Of a stretch of DNA of 64,000 bases, positions 1 through 64,000 are shown piece after piece; position 1 is the stretch's first letter, and each line of letters opens with the position of its first letter. Made by a program: the position numbers and the translations under genes. The notes below the pieces were generated by a model. That model searched no databases, was not told the DNA's origin, and saw only the letters and a list, made by a program, of their open reading frames with translations. This DNA is from Phyllobacterium chamaecytisi (lineage in GTDB: Bacteria > Pseudomonadota > Alphaproteobacteria > Rhizobiales > Rhizobiaceae): contig NZ_JAIQWW010000018.1 of the NCBI RefSeq assembly GCF_020164455.1, forward strand, positions 62,001 to 126,000, read 5' to 3'.

Positions 1-1
1 A

Positions 2-196
2 AACCGCAAGTGGCCAGGAGATCAGACAATTCAATTGCTTGAGGCTACCGGACTGCCCATTGTATCGCTGATAAGACCCACGAAGATCGCAACCATAGAA
101 AAACGCGATGCGGAAATTATTGGCGAGATATCAAACGAACTGCTGACGTTGGTTATGCGGGAGATATGCAAGAATATCACTCCACCCTCCCCTTGA
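2..196 (+). CDS. C-terminal end of a PemK/MazF-type toxin (partial)
   Basis: An open frame enters from the left edge and stops at 194-196, giving 64 residues. It contains WPGDQTIQLLEATGLP, then LIRPTKIATIEKRDAE. A WPGD/GLPxxSxxRPxKIxTI pattern is what I associate with the C-terminal half of PemK/MazF ribonuclease toxins, whose core is an SH3-like barrel that cleaves mRNA. The N-terminus and any cognate antitoxin gene would lie upstream of the window. The last 25 residues, running to the stop, match nothing I recognise and may be a lineage-specific tail. The reading frame is clear; the family call rests on one short stretch, so it is tentative. Confidence 0.45.
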   Translation, partial: NRKWPGDQTIQLLEATGLPIVSLIRPTKIATIEKRDAEIIGEISNELLTLVMREICKNITPPSP

Positions 197-302
197 AGGT
201 TCCTTTTCATTCCAATAAGCACTGAATGGCAACCATCCATTAACCATTCCAAACGATGATCGCCTAAGTGCCCATTCCAATGATTTGTGTTGAGTCTTGT
301 CG

Positions 303-839
303 ATGAAAAGAAGCGCAGCAGCCGCTACCCTGTCCCTGTTTGCCTGCGCGTTTCTGGCGTTGCCGGCGCAAGCCAAGGACAAGGACGCCGAATTCTTCCA
401 GACCGTGGAAGGTCAATGGGTCGGTCCCGGCGAGATCGTTGCCGGCAAATACAAGGGCACCAAATTCGTCTGCACGCTCGATGGAACCACGCCTGCGGAA
501 AAAGCCGGCATGACGCTGGACGGCAGCTGCCGCGTCGGCATTTTCAACCAGCCGATGAAGGCAACGATCGTTCGCGCTGGCAATAGCTATAAGGGCAGCT
601 TTCTCGATGGTTCAGCCGGCAAGGGTCTTGACATCACCGGCGGTAATGTCTCCGGCAACCGCGTGGTGCTCGCCATCAGCCGCAAACAATTAAATGGCGC
701 CATGCTGGCCAAGTTCAACGATGACAACACGATGAACGTCACGATTTCTGTGCGGCTCGAAGAGGCGCTGATCCCGGTTGTAGGTATAACGCTGAAACGC
801 GTTGATGCAAGGGCTGTTGGCAGCATCGCCAAGAACTAA
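303..839 (+). CDS. secreted hypothetical protein, 178 aa
   Basis: The product starts with a clear Sec signal peptide: basic MKRS, a hydrophobic alanine/leucine core, and LPAQA-KD as the likely cleavage site near residue 23. The mature part of about 155 residues is beta-rich, with alternating short hydrophobic stretches and many glycines, and has two cysteines (in FVCTL and GSCRV) that could form a periplasmic disulfide. I do not recognise a named domain. An in-frame TTG lies two codons upstream, but ATG at 303 gives a better signal peptide. It stands alone between the toxin fragment and the convergent folK. Periplasmic location is inferred from the signal peptide. Confidence 0.7.
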   Translation: MKRSAAAATLSLFACAFLALPAQAKDKDAEFFQTVEGQWVGPGEIVAGKYKGTKFVCTLDGTTPAEKAGMTLDGSCRVGIFNQPMKATIVRAGNSYKGSFLDGSAGKGLDITGGNVSGNRVVLAISRKQLNGAMLAKFNDDNTMNVTISVRLEEALIPVVGITLKRVDARAVGSIAKN

Positions 840-876
840 CAATCTTTGACAGCCTGACCGGAAGGCGCAAAATCGT

Positions 877-1389
877 TCATTTCCACCAGTCCAAATCATC
901 GCGGGCAGTTTCGACGCCGGTTCTGTCGCAAAGCGCAGCCCATTGCGCGACAGTCTTGCCGCTGATCACCAGATTTGGCGCGATATCGGCGAGCGGTACC
1001 ATCACGAAGGCGCGCTCGGTCATGCGCGGGTGCGGCAAGATGAGCGTCGGACTTTCGAATTCCTCCAGACCTTCATAGGCCAGCACATCGATATCGATGA
1101 TCCGTGGTCCCCAGCGTTCGAGCCGCTGGCGTTTCAAGCGCAATTCCACATCGAGGCAAGCTGCGAGTAACGCCTCCGGATCAAGCGAAGTCTCGACTTC
1201 GGCGCAGGCATTGTGAAACCATGCCTGATCGGTCTTGCCCCAGGGCGGTGTCCTGTAGACCGGCGAGACGCCGAGAACACGCGTTTCACTGCGCTCGTTC
1301 AACGCACGCAATGCCTTGGCCATCGAAACCACCGGATCGCCGATATTGCCGCCAAGCCCGAGCCACGCCTTGTGCTTCAAGGCGGTCAT
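877..1389 (-). CDS. folK: 2-amino-4-hydroxy-6-hydroxymethyldihydropteridine pyrophosphokinase
   Basis: HPPK transfers pyrophosphate from ATP to 6-hydroxymethyl-7,8-dihydropterin, the step before dihydropteroate synthase in folate synthesis. The 170-residue product shows the family landmarks: GLGGNIGDP at 11-19, VYRTPPWG near 44-51, and RWGPRIIDIDVL at 92-103, which carries the metal-binding DID aspartates. Length is normal. The start ATG overlaps the folP stop as ATGA, so the two are translationally coupled. A longer in-frame N-terminus exists but runs back inside folP and looks unrelated to the family. Cytoplasmic enzyme. Confidence 0.95.
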   Translation of the reverse strand: MTALKHKAWLGLGGNIGDPVVSMAKALRALNERSETRVLGVSPVYRTPPWGKTDQAWFHNACAEVETSLDPEALLAACLDVELRLKRQRLERWGPRIIDIDVLAYEGLEEFESPTLILPHPRMTERAFVMVPLADIAPNLVISGKTVAQWAALCDRTGVETARDDLDWWK

Positions 1390-2225
1390 TGCCTCGATCT
1401 GCGCGATTGCAATACCGCATCCGCCAGCGCCAGCGCGCTTTGGCTCATCGCGACATTGTGCACCCGGAAAATATCTGCACCGGCAATTCGCAATATCGCT
1501 GAAGAAGCGGCCGTGGCGATATCCCATTCCTGTTGCTCACCGCCCGAAGTGGCACGCAGGAAACGCTTGCGCGAGGTACCGACAAGAAATGGATAGCCGA
1601 ACGCCTCGAGTTCCACAAAGCGATCCATCAGCGCAATGTTTTCCGCCGTGTCCTTGGCAAAGCCGAAACCTGGATCGAGTACGATCTGGTCACGCGAAAC
1701 GCCGGCTACCTTGGCAATTTCCAGCGAACGGTTGAGAAAGGCGAACTGGTCGACGATGACATCGGGGTCGCGTTCCCGCTCGCGGCCCGTATGCATGATG
1801 ACAAGCCCTGCCCCGGTTTCCACCGCGAGATCGGCAATGGCAGGCTCGCGCTGCACACCCCAGACATCGTTGACGATATGAGCGCCGGCAGCGACGGCAA
1901 GGCGGGCGGTTTCTTCACGATAGGTATCGACGGAGATGATGATATCCGTTTCTTTTACCAGCGCTTCGATCACGGGCAAAATGCGCGATTGCTCGACGAC
2001 CGGTTCGACGCGTGTAGCGCCGGGCCGGGTCGATTCGCCGCCCACATCGATGATCGATGCGCCCTCGGCGATCATCTCCCGCGCGCCCTCCAGAGCCTGA
2101 TCCAGAGAATAATGCACACCGCCGTCGGAAAAGGAGTCCGGTGTGACATTGAGAACGCCCATGATCAGTGCGCGGTCACCCAACGTCAGAGACCGGCCAT
2201 GTGCCAGTTTCCATTCTCTTTGCAT
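1386..2225 (-). CDS. folP: dihydropteroate synthase
   Basis: DHPS condenses hydroxymethyldihydropterin pyrophosphate with p-aminobenzoate and is the sulfonamide target. The 279-residue protein has GVLNVTPDSFSDGG at 23-36, the DVGGESTRPGA phosphate-binding segment near residue 60, and a terminal RVHNVAMSQ stretch, as in TIM-barrel DHPS enzymes. An ATG 24 bases upstream (2249) is in frame, but only the ATG at 2225 has a spaced GGGAG Shine-Dalgarno, so I chose it. The gene overlaps folK by four bases. No folB-like gene lies between them, which is unusual if the common folP-folB-folK order is ancestral here. Confidence 0.95.
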   Translation of the reverse strand: MQREWKLAHGRSLTLGDRALIMGVLNVTPDSFSDGGVHYSLDQALEGAREMIAEGASIIDVGGESTRPGATRVEPVVEQSRILPVIEALVKETDIIISVDTYREETARLAVAAGAHIVNDVWGVQREPAIADLAVETGAGLVIMHTGRERERDPDVIVDQFAFLNRSLEIAKVAGVSRDQIVLDPGFGFAKDTAENIALMDRFVELEAFGYPFLVGTSRKRFLRATSGGEQQEWDIATAASSAILRIAGADIFRVHNVAMSQSALALADAVLQSRRSRQ

Positions 2226-2353
2226 CGGCGCGCTCCCATCATGCTTCACATATCATTGTTTTTGAACAGAACGCATGCAACGTCAATTCATCCGCAATGT
2301 TTTTGACGATAGTGTCAGGATCGGGCAGACTTGGCTGAAAAGGAAAGTACCAG

Positions 2354-2971
2354 ATGCATATTTTTGCCAGAGCTGTGTCCCTCGGTATGGCACTGTTGAT
2401 GACCGTAGCCGCCGCCAACGCGGCAACAGTCCTGCGCAAATATGAATATTTCGCGCTGAATGGCCGCACGGCTGCCGATCTCGATCGCGAATTGTACCGC
2501 CGGGGTCCCATTTTGCTAAAGACGGGCCAGCGTCATCCCGGCATGACGAAGATGCGCTTCACTAACAGGATAAAATACGGTTCCGATGGCAAGAACTGCC
2601 GTGTTGTTGACGCCAACGTCGTCGTTCATGCCCAGGTCTTCCTGCCCCGCTGGATACAGCGCCGTACGGCGAAACCGGACCTTGCCCTGATCTGGGATAC
2701 GCTGTCGGCCGACATAAAACGGCACGAGGAGAGTCATATCGTCATCGCGCGCACAGCTGCAGGCGATATGGAGCGGGCGATCAAGGCACTGCCATGGCGC
2801 AGCGATTGCACCGCCATGAAGGCTGACATCGATGCGCTGACTACAAAATTGATGCGCAAGCATGATCTTGCGCAAATCCAGTTCGACCGCGTCGAAGCCG
2901 TCAACTTTGACAGTCGCTTTGAACGGCTTCTTGTTTTCAGGCTCCAGCGCGAATTCGCAAAAAGCCCTTGA
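2354..2971 (+). CDS. DUF922-type secreted Zn-protease-like protein
   Basis: A 205-residue protein with an N-terminal signal peptide (MHIFARAVSLGMALL..., cleavage near ANAA around residue 23). The central motif KRHEESHIVIA near residue 128 is an HExxH zinc-protease signature in the context typical of DUF922 proteins, which are described as predicted secreted metalloproteases. It also has a long C-terminal helical part. AGGAAAG about eight bases upstream supports the ATG at 2354. Stop codons of this gene and the convergent flavin reductase are only six bases apart. The substrate is unknown, and peptidase activity is inferred from the motif alone. Confidence 0.75.
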   Translation: MHIFARAVSLGMALLMTVAAANAATVLRKYEYFALNGRTAADLDRELYRRGPILLKTGQRHPGMTKMRFTNRIKYGSDGKNCRVVDANVVVHAQVFLPRWIQRRTAKPDLALIWDTLSADIKRHEESHIVIARTAAGDMERAIKALPWRSDCTAMKADIDALTTKLMRKHDLAQIQFDRVEAVNFDSRFERLLVFRLQREFAKSP

Positions 2972-2977
2972 TCGGCG

Positions 2978-4108
<1,131 letters not shown>

Positions 4109-4191
4109 TCAAGAGAATGCGTTTCTCTTGATCGCCAAATTGGCTCGCCAAGGCATATTCTAATCGGTCGATGAGAAAATATCAGCAGGCT

Positions 4192-4512
4192 TTAAGCCTG
4201 ACGTTCCGGAACTTGTACGACGAGACCATCCAGTTCGTCGGAAACACGGATCTGACAGGACAAACGCGAGTTCGGCCGTACATCATAGGCGAAATCCAGC
4301 ATATCCTCTTCCATCGCTTCGGGCTCGCCGGTGGTGGAGGTCCACTCTTCATCCACATAGACATGGCACGTGGCGCAGGCGCAGGCGCCGCCGCATTCCG
4401 CATCGATGCCCGGCACCGCATTGCGGATGGCATTTTCCATCACGGTCGAACCGTTTTCCGCGTTCGTTTCAATACGCGCACCGTCATGAGTGACAAAAGT
4501 GATCTTTGCCAT
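4192..4512 (-). CDS. [2Fe-2S] ferredoxin, adrenodoxin type
   Basis: A 106-residue electron carrier. Cluster ligands follow the adrenodoxin/putidaredoxin spacing: C40, C46 and C49 in [13 protein letters not shown], and C86 in RLSCQI. Acidic residues around [16 protein letters not shown] are the usual surface for binding reductases and oxygenases. It is encoded just upstream of a ferredoxin-NADP reductase on the same strand, so NADPH to FAD to [2Fe-2S] electron flow is likely; the final acceptor is not in the window. The start at MAKITFV is chosen because the family begins there. Cytoplasmic. Confidence 0.92.
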
Positions 4513-4595
4513 AAAAATTCGCCCCAAAGCAGGAAAGTTACCGCTCACATAGGGATTTTGGCGGGCAAGTCAATTGTATTCCCTGACGCAGCCCT

Positions 4596-4991
4596 CTACC
4601 GCTTGGCGGCTTCATGGCGCGCGGCGGTGAATGCTGGAAGGTGCTCGATAATCCAGTGCCAGAGGGGAACCGTCTGCAAAAGAAACTCATATCCGAGCGG
4701 CGTGAGTTCGTATTCCACGCGCGGCGGCACCTGCGGATAAAGTGTTCGAGTGATCAGCCCGTCCCGTTCCAGCATGCGCAAGGTCTGTGTCAAAACTTTC
4801 TGGCTGATACCGCCTACCCGCTCGAGCACGCGGGAAAACCGCAAAGGCCCGCCTGCGGCCTGCAATATCTGCAATGTGCGCAGCGGCCACTTGGCCGAGA
4901 CCCGCTCAAGCATTTCGCGCGCAAATTCGTCCTGTTCGTCGGTCATGGTGGCGCAAAAGTCGATGGCTTGCTGTGAAGGTTGGACAGTCAT
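4596..4991 (-). CDS. HxlR-family winged-helix transcriptional regulator
   Basis: A 131-residue MarR-like regulator with the HxlR pattern: SAKWPLRTLQIL, then LRFSRVLERVGGISQKVLTQTLRMLERDGLITR (recognition helix and wing), ending in YELTPLGYEFL. One cysteine (FCATM near residue 14) lies N-terminal, in the region where redox-sensing HxlR proteins carry their sensor Cys, although this is not proof of sensing. It is divergent from a short-chain dehydrogenase across about 106 bases, the typical layout for an HxlR regulator controlling its neighbour. Start MTVQ was chosen over an upstream ATG because it gives normal family length. Confidence 0.87.
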   Translation of the reverse strand: MTVQPSQQAIDFCATMTDEQDEFAREMLERVSAKWPLRTLQILQAAGGPLRFSRVLERVGGISQKVLTQTLRMLERDGLITRTLYPQVPPRVEYELTPLGYEFLLQTVPLWHWIIEHLPAFTAARHEAAKR

Positions 4992-5097
4992 CTCAGCTCC
5001 TTTGTTTCCAAGAGGTAAGTATAGTTCCAACGGGTTCCTTCTTTCAAGAGGATACTATCGGTCCTATATTGTTTTCAGATAAATCAAGGAGACATTC

Positions 5098-5937
5098 ATG
5101 GCACAGGTATGGTTGATAACGGGCAGCTCCCGCGGCCTCGGCAGGTCGTTGGCAGAAGCGGTACTACGGGCTGGCCACAAACTCGTCGCTACAGCTCGCA
5201 ACCCTTCCCAACTCTCCGATCTGGCAGAGCGTTATGGCGACCAGGTCCGCCTATTCGAACTCGACGTGACCGACCCTGCGGCGGCAGACGCAGCCGTAAA
5301 AAACGCGGTCGATACGTTCGGACGCCTCGATGTCCTCGTCAACAATGCGGGCTACGGCAATGTCAACGCGATTGAAGATACAAGCCTCGAGGAATTCCGG
5401 GCGCAGATCGAGACCAATCTGTTTGGCGTCATCAATGTCACCAAGGCTGCGATCCCGGTGATGCGCGAGCAAAAATCTGGCCACATCATCCAGTTTTCTT
5501 CGGTCGGCGGCCGAATTGGAGCGCTGGGCCGCGCGCCCTACTCTGCCGCAAAGTGGGGTGTCGAGGGTTTCTCGGAAGTGCTGGCCAAGGAGGTTGGTCC
5601 ACTGGGCGTCAAGGTAACGATCGTCGAGCCGGGTGGTTTTCGTACTGACTTTGCTGGCGCTTCAACCACGATCCAGAATGGTCGCCCCGAATATGATGCA
5701 ACGGTGGGCGAAGTGGCCCGTTTCCAGCTCAATTACAACGGAAAACAACCGGGAGATCCTGCCAAAGCCGCGGATGCGGTATTGCACATCACGAGCCTTG
5801 ACGAACCACCGTTACGGCTGTTGCTCGGCAGCGATGCCATGAACGCGGTCGAAAAGAACGATATTGCCAAGATCGAGGCCGACCGCAAATGGCGGACGTT
5901 GAGCGTTTCGACCGACTTTGATGCTAGCGCGTTATAG
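5098..5937 (+). CDS. short-chain dehydrogenase/reductase (classical SDR)
   Basis: A 279-residue Rossmann-fold oxidoreductase. The nucleotide site TGSSRGLG is at 8-15, NNAGYG at 82-87, and the catalytic Ser134/135, Tyr148 and Lys152 (YSAAK) are all present. Arg17 and the ATARNP stretch after beta-2 suggest NADP(H) preference. AAGGAGA lies seven bases before the ATG. The substrate cannot be read from sequence. The divergent HxlR regulator suggests inducible expression, perhaps by reactive electrophiles or quinones. The 3' end overlaps the convergent Hpt-like gene by 14 bases. Confidence 0.88.
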   Translation: MAQVWLITGSSRGLGRSLAEAVLRAGHKLVATARNPSQLSDLAERYGDQVRLFELDVTDPAAADAAVKNAVDTFGRLDVLVNNAGYGNVNAIEDTSLEEFRAQIETNLFGVINVTKAAIPVMREQKSGHIIQFSSVGGRIGALGRAPYSAAKWGVEGFSEVLAKEVGPLGVKVTIVEPGGFRTDFAGASTTIQNGRPEYDATVGEVARFQLNYNGKQPGDPAKAADAVLHITSLDEPPLRLLLGSDAMNAVEKNDIAKIEADRKWRTLSVSTDFDASAL

Positions 5938-6292
5938 CGGCTATATAATCGCGGACATCATCGATGACCGGTCCCATGTCCTTGATTTTCTTCGTGTCGC
6001 TTGGCGCCTGTTCGATGGCTTCGGCCATCTCGGCGACGCGAAACGCTCCGACCGCACGGGCTGAACCTTTCAACGATTTGGCGAGACGAACGCGTTCATC
6101 CGGGTTGGCGTGCGCCAGCCGATCGACGATGCCGCATGTCTGGCGGGAAAACAGGTTGAGGATTTCGGTTTCGAGGGCCCGGTTGCCAAACGTCTCGCGT
6201 GTCAAATGGACGAGATCGATTGGCCGCTTGCGCGATGGCTTCGACTTTTCACCTCCCGGCGATGCAAAGGCCATCGATGCTTGTTGTGCCAT
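5924..6292 (-). CDS. Hpt-domain-like protein lacking the phospho-accepting histidine
   Basis: A 122-residue protein whose residues 25-120 look like a histidine-phosphotransfer four-helix bundle: PIDLVHLTRETFGNRALE, then AKSLKGSARAVGAFRVAEMAEAIE. In Hpt domains the second helix reads AHxLKGSAR, with His as phosphoryl acceptor. Here the position is Lys72, encoded AAA at 6077-6079, at least two base changes from a His codon. The rest of the helix is well conserved, so it is probably expressed and folded but unable to relay phosphate in the usual way. It is divergent from the growth-pole protein gene. It could bind response regulators without phosphotransfer. Confidence 0.75.
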   Translation of the reverse strand: MAQQASMAFASPGGEKSKPSRKRPIDLVHLTRETFGNRALETEILNLFSRQTCGIVDRLAHANPDERVRLAKSLKGSARAVGAFRVAEMAEAIEQAPSDTKKIKDMGPVIDDVRDYIAAITR

Positions 6293-6595
6293 TGGGTACT
6301 CTCCTGAACGCTTTACAATTGAACTAACAAGTTTACTCAAATGCCTCTGATTCAAGGTTAAAACGTGGCAAGCGCTGCGGGGAAATGCCCGGTTATGGTG
6401 AACGAAAGGTAAATTTTGATGTTCGTGTGAAATTTCGCTCGACCCGAAAAAATTAACCTTGTGTTTAAACTTTTAAGCATTTCCCGAATCCATTGTTTCT
6501 TTCCAATCCATGTGCCAGTACGATACAGTAGCGGCGTAGAGAGTATGGTGCGGTGGGCTTCACATGTGGTCACCGCCCAATATTGTGAGGAAAAC
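6293..6595. promoter_or_regulatory. divergent intergenic region between Hpt-like and GPR-like genes
   Basis: This 303-base gap carries no convincing gene. It is AT-richer than its neighbours and contains two oppositely oriented copies of TTAACCTTG, at 6353-6361 (minus) and 6453-6461 (plus); the second continues into GTGTTTAAAC, giving TTAA-N8-TTAA. This resembles, imperfectly, the alphaproteobacterial CtrA site TTAA-N7-TTAA/TTAACCAT. TGTGAGGAAAAC just before 6596 provides the Shine-Dalgarno of the long gene. Confidence 0.4.
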
Positions 6596-9500
6596 ATGGC
6601 CACAGCCCCGAAAAGCAAAGCAGTGAAGGCCGACGACGAACTCGGCCAAGCTCTTGAAAAGGCTCTCGAAATCGATTTCGATGAGTCCACGCTTGGGATG
6701 GATATGGATTTGTCACCTATTGATGACGAACTCTTGTCCTTCACTGATCTGGAAGCGCAGATATCGCAGGCAGCCCAGGAACTGGCAGCGGAAAAACTTG
6801 ACCCGCCAGCGACGCCGGAACCCGTGAAAGCGCCAGAAATCAAAGCGCCTGTTTCCACTGAGCCACCGATTCCTCTGCCCGCACCAAAGCCGCAGATCAA
6901 AGCTGCCAACCCTATTCCGGCCGCACCGCCCGCGCCGCCAAAAGCGCCGGCCGTGCCCGCACAGACTTTCAAGCCGGCAAATGACGACCTGTTGCAGACC
7001 GCGACCGTGTCGCGCACGGCCAGCACCGTGCCGGCGCCAAAATCCTACGGTTTGATAACAGTCATCGTCAGCGTCCTTTGGGCAGCGGCCGTGCTCGCTC
7101 TCGGCAACGCGCTTTACGGTGCCGAGCTGCGGTCAATTCGTTCCTTCGCAGATTTTGCCGCGGCACCGCACGCAATTGCCATGCTCGTTGCCATTATCGT
7201 GCCGATCATGCTGTTCTGGGCCTTCGCGGTCATGATCCGGCGCGCCCAGGAAATGCAGTACGCGGCCCGCTCCATGGCCGAAGCGGCAATGCGCCTGTCA
7301 GAACCCGAAATGATGTCTTCGGACCGCGTAGCCTCGCTTGGTCAGGCCGTACGTCGCGAAGTCGCAGCCATGAGTGAAGGTGTCGAACGGACCCTCGCCC
7401 GTGCCGTTGAACTCGAAACGCTCGTGCAGACCGAAGTCAACCAGCTCGAACGCGTCTATACGGACAACGAGTATCGCATCCGCACGCTCGTCGACCGTCT
7501 GGGCGGCGAGCGTGAATCGGTGATCGGCCATGCTGAACGCGTTCGCGCATCGATTTCGAGCGCGCATGAGCAATTGAAGGATGAGCTGTCACAAGCGGGC
7601 GATTCATTGCGCGACAATCTCGCCAATGCCTCGACCAACCTGACCATGTCGATCAGCCAGTCCGGTGAGACACTTATCGACCGCCTGACCCAGAGCGGAC
7701 AAACGATTTCCGAATCGATCGTTTCGCGTTCCGACGACATTTCACACAAGATCAGCACTTCCGGCGAAGCCTTTGCAAACCTTCTGGAAATGCGCATTGC
7801 CGCCCTGTCCGAACAGACAGATGCCGTAACGATGAAACTTGCCGATACGCTGGATGGCCGCACCAACAGCATGCTGTCGCTGCTTGGCAATGCCACACAG
7901 ACGCTTGTGGGCGAATTCGATACGCGCCTTTCCGGTCTCGATACAACAATCAACGAACGTGGCCGCTCGCTACTTGCGGAGTTCGAAACCCGTGCGCAGT
8001 CGCTGGATACAAGCACCGAACGCCTCAACTCGGCGCTGGAAGCCCGTGCCCGCCAGATCAACGAACAGCTGATCGAGCGTACCCGCGATATCGCCAAGAC
8101 CTTCACCGATGGCCGCGCTTCGATCGACGGCATCGTCGATGAAACCAAGGCAAAGATCGGCAATGACCTGTCGAGCCTGTCCGACTCCGTCGGCAGCCTC
8201 CTCTCCACCAATGCGGCGGCCTTTGCCGATAAACTGGTTGAAAGCCGCGAGGCACTCGCCGCAACGCTGTCGGCAGAAACAGATCGTGCCGCCGACGTCA
8301 TTCGCGAACAGGCCGGCCAGATCGGCGGTCATACGTCGAACCTCAAGACCGTTCTCGAAAGCAGCACTGCAGCCATTGGCCAGATTATCGGGAGCCATGG
8401 CTCATCTCTCGAAAGTCAGGCCTCGGGCCTGCGCGCTGCGCTCGATGACAATGACGCACGCATCGGCGCAACGCTCGAGCAGCACGCCAAGGCGATCGAA
8501 GACCGCACATCGGGCATGCACGCTGCATTCTCCGATACGGATGCGAAGATCCGCGAAACGCTGGATGAGCATGCGCGCACCATCGATCTGCGCAGCTCCA
8601 CCATCGAAGCGGCTATTCAGGCCAACGATTCCCGGATCGGCCAGACGCTCGATGCTCATGCCAAGATCTTCGAAGACCGGACATCCGGCATGCGCGCGGC
8701 ATTTGTCGACACGCACGCCAAAATTGCGCAGACTCTCGACCACCATGCCAAGAGCCTTGACGAGCGCAACCAGGAAATCCAGCTGGCCCTGTCGAGCAGC
8801 GACGGCAAGCTGTCCGAGACATTGGCCGCGCATACGCAGGCTATCGACTCCCGCAACGCGGAAATCCAGTCGACATTGCTCGCAAGCGGCACGCGCATCG
8901 ATGAAACGCTGGGTGGTTTCATCGACTCGGTCGATGACAGGACGAACCGCATTGAATCGGCACTTACCAGCAGCGACGCGCGGATCAGTGATGTGCTGAC
9001 ATCCCATGCAAGCGCCATCGAGGATCGTACTGCAGGGATCGAGCAGGCGCTGAGCAACAGCGATCAGCGGATCGGCCAGACCCTCGCCTCGCATGCAAGT
9101 TCGCTTGACGAACGCACCGCAGGCATCCAGTCGGCGCTCGAAAATACCCATGCACGCATCGGCGAGACGCTTGCCCAGCACGCAAACGATATAGAGGAGC
9201 GCACGTCGGGTATCCGCTCTGTGCTGGATAACAGCAACAGTCAGATTGCGAACACACTCAGCCGGCATGCCAATGACATCGAAGAACGTGCGGCAGGTAT
9301 CCGTGCCGCGCTCGACAATGGCAATAACCAGTTCGGTGATACATTGGCATCGCATATCGGCGCCCTTGAGGAGCGGGCTGCTGCGATCCGCATCGCGCTT
9401 GCAGACAGCGATACGCGCATCGGCGACACGCTGAACGAACATGCCGGACTGCTCGATGACCGCATTGCCGGCATCCGCACCGCCATGGAACAAGGCAACG

Positions 9501-11569
9501 CCGCCATCGGCAAGACGCTCGACAACCAGGCGAGCGCCATCAGCGACCGTACGGTTGCACTTCAAGCGATCCTGCAGGACAGCGCCGAGGTGCTGGCCAA
9601 GGCCTTCGAAAACCATGGCGGAACCATCGACGAGCGCACAACGACCATGCAAAACGCTCTGGAGATGGGCGTCGATAATGTGCGCAAGTCACTGGAACAG
9701 AGTGCGACCGTCGTGGCACGCAGCCTGCGTGACAAGATCACCGAAGCCGCCTCTTCGCTCACCGGCGAGGCACAGAAGGCCGGCGAAGCGCTCGACGGCC
9801 ATGGCGAGGCATTCAGCCTGCGCATGAATGAAAGCCTCGCGGAAACCGAAAAGCGTCTCGGTGAGCGGGCTCGCGAAGCAGCGGCCAATCTGGAAGCACT
9901 CGAAGCGCGCTTCTCCGCCGCAACGGATTCGACCGCGTCGAAGCTTGCGGAAAGCACGCGCGAGCTCAACGAAGTTCTCGCTGCCCGCTCGCAGGAGATT
10001 ATCGGCATCCTCGACAATACGGCGCAGCCGCTGGTCGACAGCCTTGCCGACAACGGCCGCACGCTGGCCTCGCAGCTGGTCGAGGCAACAACGGCAGCAA
10101 CGGAACGCCTGCGCGTCGAGAACGCCGCCCTGATCAATGCTATCGCCAGCCGTACGGCAGAGACCATTACTGCCGTTCAGGCGGCAAAGGCCGGCCTCAC
10201 CGACGATGTCAGCAATCTGATCGATCGCCTCTCCGCTTCCAATGCGAAGCTCGGCGAGCTGATTGATATGGCGACCAAGAACCTCGGCGATATCGACGGG
10301 CGTCTTCTCGACACGACGACGACTTTTGCCGAAAACGCAACGAAAGCCGCTGAGTCGTTCCAGACATCGACCCGTCTCATCGACGGCAATCTCGGAAAGC
10401 TCTCGCAACTTTCGAACTCGACGCTGACGGATATTTCCGCCATCGCGAAAAGCTTCGAAGAACATGGCAGCATGCTCGACAAGGCTTCCGAACTCATCAA
10501 CGCCTCACAATCGAACCTCGCATCGACCTTCGACGAGCGTCAGGAAGCCCTGCAGAAGCTCGCTGCCGGCTTGATCGCGAAGTCGGAGAGCGTCGAAAAG
10601 ACCATGCGTTCGTTCGAATCGCTGGTTTCGTCGGCATTCGACCGTGCCGAAGGCCGGGCAACGCAGACGACCGAACAGATCCGCACCTCTATCTCGGAAG
10701 TCGTCGAGCAGGCATCGCAGAAGTTCGCCAATGCCACGGACGAAATCCGCCGCTCCTCTGCTGCCATCCGCGCGGAGCTGGAGGAAACCCGTTCCGAGCT
10801 GCAGCGCGGCGTAATGGACATGCCGGAAGAAGCCAAGCAGTCGACTGCGCAAATGCGCAAGGCGGTATCCGAGCAGATCAACGCTTTAAAGGAACTTGCG
10901 GAAATCGTTCAGAAATCCGGCCGTTTGACCGATGTTGGTGAAGCCCGTGCAGTACGTGCCGCAACGCCGACCCGTACGTCGGCCGTCGCAGCGCAACCGC
11001 AACGCGCCGAACCGGCGGCCACCCCACGGGCAGCCGCACCTGCTTCTACGCCGGCACAGGCACCTGCAATACGTGGCAGCCTCGACGTCCGCGGCAACGC
11101 AGCTCCGGCTGCACGCCCTGCCGGCAATGGCTGGGTTTCGGATCTCTTGCGCCGCGCATCGAGCGACGAGGCCCAGGCCGAACCAAAGGCGAAGGCACCC
11201 GAGACTGGCGGACGCTCGCCTGGCCAGGTTGTTGAATCGCTGAACTCCTTGTCGATCGACATCACCCGCGCGATTGACCATGAGGCTTCGGTCGAACTCT
11301 GGCAGCGTTATCGCGCTGGCGAACGCAACGTGTTCACCCGCCGTCTCTACACGCTAAAGGGTCAGCAGACATTTGACGAGATCAAGCGCAAGTATCAGGG
11401 CGACAGCGAATTCAAACGCGCCGTCGATCGTTACATGGATGACTTCGAACGCCTACTCGAAGACGTTTCGCGCAATGACCGCGACAATGTCATGGCGCAG
11501 AACTACCTGACGTCCGACACCGGCAAGGTCTATACGATGCTGGCGCACGCGAGCAACCGCCTGAAATAA
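6596..11569 (+). CDS. giant coiled-coil growth-pole protein, GPR/RgsE-like
   Basis: A 1657-residue protein. Order: acidic N-terminus (DDELGQALEKALEIDFDES), a proline/alanine-rich linker to about residue 145, two membrane segments (about 150-175 and 192-214), then more than 1200 residues of almost uninterrupted helical coiled coil, an Ala/Pro linker near 1460-1520, and a conserved C-terminal helical module of about 110 residues (ITRAIDHEASVELWQRY to HASNRLK). This architecture matches the Agrobacterium growth pole ring protein GPR and Sinorhizobium RgsE, membrane-anchored organisers of polar peptidoglycan growth; such proteins are often mis-annotated as kinesin-like. Residues 552-1044 are 17 units of exactly 29 residues. 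ATG at 6596 follows GAGGAAAAC. It is monocistronic, with a strong terminator just after it. Confidence 0.72.
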   Translation: MATAPKSKAVKADDELGQALEKALEIDFDESTLGMDMDLSPIDDELLSFTDLEAQISQAAQELAAEKLDPPATPEPVKAPEIKAPVSTEPPIPLPAPKPQIKAANPIPAAPPAPPKAPAVPAQTFKPANDDLLQTATVSRTASTVPAPKSYGLITVIVSVLWAAAVLALGNALYGAELRSIRSFADFAAAPHAIAMLVAIIVPIMLFWAFAVMIRRAQEMQYAARSMAEAAMRLSEPEMMSSDRVASLGQAVRREVAAMSEGVERTLARAVELETLVQTEVNQLERVYTDNEYRIRTLVDRLGGERESVIGHAERVRASISSAHEQLKDELSQAGDSLRDNLANASTNLTMSISQSGETLIDRLTQSGQTISESIVSRSDDISHKISTSGEAFANLLEMRIAALSEQTDAVTMKLADTLDGRTNSMLSLLGNATQTLVGEFDTRLSGLDTTINERGRSLLAEFETRAQSLDTSTERLNSALEARARQINEQLIERTRDIAKTFTDGRASIDGIVDETKAKIGNDLSSLSDSVGSLLSTNAAAFADKLVESREALAATLSAETDRAADVIREQAGQIGGHTSNLKTVLESSTAAIGQIIGSHGSSLESQASGLRAALDDNDARIGATLEQHAKAIEDRTSGMHAAFSDTDAKIRETLDEHARTIDLRSSTIEAAIQANDSRIGQTLDAHAKIFEDRTSGMRAAFVDTHAKIAQTLDHHAKSLDERNQEIQLALSSSDGKLSETLAAHTQAIDSRNAEIQSTLLASGTRIDETLGGFIDSVDDRTNRIESALTSSDARISDVLTSHASAIEDRTAGIEQALSNSDQRIGQTLASHASSLDERTAGIQSALENTHARIGETLAQHANDIEERTSGIRSVLDNSNSQIANTLSRHANDIEERAAGIRAALDNGNNQFGDTLASHIGALEERAAAIRIALADSDTRIGDTLNEHAGLLDDRIAGIRTAMEQGNAAIGKTLDNQASAISDRTVALQAILQDSAEVLAKAFENHGGTIDERTTTMQNALEMGVDNVRKSLEQSATVVARSLRDKITEAASSLTGEAQKAGEALDGHGEAFSLRMNESLAETEKRLGERAREAAANLEALEARFSAATDSTASKLAESTRELNEVLAARSQEIIGILDNTAQPLVDSLADNGRTLASQLVEATTAATERLRVENAALINAIASRTAETITAVQAAKAGLTDDVSNLIDRLSASNAKLGELIDMATKNLGDIDGRLLDTTTTFAENATKAAESFQTSTRLIDGNLGKLSQLSNSTLTDISAIAKSFEEHGSMLDKASELINASQSNLASTFDERQEALQKLAAGLIAKSESVEKTMRSFESLVSSAFDRAEGRATQTTEQIRTSISEVVEQASQKFANATDEIRRSSAAIRAELEETRSELQRGVMDMPEEAKQSTAQMRKAVSEQINALKELAEIVQKSGRLTDVGEARAVRAATPTRTSAVAAQPQRAEPAATPRAAAPASTPAQAPAIRGSLDVRGNAAPAARPAGNGWVSDLLRRASSDEAQAEPKAKAPETGGRSPGQVVESLNSLSIDITRAIDHEASVELWQRYRAGERNVFTRRLYTLKGQQTFDEIKRKYQGDSEFKRAVDRYMDDFERLLEDVSRNDRDNVMAQNYLTSDTGKVYTMLAHASNRLK
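8249..9727 (+). repeat. 17 consecutive 87-base coding repeats (29-residue units)
   Basis: Within the GPR-like gene, residues 552-1044 divide without any insertion or deletion into 17 units of 29 residues. The consensus is roughly AGIRAALxDSDARIGxTLxxHAxxIEDRT. Conserved positions are I/L3, L7, I14, L18, H21, I25, and a D/E-R-T/N ending. At DNA level the units have diverged, so this is an old protein repeat. A 29-residue period over eight helical turns is 3.625 residues per turn, close to a straight undistorted helix (two hendecads plus one heptad). Confidence 0.9.
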
Positions 11570-11586
11570 GCGGCGGAATGTACAAT

Positions 11587-11615
11587 AAAAAACGCGGCTT
11601 AGGCCGCGTTTTTTT
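11587..11615 (+). terminator. rho-independent terminator of the GPR-like gene
   Basis: The stem CGCGGC (11593-11598) pairs with GCCGCG (11603-11608) around the loop TTAG, is extended by A/T pairs on both sides, and is followed by a seven-base T run. It begins 17 bases after the stop codon. Confidence 0.9.
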
Positions 11616-11648
11616 GTTGGTAAATTAGACCTCTTGTTGGTGCCACCA

Positions 11649-11832
11649 CTCCGTCATCCTTGGGCTTACCCCCGAGGACCTGAGGAGCATCACGGGTCCA
11701 TTTGCTGATGCAGTCGAGCAAATGGTATGCAATTCCTCGTTATAAATCCGCACCTGTCGGGAATGCGTTGGGAAGTTGCAAGGTGCGGGCTTCTAGCCGT
11801 GGGTCCTCGGGTCAAGCCCGAGGATGACGGAG
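11649..11832. repeat. 184-bp palindromic REP/MITE-like intergenic element
   Basis: Both ends are near-perfect inverted repeats of about 32 bases: the left arm begins CTCCGTCATCCTTGGGC and the right arm ends GCCCGAGGATGACGGAG. The sequence CCGTCATCCTCGGGCTTGACCCGAGGACC is a type of dispersed palindrome I associate with many alphaproteobacterial genomes. The 120-base centre has no convincing gene. It lies between a terminator and the convergent end of the lipoprotein gene. Only one copy is in this window, so dispersal cannot be shown here. Confidence 0.7.
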
Positions 11833-11851
11833 ACGTGCGTGCGTTGTCCGC

Positions 11852-12436
11852 TCAGATGACCGACAATGTCCACGTGACTATGTCGTTCGAGGCGCTGTCA
11901 AAGGCTCTGTCAAGCGCGGCGATATAGGATGCATTGCCCTCGCCGCCGACCGGCGATGTCGCGCGGAACACACGCGCCGAGCGCACAGTCCCATTCTTGT
12001 CGTTCAATATCTTGATGGCGATTTCAACGATCGCGATCCGGCCGCTGGATACATTGATATTGAAAGTGCGGATGTCGCTGATCACCTGATAGTCGATGGC
12101 GAGGCCTTCGCCTGGACGTCCAACACCGCCAAGACGACCCGTGCTCTCGAAGGCCTGGACCAGTCGCGATTGTACGATATTCGGCAGACGGTCAGCCCAT
12201 TGCGCACCCTTCAAGAAGGAAATCGAATTCGGGCCCGATCGAACGACAATATTTTCGCCATCGAGCGCCTTGAGCGCGGAGGGTGCTGCGATCAAGATCT
12301 GACGGCCCTGCTTCTTCGGTGAAGAAACGTCTGGCGAAGCGCTGGAAAGATCGAAAGTATCAAGCTTCTTGGAGCTTGCGCAGGCTGAAACGGACAAAGC
12401 CAACAGCAGAGCGGCAATAGTCGTTCTTGTTTTCAC
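11852..12436 (-). CDS. ABC-type transport auxiliary lipoprotein (PqiC/Mla-associated)
   Basis: A 194-residue lipoprotein. The GTG start has a good AGAGGGG Shine-Dalgarno five bases upstream; the signal peptide ends in the lipobox LSVSAC, with Cys19 as the lipidated residue. The mature part (ILIAAPSALKALDGENIVV, WADRLPNIVQSRLVQAFE, IDYQVISDIRTFNI) fits the auxiliary lipoprotein family found last in Mla/Pqi/Ttg2-type operons, thought to link the MCE subunit to the outer membrane. It is the fourth gene of a minus-strand operon, 72 bases after the MlaD-like gene. Role inferred from context and family. Confidence 0.85.
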   Translation of the reverse strand: MKTRTTIAALLLALSVSACASSKKLDTFDLSSASPDVSSPKKQGRQILIAAPSALKALDGENIVVRSGPNSISFLKGAQWADRLPNIVQSRLVQAFESTGRLGGVGRPGEGLAIDYQVISDIRTFNINVSSGRIAIVEIAIKILNDKNGTVRSARVFRATSPVGGEGNASYIAALDRAFDSASNDIVTWTLSVI

Positions 12437-12508
12437 CAGCGCCCCTCTGTCCGTGTCATGCGAACGCACCAACCCCACTGACTTTCATGCGATGCGAATC
12501 GCCCAAAG

Positions 12509-13501
12509 TCAACGGCGTGTGCGTCCGTCATACTCCGGAACGCTTCCGCCTCCACCAAAAATTACGCGCTGCGGGTTCTTTTCAAGGTCGGTGATCGCCC
12601 GTTCGATGCGCTGAACCGACTGACGGCTCTCGTTTACGAGCGCCTGTACGTCGCGCAGGCCCTGCCCGGAGAATCGGTTGATATTATCGGTGATCGGCCC
12701 GAGCCGGGCATTCAGATTGTCGGCAACCGCGCGATAGGATTTGAGCGTATCCTGCGCCTCCCTGACGACGCTGCCATCCTGGTCCGACAGCTGCTTGTCG
12801 AGCTTGGCAAGAACGCCATCGACCCGTGTCGATGCACTGTTGAGCCGGGTCATCATTTGCCGCGCTTCTTTCACCACAGCCTGAACATCTTCGGCACTCT
12901 GGCTGAATTTATCGATGACGTCGGAATTGTTGGCCAGTGCATCGGTAAACTTCTTGGTATTGTTGACGGTGTCGACCAACGGGCCCTTCACTTCGGTGAT
13001 GAAGCTTTCAATGGATCCTACAGCACCATCGACACGCTCGAGAATTGTCTGCGCCTTCTGCAAGAGGTTGTTGACTACCGAAGGATCAGCATCCATGCGC
13101 GCGATCTGATCGTCTTTGGCCGCTTCTTCCAGCAAGTTTGGTTCGTTGAGCTTTCCACCCTTGAGCTCGATGAAGGCCTGTCCGGTCAGGCCGGCAAAGC
13201 CCAATGTCGCCTGCGTGGAACGGGTGATGGGCGTCGTCGCGTTGACTTCCGTCTGGGCAATAACCGCATCAGGATTGTTGGCGTCGATGGACAGGCGCCG
13301 TACGCTGCCAACCTTGATGCCGTTGAACAGCACCTGGCTGCCCTCGGCCAGCCCGGTGACCGAGCCGACAATACGGATTTCAAGCGTCGCGGTCTCGCTA
13401 CGATCGCCATAACGGGCGATCCAATAGACAAATCCAAAGGCGAGGATGCACACTATGAGCGTGAAGACACCGACCAGGACGTAGTTGGCTTTCGTTTCCA
13501 T
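12509..13501 (-). CDS. MlaD-like MCE-domain substrate-binding protein
   Basis: A 330-residue protein with one N-terminal membrane anchor (VLVGVFTLIVCILAFGFVY, residues 8-26) and an MCE domain (residues 38-115: EIRIVGSVTGLAEGSQVLFNGIKVGSV..., then GFAGLTGQAFIELKGG). The remainder is a long helical region (about 130-310), as in MCE proteins that form a hexameric ring and channel in the periplasm for moving phospholipids between the membranes. It lies three bases downstream of the ATPase gene, so coupling is tight. Longer than E. coli MlaD (183 aa), as usual for alphaproteobacterial versions. Confidence 0.9.
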   Translation of the reverse strand: METKANYVLVGVFTLIVCILAFGFVYWIARYGDRSETATLEIRIVGSVTGLAEGSQVLFNGIKVGSVRRLSIDANNPDAVIAQTEVNATTPITRSTQATLGFAGLTGQAFIELKGGKLNEPNLLEEAAKDDQIARMDADPSVVNNLLQKAQTILERVDGAVGSIESFITEVKGPLVDTVNNTKKFTDALANNSDVIDKFSQSAEDVQAVVKEARQMMTRLNSASTRVDGVLAKLDKQLSDQDGSVVREAQDTLKSYRAVADNLNARLGPITDNINRFSGQGLRDVQALVNESRQSVQRIERAITDLEKNPQRVIFGGGGSVPEYDGRTRR

Positions 13502-13504
13502 AGA

Positions 13505-14362
13505 TTACTTCGTGTGATCCTGCTCTGCCCTGGGCTGCTCGTGCGTCGATCGCCGTCTGTTATCGCCATTCGAGACTATCTGGCGTGCGCGCTTTCCGCG
13601 GAAATATTCCTGGACCCACGGATCGTCGAACGCCAGCATGTCTTCAATCGTTCCCTCAACGAGAACTTTCTTCTTTCCCAATACCGCGATTCGGTCGCAA
13701 ACGGCGAACAAGCTGTCGAGGTCGTGGGTCACCATATAAACTGTCAAACCCATCGTATCGCGCAAATTGGCGATGAGTTCGTCGAATTCCGCCGCACCTA
13801 TCGGATCGAGCCCCGAAGTCGGCTCATCGAGAAAGACGATTTCCGGATCAAGCGATAGGGCGCGCGCCAGGGCAGCGCGCTTGATCATGCCGCCTGAAAG
13901 CTCCGACGGAAACTTTTCAGCCGTATCAGCCTTGAGGCCGACCAGTTCGATTTTCAGCCGAGCGAGCTCATCCATGAGCCTTTGCGGAATATCGAGGTAT
14001 TCCCGCATCGGCACCTGGATATTTTCAAGCACGGTCAAGGCAGAAAACAACGCGCCCTGCTGGAACAACACGCCCATGCGCATGTCGACGCCCAGCTTCT
14101 CCTGTTCCGAGGCACGATCTATATCATGACCGAAGATCTTGATCTGTCCGCTCTGTTTCTGGTTGAGACCGAGGATCGCCCGCATCAGCACCGATTTGCC
14201 TGTGCCGGACGCGCCGACGAAACCAAGAATCTCGCCGCGATAGACGTCGAGCGAGAGATTATCCAGAATCTTCGCCCTGCCGAATGACACGCTGACATCC
14301 TTAACCGAAAGGATCACTTCTTGCGCGTCAGTGTCGGGTTGTTTGTTTGCTGCCGGAGTCAT
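13505..14362 (-). CDS. MlaF-like ABC transporter ATPase
   Basis: A 285-residue ATPase of lipid-transport ABC systems. Walker A GASGTGKS near residue 46, Q-loop VLFQQGALFSALTVLENI (the GALF form is typical of MlaF), signature LSGGMIKRAALARAL, and Walker B EIVFLDEPTSGLDP, followed by the switch His in VTHDLDSL. Start at MTPAANK was chosen because the longer form adds no conserved sequence. It is seven bases after the permease gene and three before the MlaD-like gene. It would energise phospholipid trafficking across the periplasm; the direction of transport cannot be inferred. Confidence 0.92.
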   Translation of the reverse strand: MTPAANKQPDTDAQEVILSVKDVSVSFGRAKILDNLSLDVYRGEILGFVGASGTGKSVLMRAILGLNQKQSGQIKIFGHDIDRASEQEKLGVDMRMGVLFQQGALFSALTVLENIQVPMREYLDIPQRLMDELARLKIELVGLKADTAEKFPSELSGGMIKRAALARALSLDPEIVFLDEPTSGLDPIGAAEFDELIANLRDTMGLTVYMVTHDLDSLFAVCDRIAVLGKKKVLVEGTIEDMLAFDDPWVQEYFRGKRARQIVSNGDNRRRSTHEQPRAEQDHTK

Positions 14363-14369
14363 ACTTGGC

Positions 14370-15554
14370 TCAAAAATTGATCGATGCGTAGAAGACTGCA
14401 AAAATGCCATCGACCACGATAACGACGAAAATGGACTTCACCACGGACGCCGTCACTCGCTGACCGAGAGACTCAGCGCTGCCGCCGACTTTCATGCCCT
14501 CCACCGATGCCATGATGCCGATAATCATCGCCATGAATGGCGCTTTGATCAGACCGGCCAGATAGCTCGACGTATCGATTGCGTCACGCAATCGCTGAAT
14601 AAACGCATCGGGCGTGATACCGGAATAGGCCCAGGTGATTCCCATTGCACCGCCTAACGCCGCGAAATCCGCAATGATCGTCAACAATGGCAGGGCAATC
14701 ACCAGTGCCACCAGGCGCGGAAACACCAGCACGCCGACCGGGTTGAGGCCGATGACGGTGAGCGCATCGGTCTCTTCACGCATTTTCATCGAGCCGATTT
14801 CAGCCGTGATGGCACTTCCCGAACGGCCGGCGATCATGATCGCAGTCAGCAGCACACCGATCTCGCGCAACACCAGAATACCAACAAGATCGACGACGAA
14901 TATCTCTGCGCCGAAATAGCGAAGCTGAAATGCGCCCTGCTGAGCGATGATCGCACCGATGATCGTTGACATCAGCACCACCACCGGCACGGCGCCGATA
15001 CCCATGCTGTCGAGCTGATGCACGATCGCAGCTGGCCTGATGCCGCTGCGCCCGCTGCCCTTCATCTGGGCGCCGCGCACGGTTGCACCGAGGATATGCA
15101 TGGCCTTGGTGAAATCGTCGCCAAAGGCGTACACGGTTCTGCCGATGGCTTCCAAAAAGCGAATCAGCAGGGATGGCCGTTCGATATGAACCGGCTCCTC
15201 AGGAGCCGAAGCAGCTTCGCCTACGGCTTCAAACAATGCGCCCCAGCTTTCGGATTGTCCCTCGACGGTGACCTGCTTGCCAGCCTTCTCAAGTGTGGTT
15301 CGCAGGCGTTCTATCAGCCAGGTTCCTGCGGTATCCAGCAATTCAATGCCGGAAACCTCGATTATTGCACTGGAAAAACTGTGGTCGTGGGCAATTTCGC
15401 GCATGCGGTCATCGACACGGCGAACATTGCGTGTCGTCCATGCACCCGATAGCGTGATCGTCGCGCGGTCGCCGTCCTTGCTGAATTCAACGTGAGGCGG
15501 CGCTGCGGTAGAAGCACTTGAATTGTTTGCTCTATCGGTCAACATCACACACAC
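14370..15554 (-). CDS. MlaE-like permease with N-terminal STAS domain
   Basis: A 394-residue protein. Residues about 20-115 resemble a STAS domain (ATITLSGAWTTRNV..., IEVSGIELLDTAGTWLIERL), which in E. coli is a separate protein, MlaB; here it is fused to the permease. Residues about 150-394 are MlaE: GIGAVPVVVLMSTIIGAIIA, LREIGVLLTAIMIAGRSGSAI, EEIDAL-like EETDALTVIGLNP, and VEGMKVGGSAESLGQRVT. An AGGAAG lies 12-13 bases before ATG 15554; a second ATG at 15545 is possible. First gene of the four-gene operon, divergent from the racemase gene across 48 bases. Confidence 0.92.
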   Translation of the reverse strand: MCVMLTDRANNSSASTAAPPHVEFSKDGDRATITLSGAWTTRNVRRVDDRMREIAHDHSFSSAIIEVSGIELLDTAGTWLIERLRTTLEKAGKQVTVEGQSESWGALFEAVGEAASAPEEPVHIERPSLLIRFLEAIGRTVYAFGDDFTKAMHILGATVRGAQMKGSGRSGIRPAAIVHQLDSMGIGAVPVVVLMSTIIGAIIAQQGAFQLRYFGAEIFVVDLVGILVLREIGVLLTAIMIAGRSGSAITAEIGSMKMREETDALTVIGLNPVGVLVFPRLVALVIALPLLTIIADFAALGGAMGITWAYSGITPDAFIQRLRDAIDTSSYLAGLIKAPFMAMIIGIMASVEGMKVGGSAESLGQRVTASVVKSIFVVIVVDGIFAVFYASINF

Positions 15555-15602
15555 ATATCGAGTCTCGTGCTTCCTGTCACTTGAACAATTAAGGCGTGAA
15601 AT

Positions 15603-16586
15603 ATGGTTGTGAGCGTAGAAATATCGGTGGAGCGCTGGCCCATTGCCGGAACATTTACGATCTCTCGCGGCTCGAAAACCGAGGCGGCCATTGTGCTGTG
15701 TACGCTGTCTGACGGAACGTTCACCGGACGTGGCGAGTGCGTGCCCTACGCGCGCTATGGCGAGAGCCTGGACTCCGTTTGCGCCGAGATCGAAGGACTG
15801 CGCGACGCATTGGCAAATGGCGCCGCACGAGATGCTTTGCCGGCATTGATCGGTGCTGGTGCGGCCCGCAATGCGGTCGATTGCGCATTGTGGGACCTGG
15901 AGGCAAAACGCAGTGGCAAAGCCGTTGCTGATTTTCTTGGCTTGTTACCTTTGCACGATCTGACGACAGCGGTGACCGTTTCCTTCGGCGACGCCCAGAC
16001 CATGGCTGCCGCGGCTCGGGACTTCGCCGACCGTCCGTTGATCAAGGTCAAGGTTGGCGGCGAGAACGATGCCGAGCGCATTCGAGCGGTCGCAGACGCC
16101 GCACCTTCAAGCCGCATCATACTTGATGCCAATGAAGGCTGGAGCGACGAAAACATTGTTGAAAACATGCTGGCTGCAGCGAAGGCCGGCGTCGTGCTGA
16201 TCGAACAACCTTTACCAGCCGGCAACGATGCCATTCTCACCAAAATACCACATCCGGTGCCCATCTGTGCCGACGAGAGTGCCCATGGCACAGACGATCT
16301 GCACACACTCCTTGGCCGCTACGACAGCATCAATATCAAGCTCGACAAAACGGGAGGCCTCACTGAAGCGCTGCGGATGCAGAAGCGCGCCCGGGAGCTT
16401 GGTTTTGGTATCATGGTCGGATGTATGGTTGGGACGTCCTTGGCCATGGCACCTGCAGTACTGCTGGCGCAGGATGCGGATTTCGTCGATCTCGATGGAC
16501 CTTTGATCCTGCGCGAAGACCGCAAACCTGGCCTTTTGTTCCAAGGTAGCCGCATCTCACCGCCACTCCCCGAACTGTGGGGCTAA
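15603..16586 (+). CDS. dgcA: enolase-superfamily racemase/epimerase, DgcA-like (N-acetyl-D-Glu racemase or dipeptide epimerase)
   Basis: A 327-residue muconate-cycloisomerase-type enzyme. It has the first base pair KVKVG (near 150), metal ligands in LDANEGW, IEQPLP and CADES, and the second catalytic Lys in NIKLDKTGGLTEAL, then GCMVGTS. These are the marks of L-Ala-D/L-Glu epimerases. Alphaproteobacterial members of this type are now often called DgcA, N-acetyl-D-glutamate racemase of D-Glu catabolism; that specificity is not provable here, and the usual partner dgcN is not adjacent. The 3' end overlaps the convergent MFS gene by four bases. Murein peptide recycling is the main alternative. 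Confidence 0.75.
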   Translation: MVVSVEISVERWPIAGTFTISRGSKTEAAIVLCTLSDGTFTGRGECVPYARYGESLDSVCAEIEGLRDALANGAARDALPALIGAGAARNAVDCALWDLEAKRSGKAVADFLGLLPLHDLTTAVTVSFGDAQTMAAAARDFADRPLIKVKVGGENDAERIRAVADAAPSSRIILDANEGWSDENIVENMLAAAKAGVVLIEQPLPAGNDAILTKIPHPVPICADESAHGTDDLHTLLGRYDSINIKLDKTGGLTEALRMQKRARELGFGIMVGCMVGTSLAMAPAVLLAQDADFVDLDGPLILREDRKPGLLFQGSRISPPLPELWG

Positions 16587-17785
16587 CCCTCTCGTTGCTC
16601 CAGCCTTAGTGCAACGATAGCAAGGCCAAGACCGCACGCAGCGAGAATTACCATCACGTAAAAGCCATAGATCCCGGTGGCGCTGTAGAGCGGGCCCGAC
16701 GCCATGGTGGCGATGGCGAGCGATGTACCGATGAAGAACGTCGAAAGCCCCTGTGCGGTGCCGCCGCGTTCCTCGGGTATGGTGAGTGCTATCATTTTTT
16801 GCATGCCGAGGAACGACAGCGCGAAGGAAAACGCGTGCAGGCTCTGGACGGCGAGAAATCCAGCAACGCCAAGACCGGCGGGCGCAATGAGCGGAAAAAC
16901 CGCCCAACGGAACATCGCAACGGCCGAGCCGATGATCAGGACTTTAGCCGGATGCAGGCGGCCGAACAGTCGACGGAAGAACGTAAACATGATGACTTCG
17001 GCAACGACGGAAATCGACCACAGCGCGCCGATCATAGTCTCCTCGATGCCGATCGATTTCCAGTAGATCGCGGAAAAGCTGTAGCCATAGGCATGGCTCG
17101 CCTGCGTGATGCCGGTGGCAATGAGAAAGGTGACGAAAGCCGGCCTGCGCAGCGCCCTCCCCGCATCCGCGATATCCATATCCGATAGCGGTGAAAGACG
17201 CCGTGGCTTGCCGATGCGCGGCACGATGAAGCTCATGCCACAGGCTGCTATCAGCGTGGCTAAAAGTGCCCACGGGATGATGTGCTCACCCACTTGCTGG
17301 ATGAACACACCGCCAACGAAAGACGTGAGTAGAAACGATATCGAGCCCCATACGCGCATCTTCGCGAAATCGGCGCCATACCGGCGGACGCCGGACAGTG
17401 CGATCGTGTCGGCAAGCGGCACCTGCGACGTCCATGGCGGGGCAAGCATCAGGGATACTATCAGAATTCCGATGAAGCCGAACGGGACGAAATAGAAGGC
17501 CGCAACGATGACGGCCAGGATTGTCGCCATGGTCAGTATGTGAGCGCGATCATTCGAACGATCGGCGAGCATCGATACCAGCGGCGCGGCGATGACACGC
17601 ACGAACAGCGGCATCGACAATACGATAGAGATTTGCGTCGGTGTCAGCGCGCGATATTCGAGCCACAACGGAAAGTACGGCAGATGCAGACCGCTTGATG
17701 TGAAAATCGCAAAATAAGCCAGCGCAACCCGCAGCTCGAAGCGAAACGGCATGTCCTGGATAGGGTCCGCTGCAGCGGCTGTCAT
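16583..17785 (-). CDS. MFS transporter (HcaT/LacY-like MFS_1 type)
   Basis: A 400-residue protein with twelve predicted membrane segments and the N-terminal signature FELRVALAYFAIFTSSGLHLPYFPLWL, characteristic of the MFS_1-like group that includes E. coli HcaT. The cytoplasmic loop 2-3 motif reads SMLADRSNDRAH (a GxxxDrxGrr-like motif). The substrate is unknown; its position tail to tail with the racemase gene does not prove a link. Upstream is a 128-base gap to the glycosyltransferase. Confidence 0.85.
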   Translation of the reverse strand: MTAAAADPIQDMPFRFELRVALAYFAIFTSSGLHLPYFPLWLEYRALTPTQISIVLSMPLFVRVIAAPLVSMLADRSNDRAHILTMATILAVIVAAFYFVPFGFIGILIVSLMLAPPWTSQVPLADTIALSGVRRYGADFAKMRVWGSISFLLTSFVGGVFIQQVGEHIIPWALLATLIAACGMSFIVPRIGKPRRLSPLSDMDIADAGRALRRPAFVTFLIATGITQASHAYGYSFSAIYWKSIGIEETMIGALWSISVVAEVIMFTFFRRLFGRLHPAKVLIIGSAVAMFRWAVFPLIAPAGLGVAGFLAVQSLHAFSFALSFLGMQKMIALTIPEERGGTAQGLSTFFIGTSLAIATMASGPLYSATGIYGFYVMVILAACGLGLAIVALRLEQREG

Positions 17786-17913
17786 GGAAAAACTTTCGGA
17801 AGATCGAGCGGTTCAGGTGGAATCGCAACCCTGCGTTGCCTGAGATTCGCAACTATCACGAAATTCGCCAAGCGCCTAGAAACGCTCGAGTATCATCCGC
17901 AACTAACATGATG

Positions 17914-18990
17914 TTATCGCGCTGATACGATCTTCCCGGATTTTACATTGCGTGGTGCTGGCGCAGTCGCACCGCCAATCGTCGTCAGCACGCTCTCGAA
18001 TATGTCGGCGCAGGCTTCCCAGCTGAATCCCTTGAGTCTGACGTCCGGATCGACCCGGCCCATTTCCAGCGCGCCCAACGCGGCCTTTTGCAGATTTTCG
18101 GAAAGAACACCCGCGCCTGACGCGCCGATAACATCCTTTGGGCCCGGAACGGGATAACCTGCAACAGGCAGCCCGCAGGCTATGGCCTCAAGCAGGACAA
18201 GACCGAACGTGTCCGTGCGGCTCGGAAAGACGAAGACGTCCGATCCCCCATAATAGCGAGCAAGGGTTTCCCCTTCTTGCTTCCCGGCAAACACCGCATC
18301 GGGATACTTCCGCCTCAATTCATCCAGATCCGGACCGTCGCCTACGATGAGTTTGGTGCCAGGCAGATCGAGAGAAAGGAAGGATTCAAGATTCTTTTCT
18401 GGCGCGACACGGCCGACGCAGAGAAAGACAGGTCGGGGCAGCTTGAGATCGACATCGGGTTGCGGCCGGAAAAGCTCACGGTCAACGCCGCGCGTCCACA
18501 CTTTCAGCGTCGCAAAGCCGCGTTCGGCCAGTTCGTCATGGATGGACTGTGTCGGGACCAGGCAATGTTCGGCTGCATTATGGAAACGCCGCAGGAAGGC
18601 ATAGGACCACGACAGTGGAACAGGCAGCCGCTCGCGCAGGTATTCAGGAAAACGCGTATGGAAGCTGGTGGTAAATCGCCAGTTATTCTTCAGGCAAGCA
18701 CGTCTTGCCATGATACCGAGCGGCCCCTCGGTGGCGATATGCACATAAGCCGGCTGCAGCGCTTCGATGCGCGCCCTGATTGCAAGGGGATGCGTCAACG
18801 CCAGACGGATTTCCGGATAGGTCGGGCAAGGCGCAGAACGATAATCGGCAGGCGAGATGATCGTTACTTCAAAGCCGCGCGCTTCCATCTGCTCGCGCAG
18901 CTTGGTCAGCGTGCGAACCACGCCATTGACTTGCGGGTGCCAAGCATCCGAGACGATGACCAGGCGCTTCGCTTGACCCTCAGGCTGCAT
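17914..18990 (-). CDS. agt: GT4 glycosyltransferase, Agt-like (glycolipid synthesis)
   Basis: A 358-residue GT-B enzyme. N-terminal IVSDAWHPQVNGVVRTL and FHTRFPEYLRERL are donor/acceptor-domain features of family 4. CVGRVAPEKNLESFL and PSRTDTFGLVLLEAIACGLPV form the nucleotide-sugar site; the first Glu of the EX7E motif is Asp here. It overlaps the upstream metallophosphoesterase by 11 bases. In rhizobia, Agrobacterium and many marine bacteria, a PlcP phospholipase and an Agt glycosyltransferase are co-transcribed under phosphate starvation and replace phospholipids by glycosyl-diacylglycerols. The Agt assignment rests on that pairing. The alternative is a mannosyltransferase acting on another lipid. 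Confidence 0.7.
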   Translation of the reverse strand: MQPEGQAKRLVIVSDAWHPQVNGVVRTLTKLREQMEARGFEVTIISPADYRSAPCPTYPEIRLALTHPLAIRARIEALQPAYVHIATEGPLGIMARRACLKNNWRFTTSFHTRFPEYLRERLPVPLSWSYAFLRRFHNAAEHCLVPTQSIHDELAERGFATLKVWTRGVDRELFRPQPDVDLKLPRPVFLCVGRVAPEKNLESFLSLDLPGTKLIVGDGPDLDELRRKYPDAVFAGKQEGETLARYYGGSDVFVFPSRTDTFGLVLLEAIACGLPVAGYPVPGPKDVIGASGAGVLSENLQKAALGALEMGRVDPDVRLKGFSWEACADIFESVLTTIGGATAPAPRNVKSGKIVSAR

Positions 18991-19801
18991 TCGCCGCCTT
19001 TGGACGCTTGTCATCCAGCCGGACGACAGGCGCGAAGCCTGCCTGTTCGCCGATCAGATGCGTCCAGGAAAGGAGTTCCATGCGGCCATCGAAATGCTCG
19101 ACGATAGCCGTGCAGCTTTCCACCCAATCACCGGTATTGATGTATTCGATGCCGTCGATCTGCTCGATCGTTGCATGGTGGATATGGCCGCAGATCACGC
19201 CATCCGCGCCAATGCGCCGGGCCTCGTCCGAAACCACGGTCTGGAACGATCCGATAAAGTTCACAGCTTTCTTGACGCGGAACTTTGCCCAAGCCGAAAA
19301 CGACCAGTAACGCAGGCCAAGCATGCGCCGTACCTTGTTCATAAGTGTGTTGATTGCGAGCGCAGCGTCATAGGCCCAATCGCCGAGATAGGCGATGTGG
19401 CGGGCATTGCGCACAACAACGTCGAACTGGTCGCCGTGGATGACGAGGAATTTCCGGCCGTCCGCGGTTTCATGCATGATCCGGTCCATGACCTCGATGC
19501 CGCCGAAGTGCGTTCCCTGGAAATCACGCAAGAACTCGTCATGGTTGCCAGCAATGTAGAGGATACGCGCGCCCTTGCGGCTTTTGCGCAGTAGCTTCTG
19601 CACGATGTCATTGTGCTCTTGTGGCCAATGCCAGTTGCGGCGCAGGCGCCAGCCATCAACGATATCACCAACCAGAAAGATCGTATCGGCGTCGTGGTAT
19701 TTCAGAAAATCCAGTAGAAAACTGGCCTTCGCACCTTTCGAGCCGAGATGCACATCGGACAGGAAAAGCGTGCGGAATTTGCGGGCCTCGATCTCGACCA
19801 T
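18980..19801 (-). CDS. plcP: PlcP-like metallophosphoesterase (phospholipase C of lipid remodelling)
   Basis: A 273-residue calcineurin-like phosphoesterase with all metal motifs: SDVHLGSKG (15-23), GDIVDG, GNHDEF, IHGDQFD and GHIHHA. Such proteins are often labelled LpxH (UDP-2,3-diacylglucosamine hydrolase), but the Sinorhizobium meliloti relative PlcP is a phosphate-starvation phospholipase C acting on phosphatidylcholine and related lipids to yield diacylglycerol. The overlap with a GT4 gene and the candidate PHO box 65 bases upstream favour PlcP. Most alphaproteobacteria use LpxI for lipid A. Peripheral cytoplasmic membrane enzyme. Confidence 0.75.
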   Translation of the reverse strand: MVEIEARKFRTLFLSDVHLGSKGAKASFLLDFLKYHDADTIFLVGDIVDGWRLRRNWHWPQEHNDIVQKLLRKSRKGARILYIAGNHDEFLRDFQGTHFGGIEVMDRIMHETADGRKFLVIHGDQFDVVVRNARHIAYLGDWAYDAALAINTLMNKVRRMLGLRYWSFSAWAKFRVKKAVNFIGSFQTVVSDEARRIGADGVICGHIHHATIEQIDGIEYINTGDWVESCTAIVEHFDGRMELLSWTHLIGEQAGFAPVVRLDDKRPKAANAA

Positions 19802-19866
19802 GGTGCTGATCTCCGTTCAGCTGACGCAAAGGCGCGTCCATTTGCGCTGACACAAACCTGATTCAT

Positions 19867-19884
19867 GCAACAGTCTTATGACGG
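19867..19884 (-). promoter_or_regulatory. candidate PHO box (PhoB site) upstream of plcP
   Basis: Read on the minus strand the site is CCGTCAT-AAGA-CTGTTGC. Against the PhoB consensus of two CTGTCAT heptamers four bases apart, the first half matches 6/7 and the second 4/7, with exact spacing. It lies 65 bases before the plcP start, in the right orientation for activation. Confidence 0.5.
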
Positions 19885-20027
19885 CACGGAAAAGTGCGTG
19901 TTTCGGCAAGATAGGCACTTGTAACGAAATCGCGTTCCGTTATGCCTCTGGATGACATTTTAGCGTGCTGGAAAATTTGAATCGCCAGTGTATAAACGCG
20001 CGAGCCAAATCCCGGAGGACATCGTCA

Positions 20028-22325
20028 ATGGCCAACGACCAAACGCCCAGCAACTCTGATCTCGAAGAAAGCGCGCTGTTCTATCATCGCTTTCCTCAGC
20101 CGGGTAAGCTGGAAATCCAGGCGACGAAGCCGCTTGGAAATCAGCGCGATCTTGCCCTCGCCTATTCTCCCGGCGTCGCTGCGCCATGTCTGGCGATTCA
20201 CGAGAATCCAGCGACGGCCGCCGACTATACGAGCCGCGCCAATCTCGTCGCAGTCATCTCCAACGGCACCGCTGTCCTCGGCCTCGGCAATATCGGCCCG
20301 CTCGCGTCCAAGCCCGTGATGGAAGGCAAGGCTGTCCTCTTCAAGAAATTCGCCAATATCGATGTGTTCGATATCGAAATAGACGCACAGGAAATCAGCA
20401 AGATCGTCGATGTGGTAGCGGCGCTGGAGCCGACTTTCGGCGGCATCAATCTCGAAGACATCAAGTCGCCGGAATGTTTTGAAGTCGAGGAACAACTTCG
20501 CGCCAAAATGAACATTCCGGTGTTCCATGACGACCAGCATGGTACTGCGATCATCGTGGCGGCGGCTATTCTCAACGGCATGGAACTTGCCGGAAAAGAG
20601 CTCTCCAAGATCAAGATCGTCGCTTCCGGGGCCGGCGCCGCGGCAATCGCTTGCCTGAACCTCCTTGTGAAGCTCGGCGTTGACCGCAAGAACATCTGGG
20701 TCTGTGACCTTGACGGTGTCGTCTATGAGGGCCGCAATACGCTGATGGACCGCTGGAAATCGGTCTACGTGCAGAAAACCGATGCGCGGGTTCTCGCGGA
20801 TGTCATCGGCGGAGCTGACGTCTTTCTCGGCCTTTCGGCCGCCGGTGTGCTCAAGCCCGAGCTGTTGAAGCAGATGGCACCGAACCCGCTGATCATGGCC
20901 TTGGCCAATCCAAACCCGGAGATCATGCCGGATGAGGCGCGCGCGGCCCGTGCCGATGCGATGATTTGTACCGGCCGTTCGGACTTTCCCAACCAGGTCA
21001 ACAACGTCCTCTGCTTCCCCTTCATCTTCCGCGGCGCACTCGATTGCGGTGCACGGGCGATCAATGAGGAAATGAAGATGGCGGCAGTGCAGGCTATTGC
21101 CGCGCTGGCTCGCGAAGAGCCATCGGACGTTGCCGCCCGCGCCTATTCCGGCGAGACGCCTACGTTCGGACCGAATTACCTCATCCCCTCGCCATTCGAT
21201 CAGCGCCTCATTCTGCGGATCGCGCCGGCTGTTGCCAAAGCCGCGATGGACACCGGCGTTGCCGAACGTCCAATCGAGGATTTCGACGCCTATCTCGACC
21301 GGTTGAACCGCTTCGTCTTCCGCTCCGGCCTGATCATGAAGCCGATCTTCACCGCGGCAAAAACGGCGGAGAAGAAGCGCGTTATCTATGCGGATGGCGA
21401 GGATGAACGGGTCTTGCGCGCAGCCCAGGTTGTGCTGGAAGAAGGCATCGCCATCCCGACCCTGATTGGACGCCCGCAGGTCATAGAGACGCGTCTGCAG
21501 CGCTATGGGCTGAAGATCAAGATCGGCACCGATTTCGATGTCATCAATCCCGAGGATGATCCGCGTTATCGCGATTACGTCGATCTGCTGCTCAATCTCA
21601 CAGGACGGCGGGGCACAACACCGGAAGTCGCTCGCACCATGGTTCGCGCCAGTGGCACCGTCATCGCAGCACTTGCTATCGTTCGCGGTGAAGCCGACGC
21701 AATGATCTGCGGTCTTGAAGGCCGTTTTGAGCGGCACTTGCGTAATGTCGACCAGATTATTGGAAAACTGGAGGGCATACGCAATTTCTCCGCGCTGAGC
21801 CTGCTGATTTCGCAACGCGGTGTGCTGTTCCTGACCGACACCTACGTCAGTATCGATCCGACTGCAGAGGAAATCGCTGAAAAAACGGTTCTTGCCGCCA
21901 ACGAAATCCGCCGCTTCGGCATCGAGCCCAAGGCAGCCTTGCTCTCGCATTCCAATTTCGGCTCACGCGATTCCGAAAGTGCAGCAAAGATGCGGAGCGC
22001 ATCAGAAATTCTGCGCGTCAAGGCGCCTGATCTGGAGCAGGATGGCGAAATGCATGGCGATTCCGCGCTTTCGGCGATCCTGCGCGAGCGCGTACTTCCG
22101 CATTCGCGGCTGAGCGACGAAGCCAATCTGCTGGTTTTCCCTAATCTCGACGCGGCGAATATCACCCTCAACGTCGTCAAATCCGTCACCGATGCCTTGC
22201 ATGTCGGCCCGATCCTGCTCGGTGCCGCCAAGCCCGCACATATCCTGACGCCGTCGGTCACATCGCGCGGTATCGTCAACATGACGGCACTGGCGGTGGT
22301 GGAAGCATCTCAACGCGTTGATTAA
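20028..22325 (+). CDS. maeB: NADP-dependent malic enzyme with phosphotransacetylase-like C-terminal domain
   Basis: A 765-residue protein. Residues 1-430 are the malic enzyme: [19 protein letters not shown]-like [22 protein letters not shown] and the dinucleotide site [11 protein letters not shown]; residues 440-765 resemble phosphotransacetylase ([40 protein letters not shown]). The fused PTA-like domain in this class is regulatory, binding acetyl-CoA, and is normally without PTA activity. It decarboxylates malate to pyruvate with NADPH (or NADH in the Dme subtype). ATG 20028 follows CCCGGAGG. Rhizobia carry two such enzymes, and sequence reading does not tell which cofactor this one prefers. 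Confidence 0.93.
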
Positions 22326-22388
22326 CAGGCGGGTGTCTTATTGCTGCCGCATGGCCGTGGCTGGTTCGTGCGCATTCACTCGCCTCGA

Positions 22389-23321
22389 ATGCGCATGACA
22401 ATCTTGGGCCGCCGCATGTACCGGACATTTCAGATCGCCTTTATGGCAGCGACCGCCGTCTTGGCGGCGGCGCAACTTTCTTCCGCAAATTCAGATATTT
22501 GCGCGCGCATGCTGCACCGGCTGGACGAGCTCAACCGCAACGCCGATGTCGATGACTTCGAACTCAGTTTGCGGCGTGACCGCGTCGAAGCCGCGCTCGA
22601 TGCCAATAATTGTTCTGCCGTGGACGACCGCGTCTATGATGACCCGGAGCCGGACACGGCGGGTTCGCAGTCTTACGAGGTTCTGGGGAAAGAGCCCGAA
22701 CCTGTCGAGCCGGAAATGAGTACAGCTCCGGTCTATGGCGGCCGATACCAGACACTTTGCGTGCGTGCATGTGACGGCTACTATTTCCCGCTCTCCTATG
22801 AAACCGGCGCGGAGAATTTCTCACGCGATCAGGCGCAGTGCCAGTCCCAGTGTCCCGGCGCAAAGCTGTACTATCAGCCCACAGACAATCCAAATCCTGA
22901 AAGGATGACTTCGTTAAGCGGCGAAGATTACAAGGACATGCCGAATGCCTTCAAATTCAGGAAGGTAGGAGCCAATGGAACGCCGCAATGCGGTTGCCAG
23001 AGATCGGCCGGAAATTTCACCACCTTGGGCAATCCAGCGGCGGCGACATCAGCCATAGGAAAGCCCGGAGAACCAGCCAAAGTTGTCGAACCTGCGAAGC
23101 CTGTTGAAACCACAGTCGAGCCGACAGTGCCGGCAGCTCAATCGACCGAAAATTCGTCGTCCATTATTCAGCTGGGTGAACCCGCAAAGACCAAGACGGA
23201 AGCACCGCTGCCGCAGCCGCTTACCGGCGACAAGCCGATCGATCCGAACCGCAAGGTCAGGGTCGTCGGGCCAACGTTCCTTCCCGACCAAGAAGAGATG
23301 GACTTCGGGAAAAAACCTTGA
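22389..23321 (+). CDS. DUF2865-type secreted protein with a replaced C-terminal tail
   Basis: About 310 residues: a signal peptide (IAFMAATAVLAAAQLSSA), a helical N-terminal part with Cys pairs, then the DUF2865 core TLCVRACDGYYFPLSYET with SQCPGAKLYY and PQCGCQ, and a Pro/Ala/Glu-rich tail. Disulfides in the periplasm are likely. The start is uncertain; ATGs at 22389, 22395 and 22416 are all possible and none has a clear Shine-Dalgarno. The last residues, [12 protein letters not shown], lie inside a 41-bp repeat; after it the frame ends in EEMDFGKKP, whereas the second repeat copy continues in this frame with EGATNLRAP, the ending usual for such proteins. Confidence 0.75.
   Translation: MRMTILGRRMYRTFQIAFMAATAVLAAAQLSSANSDICARMLHRLDELNRNADVDDFELSLRRDRVEAALDANNCSAVDDRVYDDPEPDTAGSQSYEVLGKEPEPVEPEMSTAPVYGGRYQTLCVRACDGYYFPLSYETGAENFSRDQAQCQSQCPGAKLYYQPTDNPNPERMTSLSGEDYKDMPNAFKFRKVGANGTPQCGCQRSAGNFTTLGNPAAATSAIGKPGEPAKVVEPAKPVETTVEPTVPAAQSTENSSSIIQLGEPAKTKTEAPLPQPLTGDKPIDPNRKVRVVGPTFLPDQEEMDFGKKP
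23255..23295 (+). repeat. 41-bp direct repeat, left copy (att-like)
   Basis: Identical base for base to 27465-27505, beginning GGTCAGGGTCGTCGGG and ending CCGACCAAGAAG. This copy encodes the [13 protein letters not shown] end of the DUF2865 protein. The flanks on both sides differ between the copies, so the repeat has sharp edges. Confidence 0.92.
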
Positions 23322-23324
23322 CGA

Positions 23325-23684
23325 TCAATCCGTTGTAACTTTTTCGCGCGGCGGAATCGGAATTCGACAGACGCGGCATAAAATGAAACCCTGCCAGTGT
23401 GCAGCGAACCGAACCGCCGGCACGCTCGATAGTCGGAGTATGAAGCGGAACGAGTGTTGTGCCGTCATCGATGTCGCACATTGATCCGCGTCGAACGCGG
23501 CAAGCGCCGTGGTCGACAGCGCGAGGATGCGCCGTCCGTCGTGACCCTGAAGCTCCAGCGCGTTACCGGCGAAATTCGCGATCTGCATGCTGGTCAAGGC
23601 AACGACGGTGCGACTGGGTCGCTCAAGCCGGACGACGACTTCGTCGCGCCGTCGCCGCTCGGTTATCATGTGCGTGCCGATCAT
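23325..23684 (-). CDS. possible small protein of unknown function, 119 aa
   Basis: An open frame with plausible composition in its first 75 residues (MITERRRRDEVVVRLERPSR, then a helical stretch with LQGHDGRRILALSTTALAAF). The last 40 residues look less protein-like, with FILCRVCRIPIPPRE. I recognise no family. It lies at the left edge of the inserted module, downstream of the oxidoreductase operon on the same strand, and could be a decayed end of a donor-genome gene. No clear Shine-Dalgarno. Confidence 0.3.
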   Translation of the reverse strand: MIGTHMITERRRRDEVVVRLERPSRTVVALTSMQIANFAGNALELQGHDGRRILALSTTALAAFDADQCATSMTAQHSFRFILRLSSVPAVRFAAHWQGFILCRVCRIPIPPREKVTTD

Positions 23685-23790
23685 GGCGAACTGCGTCGGC
23701 CACGAGGTCTCCTCTGATATCAGTCGTCGGCTAGTTGGACGCAGCGGAGCTGCCAGTTGAGCAACAGCAAGCGCGAACGAGAGCGAACCA

Positions 23791-24759
23791 CTAGGGAAGG
23801 AGGAGCAGCTTTCCGACGCTGCTTCTGCTTTCCATAAGCTGATGCGCCTGCGCGGCGTCCGCCAGGGCGTATTCTGCCCCAATCTTGACCTTGAGGTCCC
23901 TGCTTCCAACCAGTCCGAACAGCGCCGCGGTGCGCTCGCGGAAGAGTGAGGGAGTGTGGATATGGTCCAGGAAGACAGCATAGCCGATCTTGATGCTCTT
24001 CGGCAGTTGCATGAGCTCCAAGGATTGTGGGGCGCCCAGCACCGGGCCGAACCAGCAAAACGTACCGGAGCGCCGCAACGATGCCACAGAATCCTCAAAC
24101 GTCGCCGGCCCCGAGCCGTCGTAGACGACGTGCACGCCTTCACCCCCCGTCAGCCGCAGCGCCTCGTCGGCAAACTTGCCGTCGCTGTTGACGATGACAT
24201 GATCCGCGCCGGCGTTCCTCGCGGCGGCCACCTTATCCTCGCTCGAAACCCGGCCGATGACCCGACCACCGCGCAGCTTGATCAATTGCGTCAGCAGCAG
24301 GCCGACGCCGCCCGCGGCGGCGTGAACCAGTGCGACATCACCCGGCTGAACAGGATGGAAGTCCGTCGCGAAATGGCTGGCGGTCAGCCCCTGCATCATC
24401 AGCGCTGCCGCCGTCCTGTCGCTGATCGCATCCGGCACGGGCGCAAGCGAGGTAACCGGCAACGCGATGCGTTGCGCGTAGCTGCCCGGACCATAGACCC
24501 AGGCGACGCGCTGGCCCGGCCTAAACTCGGTTACGCCGTCGCCCACGGCGACGATGCGGCCCGCACCTTCGACGCCTAGGATCTTCGGATCCGGCAGGTC
24601 GGTCCAGATGACACCGCGTCGGGCGCCGATGTCCATGAAGTTGACCCCCGCGGCGGCGATCTCGACCAGCGCCTCGCCCGGACCGGGCGCGGGATCCGGC
24701 AGATCGACCCATTCTAGCGCCTCGGTTCCGCCGGGCCGCCTCATCCTGACCGCCTTCAT
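23791..24759 (-). CDS. zinc-independent quinone oxidoreductase-type alcohol dehydrogenase (MDR superfamily)
   Basis: A 322-residue MDR enzyme: GroES-like N-terminus (GEALVEIAAAGVNFMDIGARRG, residues 28-50), the NADP-binding AAAGGVGLLLTQLIKLRGGRVIG near 147-170, and C-terminal GKLLLLP. Zinc ligands of alcohol dehydrogenases are missing, as in QOR/CrtE-like NADPH:quinone reductases. It overlaps the upstream Gfo/Idh/MocA gene by four bases (ATGA type). As the last gene of the module's operon it probably reduces an enone or quinone intermediate; the actual substrate is unknown. Confidence 0.87.
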   Translation of the reverse strand: MKAVRMRRPGGTEALEWVDLPDPAPGPGEALVEIAAAGVNFMDIGARRGVIWTDLPDPKILGVEGAGRIVAVGDGVTEFRPGQRVAWVYGPGSYAQRIALPVTSLAPVPDAISDRTAAALMMQGLTASHFATDFHPVQPGDVALVHAAAGGVGLLLTQLIKLRGGRVIGRVSSEDKVAAARNAGADHVIVNSDGKFADEALRLTGGEGVHVVYDGSGPATFEDSVASLRRSGTFCWFGPVLGAPQSLELMQLPKSIKIGYAVFLDHIHTPSLFRERTAALFGLVGSRDLKVKIGAEYALADAAQAHQLMESRSSVGKLLLLP

Positions 24760-25853
24760 CTTAAGCGGCCTCGCTCGATACCGGCGCTACGCTCGATCGC
24801 ATCGATAAGGCGATGCAATTCGACGGCGTCGTCGAAGGTTGGGCTGAGGCGGGTGCCCTGCCGCATGTCGGATGCTATCCTGGCATAGGCGACGGCAATG
24901 CCTTGCGACGGCCCTTCGGCGAAGTGATCCATGCCGTAAAACGCCGGTATCTCGATCGCTTGCAGCGCCTGATCGCCGCTCGCGCCCATCAGCCTAAAGC
25001 CGCCGAAGCCCGCATAGCCGACCGGGCTGGTGAGAATGATGTCCCCTCCCGTGCCGTTGATCTCGAGATGGAAGTTGGTCCCGCGCGACAGCCCGCCGCG
25101 AAAGTGCGTAGCCACAACCACGCCGTTCGCCAGCGTGCCGTTCACGACGACCTGGTCCGGAACAGTCATCGGCAGCACAGCGCCCGTCTCGTCGGTCCGG
25201 GTCGTCTTGCGGCGAATGGCATATCTGGCGTCCACCGTCTCAAACCGACTGCCAAGCACGTCGAGCAATCCGTCGATCGAATGGGCAAAGACGACGTTTT
25301 GCATGCCGGCGCCCATTGCAGGGTCGAGCGTGTAGGCGAAGGTCTCGCTCATGGACGCGCCGAAGGTGATGCCGGAGCCGATCATCGTCGCAGACAGGAC
25401 CTCGCCGACATAGCCGTCCCGGATGAGGTCCCGGATGTGGGCGAAGGCCGGCGTCGCGCGCGTCTGGAGGCCGATTGTGGTCGCTACGCCTTTCGCCTTC
25501 GCCCGGTCGCGCATCGTCACGGCGTCGGCGAGGTTCATGCCGAGCGGCCACTCCGAAAAGACGGCCTTGCCGGCGTCGATCACACGGGTGACGAGGTCGA
25601 GGTGGTGCGGAACCTTGACGGCGATAACCACCACGTCAACCTCCGGATAATTCATCAACGCCTCGTTCGTCGTCAGTGCATGAGGAACGTTGAATTTTTG
25701 GGCGGCGGCTTGAACTGCCTCCGCATTGCGGTGGCTGATCGCAGTCAAGCGAAATTCGGGAAGCTGCTGCAGGGCGGGAATATGGGTCATCGTCGCCCAG
25801 CCCTTTTCGGGATGGACGCCGATGATGCCCACCCGGATCGGATCGTCAGTCAT
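24756..25853 (-). CDS. Gfo/Idh/MocA-family oxidoreductase
   Basis: A 365-residue protein: RVGIIGVHPEKGWATMTHIPAL at the N-terminal Rossmann fold (about 6-27), then VDVVVIAVKVPHH, GKAVFSEWPLG (the EKP-like motif, here EWP instead of the common EKP), and a C-terminal alpha/beta domain. The Trp in place of the usual catalytic-loop Lys is odd for a dehydrogenase of this family, and may mean a different reaction or cofactor handling. It overlaps the QOR gene and is 12 bases after the SnoaL-like gene. Substrate unknown; sugar, inositol or aromatic derivatives are acted on by family members. Confidence 0.85.
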   Translation of the reverse strand: MTDDPIRVGIIGVHPEKGWATMTHIPALQQLPEFRLTAISHRNAEAVQAAAQKFNVPHALTTNEALMNYPEVDVVVIAVKVPHHLDLVTRVIDAGKAVFSEWPLGMNLADAVTMRDRAKAKGVATTIGLQTRATPAFAHIRDLIRDGYVGEVLSATMIGSGITFGASMSETFAYTLDPAMGAGMQNVVFAHSIDGLLDVLGSRFETVDARYAIRRKTTRTDETGAVLPMTVPDQVVVNGTLANGVVVATHFRGGLSRGTNFHLEINGTGGDIILTSPVGYAGFGGFRLMGASGDQALQAIEIPAFYGMDHFAEGPSQGIAVAYARIASDMRQGTRLSPTFDDAVELHRLIDAIERSAGIERGRLR

Positions 25854-25865
25854 GGGGATATTCCT

Positions 25866-26306
25866 TTAATTCTGGGTGATTTCGAGGATCGTCCGGCGCA
25901 GCTGCAGGCGCGCGATGCGCCAGCCCTCCGCGCTATGGACCCATGTTTCGTGATAGTGACCATAGCCGTGCAACCGCGCCGGCTGGTCAGCCCGAGGGGC
26001 GGGATTGACGACGATGTCTTCCATCGCCCAGATCGCGGTGATCTCACGCTCGGAGACGATGTCGATCTCGGCATTGTGCAAATGATGGCTTGAGCGCGCG
26101 CCGTCGAGAAAGTTGCGAACAGCGCTTGCAAATTCTTCTCGCCGGCTAAAGGCGGCAATAGTGTTTCCGTCCGAATCGAGCATCTCGATCGTTGGCTCTG
26201 GGACGAAAAGAGCGGCGAGTTCATCCCATTGCCCGGTATCTACGAAGCGGCAGTAGCGTGCCTTGACGCGCCGTACCTGCTCAATCGGATAATTCGCTTT
26301 CGCCAT
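25866..26306 (-). CDS. SnoaL-like / NTF2-fold protein
   Basis: A 146-residue protein of the NTF2-like fold: IEQVRRVKARYCRFVDTGQWDELAALFVPE at the N-terminus is the usual helix-helix opening, followed by IEMLDSDG, then SSHHLHNAEIDIVSEREITAIW and GYGHYHETWVHSAEGWRIARLQLRR. Relatives are dehydratases, isomerases or binding proteins for polycyclic or aromatic compounds. The start at 26306 was chosen because AAAGGAGA lies eight bases before it; two upstream ATGs are in frame but follow no such site. First gene of the module operon and divergent from the AraC gene across about 100 bases. Confidence 0.82.
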   Translation of the reverse strand: MAKANYPIEQVRRVKARYCRFVDTGQWDELAALFVPEPTIEMLDSDGNTIAAFSRREEFASAVRNFLDGARSSHHLHNAEIDIVSEREITAIWAMEDIVVNPAPRADQPARLHGYGHYHETWVHSAEGWRIARLQLRRTILEITQN

Positions 26307-26409
26307 GACGTGCATCTCCTTTACGATGCACATGTATGTGCGCTTTCAACTTCTTTAAGCTACCGAAAGTCCCAATTTATTGCTCGATCGTCCAGAACAG
26401 CGTGGAATT

Positions 26410-27342
26410 ATGGACCCTCTGACCGAAACTCTCGTCGAGATGCGAATCCGCAGCGCGACCTTCACGCGACTGGAGGCCACCGCCCCATGGGCCTGGGCAT
26501 CACAGGGCGACCGAGCGGTCAAGTTCGTTCTCGTCGTGCGCGGCTCGGGTGTCCTCACTACGGTCAATCATCCGGAGCCGATCCACCTTCGTGGCGGCGA
26601 TGTCTTCATCATGCTCGATGACGAGCCGTATCGGATGTACGATCATGAAGCCTCACTGCCGATACCGTGCGTCGATGTAGAGAAGCTCCGTATCGGTCAT
26701 CGGATCGAGGTCGGCGGTGGTGGCGCGCCCACCACCTTTGTCAGTGGCTCTTTCGAAATGGACAGGTTAGATCTGCGGCCGCTCATCAGCGTCCTGCCGC
26801 GGCTGCTCCATCTAAAGCTCGACCAGAACCGTAGCCTGGCCTTTCAGTCGGTGCTGGAGTTGCTAGCCGGCGAGACCGAGGCGCCCGGCCTCGGCTCGGA
26901 AGCTGCGGTCAGCCGCCTGTTCGAGCTCCTCTTCGTGCATGCGATCCGGGCCTACTCCGCACAGCCCGGCGGACCAGGAGTCGGCTGGCTGGCGGCAATC
27001 TGCGACCGAAACCTGGCGCGCGCAGTCGAGGCGATGCACACCGAGCCGGCAGCAAACTGGACATTGGATCTGTTGGCGAAACAGGCCGGGATGTCCCGCT
27101 CCGCCTTCGCCGCACGCTTCAAGGCGGTAGTCGGACAGACCCCGCTCGACTATCTCACTCGCTGGCGCATCTATCGCGCCAGCCGCCACATCCAGCGCAG
27201 CGGCGCCTCCGTCGCCGCGGTGGCGCGCGAGGCCGGCTACGACTCGGTGGCGGCCTTCAACCGTGCGTTCAAGCGCGAGACGGGCCTCACGCCAGGAGCA
27301 TTCCGCAAGGCGGCGAAGGCCGGCGCGGAACAGGTGGGATGA
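26410..27342 (+). CDS. AraC-family transcriptional regulator with cupin-type sensor domain
   Basis: A 310-residue regulator. Residues about 5-165 are a cupin_6-like ligand-binding domain (FVLVVRGSGVLTTV, PIHLRGGDVFIML); residues about 205-305 are the AraC double helix-turn-helix (WTLDLLAKQAGMSRSAFAARF, then VAAVAREAGYDSVAAFNRAFKR). ATG 26410 has only a weak GGAA upstream. Divergent from the SnoaL-like operon, which it most likely controls in response to the substrate or an intermediate. Part of the GC-rich module and followed by a strong terminator at the module's right edge. Confidence 0.9.
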   Translation: MDPLTETLVEMRIRSATFTRLEATAPWAWASQGDRAVKFVLVVRGSGVLTTVNHPEPIHLRGGDVFIMLDDEPYRMYDHEASLPIPCVDVEKLRIGHRIEVGGGGAPTTFVSGSFEMDRLDLRPLISVLPRLLHLKLDQNRSLAFQSVLELLAGETEAPGLGSEAAVSRLFELLFVHAIRAYSAQPGGPGVGWLAAICDRNLARAVEAMHTEPAANWTLDLLAKQAGMSRSAFAARFKAVVGQTPLDYLTRWRIYRASRHIQRSGASVAAVAREAGYDSVAAFNRAFKRETGLTPGAFRKAAKAGAEQVG

Positions 27343-27431
27343 GAGGCTGCCTCCGTGACAGTTCCGTTGACGACCAACTCACAGGCCGCGTTTTGTTCTT
27401 TTGGCACTGCGTCTCGACTGCCGTAATAACG

Positions 27432-27462
27432 CCCCGGAAAACATTGCGCTTTCCGGGGTTTT
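27432..27462 (+). terminator. terminator at the right edge of the module
   Basis: CCCCGGAAA (27432-27440) pairs perfectly with TTTCCGGGG (27450-27458) around a nine-base loop, followed by TTTTCT. It would end the AraC transcript and sits two bases from the 41-bp repeat. Read from the other strand it could also serve gltX, though its T run is weaker. Confidence 0.85.
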
Positions 27463-27464
27463 CT

Positions 27465-27505
27465 GGTCAGGGTCGTCGGGCCAACGTTCCTTCCCGACCA
27501 AGAAG
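27465..27505 (+). repeat. 41-bp direct repeat, right copy (att-like)
   Basis: Exact copy of 23255-23295. On the minus strand it encodes the last residues of glutamyl-tRNA synthetase ([12 protein letters not shown] and the TGA at 27467-27469). Confidence 0.92.
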
Positions 27506-27549
27506 GGGCAACAAATCTGCGAGCTCCGGACCAGAAGACAGCCCAGTAA
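27465..27549 (+). pseudogene. displaced native 3' end of the DUF2865 gene
   Basis: Read in the DUF2865 frame, the right repeat copy gives [12 protein letters not shown] and then continues as [15 protein letters not shown] to a TAA at 27547-27549. That ending (a GAxxLRAP motif after the FLPDQ stretch) is the type I expect for DUF2865 proteins. It has no start or upstream coding sequence here, so it is a stranded gene end inside the antisense of gltX, left behind when the module was inserted. Confidence 0.65.
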
Positions 27550-28840
27550 GCGCGATACGCAGTGGCATGAACAGCGGCTTGCCCTTGCGGCCGCTCTGGG
27601 CTTTCACCGCATCGGTCCACAGCTTCCAGGTCTCGCGGTTCCAGGGCTCGGGCGGCAGTAGATCGAAAGCGGCACGAACGAATTCGCGGTCCTCTTCGGC
27701 AAGCTGTTCGTCCGTCGCAGGACTTTCTTTGATGATCTTCCACCAATTCGTAGCATCGGACACGCGCGAAAGATTGCCCCGAACTGCGAGCCAGAATTCT
27801 TCCGCGCGGTCGCCCTCGATACCAAGCGCTACAAGGCGATCCTTTGCTTGCGCATAGGGCATTGCGTGAATCAGCGCGCGGTTGAGCGCATCCAGTTCAG
27901 CCGGGTCGAACTTCGAAGCCGATTTGGAGGTTGCCGCCGGGTCGAAAATATCGGCCAGCGTGGCCATGTCCGGTACGGCAGTCACATTTTCCGACGTTCC
28001 AATCAACACCGCAAGACTGGCCACAGCCATCGGTTCATAGCCGTCACGCCGCAAACTGCCGATCGAAAGCGCACCGGTACGCTTGGAGATCCCCTCTCCC
28101 GACGCCGTGGTCAGGAGGTTGATGTGACCAAGTTCGGGAACCTTGGCACCCAGAGCCTCGATGATCGAAATCTGTACGCCACTGTTGGTAATGTGGTCGT
28201 TGCCACGGATGATATGGGAGATGTCCATGTCGATGTCGTCAACGACCGAAGTGAACGTATAGAGATAGGTGCCATCTTCCCGTATCAGAACCGGATCAGA
28301 AAGCGAGGCGAGATCAACCGTTTCCCTGTCGCGCACAAGATCGTTCCAGTGAACTTCGGTCCTCGTTACCGAAAACGGATCGTCCTTGAAGTTTGGCAGC
28401 AGGAAGCGCCAATGCGGCCGGCGCCCTTCCGCCTCAAGCTTTTCTCTATCGGCTGACGTCAGCTTCAGGGCATCGCGCCCATAGATTGGCGGGAGGCGCC
28501 GCGCCAGGCGCAGCTTGCGCTTGCGTTCAAGTTCCTCGGCAGTCTCGTAGCAGGGATAAAGCACACCGGCTGCCTTGAGTTTTTCGGCCGCAGCATCATA
28601 GATCGGGATGCGCTTCGACTGGTATTCGATGCGCACCGGTTTGATGCCCAGCCAGTCGAGGTCCGCGATCGTCGCTTCAGCGTATTCCGTCTTGGAACGA
28701 ACGGTATCCGTGTCGTCGAAGCGCAGGATGAATTGGCCATTGTTCTTGAGGGCGAAAAGCCAGTTGAACAAGGCAATACGTGTATTGCCAATGTGGATAT
28801 AGCCGGTCGGAGACGGTGCAAAACGGACGATAATGGTCAT
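27467..28840 (-). CDS. gltX: glutamate--tRNA ligase
   Basis: A 457-residue class I aminoacyl-tRNA synthetase. The first catalytic motif is HIGN (16-19, in [21 protein letters not shown]); the KMSKS loop reads GISKR, which is degenerate. Substrate pocket segments [23 protein letters not shown] are present. Many alphaproteobacteria carry two such enzymes, one of which can charge tRNA-Gln with glutamate; which one this is cannot be told. The last 13 codons and the stop lie inside the 41-bp repeat and appear intact. Monocistronic, 66 bases downstream of the ABC exporter's stop in divergent-free orientation. Confidence 0.93.
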
Positions 28841-28874
28841 GCTTGCGGCATATCGGATAGAGCCAGCAATGGCA

Positions 28875-28904
28875 ATATGGGCCGCGTTTGCGCGCGGCCC
28901 ATAT
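28875..28904. terminator. hairpin right after the ABC exporter stop codon
   Basis: ATATGGGCCGCG (28875-28886) and CGCGGCCCATAT (28893-28904) form a perfect 12-bp stem with a six-base loop, starting one base after the exporter's TAA. There is no T run on either side, so it may protect the 3' end or act with other factors rather than as a simple intrinsic terminator. Confidence 0.6.
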
Positions 28905-28905
28905 C

Positions 28906-30720
28906 TTAGTCATCGTTGAGGACAAGCCCCTTGGTCAGCTCAAGCGTCTGCAACTCGAACAGGCCGCGATAGATGCCTCCATGGAGCCCGATCAACGCTT
29001 CGTGGTTACCCTCTTCGGCAATACGGCCGTGCTCGAAAACCAGGAGCCGGTCGAGCGAGCGCACAGTCGACAGACGGTGTGCGATCACCAATGTCGTCCG
29101 TCCCAGCATCAGCCGCTCCATCGCCTGCTGGATCAGCACTTCCGATTCCGAATCGAGACTGGAAGTGGCCTCGTCCAGAATAAGAACCGGAGCATCCGCA
29201 AGGAAAGCCCTGGCAATGGCCACTCTCTGGCGCTCGCCGCCTGAAAGCTTGACACCGCGTTCGCCCACAAGCGTGCTGTACCCCTTCGGCAACGCCGTGA
29301 TGAAGTCATGCGCGCTGGCCTGCCTTGCCGCCTCTTCGATCTCACCTTGCGTGGCACCGGGCCGGGCATAGGCGATATTCTCCGCCAGCGAACGATGAAA
29401 CAGGATTGGCTCCTGTTGCACGATGGCGATCTGCTGGCGCAGCGAAGCCTGTGTGACCCCGGCAATATCCTGACCATCGATCAGGATCTGGCCCGATTTC
29501 ACATCATGCAATCGCTGGATCAGCTTGACGAACGTCGTCTTGCCCGAGCCTGAATGACCAACCAGACCGACCCGCTCGCCTGCCCGGATCGTCACCGAAA
29601 ACCGGTCATAAAGCGGCAGGCGATGTGCCCCATAGTGGAACGTCACATTGTCGAACTCGATCTTGCCATTGTTGATCCGGATCGGCTTTGCGCCGGGCCG
29701 ATCTTCAATGCCAAGCGGTTGACTCTGGATATCAACAAGCTCCTCCATGTCATTGACCGAACGCTGCAAATTGCGGATGTGCATGCCGACTTCCCGCAAA
29801 TAGCCCTGCAGGATGAAGAACGAGGTTAGCACGAAGGTGATATCACCCGCACTCGCCTGCCCGTTCGACCACAGGATCAGCGCGAAACCGATGACCGCAG
29901 CCCTCAGCATTAGCAGCATCGTTCCTTGAGATGTTCCGTTCCAGGTACCACGAACCCAGGTGCGAGCCGTCCGGTCCCTCCATTTGGTCAAAACGCTGGC
30001 GAGACGCGCATCCTCACGGCTTTCTGCACCGAAGCCCTTCACCACCATGTTGCAACTGACGGCATCAGCCAGCGAACCGCCAAGCTTTGTATCCCAACGA
30101 TTCGCAAGCCGTGCCATCGGCGCAACGTAACCCAGTGAGAGAGATGCGGTGACAGCAACGAACAGCAACGAACCAATGCCGATAATGACGCCCATCAACG
30201 GCCAATACCAGGCCATTAGTGCTGTCGAACCAATCAGCATGATCACCGACGGAAACAGCGCCAGCAGCAGCGTATCGTTCAACAAGTCCAGGGCCCACAT
30301 ACCGCGCGTTACCTTACGAACCGTCGAACCGGCAAAGCTGTTGGCGTGCCACTCCGTCGAGAAACGCTGGATGCGGTAAAACGCATCTGAGGCAATTTCC
30401 ATCATCATGTTCAGCGTCAAATCGACAATCTGCATGAAGGTGATATGCCGTAAGATGATTGCACCGAGGGACAAGGCAAGCAGTGTTGAGAACGCAGCGA
30501 TTGCCGCGTTCCAGACGACCGCCTCGGTGGCGTGACCATTGACCACAGCGTCGACCAAGCGACCCGAATAGAGCGGCGTCAACACGTCGGCCAGTGTCGA
30601 GAGCAACACTGCAACTGCAATGACGGCGATTCGCACCGGCTGTCGCTGCCAGTGTAACCAGGTGAATCCAAGAACGCTGCGGAATGCGCCGCCGCGCAGG
30701 TCTTTACGAAATAAAGCCAT
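28906..30720 (-). CDS. ABC transporter, fused permease and ATPase (exporter, MsbA/LmrA type)
   Basis: A 604-residue half-transporter. Residues 1-330 hold six membrane helices ([34 protein letters not shown], etc.); residues 360-590 are the ATPase with Walker [10 protein letters not shown], signature [15 protein letters not shown] and Walker [14 protein letters not shown]. It works as a homodimer, or heterodimer if a partner exists elsewhere. Start at MALFRK preceded by AAAGACC-type sequence; a longer frame adds 16 unlikely residues. Upstream is a structured leader with a 14-codon frame, hinting at control by translation or ribosome stalling, as seen for some drug-export genes. Substrate unknown. 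Confidence 0.9.
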
Positions 30721-30842
30721 GACGATTGTCCGATGCGAATACGCACCAGCCTCAATAGAAAAATGCAAACGGGAATGCCGTGAAAAAGAAGACAGAATCA
30801 GTACGGCATGAATGATCTGGCAACTCGCCTGAATACAGGAAA

Positions 30843-31026
30843 GGCCATTATCGGCGATGAGTTACCTTGACCGGTGAAGTCAATCGAAAGGCAAACAAGC
30901 CTTTCGTCATCACGTGTCAGGAACGAGCGCCGCCCCGCGGGGACATAAACATGGGTGCCATTCGAGAACCTCCCGGTCGTTATTGCCGGAGGTCGGCTTA
31001 TAGTTGAATCGTTTTGCGCCGCCAAG
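30843..31026 (-). promoter_or_regulatory. promoter and structured leader of the ABC exporter gene
   Basis: On the minus strand a strong promoter is visible: CTTGGC (31021-31026), exactly 17 bases, CTATAA (30998-31003). Transcription would begin near 30990. The RNA then has ACCTCCGG (30986-30993), able to pair with CCGGGAGGT (30968-30976), which is the Shine-Dalgarno of a 14-codon frame. Next come an 8-bp hairpin CGAAAGGC/GCCTTTCG (30885-30906) and a further GGCCTTTCC near 30838-30848 that could compete for the same strand. The exporter ATG is at 30720. Confidence 0.55.
30917..30961 (-). CDS. leader peptide candidate, 14 aa, upstream of the ABC exporter
   Basis: ATG at 30961 is preceded by GGGAGG with a seven-base spacer, the strongest ribosome site in this region. 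The frame reads MAPMFMSPRGGARS and stops at 30917-30919, about 195 bases before the exporter start. The encoded SPRGGAR is Pro/Arg/Gly-rich, a composition found in stalling peptides, though I know no match. Its Shine-Dalgarno can be hidden by a hairpin at the 5' end of the predicted transcript. Whether it is translated is inference. Confidence 0.5.
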   Translation of the reverse strand: MAPMFMSPRGGARS

Positions 31027-31082
31027 TGTCTTTTTTTTTGCGATCGGTTTTCAAGAATCGGGTGCGACCAGATTGCAACAGT

Positions 31083-32759
31083 TTACTGCGATCGATCCCG
31101 AAACCGGTTGGTGATGGGATAGCGCCGATCACGGCCGAAATTCTTCTTCGTCACCTTGACCCCCGGGGCCGACTGGCGGCGCTTGTATTCGGCGATGTAG
31201 AGCAGGTGTTCGATACGCTCGACCGTGGCACGATCATGACCGCGTTCGACGATTTCATCGACGCCCATCTCGTGTTCGACGAGGCATTCGAGGATATCGT
31301 CAAGAACCGGATAAGGCGGCAGCGAATCCTGGTCGGTCTGGTTTTCCCGCAGCTCTGCCGAGGGTGCCTTGCTGATGATATTCACCGGAATAACTTCGCC
31401 AGACGGACCCAGGCCGCCCGCAGGGACGTTTTTGTTGCGCCATTCCGACATGGCATAGACCTGCATCTTGTAGAGATCCTTGATCGGATTGTAGCCGCCG
31501 TTCATGTCGCCATAGAGCGTGGCATAGCCAACCGACATTTCCGACTTATTGCCCGTGGTGACGACCATGGAACCGAACTTGTTGGAAATCGCCATAAGGA
31601 TGGTACCGCGGGCACGGCTCTGCAGGTTCTCCTCGGTTATGCCCTCCTTGGTACCCTCGAAGGTGGGCGCAAGCGCCTTGAGGAAGCCCTCAACCGGCTC
31701 AAAGATCGGGACGATATCATAGCGGCAGCCAAGCAACTTGGCGCAGTCTTCGGCGTCCTTCAGCGAGTCCTTCGACGTATAGGTGTAAGGCATCATGACA
31801 GCCCGCAGGCGTTCTTCCCCCAATGCGTCCACCGCGAGCGCGGCGCAGATTGCAGAGTCGATGCCGCCAGACAGACCAAGCACAACGTCCTTGAATCCGT
31901 TCTTGTTGACGTAGTCACGCAGGCCAAGCATGCAGGCGCGGTAGTCCGCTTCCTCCCCTTCCGGGATTCGCGACATCGGGCCTTCAGTGCAGGTCCAGCC
32001 ATCTGCGCCGCGTCGCCATGTCGTGACAATCAACTGCTCCTCAAACTGCGACATCTGGAAAGCAAGGTTTTTATCGCCATTGAACGCGAAGGAAGCGCCG
32101 TCGAAAATCAGGTCGTCCTGCCCCCCAAGCTGATTGGCGAAAATCAATGGCAACCCCGTCTCAATCACCTGTCGTAGCGCCACCTGATAACGCACATCGA
32201 CCTTGCCGCGATAATAGGGAGAGCCATTCGGCACGCAGAGAATTTCCGCACCGCTCTCCGCCAATGTCTCGCAGACACCGAGGTCGCCCCAGATATCCTC
32301 GCAGATCGGAATACCGATGCGAACGCCGCGAAAATTCACCGGGCCCGGCATCGGACCAGCCTGGAACACTCGCTTTTCGTCAAACTCGCCATAATTGGGC
32401 AGGTCGACCTTGAAACGTTCGGCAATCACCTTGCCACCATCCAGCACCATGACCGAGTTGTGAAGGCCGGACTCACGCTTGAGGGGCGTGCCGATAATGA
32501 CGCCAGGTCCGCCATCCGCAGTATCCAAAGCGAATTCCTCAACTGCTTTCTCGCAAGCATCCATGAAGGCGCGTTTCAGCACCAGATCCTCCGGCGGATA
32601 ACCGGAAATGAAAAGCTCGGTGTAGAGGACCAGATCGGCGCCTTGACGTGCAGCGTCAGCGCGAGCCTCGCGTGCCTTTGCCAGATTGCCCTTGATATCG
32701 CCCAGCACCGGATTGAGCTGAGCGATGGCGATACGGAGAATGTCGGGATTTTTGCTCAT
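31083..32759 (-). CDS. nadE: glutamine-dependent NAD+ synthetase
   Basis: A 558-residue two-domain enzyme making NAD+ from deamido-NAD+, ATP and glutamine. The N-terminal nitrilase-like glutaminase (about 1-255) has the Cys of IGIPICEDIWGD and the Glu of the opening IAIAQLNP...YTELFISGYPPEDLV segment; the C-terminal synthetase has the SGGIDS P-loop (GLSGGIDSAICAALAVDALG near 290) and TGNKSEMSVGYATLYGDMNGG. ATG at 32759 was chosen over one nine bases upstream; both are possible. Alone on its transcript, followed by the leader region of the ABC exporter. Confidence 0.95.
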   Translation of the reverse strand: MSKNPDILRIAIAQLNPVLGDIKGNLAKAREARADAARQGADLVLYTELFISGYPPEDLVLKRAFMDACEKAVEEFALDTADGGPGVIIGTPLKRESGLHNSVMVLDGGKVIAERFKVDLPNYGEFDEKRVFQAGPMPGPVNFRGVRIGIPICEDIWGDLGVCETLAESGAEILCVPNGSPYYRGKVDVRYQVALRQVIETGLPLIFANQLGGQDDLIFDGASFAFNGDKNLAFQMSQFEEQLIVTTWRRGADGWTCTEGPMSRIPEGEEADYRACMLGLRDYVNKNGFKDVVLGLSGGIDSAICAALAVDALGEERLRAVMMPYTYTSKDSLKDAEDCAKLLGCRYDIVPIFEPVEGFLKALAPTFEGTKEGITEENLQSRARGTILMAISNKFGSMVVTTGNKSEMSVGYATLYGDMNGGYNPIKDLYKMQVYAMSEWRNKNVPAGGLGPSGEVIPVNIISKAPSAELRENQTDQDSLPPYPVLDDILECLVEHEMGVDEIVERGHDRATVERIEHLLYIAEYKRRQSAPGVKVTKKNFGRDRRYPITNRFRDRSQ

Positions 32760-32812
32760 AATGAACATATATCGTTTCGTTGGTGGAAAAACAATGTTTG
32801 ATCAAGCAGCGG

Positions 32813-33163
32813 TCAGGTAAAAAACACGCTCCACACGGTATAGACCCAGACGGTAGCGACAAGGATAACCGAGATCAGCACCGCAAGCGATCCGCAATCC
32901 TTGGCGATCTGGATCTCGCGATGAAAATCCAGTGAAACCGCATCACAGGCGGCCTCGATACCGGTATTGAGTACTTCGATCATGATCAGAAACAGTACTG
33001 ATCCCGTAAGGAGCAGGAACGAAAGCCCGGTCGGCGCGATGAATGCCGCAACGGGAATGGCGAGAATAAACAGCATAAGTTCCTGCTGAACCGCCTTCTC
33101 ATGCTGCGCCAGATGCTTCAGCGCACGCATGGAATTTATGAATGCGAGTACCAGACGCTGCAT
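32813..33163 (-). CDS. dgkA: diacylglycerol kinase, prokaryotic type
   Basis: A 116-residue membrane protein with three helices and the family motif EVLNTGIEAACDAVS (63-77), with the catalytic Glu and the metal-binding Glu/Asp. It phosphorylates diacylglycerol to phosphatidate at the inner membrane and recycles lipid from periplasmic glucan synthesis. Diacylglycerol is also what a PlcP enzyme produces elsewhere in this window, but no genetic link is visible. The frame is open further upstream; MQRLVLAF is the family-like start. Confidence 0.9.
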   Translation of the reverse strand: MQRLVLAFINSMRALKHLAQHEKAVQQELMLFILAIPVAAFIAPTGLSFLLLTGSVLFLIMIEVLNTGIEAACDAVSLDFHREIQIAKDCGSLAVLISVILVATVWVYTVWSVFFT

Positions 33164-33215
33164 GCCCGCTCCCGAGTTGTTAGCTACGGCAGGTATAAGG
33201 AGAGTTCGCTGCGCG

Positions 33216-33644
33216 TCAATCCTGTCCGTCGGACGCAACCACGACTCCACCACCACTCCTTGCGTACTTGGGCAGGTCATCGTCAATCTGATAGTAGTCG
33301 CCCTTGTCCTCGACAAAGATATGACTTTCTCCATGCAGGCCGGACGGTTGATCGAATGATCCTGCCATGACGGAAATATAATCGAGATTATTATGCTTCC
33401 AGAAGAGCACTGACCCGCAATTCTTGCAGAAGCCACGGCGGGCAAATTCACTTGCCTCATACCAGCTGATATTTTCTTCGCCGGAAATGTCGATCGAATC
33501 GTCCTGGACGTTCGTCGCAGCGTAAAAATGGCCCGACTGTTTGCGGCATTGCGAGCAATGGCAGTAGACAACACCACGCAGCTTGCCGCGCGTTTCGAAA
33601 TGTACTCTGCCGCACAGGCATGAACCCCGATGCAACTCCATCAT
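33216..33644 (-). CDS. GFA-family zinc protein (CENP-V/GFA domain)
   Basis: A 142-residue protein with zinc-binding cysteines GSCLCGRVHFE (8-18), CHCSQCRKQSG (28-38) and FCKNCGS near 73-78, the standard set of glutathione-dependent formaldehyde-activating family proteins. Many members do not act on formaldehyde, so the role is open. Two adjacent ATGs can start it. It stands alone between dgkA and nhaA, all on the minus strand with gaps of 50-60 bases. Confidence 0.88.
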   Translation of the reverse strand: MMELHRGSCLCGRVHFETRGKLRGVVYCHCSQCRKQSGHFYAATNVQDDSIDISGEENISWYEASEFARRGFCKNCGSVLFWKHNNLDYISVMAGSFDQPSGLHGESHIFVEDKGDYYQIDDDLPKYARSGGGVVVASDGQD

Positions 33645-33707
33645 GCTCTCACCCCGTTATTGTCGAGAACAAAACATAAGCGATACCACAGGCACCGCCT
33701 TTCGCAT

Positions 33708-34883
33708 TCACGTCTTTGCCGGACGCTTCGAAGACAGACTGAGCAGGAAAGCCCCGAAGACCGCTGACAGCAACGAGCCGAGCAGAACGCCGAGCTTGGT
33801 TTCATCCTGCAACAATGGGGAATTCGCGTAGGCAAGCAGACCGATGAACAGGCTCATCGTGAAACCGATCCCACAAAGCGTAGCGACACCATACATTTGC
33901 AGCCAGGTTGTGCCAGCAGGCCGTTCGGCCAGACGAAGCTTGATCGCTAGCCAGGCAAAGGAGAACACGCCGACCTGCTTGCCGACAAACAGGCCAGCTG
34001 CCACACCGAGCGGAACCGGATCGGCAAGGTTCGACAGCGACACGTTGCTGAAGGAAACGCCGGCGTTGGCGAAACCGAAGATTGGCACGATCAGAAAGCC
34101 AACCCACGGCTGAATAGCATGCTCGAGTTCGACCAGCGGGGAATCACCCTCCCCCTTCGTGCCGCGCAGCGGGATAGCCAGGGCCAGCAGCACACCGGCA
34201 ATCGTCGCATGGATCCCCGATTTGAAGACGAGGATCCAGAGGATCACCCCGAGAACGAGATAAGCCCAAAGCCTAACGATACCCATCATGTTCATCAGCA
34301 TAAGTATTGTGAACACGGCGGCGACACCGGCTAACGCTGGGATGTTCAATCCCTCCGTATAAAACAAGGCAATGATGATGACCGCACCCAGATCATCGAT
34401 GATGGCAAGGGCCGTCAAAAAGACCTTCACTGACAACGGAACGCGCGACCCGAGCAGCGACAGAACGCCCAGCGAAAAGGCGATATCGGTGGCGGTCGGG
34501 ATGGCCCAACCGCGAACTGTCTCACCCTCATTAAAAGCAAGAAAGATCAGGGCGGGAACGACCATACCACCGACAGCCGCAAACCCCGGCAATGCGCGCC
34601 GCGACCAGCTCGACAGTTGACCGCTGATCATCTCCCGCTTGATTTCGAGGCCAACCAGCAGGAAAAACACGGCCATAAGCGCATCGTTCACCCAATGAAG
34701 AATGCTCAGGCCGCCAACATAAGTCTTCAGCAGACCGAAATAATATCCGCTCAAGGGAGAGTTGGCGGCAATCAGTGCCAGCGCCGCGACCGCCATCAGA
34801 ATGATGCCGCCGGAGGCCTCACTCTCAATGAACGAACGGAAAGACGCTGACAGGCGGATTCGGCGGACGGGTTTTGGATCCAT
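33708..34883 (-). CDS. nhaA: Na+/H+ antiporter NhaA
   Basis: A 391-residue inner-membrane antiporter with about twelve helices. The ion-binding Asp pair is in [38 protein letters not shown] and [16 protein letters not shown]-type segments flank it, and GFANAGVSF plus GKQVGVF near the C-terminus are also family features. It exports Na+/Li+ for H+ at alkaline pH or high salt. Length is normal. Monocistronic, 110 bases from the DAHP synthase stop. Confidence 0.94.
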
Positions 34884-34944
34884 GAGACCTTGATAGAATC
34901 TCGAACGGCAAAACTCCAGCCCAAACGTTTTGATTACTGAAATT

Positions 34945-34972
34945 GAAAAAGGCGGCCCAAAGGACCGCCTTC
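34945..34972 (-). terminator. terminator of the class II DAHP synthase gene
   Basis: AAGGCGG (34949-34955) pairs with CCGCCTT (34965-34971); read on the minus strand the stem is followed by TTTTTC. It starts about 22 bases past the gene's stop. Confidence 0.8.
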
Positions 34973-34993
34973 TATTTCACGAATACCTGAAGA

Positions 34994-36373
34994 TTAACCG
35001 TTGACGGCCATTTTCTGTGGATGGCTGTCGCGCTCTTTCTTCAGAAGTTCCGCAACCAGAAACGCCAATTCCAGCGCCTGATCGGCATTGAGGCGCGGGT
35101 CGCAATGGGTATGGTAGCGATCCTGCAGATCTTCTGCCAGAACCGCCCGCGCACCACCAGTGCATTCCGTGACGTTATTGCCGGTCATCTCGATGTGGAT
35201 ACCGCCCGGATAAGTTCCTTCCGCATGATGCACTCCAAAGAAGGTCTCGACTTCCTTCAGAATACGGTCGAATGGCCGTGTTTTGTAGCCATTGGCAGTG
35301 ATGGTGTTGCCATGCATGGGATCACAGGACCACACGACCTCACGGCCCTCTTTCTGCACCGCACGAATGAGCTTCGGCAGGTGATCGGCAACCTTGTCGT
35401 GACCGAAGCGGGCGATCAATGTCAGGCGACCCGGCTCGTTTGCAGGATTGAGCAGATCGATCAGTCGCAGGAGATCATCAGCTTCCAGTGACGGACCGCA
35501 TTTCAGCCCCAGCGGGTTTTTAATGCCACGGCAGTATTCCACATGGGCATGATCCGCCTGACGCGTGCGGTCACCAACCCAGATCATATGGCCGGACGTC
35601 GCATACCAGTCGCCAGACGTCGAATCGACGCGGGTCAGTGCTTCCTCATAACCAAGAAGCAACGCTTCGTGACTTGTGTAAAAATCCGTCTCGCGCAACT
35701 GGGCATTTGTTTCCGCGGTAATGCCAACAGCGCGCATGAAGTCGACTGTCTCGGAGATGCGACGTGCCAACTGGCCATAGCGCTCGCCTTGAGGGCTATC
35801 GGCAACGAAACCCATCATCCACTGATTGACGTTCTCCAAATTGGCATAACCACCCTGGGCGAAAGCGCGCAGAAGATTGAGCGTCGCGGCGGATTGGCGG
35901 TAAGCCATTTCCTGACGAGCCGGATCCGGGGTGCGCGACTGTTCGGTGAACTCGGTGCCATTGATAATATCGCCGCGATAGATCGGGAGCTCGATGCCGT
36001 CTTTGGTTTCGGTGTCGGAGGTGCGCGGCTTGGCGAACTGACCCGCGATACGGCCCACTTTGACGATAGGCTGAGAAGCACCAAAGGTCAGCACAACGGC
36101 CATCTGAAGGAAGACGCGGAAGAAATCTCTAATATTATCCGCACCATGTTCGGCAAAGCTCTCGGCGCAATCGCCGCCTTGCAACAGAAAGCTTTCACCC
36201 CTGGAAACAGCCGCAAGCTGCTTCTTGAGCTTGCGTGCTTCACCTGCAAAAACCAAAGGCGGATAAGTCCGAAGACGGGCCTCGACATCGCTCACAGCCT
36301 GAGCGTCCGGATAATAAGGAACCTGCTTGATAGGTTTGCCTCTCCAGGAAGTCGGTGTCCAGTTCTTGGTCAT
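34994..36373 (-). CDS. class II 3-deoxy-7-phosphoheptulonate synthase
   Basis: A 459-residue class II (plant/mycobacterial-type) DAHP synthase, first enzyme of the shikimate pathway, condensing PEP and erythrose 4-phosphate. Recognised from [29 protein letters not shown] (metal Cys), [12 protein letters not shown], the long middle part, [10 protein letters not shown] and [19 protein letters not shown]. Class II enzymes are usual in Hyphomicrobiales, where they are often labelled aroF or aroG. Monocistronic with its own terminator. Confidence 0.95.
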
Positions 36374-36567
36374 TATTGCACCTGTTACTTGCTTTCCACA
36401 TTGGTAGCGATTGTTGGAGACTATCCGGTCCAGACCGGAAGGCGCTCATATAGTCCAATTATGAGGGATATACCAGTCCTGTTGGCGGCCAGCGCGGCTG
36501 ATCCCGTTATGACGCCGCAGGCGAATGTAACTGGACATAAAAAATGAAAACCGGGCTAAGTTTAATC

Positions 36568-37236
36568 TCACTTTACGTCGGCAGCTGCCGCTTCATCCAT
36601 GTCCTGAGGATCGGTAAAGTTCGCGCCGATTTCCTCCAACAGCCTATCAAACATGTCGATCTCTTTGTCGCTGAGTTTCACGGCGCGCGGATAGGTCGGT
36701 GACGGGCGGTCCCTGTAAATCGGCGTGTTGAAATATTCCGTTTTGAGAACGAACCGACGAAGTCCTTCCTCACCGTGCTCGACCAGAAAACCCTGCATAA
36801 CCGCATCCAGATAGGATTGCAGGATCATCGGCGGTTGCGGATGAATTGGTACATATTGATGCGCCTCATAGACGAAGATTGGCATGCCGTCGGGAAAAGG
36901 CAGTGCAGTCTCGATTTGTTCAGGCAGGACGCTGCGGCGGTCGTAATTTTCCTCGCGCAAATCGACGGCTGCAAGGTTTTCCAGATAATCGAAAACAAGC
37001 AGACCATCCACGCTGGAATTTTCGTCGCGACGAACAGACAATAGAGCGGCGTGAAGTCCGGCTTCGCGAGGACTTGCGCGCCACAATCTCCTCCAGCCAT
37101 GAAGTTTTGCAGGCATGGCGTGAACTATATTGGTTCGCAACGTATGGCGGTTTACCAGCGAGCCATAACCGAAATAAGCGACAAGTTTGCCGCTCTTCGC
37201 AAGGACTTCAATTTCACCCATCAACACGTTGGCCAT
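36568..37236 (-). CDS. gamma-glutamylcyclotransferase-like protein
   Basis: A 222-residue protein with the GGCT opening AYFGYGSLVNRHTL (20-33), where YGSL binds the glutamyl carboxylate, then WRRLWRAS and a YDRRSVL region in the position of the catalytic Glu loop (EENYDRR). C-terminal residues 120-222 are atypical. It may act on gamma-glutamyl compounds or only share the fold. The start lies inside the gor 3' end, 23 bases overlapping; an ATG at 37221 would shorten the overlap to eight. Co-transcription with gor suggests a glutathione-linked role. Confidence 0.75.
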   Translation of the reverse strand: MANVLMGEIEVLAKSGKLVAYFGYGSLVNRHTLRTNIVHAMPAKLHGWRRLWRASPREAGLHAALLSVRRDENSSVDGLLVFDYLENLAAVDLREENYDRRSVLPEQIETALPFPDGMPIFVYEAHQYVPIHPQPPMILQSYLDAVMQGFLVEHGEEGLRRFVLKTEYFNTPIYRDRPSPTYPRAVKLSDKEIDMFDRLLEEIGANFTDPQDMDEAAAADVK

Positions 37237-38608
37237 TCACCAATCTATAGCTCGGCTTGTACATGGTCACCAACTCTTCTGAAGCTGTAGGATGCACTGC
37301 CATTGTGCGGTCGAAATCATCCTTGGTGCAGCCGGCTTTGATGGGAATGGCCAAAAGTTGAGCCATTTCACCCGCATCGGGGCCCAAGATATGCGCACCG
37401 ATGACCTTCCTGCTGGCGGCATCGACTATCAGCTTGGTCAGCATTTTGTCCTTGGCGCCGGATAGCGTATTGCGCATCGGGCGGAAAAGAGCACGGTACA
37501 CCTCGATCTCCCTGAACTCCTTGGCTGCCTCTTCTTCGGTCAATCCCACGGTACCGATTTCGGGTTGAGAGAAAACCGCTGTCGCGATCTGGCGGTGGTC
37601 AGGTTTGGTCGGATTGTTTTTAAACGCCGTCTCGATAAAGCACATGGCCTCATGAATGGCGACCGGCGTCAGTTGAACACGATTGGTCACGTCGCCTACA
37701 GCCCAGATGTTCGCCTTGCTCGTACGCGAATACTCGTCGACCTTGACTGCGCCAAGTTCGTCGAGTTCGACACCCGCCTCTTCCAGGCCCAACGATTTCG
37801 TGTTTGGTGCCCGGCCAATGGCCAGCATGACCTGATCCGCAACAAGCTCATCCCCCGAATAAAGGCGTACACCCAGCCTCCCGTCAGGCTGGCGTTTGAC
37901 TTCCTCGATGACCTCCACGCAACGGACGTGGATACCTTTGGCAACCATAGCCGCGTGCAGTAACTGCCGCAGATCGTGGTCAAAGCGCGACAGGATTTCC
38001 TTGCCGCGGTAGATCAGCGTCGTTTCGACGCCGAGACCATGGAAGATATTGGCGAATTCAACTGCGATGTAGCCACCGCCCTCGATAATGATGGCCTTTG
38101 GTAGCTGTTGGAGATGGAATGTCTCATTGGAGCTGATGCACAATTCGTGTCCCGGTAAAGCCGGATGCGGGTTTGGATGGCCGCCGGTGGCGATAAGAAT
38201 CTGGTCAGCAGTCACGCGCTGGCCAGTCTTGAGAATTTCGATGGTGTGATCGTCGACAAGCACCGCGCGGCTGTCGAAAATCTCGACGTCAGAATTGTCG
38301 AGCCCCTGCCGGTAAAGGCCCTCTAGCCGCCCGATCTCCCGATCCTTGTTCGCAACCAGCGTCGGCCAATCGAACCTGGTTTCTCCAACGCTCCAGCCAT
38401 AACCGGCCGCAGCCTCGAAATGTTCGGAAAACTGCGACGCGTAGACAAAAAGCTTTTTCGGCACGCAGCCACGGATGACACAGGTGCCACCCATACGGTA
38501 TTCTTCGGCGAGCCCGACTTTCTTGCCCATGGCGCCGGTAAGCCTTCCGGCGCGTACACCGCCCGACCCTCCCCCAATGACGAAAAGGGCATAATCATAG
38601 CTTGGCAT
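37214..38608 (-). CDS. gor: glutathione-disulfide reductase
   Basis: A 464-residue pyridine nucleotide-disulfide reductase. FAD site VIGGGSGGVRAGR (10-22), redox pair C43/C48 in GGTCVIRGCVPKK, NADPH-domain GGGYIAVEFANIF with Arg-rich follow-up, and the interface catalytic His in HPTASEEL at the C-terminus. CVIRGC rather than the dihydrolipoamide-dehydrogenase CLNVGC supports GSSG as substrate. Keeps glutathione reduced for the two GSTs and the GFA protein in the region. First gene of a two-gene unit with the GGCT-like gene. Confidence 0.94.
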   Translation of the reverse strand: MPSYDYALFVIGGGSGGVRAGRLTGAMGKKVGLAEEYRMGGTCVIRGCVPKKLFVYASQFSEHFEAAAGYGWSVGETRFDWPTLVANKDREIGRLEGLYRQGLDNSDVEIFDSRAVLVDDHTIEILKTGQRVTADQILIATGGHPNPHPALPGHELCISSNETFHLQQLPKAIIIEGGGYIAVEFANIFHGLGVETTLIYRGKEILSRFDHDLRQLLHAAMVAKGIHVRCVEVIEEVKRQPDGRLGVRLYSGDELVADQVMLAIGRAPNTKSLGLEEAGVELDELGAVKVDEYSRTSKANIWAVGDVTNRVQLTPVAIHEAMCFIETAFKNNPTKPDHRQIATAVFSQPEIGTVGLTEEEAAKEFREIEVYRALFRPMRNTLSGAKDKMLTKLIVDAASRKVIGAHILGPDAGEMAQLLAIPIKAGCTKDDFDRTMAVHPTASEELVTMYKPSYRLVNGQRVDG

Positions 38609-38676
38609 GGTGCAAAAACTCCGAATCTGATGAGCAGCGCTTATATATGGGTTGTATCTTGGCCACTTAAAAGAAC

Positions 38677-38701
38677 AAAGCCCGGCTGACGGCCGGGCTT
38701 T
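38677..38701. terminator. hairpin terminator between DUF2059 gene and gor
   Basis: AAAGCCCGGC (38677-38686) and GCCGGGCTTT (38692-38701) form a perfect 10-bp stem with loop TGACG. On the minus strand it is followed by TTGTTCTTTT, so it ends the DUF2059 transcript before gor. Confidence 0.85.
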
Positions 38702-38726
38702 GCATAATATTCAATTGAACCCGTCC

Positions 38727-39305
38727 TTACGGCTGCTTTGGTTGAGCTGGTGCAGGAGCCGCTGGCGCTTGGGCAGGCGCTGTCGCAGCCGCTGCCGCAA
38801 CGACCTTCTCAGCAACGGCCTGGGCAAGATCGCGCGCGATGCCGCGCTGCCAGATGCCGGCGGCCTTCATGACTTCACGCGTAACGATCGGACCTTCGGA
38901 CAACAGCTTCTTACCAGCCTCGGAATTATAAAAACCGGTGATGGCGTTCAGTTCTTCTTCGCTGAATGACACCGCATAGGCGCGGGCGGCTTCATTTTCG
39001 AGATCGGCACGACGTGCTGCAAGCGCCAGGGCCTGTTCGTCGACGGCTGCGCCGATGATAGACTCAAGGTTTGGATCCTTCTGGATCAACTCACCCTTCA
39101 GCTGCTGCGCAACGCCAGGCAGGATCGAGTCGAATTGGTCCGTTGCCTTGATTGCGGAAATAGCAGCTCGGGCGGCAGCCAGATGCGACGGGGTGATGTT
39201 ATTGTTGGTGTTCGTATCCTGCGCCTGAGCGGCGCTGAAACCGCCAAGCATAATTACGACGGCCAAAGGTGCAATCAAGCGGCGGAAGCCAGTTGCTCGG
39301 TTCAT
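38727..39305 (-). CDS. DUF2059 periplasmic protein
   Basis: A 192-residue protein with a signal peptide (APLAVVIMLGGFSAAQAQ, cleavage near residue 29), a DUF2059 helical domain (LAAARAAISAIKATDQFDSILPGV; FSEEELNAITGFYNSEAGKKLL near 120-140) and an Ala/Pro/Gln-rich C-terminal tail of about 30 residues. DUF2059 proteins are periplasmic and of unknown function. The start at MNRATG fits the signal peptide; the longer frame is unlikely. The order rpiA, DUF2059, gor is, to my knowledge, common in Hyphomicrobiales. Confidence 0.85.
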   Translation of the reverse strand: MNRATGFRRLIAPLAVVIMLGGFSAAQAQDTNTNNNITPSHLAAARAAISAIKATDQFDSILPGVAQQLKGELIQKDPNLESIIGAAVDEQALALAARRADLENEAARAYAVSFSEEELNAITGFYNSEAGKKLLSEGPIVTREVMKAAGIWQRGIARDLAQAVAEKVVAAAAATAPAQAPAAPAPAQPKQP

Positions 39306-39410
39306 GAATTTATCGCTCCGTTTTCGACGTTGTCGCGCATAACCCAAAAATCATCCTCGATTTTCAGAAGGCTTTGCGCAGGATTTAAAGTGCGTCTGCT
39401 TCAAGTGCCT

Positions 39411-40115
39411 CTAAACAGACGCCCTGCTCCGCAGTGTTCTGACACCGTCAGCACCGGCCAAAATGGCCACGCGCGCCAGTCCCAGAAAAAGTCCATGCTC
39501 CACCACGCCGGGTATGGCGTGCAGAGCGTTCGATAAAGCTCTTGTATCCGGAATGCGGCCAAAAGATGCATCCAGGATCAAATGCCCGCCGTCTGTAACA
39601 AATGCTTCGTCTCCCGTCATCCTCAATGTAACAGGACCTGCAAGCCCAAGCTTGCCAGCGGCCTGTTCGATGGCAAGTTTCGTGGCTGCAAGCCCAAAAC
39701 GGTTGACTTCGATGGGCAAGGGAAAGGCGCCCAGCGTATTCACCAGCTTCGATTCGTCTGCAATCACGATCATTTCACTCGAAGCTGCCGCGACGATCTT
39801 TTCCCGCAGCAAGGCGCCGCCGCCGCCTTTTATCAAAACGAGGTCAGGGTCGACCTCGTCGGCGCCGTCGATCGTAAGATCCAGCTGCGGTGTTTCTTCG
39901 AGGGTGCTGAGCTTGACGCCGAGTTCGCGGCAGAGAGCCGCAGTGCGTTCCGATGTGGGTACGCCAATAACGTTCATTCCAGACGTCACCTTGTCCGCCA
40001 AGAGCCGCACGAACTCCTCAGCGGTCGAGCCCGTTCCGATTCCAAGGCGCATGCCATCCTTGACGTAGGTCAGGGCCTCCGCAGCCGCTTTGATCTTCAG
40101 CGATTTGGCATCCAT
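39411..40115 (-). CDS. rpiA: ribose-5-phosphate isomerase A
   Basis: A 234-residue enzyme interconverting ribose 5-phosphate and ribulose 5-phosphate in the pentose phosphate pathway. Motifs: [12 protein letters not shown] (25-36, phosphate loop), [12 protein letters not shown] with catalytic Asp, [15 protein letters not shown] with catalytic Lys/Glu nearby, and [18 protein letters not shown] at the C-terminus. Normal length. Divergent from gph across 200 bases. Confidence 0.95.
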
Positions 40116-40315
40116 GGTGGTGCGCCCTCTTGTAGCTTTGACTTGCCGTTTCTTTGAGTCGACACTGGCTGCTCCCTACCACGTCAGGCGACCGGGTCAA
40201 GGCTCGTGGCTTGATTTTGAACCCACCTTATACTTCAGTGTGGGAAGGTCACCTCACGAAACCAGCAGTTCTGCTGCTGTTTTCGCCATCGGCTACGGAT
40301 GCCACAGGAACATAA

Positions 40316-40999
40316 ATGTCCAAACCCATTGTCGTATTTGATCTTGACGGAACTCTGGTGGATACCGCCCCCGACCTGCTCGATAGTCTCAATCATTGCC
40401 TTGGTGAAACAGGCCTGCAAAAGGTCGATCCGGTCACGCTGCGCCGTTATGTCGGACAAGGCGGACGCGTGATGATTGAACGAGCATTCGAAGCCCAGCA
40501 AAAGCTGCTGAGCCCAGAACAACTTGACTGGCTGGTCGGTATCTTCATCGAACATTATGGTGCCAATATGCCCGGACACTCCGCGCTCTATGAAGGCGCC
40601 GAACAGGCAATGGAAGAATTGTCGGGCGCCGGCTATCTGCTGGCGGTCTGCACCAACAAGTTTGAAGGCCTGTCCGTCAACCTCCTGACCGGTCTTGGTC
40701 AATCATCGCGATTCAGTGCGATTTGCGGTTCCGATACTTTCGCCTTCCGAAAGCCTGACCCGCGCCATCTGGTTGAAACCATCCGCAAGGCTGGCGGCGA
40801 TCCCGAGCGCGCTGTGATGATCGGTGACAGCCAGACGGATATCAACACGGCAAAGGCCGCAGGAATTCCTGTAATCGCTGTGGATTTCGGCTACTCGGAT
40901 CTACCGGTTGCAACCTATGAGCCGAGCCGGGTCATCTCACACTATCGTGAGTTGAAGGTAAAGCTTGCAGACGATTTGATAGGTGCAGTTAACGCTTGA
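40316..40999 (+). CDS. gph: phosphoglycolate phosphatase (HAD family)
   Basis: A 227-residue HAD phosphatase: nucleophile D9 and acid/base D11 in VFDLDGTLVD, CTNK (motif II Thr), FRKPDPRHL (motif III Lys) and MIGDSQTDINTAKAAG (metal Asps). It removes phosphoglycolate formed by DNA repair or oxygenase reactions. Gph is the best guess from length and cap-domain type and because it neighbours rpiA; other sugar-phosphate substrates are possible. Confidence 0.85.
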   Translation: MSKPIVVFDLDGTLVDTAPDLLDSLNHCLGETGLQKVDPVTLRRYVGQGGRVMIERAFEAQQKLLSPEQLDWLVGIFIEHYGANMPGHSALYEGAEQAMEELSGAGYLLAVCTNKFEGLSVNLLTGLGQSSRFSAICGSDTFAFRKPDPRHLVETIRKAGGDPERAVMIGDSQTDINTAKAAGIPVIAVDFGYSDLPVATYEPSRVISHYRELKVKLADDLIGAVNA

Positions 41000-41136
41000 A
41001 CCGTCTGAATTGGAACGATTTTTTTATCCGAACGTTAACCAGCTGCAGATGTTGGGCTGAGGATTAGCCTTCCATCCGAGGTTTTTTTGCTCTTACAGTG
41101 AAAACGGGCGCAGTCCCGGGATTTCAGGAGGAAAAA

Positions 41137-41625
41137 TTGAGGAAACTAACTTCAATGCTTGCCGCACTTGCGATGTCGGCGGGGCTGACTTCGGTCGGTC
41201 CGATGCCCGCCTTTTCGGCGCCGCTTGCGCCGTTGAGTGTCGAAACCACGAGCGCCAACATCGAGCAAGTGCAATACCGGCGGCATTATCGCGGCGGCCG
41301 AAACTGGAACGGCAATCGCTACTATCGTGGGGGTCGTTACTATCGCGGCGGCCGCTACTATGGCGGCGACCGGTATTGGTACAGAGGACACCGCGGATAC
41401 AATTACTATCGTCCGGGCTATCGATATTATAACGGAGGCTGGTTCCCACTGGCCGCCTTTGGTACCGGTGTTATAGTGGGTAGCGCCATTGCGCCTCGTC
41501 CGGTCTATCGCACCGGCAGTGCGCATACACAGTGGTGCTACAACCGCTATCGGTCGTACAGGGCCTATGACAATACATATCAGCCCAACAACGGCCCCCG
41601 TCGCCAATGCGTATCGCCATACTAA
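41137..41625 (+). CDS. BA14K-family lectin-like protein
   Basis: A 162-residue protein with a signal peptide ([22 protein letters not shown]) and a middle part built of [14 protein letters not shown]-type Arg/Gly/Tyr repeats. The C-terminus is the BA14K signature [19 protein letters not shown] followed by RQCVSPY; in Brucella the 14-kDa relative is an immunoreactive lectin-like protein. A hydrophobic segment ([17 protein letters not shown]) precedes it. The start is TTG at 41137, given by the strong AGGAGG five bases before; the ATG starts around it have no such site. Probably cell-surface or periplasmic. Confidence 0.87.
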
Positions 41626-41645
41626 ACCTGACAACATGATTCCAA

Positions 41646-41680
41646 GGCCCGTTTACCAGTGGTAGGCGGGCTCTTTTTAT
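41646..41680 (+). terminator. terminator of the BA14K gene
   Basis: Two-part stem: GCCCG pairs with CGGGC outside, and TACCA with TGGTA inside, followed by TCTTTTTATTTTT. It starts 21 bases after the stop. Confidence 0.75.
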
Positions 41681-41857
41681 TTTTGAAAATAGCAAACGCG
41701 AGCTCACGCATTAGACGAAAATCGTATTGCGCGTGCCTCAAACGCTCTGTAGTTGCCTAATTTTTGAGCCGTGCTTCCGGAGTCATTCCTCAACAATGGA
41801 ATGTGCTTGCATTTTTTGCTGAACCCGCTTGAATACGCTTACATGAAGGGGGTTTGA

Positions 41858-43270
41858 GTGAATCCATTTGATGAGATGATCAAAACAGGCGGAGAAGTGC
41901 GCCCGCCATATGAACAGCTAAAATGCTGGCTCGATACGCAGAATCCCGAGCGGTTGGCTCAAAAGTCGCTTGATGCCGAGAACGTTTTTCGCAAGACCGG
42001 GATTACATTTGCAGTCTATGGCGACGAGGAAGCCGCCGAACGCCTCATCCCGTTCGATATCATCCCCCGCATCATCACCGGCAATGAATGGCGCCGCCTG
42101 TCGCAGGGCATCGAGCAGCGTGTCATGGCGCTCAACGCGTTTCTTGATGATATCTATCACCGCCAGGAGATCATCCGCGCCGGCCGCATTCCACGTGAAC
42201 TTTTCACCCACAATGATGCCTATTTGCCGGAGATGGTCGGGTTTAGACCACCGGGAAACGTCTACACGCATATCATCGGCGTTGATATCGTAAGGACGGA
42301 AGAGAACCAGTTCTACGTTCTTGAAGACAATGCGCGCACACCTTCCGGCGTTTCCTACATGCTGGAAAACCGCGAAACGATGATGCAGCTGTTTCCGGAA
42401 CTGTTCCAGCAGATCAAGGTGCGTCCCGTCGAGACATATCCCAAGCTGCTACGGCAATCATTGGCGGCGGTTGCTCCGCCCGGCTGCAAGGGTACGCCCA
42501 CCATCGCGGTGCTGACGCCAGGCATCTACAACTCCGCCTACTTCGAACACGCTTTTCTCGCCGATCAGATGGGTGTCGAACTCGTCGAGGGGAGCGATCT
42601 CAAGATTGAGAACGGTAAGGTCGTCATGCGGACGACAGAAGGCAACCGCGCCATCGATGTGCTTTACCGACGAGTCGACGACTCTTTCCTTGATCCCCTC
42701 ACCTTCCGCCGCGATTCAGCGCTCGGCGTTGCCGGGATCATGGACGTCTATCGTTCGGGGAACATCACTATTGCCAACGCACCCGGTACCGGGATTGCCG
42801 ACGACAAGGCACTCTATTCCTATATGCCGGAGATCGTTGAATTCTACACCGGACGCAAGGCGATTTTGGAAAATGTACCCACGCATCGCTGCTCGGAACC
42901 GGACACACTCAAATATGTGCTCGACAACCTCTCTGATCTCGTGGTCAAGGAGGTTCACGGCTCCGGCGGATACGGGATGCTCGTCGGTCCGGCAGCTTCC
43001 AAGAAGGAATGCGAAGCCTTCGCCCTTAAACTGAAGGCCAACCCGAAAAATTACATTGCACAACCAACGCTCGCGCTTTCGACAACGCCGATCATGACCG
43101 AAAAAGGTTTGGCGCCGCGCCACGTGGATTTGCGGCCATTCGTGCTCGTGTCTGACCGCATACGCATCACACCTGGCGGTCTGACGCGTGTCGCATTGAA
43201 AGAGGGCTCGCTCGTGGTCAACTCCAGTCAAGGTGGAGGTACGAAGGATACCTGGGTGCTGGACGACTAG
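41858..43270 (+). CDS. circularly permuted type 2 ATP-grasp protein (Anbu operon)
   Basis: A 470-residue ATP-grasp ligase of the circularly permuted type: PEMVGFRPPGNVYTHIIGVDIVR, FYVLEDNARTPSGVSYMLENRE near 155-175 and VKEVHGSGGYGMLVGPAASK near 365. Such enzymes are predicted to form peptide or amide bonds with a carboxylate activated by ATP. It starts a four-gene run, ATP-grasp, alpha-E, transglutaminase and Anbu, that has been proposed as a peptide synthesis and turnover system. The start is GTG at 41858 with AAGGGGG nearby. The product is unknown. Confidence 0.87.
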   Translation: MNPFDEMIKTGGEVRPPYEQLKCWLDTQNPERLAQKSLDAENVFRKTGITFAVYGDEEAAERLIPFDIIPRIITGNEWRRLSQGIEQRVMALNAFLDDIYHRQEIIRAGRIPRELFTHNDAYLPEMVGFRPPGNVYTHIIGVDIVRTEENQFYVLEDNARTPSGVSYMLENRETMMQLFPELFQQIKVRPVETYPKLLRQSLAAVAPPGCKGTPTIAVLTPGIYNSAYFEHAFLADQMGVELVEGSDLKIENGKVVMRTTEGNRAIDVLYRRVDDSFLDPLTFRRDSALGVAGIMDVYRSGNITIANAPGTGIADDKALYSYMPEIVEFYTGRKAILENVPTHRCSEPDTLKYVLDNLSDLVVKEVHGSGGYGMLVGPAASKKECEAFALKLKANPKNYIAQPTLALSTTPIMTEKGLAPRHVDLRPFVLVSDRIRITPGGLTRVALKEGSLVVNSSQGGGTKDTWVLDD

Positions 43271-43338
43271 ACTGGTTCTGAGGGGAAATAAGAATCGCTC
43301 AAGACGGTTCGGAACTACAAAGAGGATACGACTAGAAA

Positions 43339-44280
43339 ATGCTTCTTGGCCGCACCGCAAATGGTCTCTACTGGATGTTCCGTTATATTGAGCGGGCAGA
43401 GAATATGGCACGGCTCATCGATGCCGGACTGCGAATGGCATTGACGAAAACATCCGACGCGCCCGAGGAATGGTCGTCCGTATTGATGAGCGCGGGAGTA
43501 AAGATCGGCTATGATAGCAAATACAAGGAGTACAATGCGAGCCTTGTTTCCGATTTCCTGTTGCGTGATCTGAGTAATCCCTCGAGCGTCATGGCTTGCG
43601 TTGAAACCGCGCGATCCAACGCACGCATGGTGCGGACTGCGCTTACGCGTGAGGCTTGGGAAAGCGTTAACGAGACCTGGATGGTGCTCAAATCGACTTT
43701 GGCATCCATTATCCCCGAAACCGACCTTCCACGCGTTCTCGATCAGATCAAGCGCGAAACGGCGATTATCCGCGGTGCTTTTCATGGAACAATGCTGCGC
43801 AACGAAATTTTCAATTTCGCGCGCATCGGAACTTTCATCGAGCGGGCCGATAACACTGCGCGCATTCTTGACGTTAAATATTACGTGCTGCTTCCCTCGA
43901 TTTCATATGTTGGAACGACCCTCGACAACTTCCAATGGGAATCTATCCTGCGGTCCGTCTCCGCCCATCGCTCCTATCGCTGGGTTTATGATGTCGAATA
44001 CAATCCCGTGAACATTGCGGATTATCTGATCTTGAATTCACGCATGCCTCGGTCCCTGAACTTCTGCTACTCCAATATCGTCGATAATCTGAAATACCTT
44101 GCCCTCGACTATGGCAAGCGGCACGAATGCCATGACATGTCCGAGAGTATTATGACGCGGCTAGAGAACAATGAGATCCGCACCATTTTTGACAATGGAC
44201 TACACGAATTCCTGAGCGATCTCATTTATCAAACGAACAGCTTGAGCAGCAAAATTGCTCACGCCTACAATTTCGATTGA
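43339..44280 (+). CDS. alpha-E domain protein (Anbu operon)
   Basis: A 313-residue all-helical protein of the alpha-E family, with the opening MLLGRTANGLYWMFRYIERAENMARLID, a repeat-like second half FARIGTFIERADNTARILDVKYY, and NFCYSNIVDNLKYLA. The two ERAxN/ARxxD elements suggest an internal duplication. No enzymatic function is known; it is always found with ATP-grasp or transglutaminase genes. It lies 68 bases after the ATP-grasp gene and five before the transglutaminase. Confidence 0.87.
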   Translation: MLLGRTANGLYWMFRYIERAENMARLIDAGLRMALTKTSDAPEEWSSVLMSAGVKIGYDSKYKEYNASLVSDFLLRDLSNPSSVMACVETARSNARMVRTALTREAWESVNETWMVLKSTLASIIPETDLPRVLDQIKRETAIIRGAFHGTMLRNEIFNFARIGTFIERADNTARILDVKYYVLLPSISYVGTTLDNFQWESILRSVSAHRSYRWVYDVEYNPVNIADYLILNSRMPRSLNFCYSNIVDNLKYLALDYGKRHECHDMSESIMTRLENNEIRTIFDNGLHEFLSDLIYQTNSLSSKIAHAYNFD

Positions 44281-44285
44281 AGATC

Positions 44286-45083
44286 ATGCTTTTGAACATC
44301 CAGCACAATTCCCGCTATCGTTACGACACTCCGGTTCATTATTCGGTGCTGCGATTGCGTATGCATCCACAGAGCAGCCCGGGCCAGAAAGTCATCGACT
44401 GGGCACTCAAGATAGAGGGGGCGACACAGGAAGCGAACTACCGTGACGGCTATGGCAATCGCACCATGCTGATACGGCTTGATCGCGACATCGAAGAACT
44501 CGTCATACGCGCCGAGGGCCAGGTCGAAACCGAGGATCGCACGGGTGTTCTCGGCAAGGTCTATAATTTCATGCCGATATGGCTCTACGAACGTGAAACG
44601 GACCTGACCAAACCGGGTGAGTCGATCCGCGAATTGGCAGCAAGCTTGCCAGCCAAGACCGACAAACTGGCAATCATGCACGAACTGATGGCACTACTGC
44701 ATCAGAAAATGGCCTACACACCAGGCACTACCAACATCAACACCACGGCCGAGGAGGCACTGCTCAACGGAAGCGGTGTTTGCCAGGACCACACCCATGT
44801 CTTCATTTCTACCGCGCGCCTGCTCAATATTCCTGCCCGCTACGTGTCCGGCTATCTCATGCTGAACAACACGATCGAACAGACGGCAAGCCACGCGTGG
44901 GCGGAGGCACATATCGAAGGACTGGGCTGGGTCGGATTCGACGCAGCCAACGATATTTGTCCGAATGAAACCTATGTGCGTCTGGCTTGCGGCCTCGATT
45001 ACCGCGAAGCGGCACCAGTTTCCGGTATACGCTTTGGACCCGGCATTGAATCACTTGCCGTAGAGGTCAATGTAGAGCAGTAA
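44286..45083 (+). CDS. transglutaminase-like cysteine peptidase (Anbu operon)
   Basis: A 265-residue protein: an N-terminal beta-rich transglutaminase N-domain (YDTPVHYSVLRLRMHPQS), then the catalytic domain with Cys166 in GSGVCQDHTHVFI, His203 in SHAWAEAHI and Asp219 in GFDAANDI. The full triad is present. These bacterial enzymes are thought to be peptidases or amide-processing enzymes. ATG at 44286 is preferred; a TTG nine bases upstream would overlap the alpha-E stop. Immediately followed by the Anbu gene after 30 bases. Confidence 0.9.
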   Translation: MLLNIQHNSRYRYDTPVHYSVLRLRMHPQSSPGQKVIDWALKIEGATQEANYRDGYGNRTMLIRLDRDIEELVIRAEGQVETEDRTGVLGKVYNFMPIWLYERETDLTKPGESIRELAASLPAKTDKLAIMHELMALLHQKMAYTPGTTNINTTAEEALLNGSGVCQDHTHVFISTARLLNIPARYVSGYLMLNNTIEQTASHAWAEAHIEGLGWVGFDAANDICPNETYVRLACGLDYREAAPVSGIRFGPGIESLAVEVNVEQ

Positions 45084-45113
45084 TCGCTCTACTATCGGGA
45101 TTCGGGATTCGCT

Positions 45114-45851
45114 ATGACTTACTGCGTGGGGCTCAAACTGGACCGCGGCCTTGTGTTCATGTCTGACACGAGAACAAATGCCGGTGTCGACAACATTTCC
45201 ACGTTCAAGAAAATGTATACTTGGGCCAAGACGGGCGACCGCGTTATCACGCTGGTTTCCTCTGGCAACCTGGCAACAACCCAGGCCGTCATCAGCATCC
45301 TGAATGAACGCACCAAGGAGCCATCCGAACGGTCGCCGTCGATCTACGAAATGCCATCGATGTTTCAGACGGCAAGGCTCGTTGGCGATACAATTAGACA
45401 CGTCATCGACGAGGTGGATTCCGGCGGGCAGCGTGCCGATTCATTCGGCGCCTCGATTATCCTCGGTGGCCAGATCAAAGGCGGCGATCCGCGGCTTTTC
45501 CTGATCTATCCCGAGGGGAATTTCATTGAGGCGACGCCGGATACACCCTTCTTCCAGATCGGTGAGCACAAGTATGGAAAGCCGATTATCGTGCGGTCCT
45601 ACGACCCTGCACTGACTTTTGAGGAAGCGACGAAGCTGTTGCTGGTTTCCTTCGATTCGACGCTGAAATCCAACTTGTCAGTAGGACTGCCGCTGGACTT
45701 ACAGTTCTACGAGTCGGATAGTCTCAAGCTTGGTTTCGAAAAACGCATCGAACGCCATGATCCTTATTATGAAATGATTTCAGATGGTTGGTCACAGGCC
45801 TTGAAACTTGCATTCCAAAGCCTGCCACCTTTCGAAATCAAAAACGACTAG
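45114..45851 (+). CDS. Anbu, bacterial proteasome-like peptidase
   Basis: A 245-residue Ntn-hydrolase of the proteasome superfamily. Removal of Met would expose Thr2 (MTYCVGLKLDRGLVFMSDTRT) as nucleophile; no propeptide is present. GNLATTQAV, SFGASIILGGQI and the acidic residues near the start fit Anbu (ancestral beta subunit), which forms helical or open-ring oligomers without HslU or Mpa-type ATPase. Typically found with the three genes upstream, as here. Substrate unknown, possibly peptides made by the ATP-grasp enzyme. Convergent with the L,D-transpeptidase gene, 11 bases apart. Confidence 0.92.
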   Translation: MTYCVGLKLDRGLVFMSDTRTNAGVDNISTFKKMYTWAKTGDRVITLVSSGNLATTQAVISILNERTKEPSERSPSIYEMPSMFQTARLVGDTIRHVIDEVDSGGQRADSFGASIILGGQIKGGDPRLFLIYPEGNFIEATPDTPFFQIGEHKYGKPIIVRSYDPALTFEEATKLLLVSFDSTLKSNLSVGLPLDLQFYESDSLKLGFEKRIERHDPYYEMISDGWSQALKLAFQSLPPFEIKND

Positions 45852-45862
45852 GGGCGCTGCCT

Positions 45863-47785
45863 TTAAAGTTTCGCAGTCTGGACGCTTGTTGCCTGTCGCA
45901 TTGCCCGCGTCTTGACGAAAGCCTTTTCGAGATAAGCGTCGCGCTCATAGACGTCGTCGTAATACTTGATCTCGCCCGTCGTCGCGTCTGGCCACGCAGT
46001 GAAATAGGACACATAGACCGGCAACTGGTCCTTTACCTTGACGCTGCGTTCGTTTTTGCCGAAGTACTGTTTCAGATCTTCGACCGGAACGCCGAGCACT
46101 GCCGCGGCCATGTCACGTGGGCGCTCCAGGCGGATACAGCCATGGCTCAATGCTCGCATGTCCCGCTTGAAATAAGATTTGGCCGGCGTGTCGTGCATGT
46201 AGATGTCGTGACTGTTCGGGAAGAGGATCTTCAGTTCCCCGAGAGCATTGTCGAGGCTCGGCTTCTGGCGAATGCCAACGCCGCCGCCATTTGAAGCAAC
46301 CTGATACCAATTGATCGAGCTCGACGGAACCACGCGACCCGTCTTGTCATAGACCTCGTATCCACTATTTTCGAGATAGGACGGATTGCTGAGTATTTTC
46401 GGCATCATCTCGTTGAGAATGATCGAGCGCGGCACCCCCCAGGATGGATTGAAGACAACAGTCTCGATCGTATCGTCGAAGAAATAGGTCTGGTTCGTGG
46501 GTGATCCGACCACGATATTCATCGCCAGTTTTTCTGTGTTGTCGTCGAAGTACTGGGCCCGGTAGGCAGGCTGATTGATGAAAACATAGCGCTTGCCGAA
46601 ATCATGCGGCAGCCAGCGCAGCCGCTCCATGGAATACAAAATACGGTTCCGTTTGGACAGAGTTGTTTCGGTTTGAAGCGACTTGATGGTGTTGCTGCCG
46701 ATTACACCGTCGGCCTTGCGCCCCTGCGCCTTCTGAAAGTCCTTGATGGCTTGGACGAGACTCTCGTCATAGACATAGCTGTTTTCGTGCGCGGCCAGCA
46801 CAATCTTGTGCTGTGCCAAATAATCCTGCGGCGCTTTCGCCCGGATCAGCGCTACGACATTGCGAAGTTCAGCGCTTGTATCGCCCGGGCGGATCATTGT
46901 GCCGGGAGCAATGCTCACAGTCGGCTCATCGGTACCATCGAGCTCGTGCAGATTTTGTTTGAGCTCGGTATACCATTTATTCTGTGGTTCGAAAGCGACA
47001 AGCGTCGCGGCGGGATCGTTCGACGAAGCGAGCTGTTCGATCACTTCGCGCGGCTTGACCCGGCCCGTAGCAAAGTCATGGAACCCGCTGAGGCGGTTTG
47101 GATTGATGCGGCCCTCACCCTGATCCATGGCGTAGCGCAGCGCTCGCGCCGACATCGACAACTCGAAATCTGCAAGCTCCTTCAATCGCGCTGGAATGTT
47201 GGCACGGTCGTAATCGTCACTCGGGACCACAACTGTGTAATCTTGTGGATCTAGACCATCATCTGCAGCCTTTGCAAAAAGCGCCACGACCGCCTTTGCC
47301 TGTCGTGTCACATCATAAGAAGCCGTCCAGATCGGGCGCTGTTTCGTGGCATAATACGAGACAATCGCGTCAGATATCTCCTTTTCCGCAAGAACGTGAG
47401 CAGCCTTCAGATGGTCGATCTTCAGACCGAATTCATCCATCGCCATTGATGACGACATATCCGTGCCATGATCGGCTGAAGCCGTGATCTGCGTATCCAC
47501 TTTCGAAAAATCGATCTGAACCAAGCCTTCGGGCTTGTAGTCATAGTTTGTCGGCGCTGTGACGACCACGCGCTTGATAGGGGCGTTCGGACGCCGCACG
47601 CTCGCATCCTGCAGCCTGCCAGGATGGACCTGATGTGTTTGGTCGACAGGACGCGACTCGACGCGACGATTGCCGAACAGCAGTTCCATCAGGTTATTGG
47701 CTGCTGATGCCGGCGCCATTGGGACGACCGTGGCCGATAACATCGCGGCCAGAAAGATTGCATTTTTTTTGGAACGGGAATTCAT
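45863..47785 (-). CDS. L,D-transpeptidase of the YcbB/LdtD type
   Basis: A 640-residue periplasmic enzyme: a signal peptide (KNAIFLAAMLSATVVPMAPASA), a scaffold region, a peptidoglycan-binding domain near 350-400 (VQAIKDFQKAQGRKADGVIGSNTIKSL), and a YkuD catalytic domain with Cys near 550 in SHGCIRLERPRDM. It makes 3-3 crosslinks in peptidoglycan, which are abundant in polar-growing Hyphomicrobiales. Start at MNSRSKKN was chosen because it gives the signal peptide; a longer frame adds 14 residues. Its role would complement the GPR-like organiser also in this window, but there is no direct link. Confidence 0.93.
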   Translation of the reverse strand: MNSRSKKNAIFLAAMLSATVVPMAPASAANNLMELLFGNRRVESRPVDQTHQVHPGRLQDASVRRPNAPIKRVVVTAPTNYDYKPEGLVQIDFSKVDTQITASADHGTDMSSSMAMDEFGLKIDHLKAAHVLAEKEISDAIVSYYATKQRPIWTASYDVTRQAKAVVALFAKAADDGLDPQDYTVVVPSDDYDRANIPARLKELADFELSMSARALRYAMDQGEGRINPNRLSGFHDFATGRVKPREVIEQLASSNDPAATLVAFEPQNKWYTELKQNLHELDGTDEPTVSIAPGTMIRPGDTSAELRNVVALIRAKAPQDYLAQHKIVLAAHENSYVYDESLVQAIKDFQKAQGRKADGVIGSNTIKSLQTETTLSKRNRILYSMERLRWLPHDFGKRYVFINQPAYRAQYFDDNTEKLAMNIVVGSPTNQTYFFDDTIETVVFNPSWGVPRSIILNEMMPKILSNPSYLENSGYEVYDKTGRVVPSSSINWYQVASNGGGVGIRQKPSLDNALGELKILFPNSHDIYMHDTPAKSYFKRDMRALSHGCIRLERPRDMAAAVLGVPVEDLKQYFGKNERSVKVKDQLPVYVSYFTAWPDATTGEIKYYDDVYERDAYLEKAFVKTRAMRQATSVQTAKL

Positions 47786-48074
47786 GATGCGTGCCCAGCT
47801 GGAACTGTGTTGCCCACGGATGAACATGAGCCATTGATGAGGTGTGTAGCCAGTTTGACCGCATCGTATTTAGAATCTTTTAACAATGCCCCGCCCCCAA
47901 ATATTAACTCGCCGCGGCACAATTTTAAGCTGTGTGCTGGTTTTGACACATTTATCCCAATTCACCCACACTTTCATGTTAATTCATCACACAAATAGTT
48001 GAGCAATCCAGTTCATTCCCAAAAATCGTAATAATATTCCAGAAGAAGCGACCCACTGCATCGAATTGGAGAGC

Positions 48075-48305
48075 ATGGTGAACAAGTTTTTCAGCATGTC
48101 GTTGTTGTGTTTGGCGGTTCTTGGAATGAATTCTTTAATGTCACCCGCAAATGCGCAGGATACACTTATCAAGAGAATATTTCTTACGGGTCAACGCGAA
48201 CGCCAAGCCGGCAAATGGCCACCGGACCACTCGCCCACTGCGCGTATGTTCGTGTCATCTCCTGCAACCTATGGTTCTGGAATTGCTCGGGCTGCATTCG
48301 CATGA
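48075..48305 (+). CDS. small secreted ORF, 76 aa, possible frameshift
   Basis: ATG 48075 follows GGAG with a three-base spacer. The product begins with a good signal peptide (MVNKFFSMSLLCLAVLGMN, cleavage near SPANAQ). After it, the frame goes on as DTLIKRIFLTGQRERQ and ends in an Ala-rich stretch, but the +1 frame from about 48145 reads through CAGYTYQENISYGSTRTPS to a Cys-rich end (HCAYVRVISCNLWFWNCSG) and looks more like a folded secreted domain. Either a one-base change has split the gene, or the second frame is chance. No family is recognised. Confidence 0.45.
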   Translation: MVNKFFSMSLLCLAVLGMNSLMSPANAQDTLIKRIFLTGQRERQAGKWPPDHSPTARMFVSSPATYGSGIARAAFA

Positions 48306-48322
48306 CATCATCTTGAAGTAAC

Positions 48323-48703
48323 TCAGGTCACTCGCCGCGGCGTGAACGGTTCGCGGCTTAAACCCTTCTCGGTAAGTTCATCGAGATAGGCCTGCCAGCG
48401 TGTATTCTTGTTACGCCCAAGATCGATCAAATAGTCCCAACTGAACAGGCCGGTATCGTGCATATCGTCGAAAATGATGCGCACAGCATAATTTCCAACG
48501 GGTTCCATCTTGGCAATCTCGACATTTATTTTGCCCGGCAATGTCTGGCGCTGTTCGGGCGAGTGCCCTTGTACTTCCGCCGAAGGTGACGCGACCCGTA
48601 AAAGCTCCGCCGTAAGCACATAGCTTTCCCCATTGTCGAAGACGATCGTGAGCGATCGGCGGTCTTTGCTTACGCGCAGTTCTTTGGGCCAGGCATCAGT
48701 CAT
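48323..48703 (-). CDS. DUF971 protein
   Basis: A 126-residue protein with [60 protein letters not shown], both strongly DUF971-like (also known as the N-terminal domain of gamma-butyrobetaine hydroxylases). Stand-alone members are often found near Fe-S or Mrp/ApbC genes and may aid metal handling, but evidence is thin. MTDAWP was chosen as start by family length; the frame is open further upstream. Divergent from moaA across 249 bases, in which I see no further gene. Confidence 0.85.
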
Positions 48704-48952
48704 CGCGAACGCTCCTCGTGCTCCCTCTTCTGTAAGAACAAGGATCGATCCCCGCAAGTCCGTCCTTTCCAATACACGGCTGGCACTGTGCAGACTGTTT
48801 CGCTTGCACACGGCCAATTCTCTACTTTGTCAGACGCGGTCGGCAACGAACGCAGGGTTGAACAAACTGCGTGGAAAAGCCTCAGCGTTTGTCTCGTCCG
48901 ACGGCTGGACAATTGGAAGCCGGCACCCTATCTCTTTGGTAGGAGGAAGCTC

Positions 48953-49987
48953 TTGGATCACGTTGCATTGCTCGATACGACGGCACATCAGGCCCCCATG
49001 ATCGACCCTTTCGGGCGAACGATCAGCTATTTGCGCGTATCGGTGACGGATCGCTGCGATTTCCGCTGCACGTATTGCATGTCGGAACACATGACATTCC
49101 TGCCAAAGAAGGATCTGCTGACGCTCGAGGAGCTGGATCGGCTTTGCACGGCATTCATCGAGAAGGGCGTGAAAAAACTGCGTCTTACCGGCGGCGAGCC
49201 GCTTGTGCGCAAGAATATCATGCATCTGATCGGAGAGCTTTCGCGTCACCTTCAGTCCGGTGCGCTCGAAGAGTTGACACTCACAACGAACGGCTCGCAG
49301 CTCGCACGCTTTGCGCCTGAGTTGGCCGGCCACGGCGTCAAGCGCATCAATGTATCGCTAGATACGCTGGATCCTGATAAATTTCGGGCCATTACCCGCT
49401 GGGGTGACTTCAACCGGGTTATGGAAGGCATCGACGCTGCGCAAGAAGCCGGCATCAAAGTCAAGCTGAACGCAGTCGCTCTTAAGGGCTTCAACGATCA
49501 CGAGATTCCAGAGATGATTCGCTGGGCTCATGGGCGCGGTATGGACCTGACGCTGATCGAAACCATGCCAATGGGTGAAATCGAACTCGATCGTACAGAC
49601 CAGTACCTGCCGCTGTCGCTGCTTCGGGCCAAACTCAGCGAAGAGTTCACCTTGAACGACATCGCCTACAAGACCGGCGGTCCTGCCCGCTATGTCGAGA
49701 TCGAGGAAACCGGCGGACGTGTCGGCTTCATCACACCGATGACGCATAATTTCTGCGAGAGTTGCAACCGGGTACGTCTGACTTGCACCGGCACGCTCTA
49801 CATGTGCCTCGGCCAGGAAGACGCTGCTGATCTACGCGAACCATTGCGCGCTTCAGAAGGTAACGAACTTCTGAACAATGCCATTGACGAAGCAATTGGC
49901 CGCAAGCCGAAAGGCCATGATTTTATTATCGACCGCCGTCACAATCGCCCTGCCGTATCCCGCCACATGAGTGTCACAGGCGGTTAG
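48953..49987 (+). CDS. moaA: GTP 3',8-cyclase (molybdenum cofactor)
   Basis: A 344-residue radical SAM enzyme that starts molybdopterin synthesis by converting GTP to 3',8-cH2GTP. The [4Fe-4S]-SAM cysteines are C35, C39 and C42 in RCDFRCTYC; the second cluster is held by [13 protein letters not shown] at the C-terminus, and [11 protein letters not shown] and NVSLDTLD are conserved. The start is TTG at 48953, supported by AGGAGG six bases before; the ATG at MIDPFG is an alternative without such a site. First of a Moco-related cluster with mobA and mobB. Confidence 0.95.
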
Positions 49988-50054
49988 AGCCTCGGGCACT
50001 AGCCTCGCCAAAACATTCCAGATGCACTGATCAGCACAGATTGATATATCTAAT

Positions 50055-50081
50055 GAAGCGATTCTGGAGGAGAATCGCTTC
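50055..50081 (+). promoter_or_regulatory. hairpin with GGAGG in its loop, upstream of the DMT transporter
   Basis: GAAGCGATTC (50055-50064) and GAATCGCTTC (50072-50081) form a perfect 10-bp stem; the seven-base loop TGGAGGA presents a Shine-Dalgarno-like GGAGG. There is no T run, so it is not a standard terminator of moaA. The DMT start is 11 bases further. Confidence 0.5.
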
Positions 50082-50092
50082 CTCATTCGGAA

Positions 50093-51022
50093 TTGACCAT
50101 CTTGGCGCTATCTCCCAATTTGCGTGGCAGTCTTTTCATGGCCATCGGCATGGCCAGTTTCACGTTCAACGATGCAACGGTCAAATTCGTTGCGGAAGAC
50201 ATGAATATGGGCCAGGTCATGCTCGTACGCAGCTCGATCTCGACCGTTCTTATCCTTGCTCTCGCCTGGCACAAGGGCATGCTGGTTCCGCTGCGTGAAG
50301 CCCTCCATAAAATGACCATCTTACGCGTGATCGGCGAAGTGGTCGGCACGGTCAGCTTCCTTGTCGCTCTTGTTCACGTGCCCCTCGCATTAACCTCGGC
50401 AATTCTGCAGGCTCTGCCCTTGGTGGTGACCCTCGGGGCTGCGCTGTTCTTCGGCGAGCCGGTTGGCTGGCGGCGTTGGATTGCAATCATTGTCGGCTTT
50501 ATCGGCGTACTGATAATCGTCCGGCCGAGCCATAACGGTGTCAGTCCATACATTCTTCTGATAGTCATCACGGTGATTTTTGCCTCAATACGGGATCTCG
50601 CGACGCGCAAGGTCCCAAGGACCATTCCGGTACTGATGATCTCCGCGCTAACCTCGACAGGTGTGGGAGTTGCCGGGATAGGCATGATCGGTCCTCTGGG
50701 CGGATGGACACCCATGTCGCTGACAAATACCTTGCTGCTGACACTTGCCGCCTGCTGCGTCATGGTCGCGTATCACTTCATCATTCTGGCCATGCGAGAA
50801 GGCGAAATCGCCTTCGTTGCCCCGTTTCGCTATACGAGTCTGATCTGGGCTATCTTGCTCGGTTATCTGTTTTTCGGCGATCTGCCGGACGTCCCCATGA
50901 TCGTCGGCTCCATCGTCGTGATTGGCAGCGGGCTTTATACGCTTTACCGTGAGCGCATTGTCGGCCGGCTGAAGCCGGTCGCAACCACAACGGCGGCGGC
51001 GACGTCACCTGATGGAGTATAG
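50093..51022 (+). CDS. EamA/DMT-family transporter
   Basis: A 309-residue membrane protein with ten predicted helices in two EamA halves; the second EamA domain ends in FRYTSLIWAILLGYLFFGDLPD, a typical RhaT/EamA feature. The start is uncertain: TTG at 50093 follows no close Shine-Dalgarno; TTG at 50102 and ATG at 50138 are alternatives. Such proteins export metabolites such as amino acids or purines. The gene sits between moaA and mobA, two bases before mobA's GTG, so co-expression with the Moco genes is likely, yet no Moco role is known. Confidence 0.85.
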   Translation: MTILALSPNLRGSLFMAIGMASFTFNDATVKFVAEDMNMGQVMLVRSSISTVLILALAWHKGMLVPLREALHKMTILRVIGEVVGTVSFLVALVHVPLALTSAILQALPLVVTLGAALFFGEPVGWRRWIAIIVGFIGVLIIVRPSHNGVSPYILLIVITVIFASIRDLATRKVPRTIPVLMISALTSTGVGVAGIGMIGPLGGWTPMSLTNTLLLTLAACCVMVAYHFIILAMREGEIAFVAPFRYTSLIWAILLGYLFFGDLPDVPMIVGSIVVIGSGLYTLYRERIVGRLKPVATTTAAATSPDGV

Positions 51023-51024
51023 GC

Positions 51025-51657
51025 GTGAGAATTGCGGGTATAATACTGGCTGGCGGTCAATCGCGAAGGATGGACGGAGTTGACAAGGCATTGTTGCCGT
51101 TTGGCGACCGGCGCGTGATCGATCATGTCTATGCGCGTTTGTCGCGTCAAATCGAACCGGTGGCTTTGAACAGCAATAACGAGCCGGTACTATTTTCGGA
51201 TTTGCCGGTTCCTGTCATCCCCGACGACATTGACGGGTTTGCCGGGCCCCTTGCCGGAGTTCTGGCTGCGATGGAGTGGGCAAACAATCAGGCGCTGCCG
51301 TTCACCCACGTTGTGACGGTGGCAACTGACACGCCATTCTTTCCCGACAATCTTGTTGATACACTACGCCAAGCTGTCGCAGATGCTCCTCGAGGACACA
51401 TCGGAGTCGCAGCTTCTGGAAACAGGCTGCACCCGGTTTTCGGCCTGTGGCCAGTTTTCCTCAAGAACGACCTTCGCCGTTGGCTGAGCAACGAAAAGAA
51501 TCGCCGTGTCGTTGCCTGGATCGAGGGCCATCCGCACAAGATTGCGGACTTCCCAATCATAACAACGCAATCCGGGGCGTCTCTCGATCCATTTTTCAAC
51601 ATCAATACACCCGAAGATATTGCCGAAGCCCGGCAGCGGTGGAGTGCCATACCATGA
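51025..51657 (+). CDS. mobA: molybdenum cofactor guanylyltransferase
   Basis: A 210-residue GTP:molybdopterin guanylyltransferase, making the bis-MGD cofactor. The N-terminal nucleotide loop is ILAGGQSRRMDGVDKALLPFGDR (8-30), with the family's LAGGxSxRMG-like signature and the Lys of DKALL; PVIPDDIDGFAGPLAGVLAAM and FNINTPEDIAEA follow. The start is GTG at 51025, right after the DMT stop. The end overlaps mobB by four bases (ATGA). Confidence 0.92.
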   Translation: MRIAGIILAGGQSRRMDGVDKALLPFGDRRVIDHVYARLSRQIEPVALNSNNEPVLFSDLPVPVIPDDIDGFAGPLAGVLAAMEWANNQALPFTHVVTVATDTPFFPDNLVDTLRQAVADAPRGHIGVAASGNRLHPVFGLWPVFLKNDLRRWLSNEKNRRVVAWIEGHPHKIADFPIITTQSGASLDPFFNINTPEDIAEARQRWSAIP

Positions 51658-52163
51658 CGCCTCGCATATTCGGGATAACCGGCTGGAAGAACTCGGGAAA
51701 AACCACGCTGACCGTCAAACTCGTTGGCGAATTGACCCGCCGGGGCTGGAGGGTTTCGACCGTGAAGCATGCCCATCACGATTTCGATATCGACAAGGAG
51801 GGCACTGACTCGTTTCGTCACCGCAAGGCAGGTGCTGGCGAGGTGGCCATCGTCTCGGACCGACGCTGGGCGCTGATGCATGAGCTGGTGAGTGAAAGCG
51901 AGCCGACGCTGGCCGATATCATTGCGCGTTTTGCACCCTGTGATCTTATTCTTGTAGAAGGTTACAAGCGCGAGGGGCACAAGAAGATCGAAACCCGCCG
52001 TACCGAAGGCAGGTCAGGGGAACGATTAACGACAGGCGATCCAAGCATCGTTGCAATCGCCAGCGATTACCCCATTTTGGACGAGAAAGTACCTGTCCAC
52101 GAACTTGATGATATTGCTGCCTTGGCCGATTTGATCGAACGCGAAACAGAGCTTTCCCGATAG
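51654..52163 (+). CDS. mobB: molybdopterin-guanine dinucleotide biosynthesis protein B
   Basis: A 169-residue GTP-binding protein: P-loop GITGWKNSGKTTL (5-17), VSTVKHAHHDFDIDKEGTDSFRHRKAGA and LILVEGYKREGHKKIE are the standard MobB motifs. It binds MobA and assists, but is not essential for, bis-MGD synthesis. The start ATG overlaps the mobA stop, so the pair is coupled. It ends the cluster; 236 bases of promoter region for the ABC importer follow. Confidence 0.93.
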   Translation: MTPRIFGITGWKNSGKTTLTVKLVGELTRRGWRVSTVKHAHHDFDIDKEGTDSFRHRKAGAGEVAIVSDRRWALMHELVSESEPTLADIIARFAPCDLILVEGYKREGHKKIETRRTEGRSGERLTTGDPSIVAIASDYPILDEKVPVHELDDIAALADLIERETELSR

Positions 52164-52399
52164 GCGTGTCAGAAAATGACGTTTCACCCAATACGTGCGC
52201 AACAAAAGTATAAGGCCCAAAATAATTATGTGATTTTGACGGTCAGATTCGCTTGGCGACGCACGATTCCCGGTTGCAATTGAAAGAAAACTAGTGGGAA
52301 TATCCGTATCAGGAGCAGTGACATAAACTGCGACCTTACCCGGAAGGCTGTCCAGAAAAATAGGGGAACAGCCGGGTTATAAAAGAGAGGTTCAAATAA

Positions 52400-53191
52400 A
52401 TGCGTATCACTAAGCGTCTCGTACTCGCGATTTCCGCTGCAGCTCTAGCCTTTTCCATGGGCGCGGCACACGCGGAGGACGCACTGAAACTGACAATCGC
52501 GTCCGAAGGAGCCTATCCGCCCTTCAACAATCTTACCCCCGACGGCAAGCTTGAAGGCTTCGACATCGATATCGGCAATGCGCTTTGCGCGGAAATGAAG
52601 GCCGAATGCACTTGGGTATCCCAGGATTGGGACGGCATGATCCCGGCACTACAGGCAGGCAAATTCGATGCGATCATTGCATCCATGTCGATTACGCCTG
52701 AACGCCTGGAAAAGGTCGACTTCTCCAAGAAGTACTACAATACGCCTCCGGCGATTGCCGTACCGAAGGATTCCGCTATCAAGGACATCACACCAGAAGC
52801 CCTGAAGGGTAAAACGCTGGGCGTGCAAGGGTCGACAAGCCATTCGAACTACGCTGAAGCAAAATACAGCGGTTCGGATATCAAGATGTATCCGACTTCA
52901 GATGAATATAAACTTGATATCAGCAATGGTCGTATCGATGCCGTTATGGACGACGTGGTTGTTCTGGGCCAGTGGCTCGATAGCGATGCCGGCTCATGCT
53001 GCAAGCTCCTTGGCACGATTACGCCTGATCCCGCGATCCACGGTCCAGGTGCCGGCGTGACGGTGAAGAAGGGCAATACAGCGCTGGCCGACAAGTTCAC
53101 CACGGCTATTGCGGCGATCCGTGCGAACGGAAAGTACAAGGAAATCAACGACAAGTACTTCAAGATCGACGTTTACGGTGGCGAGGATTGA
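52400..53191 (+). CDS. polar amino acid ABC transporter, periplasmic binding protein
   Basis: A 263-residue family 3 solute-binding protein. Signal peptide LVLAISAAALAFSMGAAHA, cleaved before EDALKL; then SEGAYPPFNNLTPDGKLEGFDIDIGNALC, the classic ligand-binding opening for Lys/Arg/ornithine/His/octopine-type proteins, with MTITPERLEKVDFSK-like MSITPERLEKVDFS. Two cysteines near CC (GSCCKLL) are unusual. AAAGAGAGG precedes the ATG. First gene of the importer operon, separated from the permeases by a hairpin. Substrate is probably a basic amino acid or opine; specificity is not certain. Confidence 0.92.
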   Translation: MRITKRLVLAISAAALAFSMGAAHAEDALKLTIASEGAYPPFNNLTPDGKLEGFDIDIGNALCAEMKAECTWVSQDWDGMIPALQAGKFDAIIASMSITPERLEKVDFSKKYYNTPPAIAVPKDSAIKDITPEALKGKTLGVQGSTSHSNYAEAKYSGSDIKMYPTSDEYKLDISNGRIDAVMDDVVVLGQWLDSDAGSCCKLLGTITPDPAIHGPGAGVTVKKGNTALADKFTTAIAAIRANGKYKEINDKYFKIDVYGGED

Positions 53192-53218
53192 GCCGAACGC
53201 ACTGACTTGATATGAAAT

Positions 53219-53246
53219 GTGGATGGCGGCGCACACCGCCATCCAC
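53219..53246 (+). promoter_or_regulatory. intercistronic hairpin between binding protein and permease genes
   Basis: GTGGATGGCGG (53219-53229) and CCGCCATCCAC (53236-53246) form a perfect 11-bp stem with a six-base loop. There is no T run. Such hairpins often shield the binding-protein mRNA from 3' decay, so that it is made in excess over the membrane subunits. Confidence 0.7.
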
Positions 53247-53319
53247 GGCTTTGAATAAAAATAACGGGCGGGCTCAGAAAAGAGCCATGGGGAACAGCCT
53301 GCAAATATGAAAGTTGCCT

Positions 53320-54033
53320 ATGGAAGGCTCAATAGCGTTACTGGGTTTTGGCGAGGGCGGTTGGGGTCCGAGCATTGCAAGCGGCGTTCTGGTAACAGTC
53401 AGTCTCGCGCTGGCCACATTACCGGTGGGGTTGGCGATCGGCTTCTTCGTCGCACTTGGCAAACAATCGCCGGAACGGTCCGTCAAACTCGCCGCAAACA
53501 TGTACACGACTATTTTTCGCGGCTTGCCCGAACTGCTCACCTTGTTCGTGGTCTATTTCGGCGCGCAGATCGGCATTCAGAAGCTGGGGCAGCTACTTGG
53601 TTACCAAGGCTCGATTGAAATCAATTCATTCATTGCCGGCATGTTCGCGCTAGGCGTCGTGTTTTCATCCTATGCCAGCGAAGTGTTCCTTTCCGCATTC
53701 CGTGCGATACCGAAGGGCCAATATGAGGGCGGCTATGCCATTGGACTTTCCAACGGTCAGACCATGCGCAAGGTCATCTTGCCGCAATTGATCCGCATCG
53801 CGCTCCCTGGGCTGGCCAATCTATGGATGATCCTGCTCAAGGACACAGCTTTGGTTTCAGCCATTGGGCTTGCGGACATATTGCGCCAGACTGGAGTTGC
53901 GGCTCGTGTTACGAAGCACGCCTTCCTGTTCTTTGGTGTGGCCTGCATGATTTATCTTGTGCTCGCCATTCTTTCATCCTTTGTCATCGACGCGATCGAA
54001 CGCTCATCGGCCAAGAGCGGGGTAAAACGATGA
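53320..54033 (+). CDS. polar amino acid ABC transporter permease (first)
   Basis: A 237-residue inner-membrane subunit of the HisQ/HisM type: about five helices, with the ATPase-docking EAA loop FRAIPKGQYEGGYAIGLSNGQTM followed by ILPQLIRIALPGLANLWMILLKDTALVSAIG. Start at ATG 53320 was chosen; a TTG six bases earlier is in frame. Its end overlaps the next permease by four bases. The EAA loop shows it needs an ATPase, but none is encoded next to it. Confidence 0.92.
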   Translation: MEGSIALLGFGEGGWGPSIASGVLVTVSLALATLPVGLAIGFFVALGKQSPERSVKLAANMYTTIFRGLPELLTLFVVYFGAQIGIQKLGQLLGYQGSIEINSFIAGMFALGVVFSSYASEVFLSAFRAIPKGQYEGGYAIGLSNGQTMRKVILPQLIRIALPGLANLWMILLKDTALVSAIGLADILRQTGVAARVTKHAFLFFGVACMIYLVLAILSSFVIDAIERSSAKSGVKR

Positions 54034-54866
54034 CGGAAAGCTTCATCAATGCGCGGCCAGCGACTGTCATTCGTCCTCCGGCGCCGCCGAAAAAATGGAC
54101 CCGGGGCCGGGTCGTTGGCCATCTGCTTGTGGGTCTTTGGATCGCTCTTCTCGTTGGGCTGCTCATCTATCTTTACAGCGCATGGAACCCTGAGCTCATC
54201 GCGAAATACGGCCCCACATATCTTGCGGGCCTAAAGACCACGATCGGGCTTGTCGGGTCGTCAATTCTACTCGGCGCGGTGATTTCGATACCGGTGGCCC
54301 TTGGCCGGATGAGCAAAAACCGCATCGCATCTTCCATCGCCTACGCCTACGTCTATTTCTTCCGGGGAACACCGCTCATCGCGCAAGTCTTTCTGTTTTA
54401 CTACGGCCTCGGATCATTCAAGCCCCAGCTCGAAGCAGTTGGCCTTTGGACGTTTTTTCGAGAGGCCTGGTACTGCGCCCTGCTAGCGTTTGCCTTGAAC
54501 ACAGCGGCCTATCAGGCTGAAATATTGCGCGGCGCGGTTCGCAGCGTTCCGCTCGGACAATGGGAAGGAGCGGCTTCGCTCGGTATTTCCAAATTCGTTA
54601 CGTTCTGGAAGGTGATCCTGCCGCAAGCTCTGATCGTGGCGTTACGGCCCTACGGCAACGAGATCATCCTGATGATCAAGGGCTCAGCAATCGTTGCTCT
54701 GATCACAGTTTACGATCTGATGGGTTACACGCGCCTCGCCTATTCCAGAACGTTCGATTTCCAAGCCTATCTGTGGGCTGCAATCATCTATTTGATTTTA
54801 GTGGAAATCATTCGGCATATCTGGGATTGGTTGGAGCGTCGCATCACGCGTCATCTCATACGCTGA
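54030..54866 (+). CDS. polar amino acid ABC transporter permease (second)
   Basis: A 278-residue HisM-type permease with a longer N-terminal cytoplasmic part (ARPATVIRPPAPPKKWTRGR), about five helices, and the EAA loop VRSVPLGQWEGAASLGISKFVTFWKVILPQA. Start ATG overlaps the first permease's stop (ATGA). It ends 26 bases before a glutathione transferase gene, where the operon's ATPase gene would be expected. Confidence 0.92.
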   Translation: MTESFINARPATVIRPPAPPKKWTRGRVVGHLLVGLWIALLVGLLIYLYSAWNPELIAKYGPTYLAGLKTTIGLVGSSILLGAVISIPVALGRMSKNRIASSIAYAYVYFFRGTPLIAQVFLFYYGLGSFKPQLEAVGLWTFFREAWYCALLAFALNTAAYQAEILRGAVRSVPLGQWEGAASLGISKFVTFWKVILPQALIVALRPYGNEIILMIKGSAIVALITVYDLMGYTRLAYSRTFDFQAYLWAAIIYLILVEIIRHIWDWLERRITRHLIR

Positions 54867-54892
54867 GACTAACTCACCAACGAGAATCTACC

Positions 54893-55513
54893 ATGCTTAA
54901 AATCTGGGGCCGTACCAACTCGACCAACGTCAAGAAAGCGCTTTGGGCCGCCGAGGAAGTCGGTGTTCCTTACGAAAACATCCCTGCGGGAGGCGCCTAT
55001 GGCGTCGTATCCGATCCGTCTTATAGGGCGATGAACCCGAACGGACTGGTGCCGACGCTGGAAGACAACGATCTGGTGCTGTGGGAAAGTAATACGATTG
55101 TTCGCTATCTTGCCGCGCAGTATGGACAGTCGACGCTCTATGTCGACGATGCAGCAACCCGGGCGAAATCGGAACGATGGATGGACTGGGCGACCTCCAC
55201 CCTCGCCGGCCCTTTCCGCGACTTGTTCTGGAATCAGGTGCGTGTATCAGCAGAAGAACGCGATGATGCGGCTATGGAAAAAGGGCTTCAGGGTTGCAGC
55301 AAACTATTCTCTATCGTTGATACCACGCTTGCCTCGCAGCCCTATCTATCGGGCTCAAAGTTCGGCATCGGCGATATCCCCGTTGGCTGCTTTGCCTATG
55401 CCTGGTTCGAAATGACGATTGAGCGCCCGGACCATCCCCACCTTGAATCCTGGTATGAACGCTTGAAGTCGCGTCCCGCCTATCAGAAGACGGTGATGAC
55501 CGCCCTCACCTAA
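54893..55513 (+). CDS. glutathione S-transferase family protein
   Basis: A 206-residue GST: thioredoxin-fold N-terminus (MLKIWGRTNSTNVKKALWAAEEVGVPYE, with the Ser/Asn in SNSTN as possible glutathione contact; VPTLEDNDLVLWESNTIVRYLA is the gamma-Glu site), and the helical C-terminal domain with SKFGIGDIPVGCFAY. It resembles bacterial beta/theta-like GSTs. Encoded 26 bases after the ABC permease, probably in the same transcript. A functional link to amino acid import is unknown. Confidence 0.9.
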   Translation: MLKIWGRTNSTNVKKALWAAEEVGVPYENIPAGGAYGVVSDPSYRAMNPNGLVPTLEDNDLVLWESNTIVRYLAAQYGQSTLYVDDAATRAKSERWMDWATSTLAGPFRDLFWNQVRVSAEERDDAAMEKGLQGCSKLFSIVDTTLASQPYLSGSKFGIGDIPVGCFAYAWFEMTIERPDHPHLESWYERLKSRPAYQKTVMTALT

Positions 55514-55514
55514 A

Positions 55515-57974
55515 TCATTCTTTTGGCTTCAGGCGCCACACGCCCAGCAGACCGTCCTGATAGTCTCGCTCATCGGTGGGAATGGTGATGGCCCCAGTGT
55601 CAGCCCACTTTTGAGCGAAATCACGATAGTTCGATGAAAATACATTTCCAGACTGGCCAGTCGTCTGGATATAGGTCGAGCGATTGAGATCGGCGAGGTC
55701 GAACAGGCCGCGATAGCTGGTGCCGTGTGCCACGCGGAACGGATTGCTTTCATCCATAAACGACGACTTGCCACGATTCAGCGTATAGGCACCGCCAGAC
55801 ACAGGTACGGTGACATTGAAGAGTTGGTCGAGGGGGCTAACCTGCGAAAACGGCTGGTGTGCTCCGTAAGCATAGTGCAACGTGCCCCAAGTCCATTTGG
55901 TGCGGTCTGAACCAAGACGCGCATCAATATCCTTGATCGCATCGGCGAGTGACAGCGCCAGAATATCGCCGCAACTCTCTTTCTCCGGCGTGCGGCCGTC
56001 ATCGCACCAATCACGCGCCGGGTTTGGCCCGAGCCAACGCAGCATAGCGTCGACATGGCCCTGCCAGTAGGATGGAAAGGCGTCGCCAAGATCGTCTTCA
56101 AGAATGCGCTTCGTCGCCATCCTCAACCAAGCACTGAAAAGCAGCGGTTCGATGCGCGTGCGGTCCTCGACAAAATCCCACGCCTGCAACTGTTTCGTAA
56201 CATCGAGGTCCACATCACTCCGTCCATCGACCAGTTTGAGCATCACCGGAACCAAAGCGGCGTAAGCACTGTCCATGGCATCGCCCTGGACCTTGCTGTT
56301 GGTTTCCAGCGTCTGCTGGTTCGCATTGTAAATCAGGGTCTTTATACGCTCGAAGCGCCAAGGCTCGTCCCAATCAAAGGTGAGGAAATGTGGGTAGCTC
56401 GTATCGACAATCTTCGTGTTCGCTGTTGCAAGAACATTGTCTGCAGGATTAGAGACGCGCGGCAATTCCTCGTAGGGTATAAAGCTCTTCCAGTCGTAGG
56501 TGGCGTCCCAACCCGGGGATGGCGCTCGTCCCATGATTTGATTGGCAGGATCACGCACAGGCACCCTGCCGGGAGCAATCAGGCCAATATTTCCGTCCGT
56601 ATCTGCAATCACGATTGACTGCATCGGCGTTACGAAGTCGCGCATGCCGTTCTGAAAATCAGCGACATTCGCGAAATCCCAAAGCTTCAATCCCGCCGAG
56701 ATGGTCTTGTCATCGCCAGCCAAAGCAGTCCAGGACAAGGATGCAACCGTGCCATCCGGCAGATAATGATCGAGCCCACGATAATCCGCAGGCAACACCG
56801 GACCATGACGTGTGGTCCTGCGGTCAAAGGTTACGGTGTCGCTGCCTTTGACCTTGATGGATACGGGTTTTCTTTCGAAAGGTGAAAAACCCTGAGGGGT
56901 TTGGTATTCATCGGGATTGGCGGGATTGATCCTTTCAACAAAAATGTCCTGAACATCGGATCCGGTATTGGTGAAGCCCCACGCCACCTTGTCATTACGT
57001 CCGAGCAATACCAACGGTGCTCCCGGCAGCGTCACGCCGACCAGGTTTTTCGACGATCCATCGTTGTTCTTGACCTGTAGATGCGCGAGATACCAGAGAG
57101 AGGGTGCAGTTAAGCCTAAATGCGGATCGTTGGCGAGGATCGGCTTGCCAGTCTCGGTTCGGGCGCCACCTACGACCCAATTATTGGAAGCCCCGGTGGA
57201 CATGATGTCGTTCAACGCTGCAAACTGGCTTTCAGCTTCCGCCGCGCCCGCCTTAAGCGAGCCGCTGGGTAAGCCGAGAACTTGGCGCAGGTCCGGCAAA
57301 GACGGTGGCGTATCACCCGGCACCGGCGGCAGCAAATCGATGATCTCCGCATCGCTCATGCCAAGACGGGCAAACTTCAATCTCAACACTTCGTCATCGA
57401 TGTTGGCGGCGAGTGTCACGGACATCAATTTCAACGTCACAATCACATCCGCGGCAGTCCATTTTTCCGGTGTATGGCCCAGTACGACAAACTCCGGCGA
57501 ATATTTGGAACCAAAAGTCGGTCCGGTGCCGGCAATAAACGTGTTAATTCCAAGCACATAGGCGTCGATCTTCTTCCGGTCCGCTTCGCCCAGCGACGCG
57601 GCGGAGCTTTGGGCCGATTCATAGAGGCCGATCGAGCGGATGAAGCGGTCAGTGAAGATGGTCTTGTCGCCGAATAGCTCGGACAGGCGTCCTTGTCCCG
57701 CCATGCGGTTCACTTCCATTTGCCAGAGGCGTTCCTGCGCATGAACAAAGCCAAGAGCGGTCAGAACGTCTTCGACCGAGGTACCGCTAATATGCGGGAC
57801 CGCATTCTTGTCGCGCGTGACAGTGACCGGCGCAGACAGACCGGGGAGAATCACCTCTCCGGACGCGGGCGCTACCGAGCGGGCGAGCCAGACATAACCG
57901 AGGACCGTGCCGAGCAATGCGATGGGGATGAGGGAGAAAACAATCCATAATAGGCCTTTGATGATCCGCCGCAT
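55515..57974 (-). CDS. penicillin acylase family protein (S45 peptidase)
   Basis: An 819-residue Ntn-hydrolase: an N-terminal membrane anchor (GLLWIVFSLIPIALLGTVLGYVWL, residues 7-30), alpha chain, then the autoprocessing site with Ser263 in TGASNNWVVGG as new beta-chain N-terminus, NDPHLGLTAPSLWYLAHL and GRNDKVAWGFTNTGSDVQD. Family members cleave amides such as penicillin side chains or acyl-homoserine lactones; quorum quenching is possible but not supported by a visible feature. Periplasmic. Convergent with the GST gene, one base apart. Confidence 0.9.
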   Translation of the reverse strand: MRRIIKGLLWIVFSLIPIALLGTVLGYVWLARSVAPASGEVILPGLSAPVTVTRDKNAVPHISGTSVEDVLTALGFVHAQERLWQMEVNRMAGQGRLSELFGDKTIFTDRFIRSIGLYESAQSSAASLGEADRKKIDAYVLGINTFIAGTGPTFGSKYSPEFVVLGHTPEKWTAADVIVTLKLMSVTLAANIDDEVLRLKFARLGMSDAEIIDLLPPVPGDTPPSLPDLRQVLGLPSGSLKAGAAEAESQFAALNDIMSTGASNNWVVGGARTETGKPILANDPHLGLTAPSLWYLAHLQVKNNDGSSKNLVGVTLPGAPLVLLGRNDKVAWGFTNTGSDVQDIFVERINPANPDEYQTPQGFSPFERKPVSIKVKGSDTVTFDRRTTRHGPVLPADYRGLDHYLPDGTVASLSWTALAGDDKTISAGLKLWDFANVADFQNGMRDFVTPMQSIVIADTDGNIGLIAPGRVPVRDPANQIMGRAPSPGWDATYDWKSFIPYEELPRVSNPADNVLATANTKIVDTSYPHFLTFDWDEPWRFERIKTLIYNANQQTLETNSKVQGDAMDSAYAALVPVMLKLVDGRSDVDLDVTKQLQAWDFVEDRTRIEPLLFSAWLRMATKRILEDDLGDAFPSYWQGHVDAMLRWLGPNPARDWCDDGRTPEKESCGDILALSLADAIKDIDARLGSDRTKWTWGTLHYAYGAHQPFSQVSPLDQLFNVTVPVSGGAYTLNRGKSSFMDESNPFRVAHGTSYRGLFDLADLNRSTYIQTTGQSGNVFSSNYRDFAQKWADTGAITIPTDERDYQDGLLGVWRLKPKE

Positions 57975-58031
57975 TGTCCTAACGTCCCCCGATGCTCATC
58001 ACACGGCCTATCTGACAGAGGAAACTAGGGA

Positions 58032-58904
58032 ATGGCAACAGTCGCTTTTATTGGTCTTGGCGTCATGGGATATCCGATGGCGGGTCATTTGAAATCGCGC
58101 GGCGGCCATGACGTTACGGTCTTCAATCGCAGTAGCGAGAAGGCAAAGAAATGGGCCCAGCAATTTGGTGGCGCCTATGCCGCGACGCCAGGGGAAGCGG
58201 CAAAGGACAAAGACTTTGTCTTCTCATGTGTTGGCAATGATGACGATCTGCGAGCGGTGACTATCGGTGAAAACGGTGCATTCCAGTCGATGAAGAAAGG
58301 CGCCGTTTTCATCGACAACACCACAGCATCTGCAGAAGTTGCCCGCGAACTCGACAGGGAAGCCCGCGAGCGCGGCTTCCACTTTCTCGACGCTCCCGTA
58401 TCCGGTGGTCAGGCGGGCGCGGAAAATGGTGCGCTCACCGTTATGGTCGGCGGCGAGCAAGACGCATTCGACAAGGCAAAACCGGTCATCGAATCCTTCG
58501 CCAAGATGGTTGGTCTGATGGGACCGGCCGGTGCCGGACAATTGACCAAAATGATCAATCAGATCTGCATTGCCGGGTTGGTCCAGGGCCTCGCCGAAGG
58601 CATTCACTTCGGCAAACAAGCGGGTCTCGATATCGAGAAAGTCATCGAGGTGATTTCCAAGGGCGCTGCTGGTTCCTGGCAAATGGAAAACCGCCACAAG
58701 ACGATGAATGCCGGAAAATATGATTTCGGCTTTGCGGTAGACTGGATGCGTAAGGACCTTGGTATCTGTCTCGCAGAGGCCAACCGCAACAATGCCAAGC
58801 TGCCGGTGACCGCGTTAGTCGATCAGTTCTACAAGGATGTTCAGGTTATGGGTGGCAATCGCTGGGATACGTCTTCCCTACTGGCACGACTGGAGAAAAA
58901 GTAA
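58032..58904 (+). CDS. beta-hydroxyacid dehydrogenase (3-hydroxyisobutyrate dehydrogenase-like)
   Basis: A 290-residue NAD(P)-dependent enzyme: dinucleotide site AFIGLGVMGYPMAGHL (5-20), the NRS of VFNRSSEKA suggests NADP use, DAPVSGGQAGAENGALTVMVGG is the substrate-binding signature, and QLTKMINQI holds the catalytic Lys. Similar to 3-hydroxyisobutyrate and tartronate semialdehyde reductases (MmsB, GarR). Alone on the plus strand; the Lrp-type regulator downstream is convergent. The exact substrate is undetermined. Confidence 0.9.
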   Translation: MATVAFIGLGVMGYPMAGHLKSRGGHDVTVFNRSSEKAKKWAQQFGGAYAATPGEAAKDKDFVFSCVGNDDDLRAVTIGENGAFQSMKKGAVFIDNTTASAEVARELDREARERGFHFLDAPVSGGQAGAENGALTVMVGGEQDAFDKAKPVIESFAKMVGLMGPAGAGQLTKMINQICIAGLVQGLAEGIHFGKQAGLDIEKVIEVISKGAAGSWQMENRHKTMNAGKYDFGFAVDWMRKDLGICLAEANRNNAKLPVTALVDQFYKDVQVMGGNRWDTSSLLARLEKK

Positions 58905-58926
58905 TCCAGTCGCACGAGCTATAACC

Positions 58927-59406
58927 TCAATTCGACTCTTTCTCGATGCTCATGTAATCGAGTGGCAATTCGGTGGTGTATTTGATCTGTTCCATCGCGA
59001 ACGCAGACGATACATCCCGAATGTCGATCTTGCTGATCAGGCGTTTGTAGACCGCATCATAGGCAGCGATATCCGGCACGACGACGCGTAGGAGATAGTC
59101 AACGTCTCCGCTCATGCGATAGAATTCAACCACTTCCGGGAACTCCTGAACAACTTCGGAGAAGCGCTTCAGCCATTCATTGCTGTGAGATCCAGTACGG
59201 ATCGAGACGAAGACTGTGACTCGCGTGTTGACACGGACAGGATCCAGGATAGCGACACGGCGCTGAATCACACCATCCTCTTCCAGCTTCTGGATGCGGC
59301 GCCAGCAAGGCGTTGTCGAAAGTCCGACTTTCTTGGCGACATCCGCTACGGCGAGCGTTGCGTCCTCTTGCAGGAGACGAAGTATCTTTCGATCGAGTCT
59401 GTCCAT
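58927..59406 (-). CDS. Lrp/AsnC-family transcriptional regulator
   Basis: A 159-residue regulator: N-terminal helix-turn-helix (LDRKILRLLQEDATLAVADVAKKVGLSTTPCWRRIQKLEEDGVI, the Lrp signature) and a C-terminal RAM ligand domain (VFVSIRTGSHSNEWLKRF, MSGDVDYLLRVVVPDIAAYD). These control amino acid metabolism genes in response to an amino acid. No target is suggested beyond its own convergent neighbour. Start ATG at 59406 has no strong Shine-Dalgarno. Confidence 0.92.
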   Translation of the reverse strand: MDRLDRKILRLLQEDATLAVADVAKKVGLSTTPCWRRIQKLEEDGVIQRRVAILDPVRVNTRVTVFVSIRTGSHSNEWLKRFSEVVQEFPEVVEFYRMSGDVDYLLRVVVPDIAAYDAVYKRLISKIDIRDVSSAFAMEQIKYTTELPLDYMSIEKESN

Positions 59407-59516
59407 GTTTGCTTACAGTCCCATTGGAATGAGATACTTTATGGTCTGATAATCCGGCAGCGTACAAGAAAATTATTCTAAACTTTGCAAACTCGGCAAA
59501 AATTTCGTTCTAAAGC

Positions 59517-60128
59517 CTATGAAGTTAGAATTCTGACCTTTTCCTGAAGCAAGGGAAGAACGTCTTGCGCGAACCATGGATTCTTTTTCAACCAGGAGCT
59601 GTTGCGCCAGGAGGGATGCGGCAGCGGTAGAATTGACGGCCCCGATTCAGGCTCGAAGTAATCGTGCCAGTTCAACACCGTTTCGGTCATGCTGGCGCGG
59701 CGGCGGCTTCCGAGATGATAGGCCTGCGCATATTGGCCGATCGTCAGGGCAAGTTCGAGTTGCGGCATCGAGCGAAACACACGGTCGTGCCATGTTTCGC
59801 GGCATTCGCGTCGAGGGGGAAGATCGCTGCCATGCGCGTCATAGCCCGGAAAGCAAAACCCCATTGGGACAATGGCGAACTTGTTCGGATCGTAGAATGT
59901 TTCGCGATCCACGCCGAGCCAGTCACGCAATCGGACCCCTGAGGGATCGTTAAACGGCAAACCAGTGTTGTGCACGCGAATGCCCGGCGCTTGCCCGCAA
60001 ATGACAATGCGCGCTGTCGCAGAGAGCACGCACACCGGATTGGGTTCATCCGGAAGAGGCACGCCATACCGTGGAGCGTCCCTGCATATCCGGCACGCCT
60101 TGATCTCCGACAACAAGGTATCTAGCAT
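59517..60128 (-). CDS. uracil-DNA glycosylase family protein
   Basis: A 203-residue protein of the UDG superfamily: KACRICRDAPRYGVPLPDE at the N-terminus, motif A VICGQAPGIRVHNTGLPFNDPSG, and motif B LPLPHPSWRN. The first helix carries two Cys of a possible Fe-S cluster, but the full four-Cys set of type 4 UDG is not evident. Members remove uracil or are still unassigned. ATG at 60128 was chosen over a TTG nine bases earlier. It follows the second GST gene by 21 bases but on the same strand and downstream. Confidence 0.87.
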   Translation of the reverse strand: MLDTLLSEIKACRICRDAPRYGVPLPDEPNPVCVLSATARIVICGQAPGIRVHNTGLPFNDPSGVRLRDWLGVDRETFYDPNKFAIVPMGFCFPGYDAHGSDLPPRRECRETWHDRVFRSMPQLELALTIGQYAQAYHLGSRRRASMTETVLNWHDYFEPESGPSILPLPHPSWRNSSWLKKNPWFAQDVLPLLQEKVRILTS

Positions 60129-60149
60129 TGGCGGCAAGTCGCTCTGATC

Positions 60150-60761
60150 TCACGCTTTGGCGCTGGGGCGGCTCGACACTGCATCGTGCCAGCGCCGGAG
60201 ATTGCCCAGCTCCTCAGGCATTTGTATCCTGGCGGGTTTTAAAAAGTCGATCGACACAAGCAGCGTGATATCGGCAATCGAAAAGTCATCACCTGCTATG
60301 AATTCACTCGCGGCGAGTTGATCATCCATAATCTTCATCGTCGCCAGCGCTTTCGGACGGTTCGCCTCGCCCCAAGCCGGAATCTGCGGAACCTCCCATT
60401 CGACCATAGCAGGATGCGTATGGCGAAATGCTGACATCACGACGACGAGGAGATGGAGGTCAGCGCGGCGATTCCACATTTCCACCTGCGCCTTGCCAAC
60501 GGCGCCCGTGCCAAACAAAGGCGGGTCGGGATACAACTCCTCAAAGTAGCGCGAGATCGCTACTGATTCGCTGATAACCGTGCCATCGTCGAGCTCAAGC
60601 GCCGGCAGCCGCTGAAATGGATTGAGCGCTGTAAACTCAGGCGTCTTGTGTTCCATGGCGGTCATGTCAATTGGTACCAAGGGCACCTCGATGCCCTTCT
60701 CCGCCAGGAAAATGCGAATGCGGCGCGGATTGGGCGCGCGCCCTCCATCGTATAGCTTCAT
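60150..60761 (-). CDS. glutathione S-transferase family protein (second)
   Basis: A 203-residue GST: MKLYDGGRAPNPRRIRIFLAEKGIEV with the N-terminal S/P(N)xxR motif, RLPALELDDGTVISESVAISRYFEE and DFSIADITLLVSIDF. The start ATG overlaps the nuclease stop as TGATG, so it is the second gene of a coupled pair. Theta/omega-like bacterial GST; substrate unknown. Not closely similar to the GST at 54.9 kb. Confidence 0.9.
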   Translation of the reverse strand: MKLYDGGRAPNPRRIRIFLAEKGIEVPLVPIDMTAMEHKTPEFTALNPFQRLPALELDDGTVISESVAISRYFEELYPDPPLFGTGAVGKAQVEMWNRRADLHLLVVVMSAFRHTHPAMVEWEVPQIPAWGEANRPKALATMKIMDDQLAASEFIAGDDFSIADITLLVSIDFLKPARIQMPEELGNLRRWHDAVSSRPSAKA

Positions 60762-61399
60762 CAGAGTCCTCCCACTAAGCCACTGATCCATCCTACGAAC
60801 TGGTCAATCAAGTTCGTACTGCTGTCAGGTTGCTGTTCCGGCACGTTAGGCAGCTGTTCGTGCTCCCTGCGCCAATCTTGCGGTGTCTCAAATTTTCCGG
60901 ACCACAGACCTTTTTTGTCTCTTCGAGCTTGCAGTTCTACATCACGATAATCGCCATAAGCGATCGCCTGTCCAGCCTCAACCATGGCACGATTGAGATT
61001 TATCGTGCCAATAAAGCAAATGGCCAGGCTGCGATTATATTTATCGTGGCCATGTCCGTCGCAGCGAACTGGTCTGCCCTGGATCAGCTGAACTAACGTC
61101 TGCCTGGCGGCTTTCCCACAAGCATTGGCGCCGCAACTCTGATCAAGCTCTGGAGCATCGATGCCTTGGAGACGAATATGATTGCCTGAAATGGAAAGCG
61201 TGTCGCCGTCAATGACATAGGCCTTGCCCGCGAGCAATTGTGTCGGAGCTTTTGGTTGACTGAGTTTAGCCGCCAGCAGGGCGATCATCACGAAGAAGAT
61301 CACCATCAGGCTGTAGTCCACCACTTTGCGCCCGAAGGAACGCGGCACCGGCGGCGTGCGCCGCCATCTGCGACGATAACTGCGATACCCTCGGTTCAT
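60761..61399 (-). CDS. membrane-anchored thermonuclease-family nuclease
   Basis: A 212-residue protein with a very basic N-terminus (YRSYRRRWRRTPPVPRS), one membrane helix (YSLMVIFFVMIALLAAKL, about 29-46), and a staphylococcal-nuclease (OB-fold) domain: YVIDGDTLSISGNHIRLQGIDAPELDQ, then YNRSLAICFIG. The Asp/Arg/Glu active-site pattern of SNase is partly present. Two cysteines (SCGANACG) lie in a loop. Likely degrades DNA/RNA at the periplasmic face. First gene of the pair with the GST; divergent from the histidine kinase. Confidence 0.88.
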   Translation of the reverse strand: MNRGYRSYRRRWRRTPPVPRSFGRKVVDYSLMVIFFVMIALLAAKLSQPKAPTQLLAGKAYVIDGDTLSISGNHIRLQGIDAPELDQSCGANACGKAARQTLVQLIQGRPVRCDGHGHDKYNRSLAICFIGTINLNRAMVEAGQAIAYGDYRDVELQARRDKKGLWSGKFETPQDWRREHEQLPNVPEQQPDSSTNLIDQFVGWISGLVGGL

Positions 61400-61570
61400 C
61401 GTCGTTTCATCGCAACAAGAAGGTTCATAAGGTTCAAATAGGTCCTTGGAGCTAATCCGATCGATACCATTTGCTGTATTGATTTGATGGAGTGTTAATC
61501 ATTTCTGAATAGCCTTGCGATGCAATGCTGCCACAAGTGCAGAGCTGTGGATATATCTGGAACGAGGCGC

Positions 61571-63094
61571 ATGGCATCACTCGACGCGACCAGTGCAGAC
61601 AAGAATATTGTTGATCGCCGCAAATTGCCGCGAAACAAGGATCTGACTGTCGTCATGCGCGGAGCGCGTGACCGCCTGATGGAGCGCGCAGGCATCCATC
61701 ATTTCGATCGCGAACTGCTCTTCATGCATACGCGTGCCTTGATCATCAACTCAGCGACTATCCCGCTTCTGATAGCCATGATTGTCGTCATAGGCGTATT
61801 CGCTGGTTTCGACAGAACCATCGTCCTATGGGCCGGCTTCGCTATCGGACTCTATGCGATACTGGGGCTTCTTGCACGCCACCTGGAGAAAACAGGCCTG
61901 GCCAACGAGGAAATCCGGAAATGGCAAATAATCTATCTGAGCGGTCATTTCATGACCAGCCTAGGATGGGCTTACTTCACCTTCCTCGATTGCACTGCCT
62001 GCGGCACCAATCTGTTTCCGGTAATCAAGGCCGTGGTCATTATTCTGGTGATGGCGATTACCGCGATTATTTCGTCGGCACTTCGTGCGGCCATTTTAGC
62101 GGCATTCGCGCTACCAGTGCTGACCTATACCCTGTTGGCCTGGACGCATTTTGACAATCCAGTGCAGGCGACGATGGTGATCATGCTGGTTGCGGGGCTC
62201 GCCTTTTTTTACCTGGTTGCAACCCGGCTCAACCAATCGGTTGCAATCACTTTGGCATTGCAAGCCGAAAAAGACGCGCTGATCGCCGAACTCGAAACGG
62301 CGAACGCCATGTCTGACGAAGGCAGACGCCGGGCCGAAGAAGCCAATCTCGCCAAGTCGCGCTTTCTTGCGTCGATGAGCCACGAACTACGCACACCACT
62401 CAATGCTATCCTCGGCTTCTCGGAGGTCATGGCCAAGGAAGTACTTGGGCCGATTCAGAACGGGACATACCGGGAGTATGCCAGCGATATTCATGCGTCG
62501 GGCGAACACCTCCTCAACCTCATCAATGAAATACTCGATCTGAGTCGGATCGAGGCAGGGCGATACTCCATCAATGATGAGCCGCTGCTGCTGACCGACA
62601 TTGCCAGCGAATGCATTCACATGATGAATTTGAAGGCCCGCAATAAGGATATCGCCCTTATACCACAGTTCGAGACAGGGATGCTGCGCCTCACGGCCGA
62701 TGAGCGCTCGATTCGGCAGATATTGCTCAATCTCGTGGCCAATGCGGTCAAGTTCACGCCGCCGAACGGCAAGATCTATGTCAAAGTGGGGTGGACCGCA
62801 GGAGGTGGCCAGTACATTTCGGTCCGCGACACTGGACCCGGAATACCGCCGGAAGAAATACCCATCGTTCTTTCAGCTTTCGGCCAAGGATCGATCGCAA
62901 TCAAAAATGCCGAACAGGGAACTGGTCTCGGTCTTCCCATCGTTCAGGCGTTGGTCCACATCCACGATGGCGAGTTTCATCTGTTCTCCAAATTGCGCGA
63001 AGGGACGGAAGCGCTCGCTACGTTCCCGCGCAGCCGCGTACTTCAGGGCACTCAGGCAAAGCAAAGCAAGCCTTTCCATAAAAAAGCTGCCTAA
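61571..63094 (+). CDS. membrane-bound sensor histidine kinase, DivJ/PdhS/PleC-like dimerisation helix
   Basis: A 507-residue kinase: an N-terminal cytoplasmic stretch, about six membrane helices (55-215), a short coiled linker, the dimerisation helix with H271 in ASMSHELRTPLNAILGFSEVM, and the ATP domain (LVANAVKFTPPNG, DTGPGIPPEEI, EQGTGLGLPIV). The H-box region FSEVMAKEVLGPI resembles kinases that act on DivK/PleD in alphaproteobacteria, but a dedicated regulator is not next to it. ATG at 61571 follows ACGAGG. No PAS or periplasmic sensor domain, so the membrane part itself may sense. The protein ends in a basic tail. Confidence 0.88.
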   Translation: MASLDATSADKNIVDRRKLPRNKDLTVVMRGARDRLMERAGIHHFDRELLFMHTRALIINSATIPLLIAMIVVIGVFAGFDRTIVLWAGFAIGLYAILGLLARHLEKTGLANEEIRKWQIIYLSGHFMTSLGWAYFTFLDCTACGTNLFPVIKAVVIILVMAITAIISSALRAAILAAFALPVLTYTLLAWTHFDNPVQATMVIMLVAGLAFFYLVATRLNQSVAITLALQAEKDALIAELETANAMSDEGRRRAEEANLAKSRFLASMSHELRTPLNAILGFSEVMAKEVLGPIQNGTYREYASDIHASGEHLLNLINEILDLSRIEAGRYSINDEPLLLTDIASECIHMMNLKARNKDIALIPQFETGMLRLTADERSIRQILLNLVANAVKFTPPNGKIYVKVGWTAGGGQYISVRDTGPGIPPEEIPIVLSAFGQGSIAIKNAEQGTGLGLPIVQALVHIHDGEFHLFSKLREGTEALATFPRSRVLQGTQAKQSKPFHKKAA

Positions 63095-63184
63095 AATACT
63101 CAAGTTCAATTTATTGTTATTTGCTCGTTGGTGAGCGGCCCTGCATTGCTCATGGCAGCGCAACAATGAACGGAACATTTCTCA

Positions 63185-63631
63185 ATGAATTCAAACGGCA
63201 ATAACCGTCCTTTGATCATCCCCGCTCTTGGTGGCATCTATGCCGCTCTCAGTGATATCTCTGAAACGATCCTGCGGGTGGTGGCTGGTGCTGCACTCGT
63301 CGTGCACGGGTCGGGCAAGATCGTCAATCCGATGGGCTCGGTGGAAATGGTCGAAGGCCTCGGCTTCTATCCGGGCGTGTTCTGGTCGCCGCTTCTCGCC
63401 GCCACCGAGTTCTTTGGGGGCATTTTACTTACCATCGGCCTGCTCACGCGCCCTGCAGCGTTCGCGACGGCGATCGTGCTTGCAGTCACCATATACTTCC
63501 ACGGTTTTGTGCAGGGGCAGGGCTGGAGCGGTTCAGAAAAATCTATTCTGTGGACGGCAATCCTCTTTTTCTTCGTCATTCGTGGCGCGAGCAACCACTC
63601 CCTCGATGCCAGGATCGGCAAAGAGTTTTGA
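63185..63631 (+). CDS. DoxX-family membrane protein
   Basis: A 148-residue protein with four helices and the DoxX pattern: ILRVVAGAALVVHGSGKIVNP, VFWSPLLAATEFFGGILLTIGLLTRPAAFATAIVLAV. Such proteins are quinone-linked or redox-related membrane proteins of unclear function. About 90 bases after the kinase gene, it could share its transcript, but the spacing and ATTTCTCA before the ATG do not settle this. It ends in a bidirectional-type hairpin. Confidence 0.9.
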   Translation: MNSNGNNRPLIIPALGGIYAALSDISETILRVVAGAALVVHGSGKIVNPMGSVEMVEGLGFYPGVFWSPLLAATEFFGGILLTIGLLTRPAAFATAIVLAVTIYFHGFVQGQGWSGSEKSILWTAILFFFVIRGASNHSLDARIGKEF

Positions 63632-63645
63632 ACTCCTACCATTTG

Positions 63646-63676
63646 AAAAAGGGGCCTGCTTTTGCAGGCCCTTTTC
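63646..63676. terminator. terminator between DoxX and cobT
   Basis: AAAAGGGGCCTGC pairs with GCAGGCCCTTTT (one bulged G) around a short T-rich loop, with A/T runs on both sides, so it can serve both convergent genes. Confidence 0.85.
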
Positions 63677-63680
63677 TTAT

Positions 63681-64000
63681 TCAATCGCGATTGCTGACGC
63701 CGGCCTGATCGAACGTCGCCATACCGCTATGGCAGAGCACTGCTGCCTTGACGATGCCCGCTGCAAGTGCGGCGCCGGTACCCTCGCCGAGCCGCATTCC
63801 AAGGTCGAGCAATGGCTTTTTTCCAAGTTTCTCTAAAACCTTGCGATGGCCTGGCTCCGCTGAAACGTGGCCGAACAGGCAGTGGTCGATCGCTTCCGGA
63901 TTCGCAGCGTGCAAGATCGCCGCGGCGGCGGTGGCCACATAGCCATCGATGATAACCGGGATTCTTTCAACACGCGTAGCAAGAATGGCACCAGCCATCG
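63681..64000 (-). CDS. cobT: nicotinate-nucleotide--dimethylbenzimidazole phosphoribosyltransferase (C-terminal part)
   Basis: The final 105 or so residues of a protein running off the right edge: [66 protein letters not shown]. The Glu of LGEGTGAA is the catalytic base of CobT. The enzyme makes alpha-ribazole phosphate for the lower ligand of cobalamin (called CobU in the Pseudomonas denitrificans scheme). The first two-thirds of the gene is outside the window, so completeness cannot be judged. Confidence 0.93.

Follow-up and report, generated by a model that had tools for sequence, protein, structure and literature searches.

How a G+C-rich segment came to lie between two exact copies of a 41-bp sequence, at the junction of the DUF2865 and gltX genes, is the question raised by this locus. 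In the window (the whole stretch of DNA analysed, 64 kb), positions 23255-23295 and 27465-27505 are identical at 41 of 41 bases, in direct orientation and with a spacing of 4210, as the sequence-only reading had stated. They form the window's sole exact direct repeat of at least 20 bp and also its longest exact repeat; in 20 first-order Markov sequences of window length, used as a control, the longest repeats were 15-17 bp. Similarity had been said to end abruptly on both sides, and the aligned blocks of the window indeed stop at 23295 and restart at 27465.

Compared with two aligned Phyllobacterium congeners, the window carries 4169 additional bases and its flanks overlap by exactly 41 (a gap of -41 in the congener) in both cases; matches shorter than 100 or 300 bases and minus-strand matches were left out of these alignments. 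In 19 of 19 congeners examined, the core of the repeat is present as a single copy, with 0-3 mismatches, at an empty DUF2865/gltX junction, where the two convergent genes overlap antisense. This is the comparison of relatives that had been proposed from the sequence: a single core and no module at the junction in all 19, and among them neither the module without the repeat nor an empty junction without a single 41-bp sequence, the two observations named in advance as contrary to an insertion. The data show a single insertion into a site known in its empty state, an exact duplication and an effect on both genes.

The site was surveyed at 142 chosen loci, a number that counts neither the window's own locus nor one at another site, nor those retrieved in connection with the module, integrases or repeats. 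None of the 130 relative genomes inspected (one per species, close cores only) had an occupied site or any other element there, and the check for other modules at the same site, also proposed earlier, was thus negative in these genomes; 279 of 394 family genomes have no close core, and the 130 lie mostly outside these. At seven loci initially without a DUF2865 match, an ORF is present with a similar tail ending over the gltX end. The exact 41-mer was confined to Phyllobacterium in our search (5 stretches) and was found in 7 of 127 relatives, a subset of the 142 loci, each of the seven being a congener.

Table 1. Features of the insertion locus (positions in the window)
Feature	Position	Strand	Remark
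DUF2865 gene	22341..23321	+	ORF limits mechanical
Left 41-bp repeat copy (attL-like)	23255..23295	.	within DUF2865 reading frame; minus strand = displaced gltX end
Inserted segment, 4169 bp	23296..27464	.	missing at site in 19 congeners examined
ctlX (citrulline utilization hydrolase) 3' remnant	23371..23696 (about)	-	matches about residues 202-309 of 309
Zinc-binding dehydrogenase / quinone-reductase-like MDR protein (ADH)	23791..24759	-	
Gfo/Idh/MocA oxidoreductase, Gal80-like C-terminal domain	24756..25853	-	
SnoaL-like (NTF2-fold) protein	25866..26333	-	
AraC-family regulator, Cupin_6 domain	26380..27342	+	divergent from operon
G+C-rich hairpin, stem 27431-27459, then TTTTCT up to right repeat	27431..27464	+	z -2.4 (+), -3.6 (-)
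Right 41-bp repeat copy (attR-like)	27465..27505	.	last 12 GltX codons, stop codon 27467-27469 and 2 further bases
gltX, glutamate--tRNA ligase, complete	27467..28840	-	stop codon inside right repeat copy

The insertion left gltX whole: its 3' end is regenerated and the displaced fragment lies at the other end of the insert, where the left copy repeats the last 12 gltX codons and the stop. On one side, the repeat extends just 2 bp past the stop codon of gltX. Through the insertion, the native tail of DUF2865 after FLPDQE was swapped for the 8-residue EMDFGKKP; this tail is replaceable in nature, GltX meanwhile remaining intact. The genome has two gltX matches over the family cut-off, the gene studied here among them. 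Searches of the genome with 33-base and 24-base patterns, allowing as many as 3 mismatches, revealed no third copy of the core. The core folds in an ordinary way (z -0.64); a 6-bp palindrome with a 12-bp spacer can be seen in it by eye, too short to count.

Within the insert, the regulator and divergent operon described from the sequence are present, all four genes as stated, and to these we add the broken ctlX remnant, in which the frame changes near 23472; ctlX homology ends without a stop, and the frame crosses the left repeat and terminates at the stop codon of the displaced gltX end. Seventeen ORFs of at least 100 aa overlap the insert, and Pfam searches of 16 of them matched only DUF2865, ADH, MocA, SnoaL, AraC and the ctlX remnant. 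Judged from its genes, the insert is a mosaic in which the broken ctlX and a dehydrogenase gene accompany a MocA-SnoaL-AraC unit, and the protein families point to what is probably a regulated oxidoreductase operon for a sugar, polyol or related alcohol. The hairpin next to the right repeat is possibly the terminator of the AraC gene; the terminator scan made no call there. Scanning 23200-27600 detected no sigma-70 promoters or terminators, and Rfam gave no match at gathering score in 22000-29000.

The insert had been described as richer in G+C than its surroundings, which was confirmed (62.8% vs 57.6% and 57.0% in the two 4-kb flanks). The ADH, MocA and AraC genes have 66%, 63% and 65% G+C, respectively, and the SnoaL gene 58%, similar to five neighbours (57-58%). 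Because of this difference, and because family matches to the module of at least 300 bases had only 64-76% identity among the matches listed, the cargo appears foreign. Those family matches included no donor of the whole module, and none of 336 other genomes of a class draw matched it at E<=1e-20; both searches considered no more than two candidate positions in each genome and were not exhaustive. A MocA-SnoaL-AraC unit in the same order and orientation, also adjoining a zinc-binding dehydrogenase, is carried by pSymA of Sinorhizobium meliloti ABS7 (CP073679.1, 1173058-1176688), with protein identities to the insert of 57%, 51% and 63%, respectively. The pSymA dehydrogenase differs, as it aligns at only 33% over 246 residues, and no ctlX appears in the incomplete gene table around the unit.

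We consider it moderately probable that the insert arose when an element whose integrase had been lost, or had never been present, integrated site-specifically into the 3' end of gltX. The 4.2-kb segment entered the chromosome once, where the gltX 3' end overlaps the convergent DUF2865 gene antisense, leaving a 41-bp copy at each end; the right copy keeps gltX with its stop and the left opens DUF2865 onto its 8-residue tail. In this reading, the two repeat copies would represent attL and attR of a recombinase, probably of the tyrosine type, that acts site-specifically on the gltX 3' end, and the element would be either a remnant that lost its integrase or one moved by an integrase supplied in trans. 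Integration is favoured because of the single core in 19 of 19 congeners, the exact geometry against two of them and the foreign look of the cargo in G+C and family identity. Islands at guaA use the 3' end of that gene. A regenerated gene with a displaced fragment, as found for gltX, is the signature that the Islander article describes for islands in tRNA genes (PMC4383910); a protein gene, guaA, is named as an island site in related rhizobia in another report (PMC8627217), and the 41 identical bases are comparable in length to an att pair of 49 bp given in a third (PMC10087258), all of which supports integration.

Among the ORFs overlapping the insert, the 16 of 17 that were scanned (all but 27339-27857) contain no recognised recombinase domain, in agreement with the sequence-only reading, nor were integration or transfer genes recognised in these 16. 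An active tyrosine-integrase genomic island was rejected on this ground, although the regenerated target 3' end and displaced fragment of such islands are present. A transposon was also rejected: the scanned ORFs show no transposase domain, the duplication is 41 bp long, and no inverted repeat of at least 18 bp lies at the insert ends. Elsewhere in the genome, 17 integrase matches were detected (16 over cut-off), none with a core copy beside it, since no third copy turned up with as many as 3 mismatches allowed. Viral contigs, phages and plasmids gave no match to the site with the patterns and limits used (exact pattern matches in the viral scans), and a plasmid search with the 41-bp repeat gave no hit, even with E values as high as 1 allowed. 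The lack of a recombinase in the scanned ORFs, of an occupied site in the 130 relatives, of a third core and of any phage, viral or plasmid match weighs against integration. Of the earlier proposal of site-specific insertion at a shared 3' end, the target part stands, with a single core and no module there in 19 of 19 congeners, and the recombinase part gained no support from these searches. Furthermore, the 41-mer is the genus's own while the cargo looks foreign, so that a copy of recipient DNA is simpler than an imported attP.

In the main rival to site-specific integration, a break with staggered ends would have taken up a fragment: two nicks 41 nt apart would have opened the gltX 3' end, fill-in of both overhangs would have duplicated recipient sequence, and Ku-dependent end joining would have ligated foreign DNA between them. 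We rate it as rather unlikely. In its favour are two Ku matches above cut-off in the genome, the insert without recombinase in its scanned ORFs, no repeated use of the site in the 130 relatives or in the genome itself, a mosaic insert whose left end holds a broken gene, and a 41-mer in the recipient genus's own version. However, the repeat edge 2 bp past the gltX stop would be a coincidence, which selection for an intact gltX would weaken, yet the genome has two gltX; moreover, for end joining, a stagger of 41 nt is long. Our search found no relevant literature on end joining in rhizobia. Fill-in of a staggered break and an att pair give an identical final sequence, and this base-exact insertion, with the empty site kept in every congener examined, is well suited for working out how att pairs made by an integrase can be distinguished, in rhizobia, from duplications left by fill-in.

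Homologous exchange with an occupied donor lineage, the alternative raised earlier, or RecA-dependent Campbell-type integration of a circle carrying 41 bp of the gltX end, appears distinctly unlikely. One duplicated block of homology around an insert is what a single crossover with a circle produces, but a circle with exactly these 41 bp would in effect carry an attP, and no occupied donor was found in the 130 genomes. In addition, over the 2 kb flanking the insert on each side, identity to the two congeners is 95.5% and 93.9%, no different from the averages across the aligned window (95.4% and 93.7%), and nothing marks an imported tract despite somewhat lower values (94.2% and 91.5%) in the 1 kb adjoining the insert towards gltX. 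Homologous import of an occupied site was rejected, as flank identity shows no clear change against the two congeners and lends it no support; one 500-bp bin 2.5 kb away has a low identity, 87%. An assembly or contamination artefact is scarcely credible: the assembly is a draft of 93 contigs with an estimated contamination of 0.92%, but a false join would require a module bearing the gltX end on both sides, and both copies lie inside one contig, at 85255 and 89465.

A more specific form of site-specific integration would have a trans-supplied recombinase recognise the gltX/DUF2865 antisense overlap and insert a small integrase-free cargo there, a minimal trans-mobilised catabolic cassette that restores one gene and re-tails the other. 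We regard this as very unlikely; if true, it would define a chromosomal insertion site beside a housekeeping gene. The overlap would, in this form, be a sequence that two simultaneous reading frames keep from changing.

The insert has the look of a small island that carries no insertion enzyme itself. Cis-mobilizable elements (CIMEs) are att-flanked remnants of an ICE or IME, and the insert resembles them in that a direct repeat regenerates the 3' end of a housekeeping gene around cargo without recognised integration or transfer genes. The CIME geometry is seen in the 41-bp copies at both ends and the single copy in 19 of 19 congeners, recognition by a recombinase being putative; the insert differs in its size, only 4.2 kb, and the 130 relatives, phages, plasmids and viral contigs searched revealed no ICE, IME or phage that uses this site. 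In the literature excerpts searched, no insertion target was described that consists of the 3' end of gltX overlapped antisense by another gene. The guaA islands of Mesorhizobium share a conserved protein gene as target and a related host group (PMC8627217), whereas the insert described here has no recognised integrase and its target is gltX at a point where a second gene overlaps it antisense. Aggregatibacter phage S1249 likewise has a long identical att block near gltX, but its 49-bp site lies between csp and gltX, in another bacterium, and it is a full phage with an integrase (PMC10087258).

The 41-bp repeat noticed at the two ends of the insert by the sequence-only reading was recovered as an exact match at both places (see the table for coordinates). 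It is the sole exact direct repeat of at least 20 bp in the window, and in 20 simulated sequences the longest repeat expected by chance was 15-17 bp. The 41-mer was found, also exact, in five Phyllobacterium contigs of the genome collection, from which the window's own records were perhaps left out.

Features at and around the insertion site (window coordinates unless a contig of the window's own genome, G000, is named)
Feature	Coordinates	Strand	Remark
Left repeat copy	23255-23295		41 bp
Right repeat copy	27465-27505		41 bp
Insert	23296-27464		4169 bp
DUF2865 gene	22341-23321	+	
gltX	27467-28840	-	
Dual-coding overlap	23255-23321, 27465-27560		
CtlX-GltX-tail fusion frame	23201-23472	-	
Short window stretches	about 840-875, 4120-4191, 33636-33706, 34926-34998		36-73 bases
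Place with zero bases	45851		
Segment absent in G013	4594-5890		1.3 kb
Second glutamate--tRNA ligase gene	G000:C34:59846-61243		TIGR00464 match, 514.8 bits
Second MocA-SnoaL-like region (L208)	G000:C26:19731-20882		
Phage-integrase match	G000:C26:10498-10998		

Comparison of the DUF2865-gltX junction in relatives, as that reading had proposed, gave a single core and no module in 19/19 congeners (0-3 mismatches to the window copy, exact in 7). The congener DUF2865 gene passes through the 41 bp and then into gltX on the opposite strand, and repeat bases 3-5 are the GltX stop codon; the repeat therefore lies within the antisense overlap of two coding regions, which agrees with the proposed insertion at the shared 3' end of two convergent genes. 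Two congeners were aligned with the window, G018 (95.4% identity over the aligned part, window 300-43460) and G013 (93.7% over the aligned part). In both alignments the flanks meet directly: 4169 unmatched bases separate them in the window, and in the congener they overlap by 41; the insertion is thus derived in the window's lineage, and the 41 bp, once single, are now doubled.

The dual-coding overlap of the gltX and DUF2865 3' ends is kept in nearly all inspected family genomes. Among 127 relatives, DUF2865 varies at some positions where GltX is mostly kept (for example its codon at offset 19 of the core: A, T, V, E, R, among others), and GltX varies at others where DUF2865 is mostly kept (for example G, E or R at offset 23); these substitutions suggest constraint on both frames of the overlap, at different positions.

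GltX next to the right copy is complete (TIGR00464 over cut-off); the genome has two glutamate--tRNA ligase matches over cut-off, of which this is the weaker (contig C10, 320.7 vs 514.8 bits). The DUF2865 frame is open through the left copy to FLPDQE and then takes EMDFGKKP and a stop from the insert, while its native tail persists beside the right copy, separated from its gene.

The regulator and divergent operon described between the repeats were confirmed: a zinc-binding dehydrogenase, a Gfo/Idh/MocA oxidoreductase and a SnoaL-like protein are encoded consecutively on the minus strand, divergent from an AraC/Cupin_6 regulator. No NCBIfam model matched the insert's enzymes over cut-off, and no Pfam match was obtained in ten further insert ORFs, most of which lie over or antisense to the named genes. 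The left end of the insert carries a remnant of ctlX, the gene of citrulline utilization hydrolase: its 3' third, in which the frame changes once. The ctlX stop is lost, and the frame continues across the left repeat as far as the stop of the displaced gltX end. This fusion frame is probably due to chance. Sinorhizobium meliloti ABS7 pSymA has the same MocA-SnoaL-AraC layout, also adjoining a zinc-binding dehydrogenase, but that enzyme differs (33% identity to the insert's, over part of its length). The insert thus belongs to a type of gene set known from rhizobia, and is a mosaic copy of it. A second region in the same genome, on a different contig, is 64% identical to the MocA-SnoaL part, and a phage-integrase match lies about 9 kb from it.

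A 33-base core pattern (up to 3 mismatches) was present in 115/394 family genomes, and a similar pattern in 10/397 genomes of an order-level draw; each time, two copies were found only in the window's genome. We inspected 142 loci: 137 (including 7 repeats) from 130 genomes (19 congeners, 4 further, the 105 remaining family pattern matches and 2 new from the order-level draw), and 5 named Phyllobacterium records with the exact 41-mer. GltX was present at all 142. In 135, the distance between the end of a DUF2865 match and that of GltX is 80-404 bp; in the remaining 7, gltX is still overlapped by an ORF whose tail is similar. None of the 142 loci has space for an insert between gltX and the DUF2865 or similar-tail ORF; this inspection rests on core matches, so that the 279/394 family genomes lacking one are mostly outside it and islands there may be missed. 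At L181, L182 and L183 (genus g73), where no DUF2865 match was found, another ORF on that strand likewise ends over the end of gltX, with a similar tail (GPIRAVGP.FFPD...).

As for the way the insert arrived, either of two mechanisms, site-specific recombination or the joining of a filled-in break, yields such a structure; the likelihoods are our judgement and were not computed. We somewhat favour site-specific recombination, which would account for the edge just past the gltX stop, for the regenerated gltX with a displaced fragment, and for the length of the identity block (41 bp). The genome contains 17 phage-integrase family matches, 16 of them over cut-off, and core-pattern scans (up to 3 mismatches) revealed no third core copy in it. 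A staggered break, filled in and followed by end joining, is rather unlikely; it accounts for the missing recombinase, the single occurrence of the insertion, the broken ctlX and a 41-mer in the form native to the recipient genus, and two Ku genes are present. The homologous exchange offered as an alternative by the sequence-only reading is less likely still, as flank identity gives no clear sign of import, and an artefact is very improbable.

Placement by site-specific recombination would make the repeats a putative att pair. Assignment of the insert to the cis-mobilizable elements (att-flanked remnants of an ICE or IME) is not established, no ICE or IME parent having been found. Regeneration of the target gene by an island is classical for tRNA genes (PMC4383910), and PMC8627217 names guaA as a Mesorhizobium island site. 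Literature searches on gltX att sites, protein-gene islands in rhizobia, DUF2865/gltX, Phyllobacterium islands and glutamyl-tRNA synthetase antisense overlap gave no account of a gltX/DUF2865 insertion site among the matches listed, judged by title or abstract start.

Other differences from congeners were observed. At five places where the window has short stretches or zero bases, G013 carries some 150-200 bases, or 792 in one case, possibly small repeated elements. One segment is shared by the window and G018 and absent in G013, where it was likely deleted.
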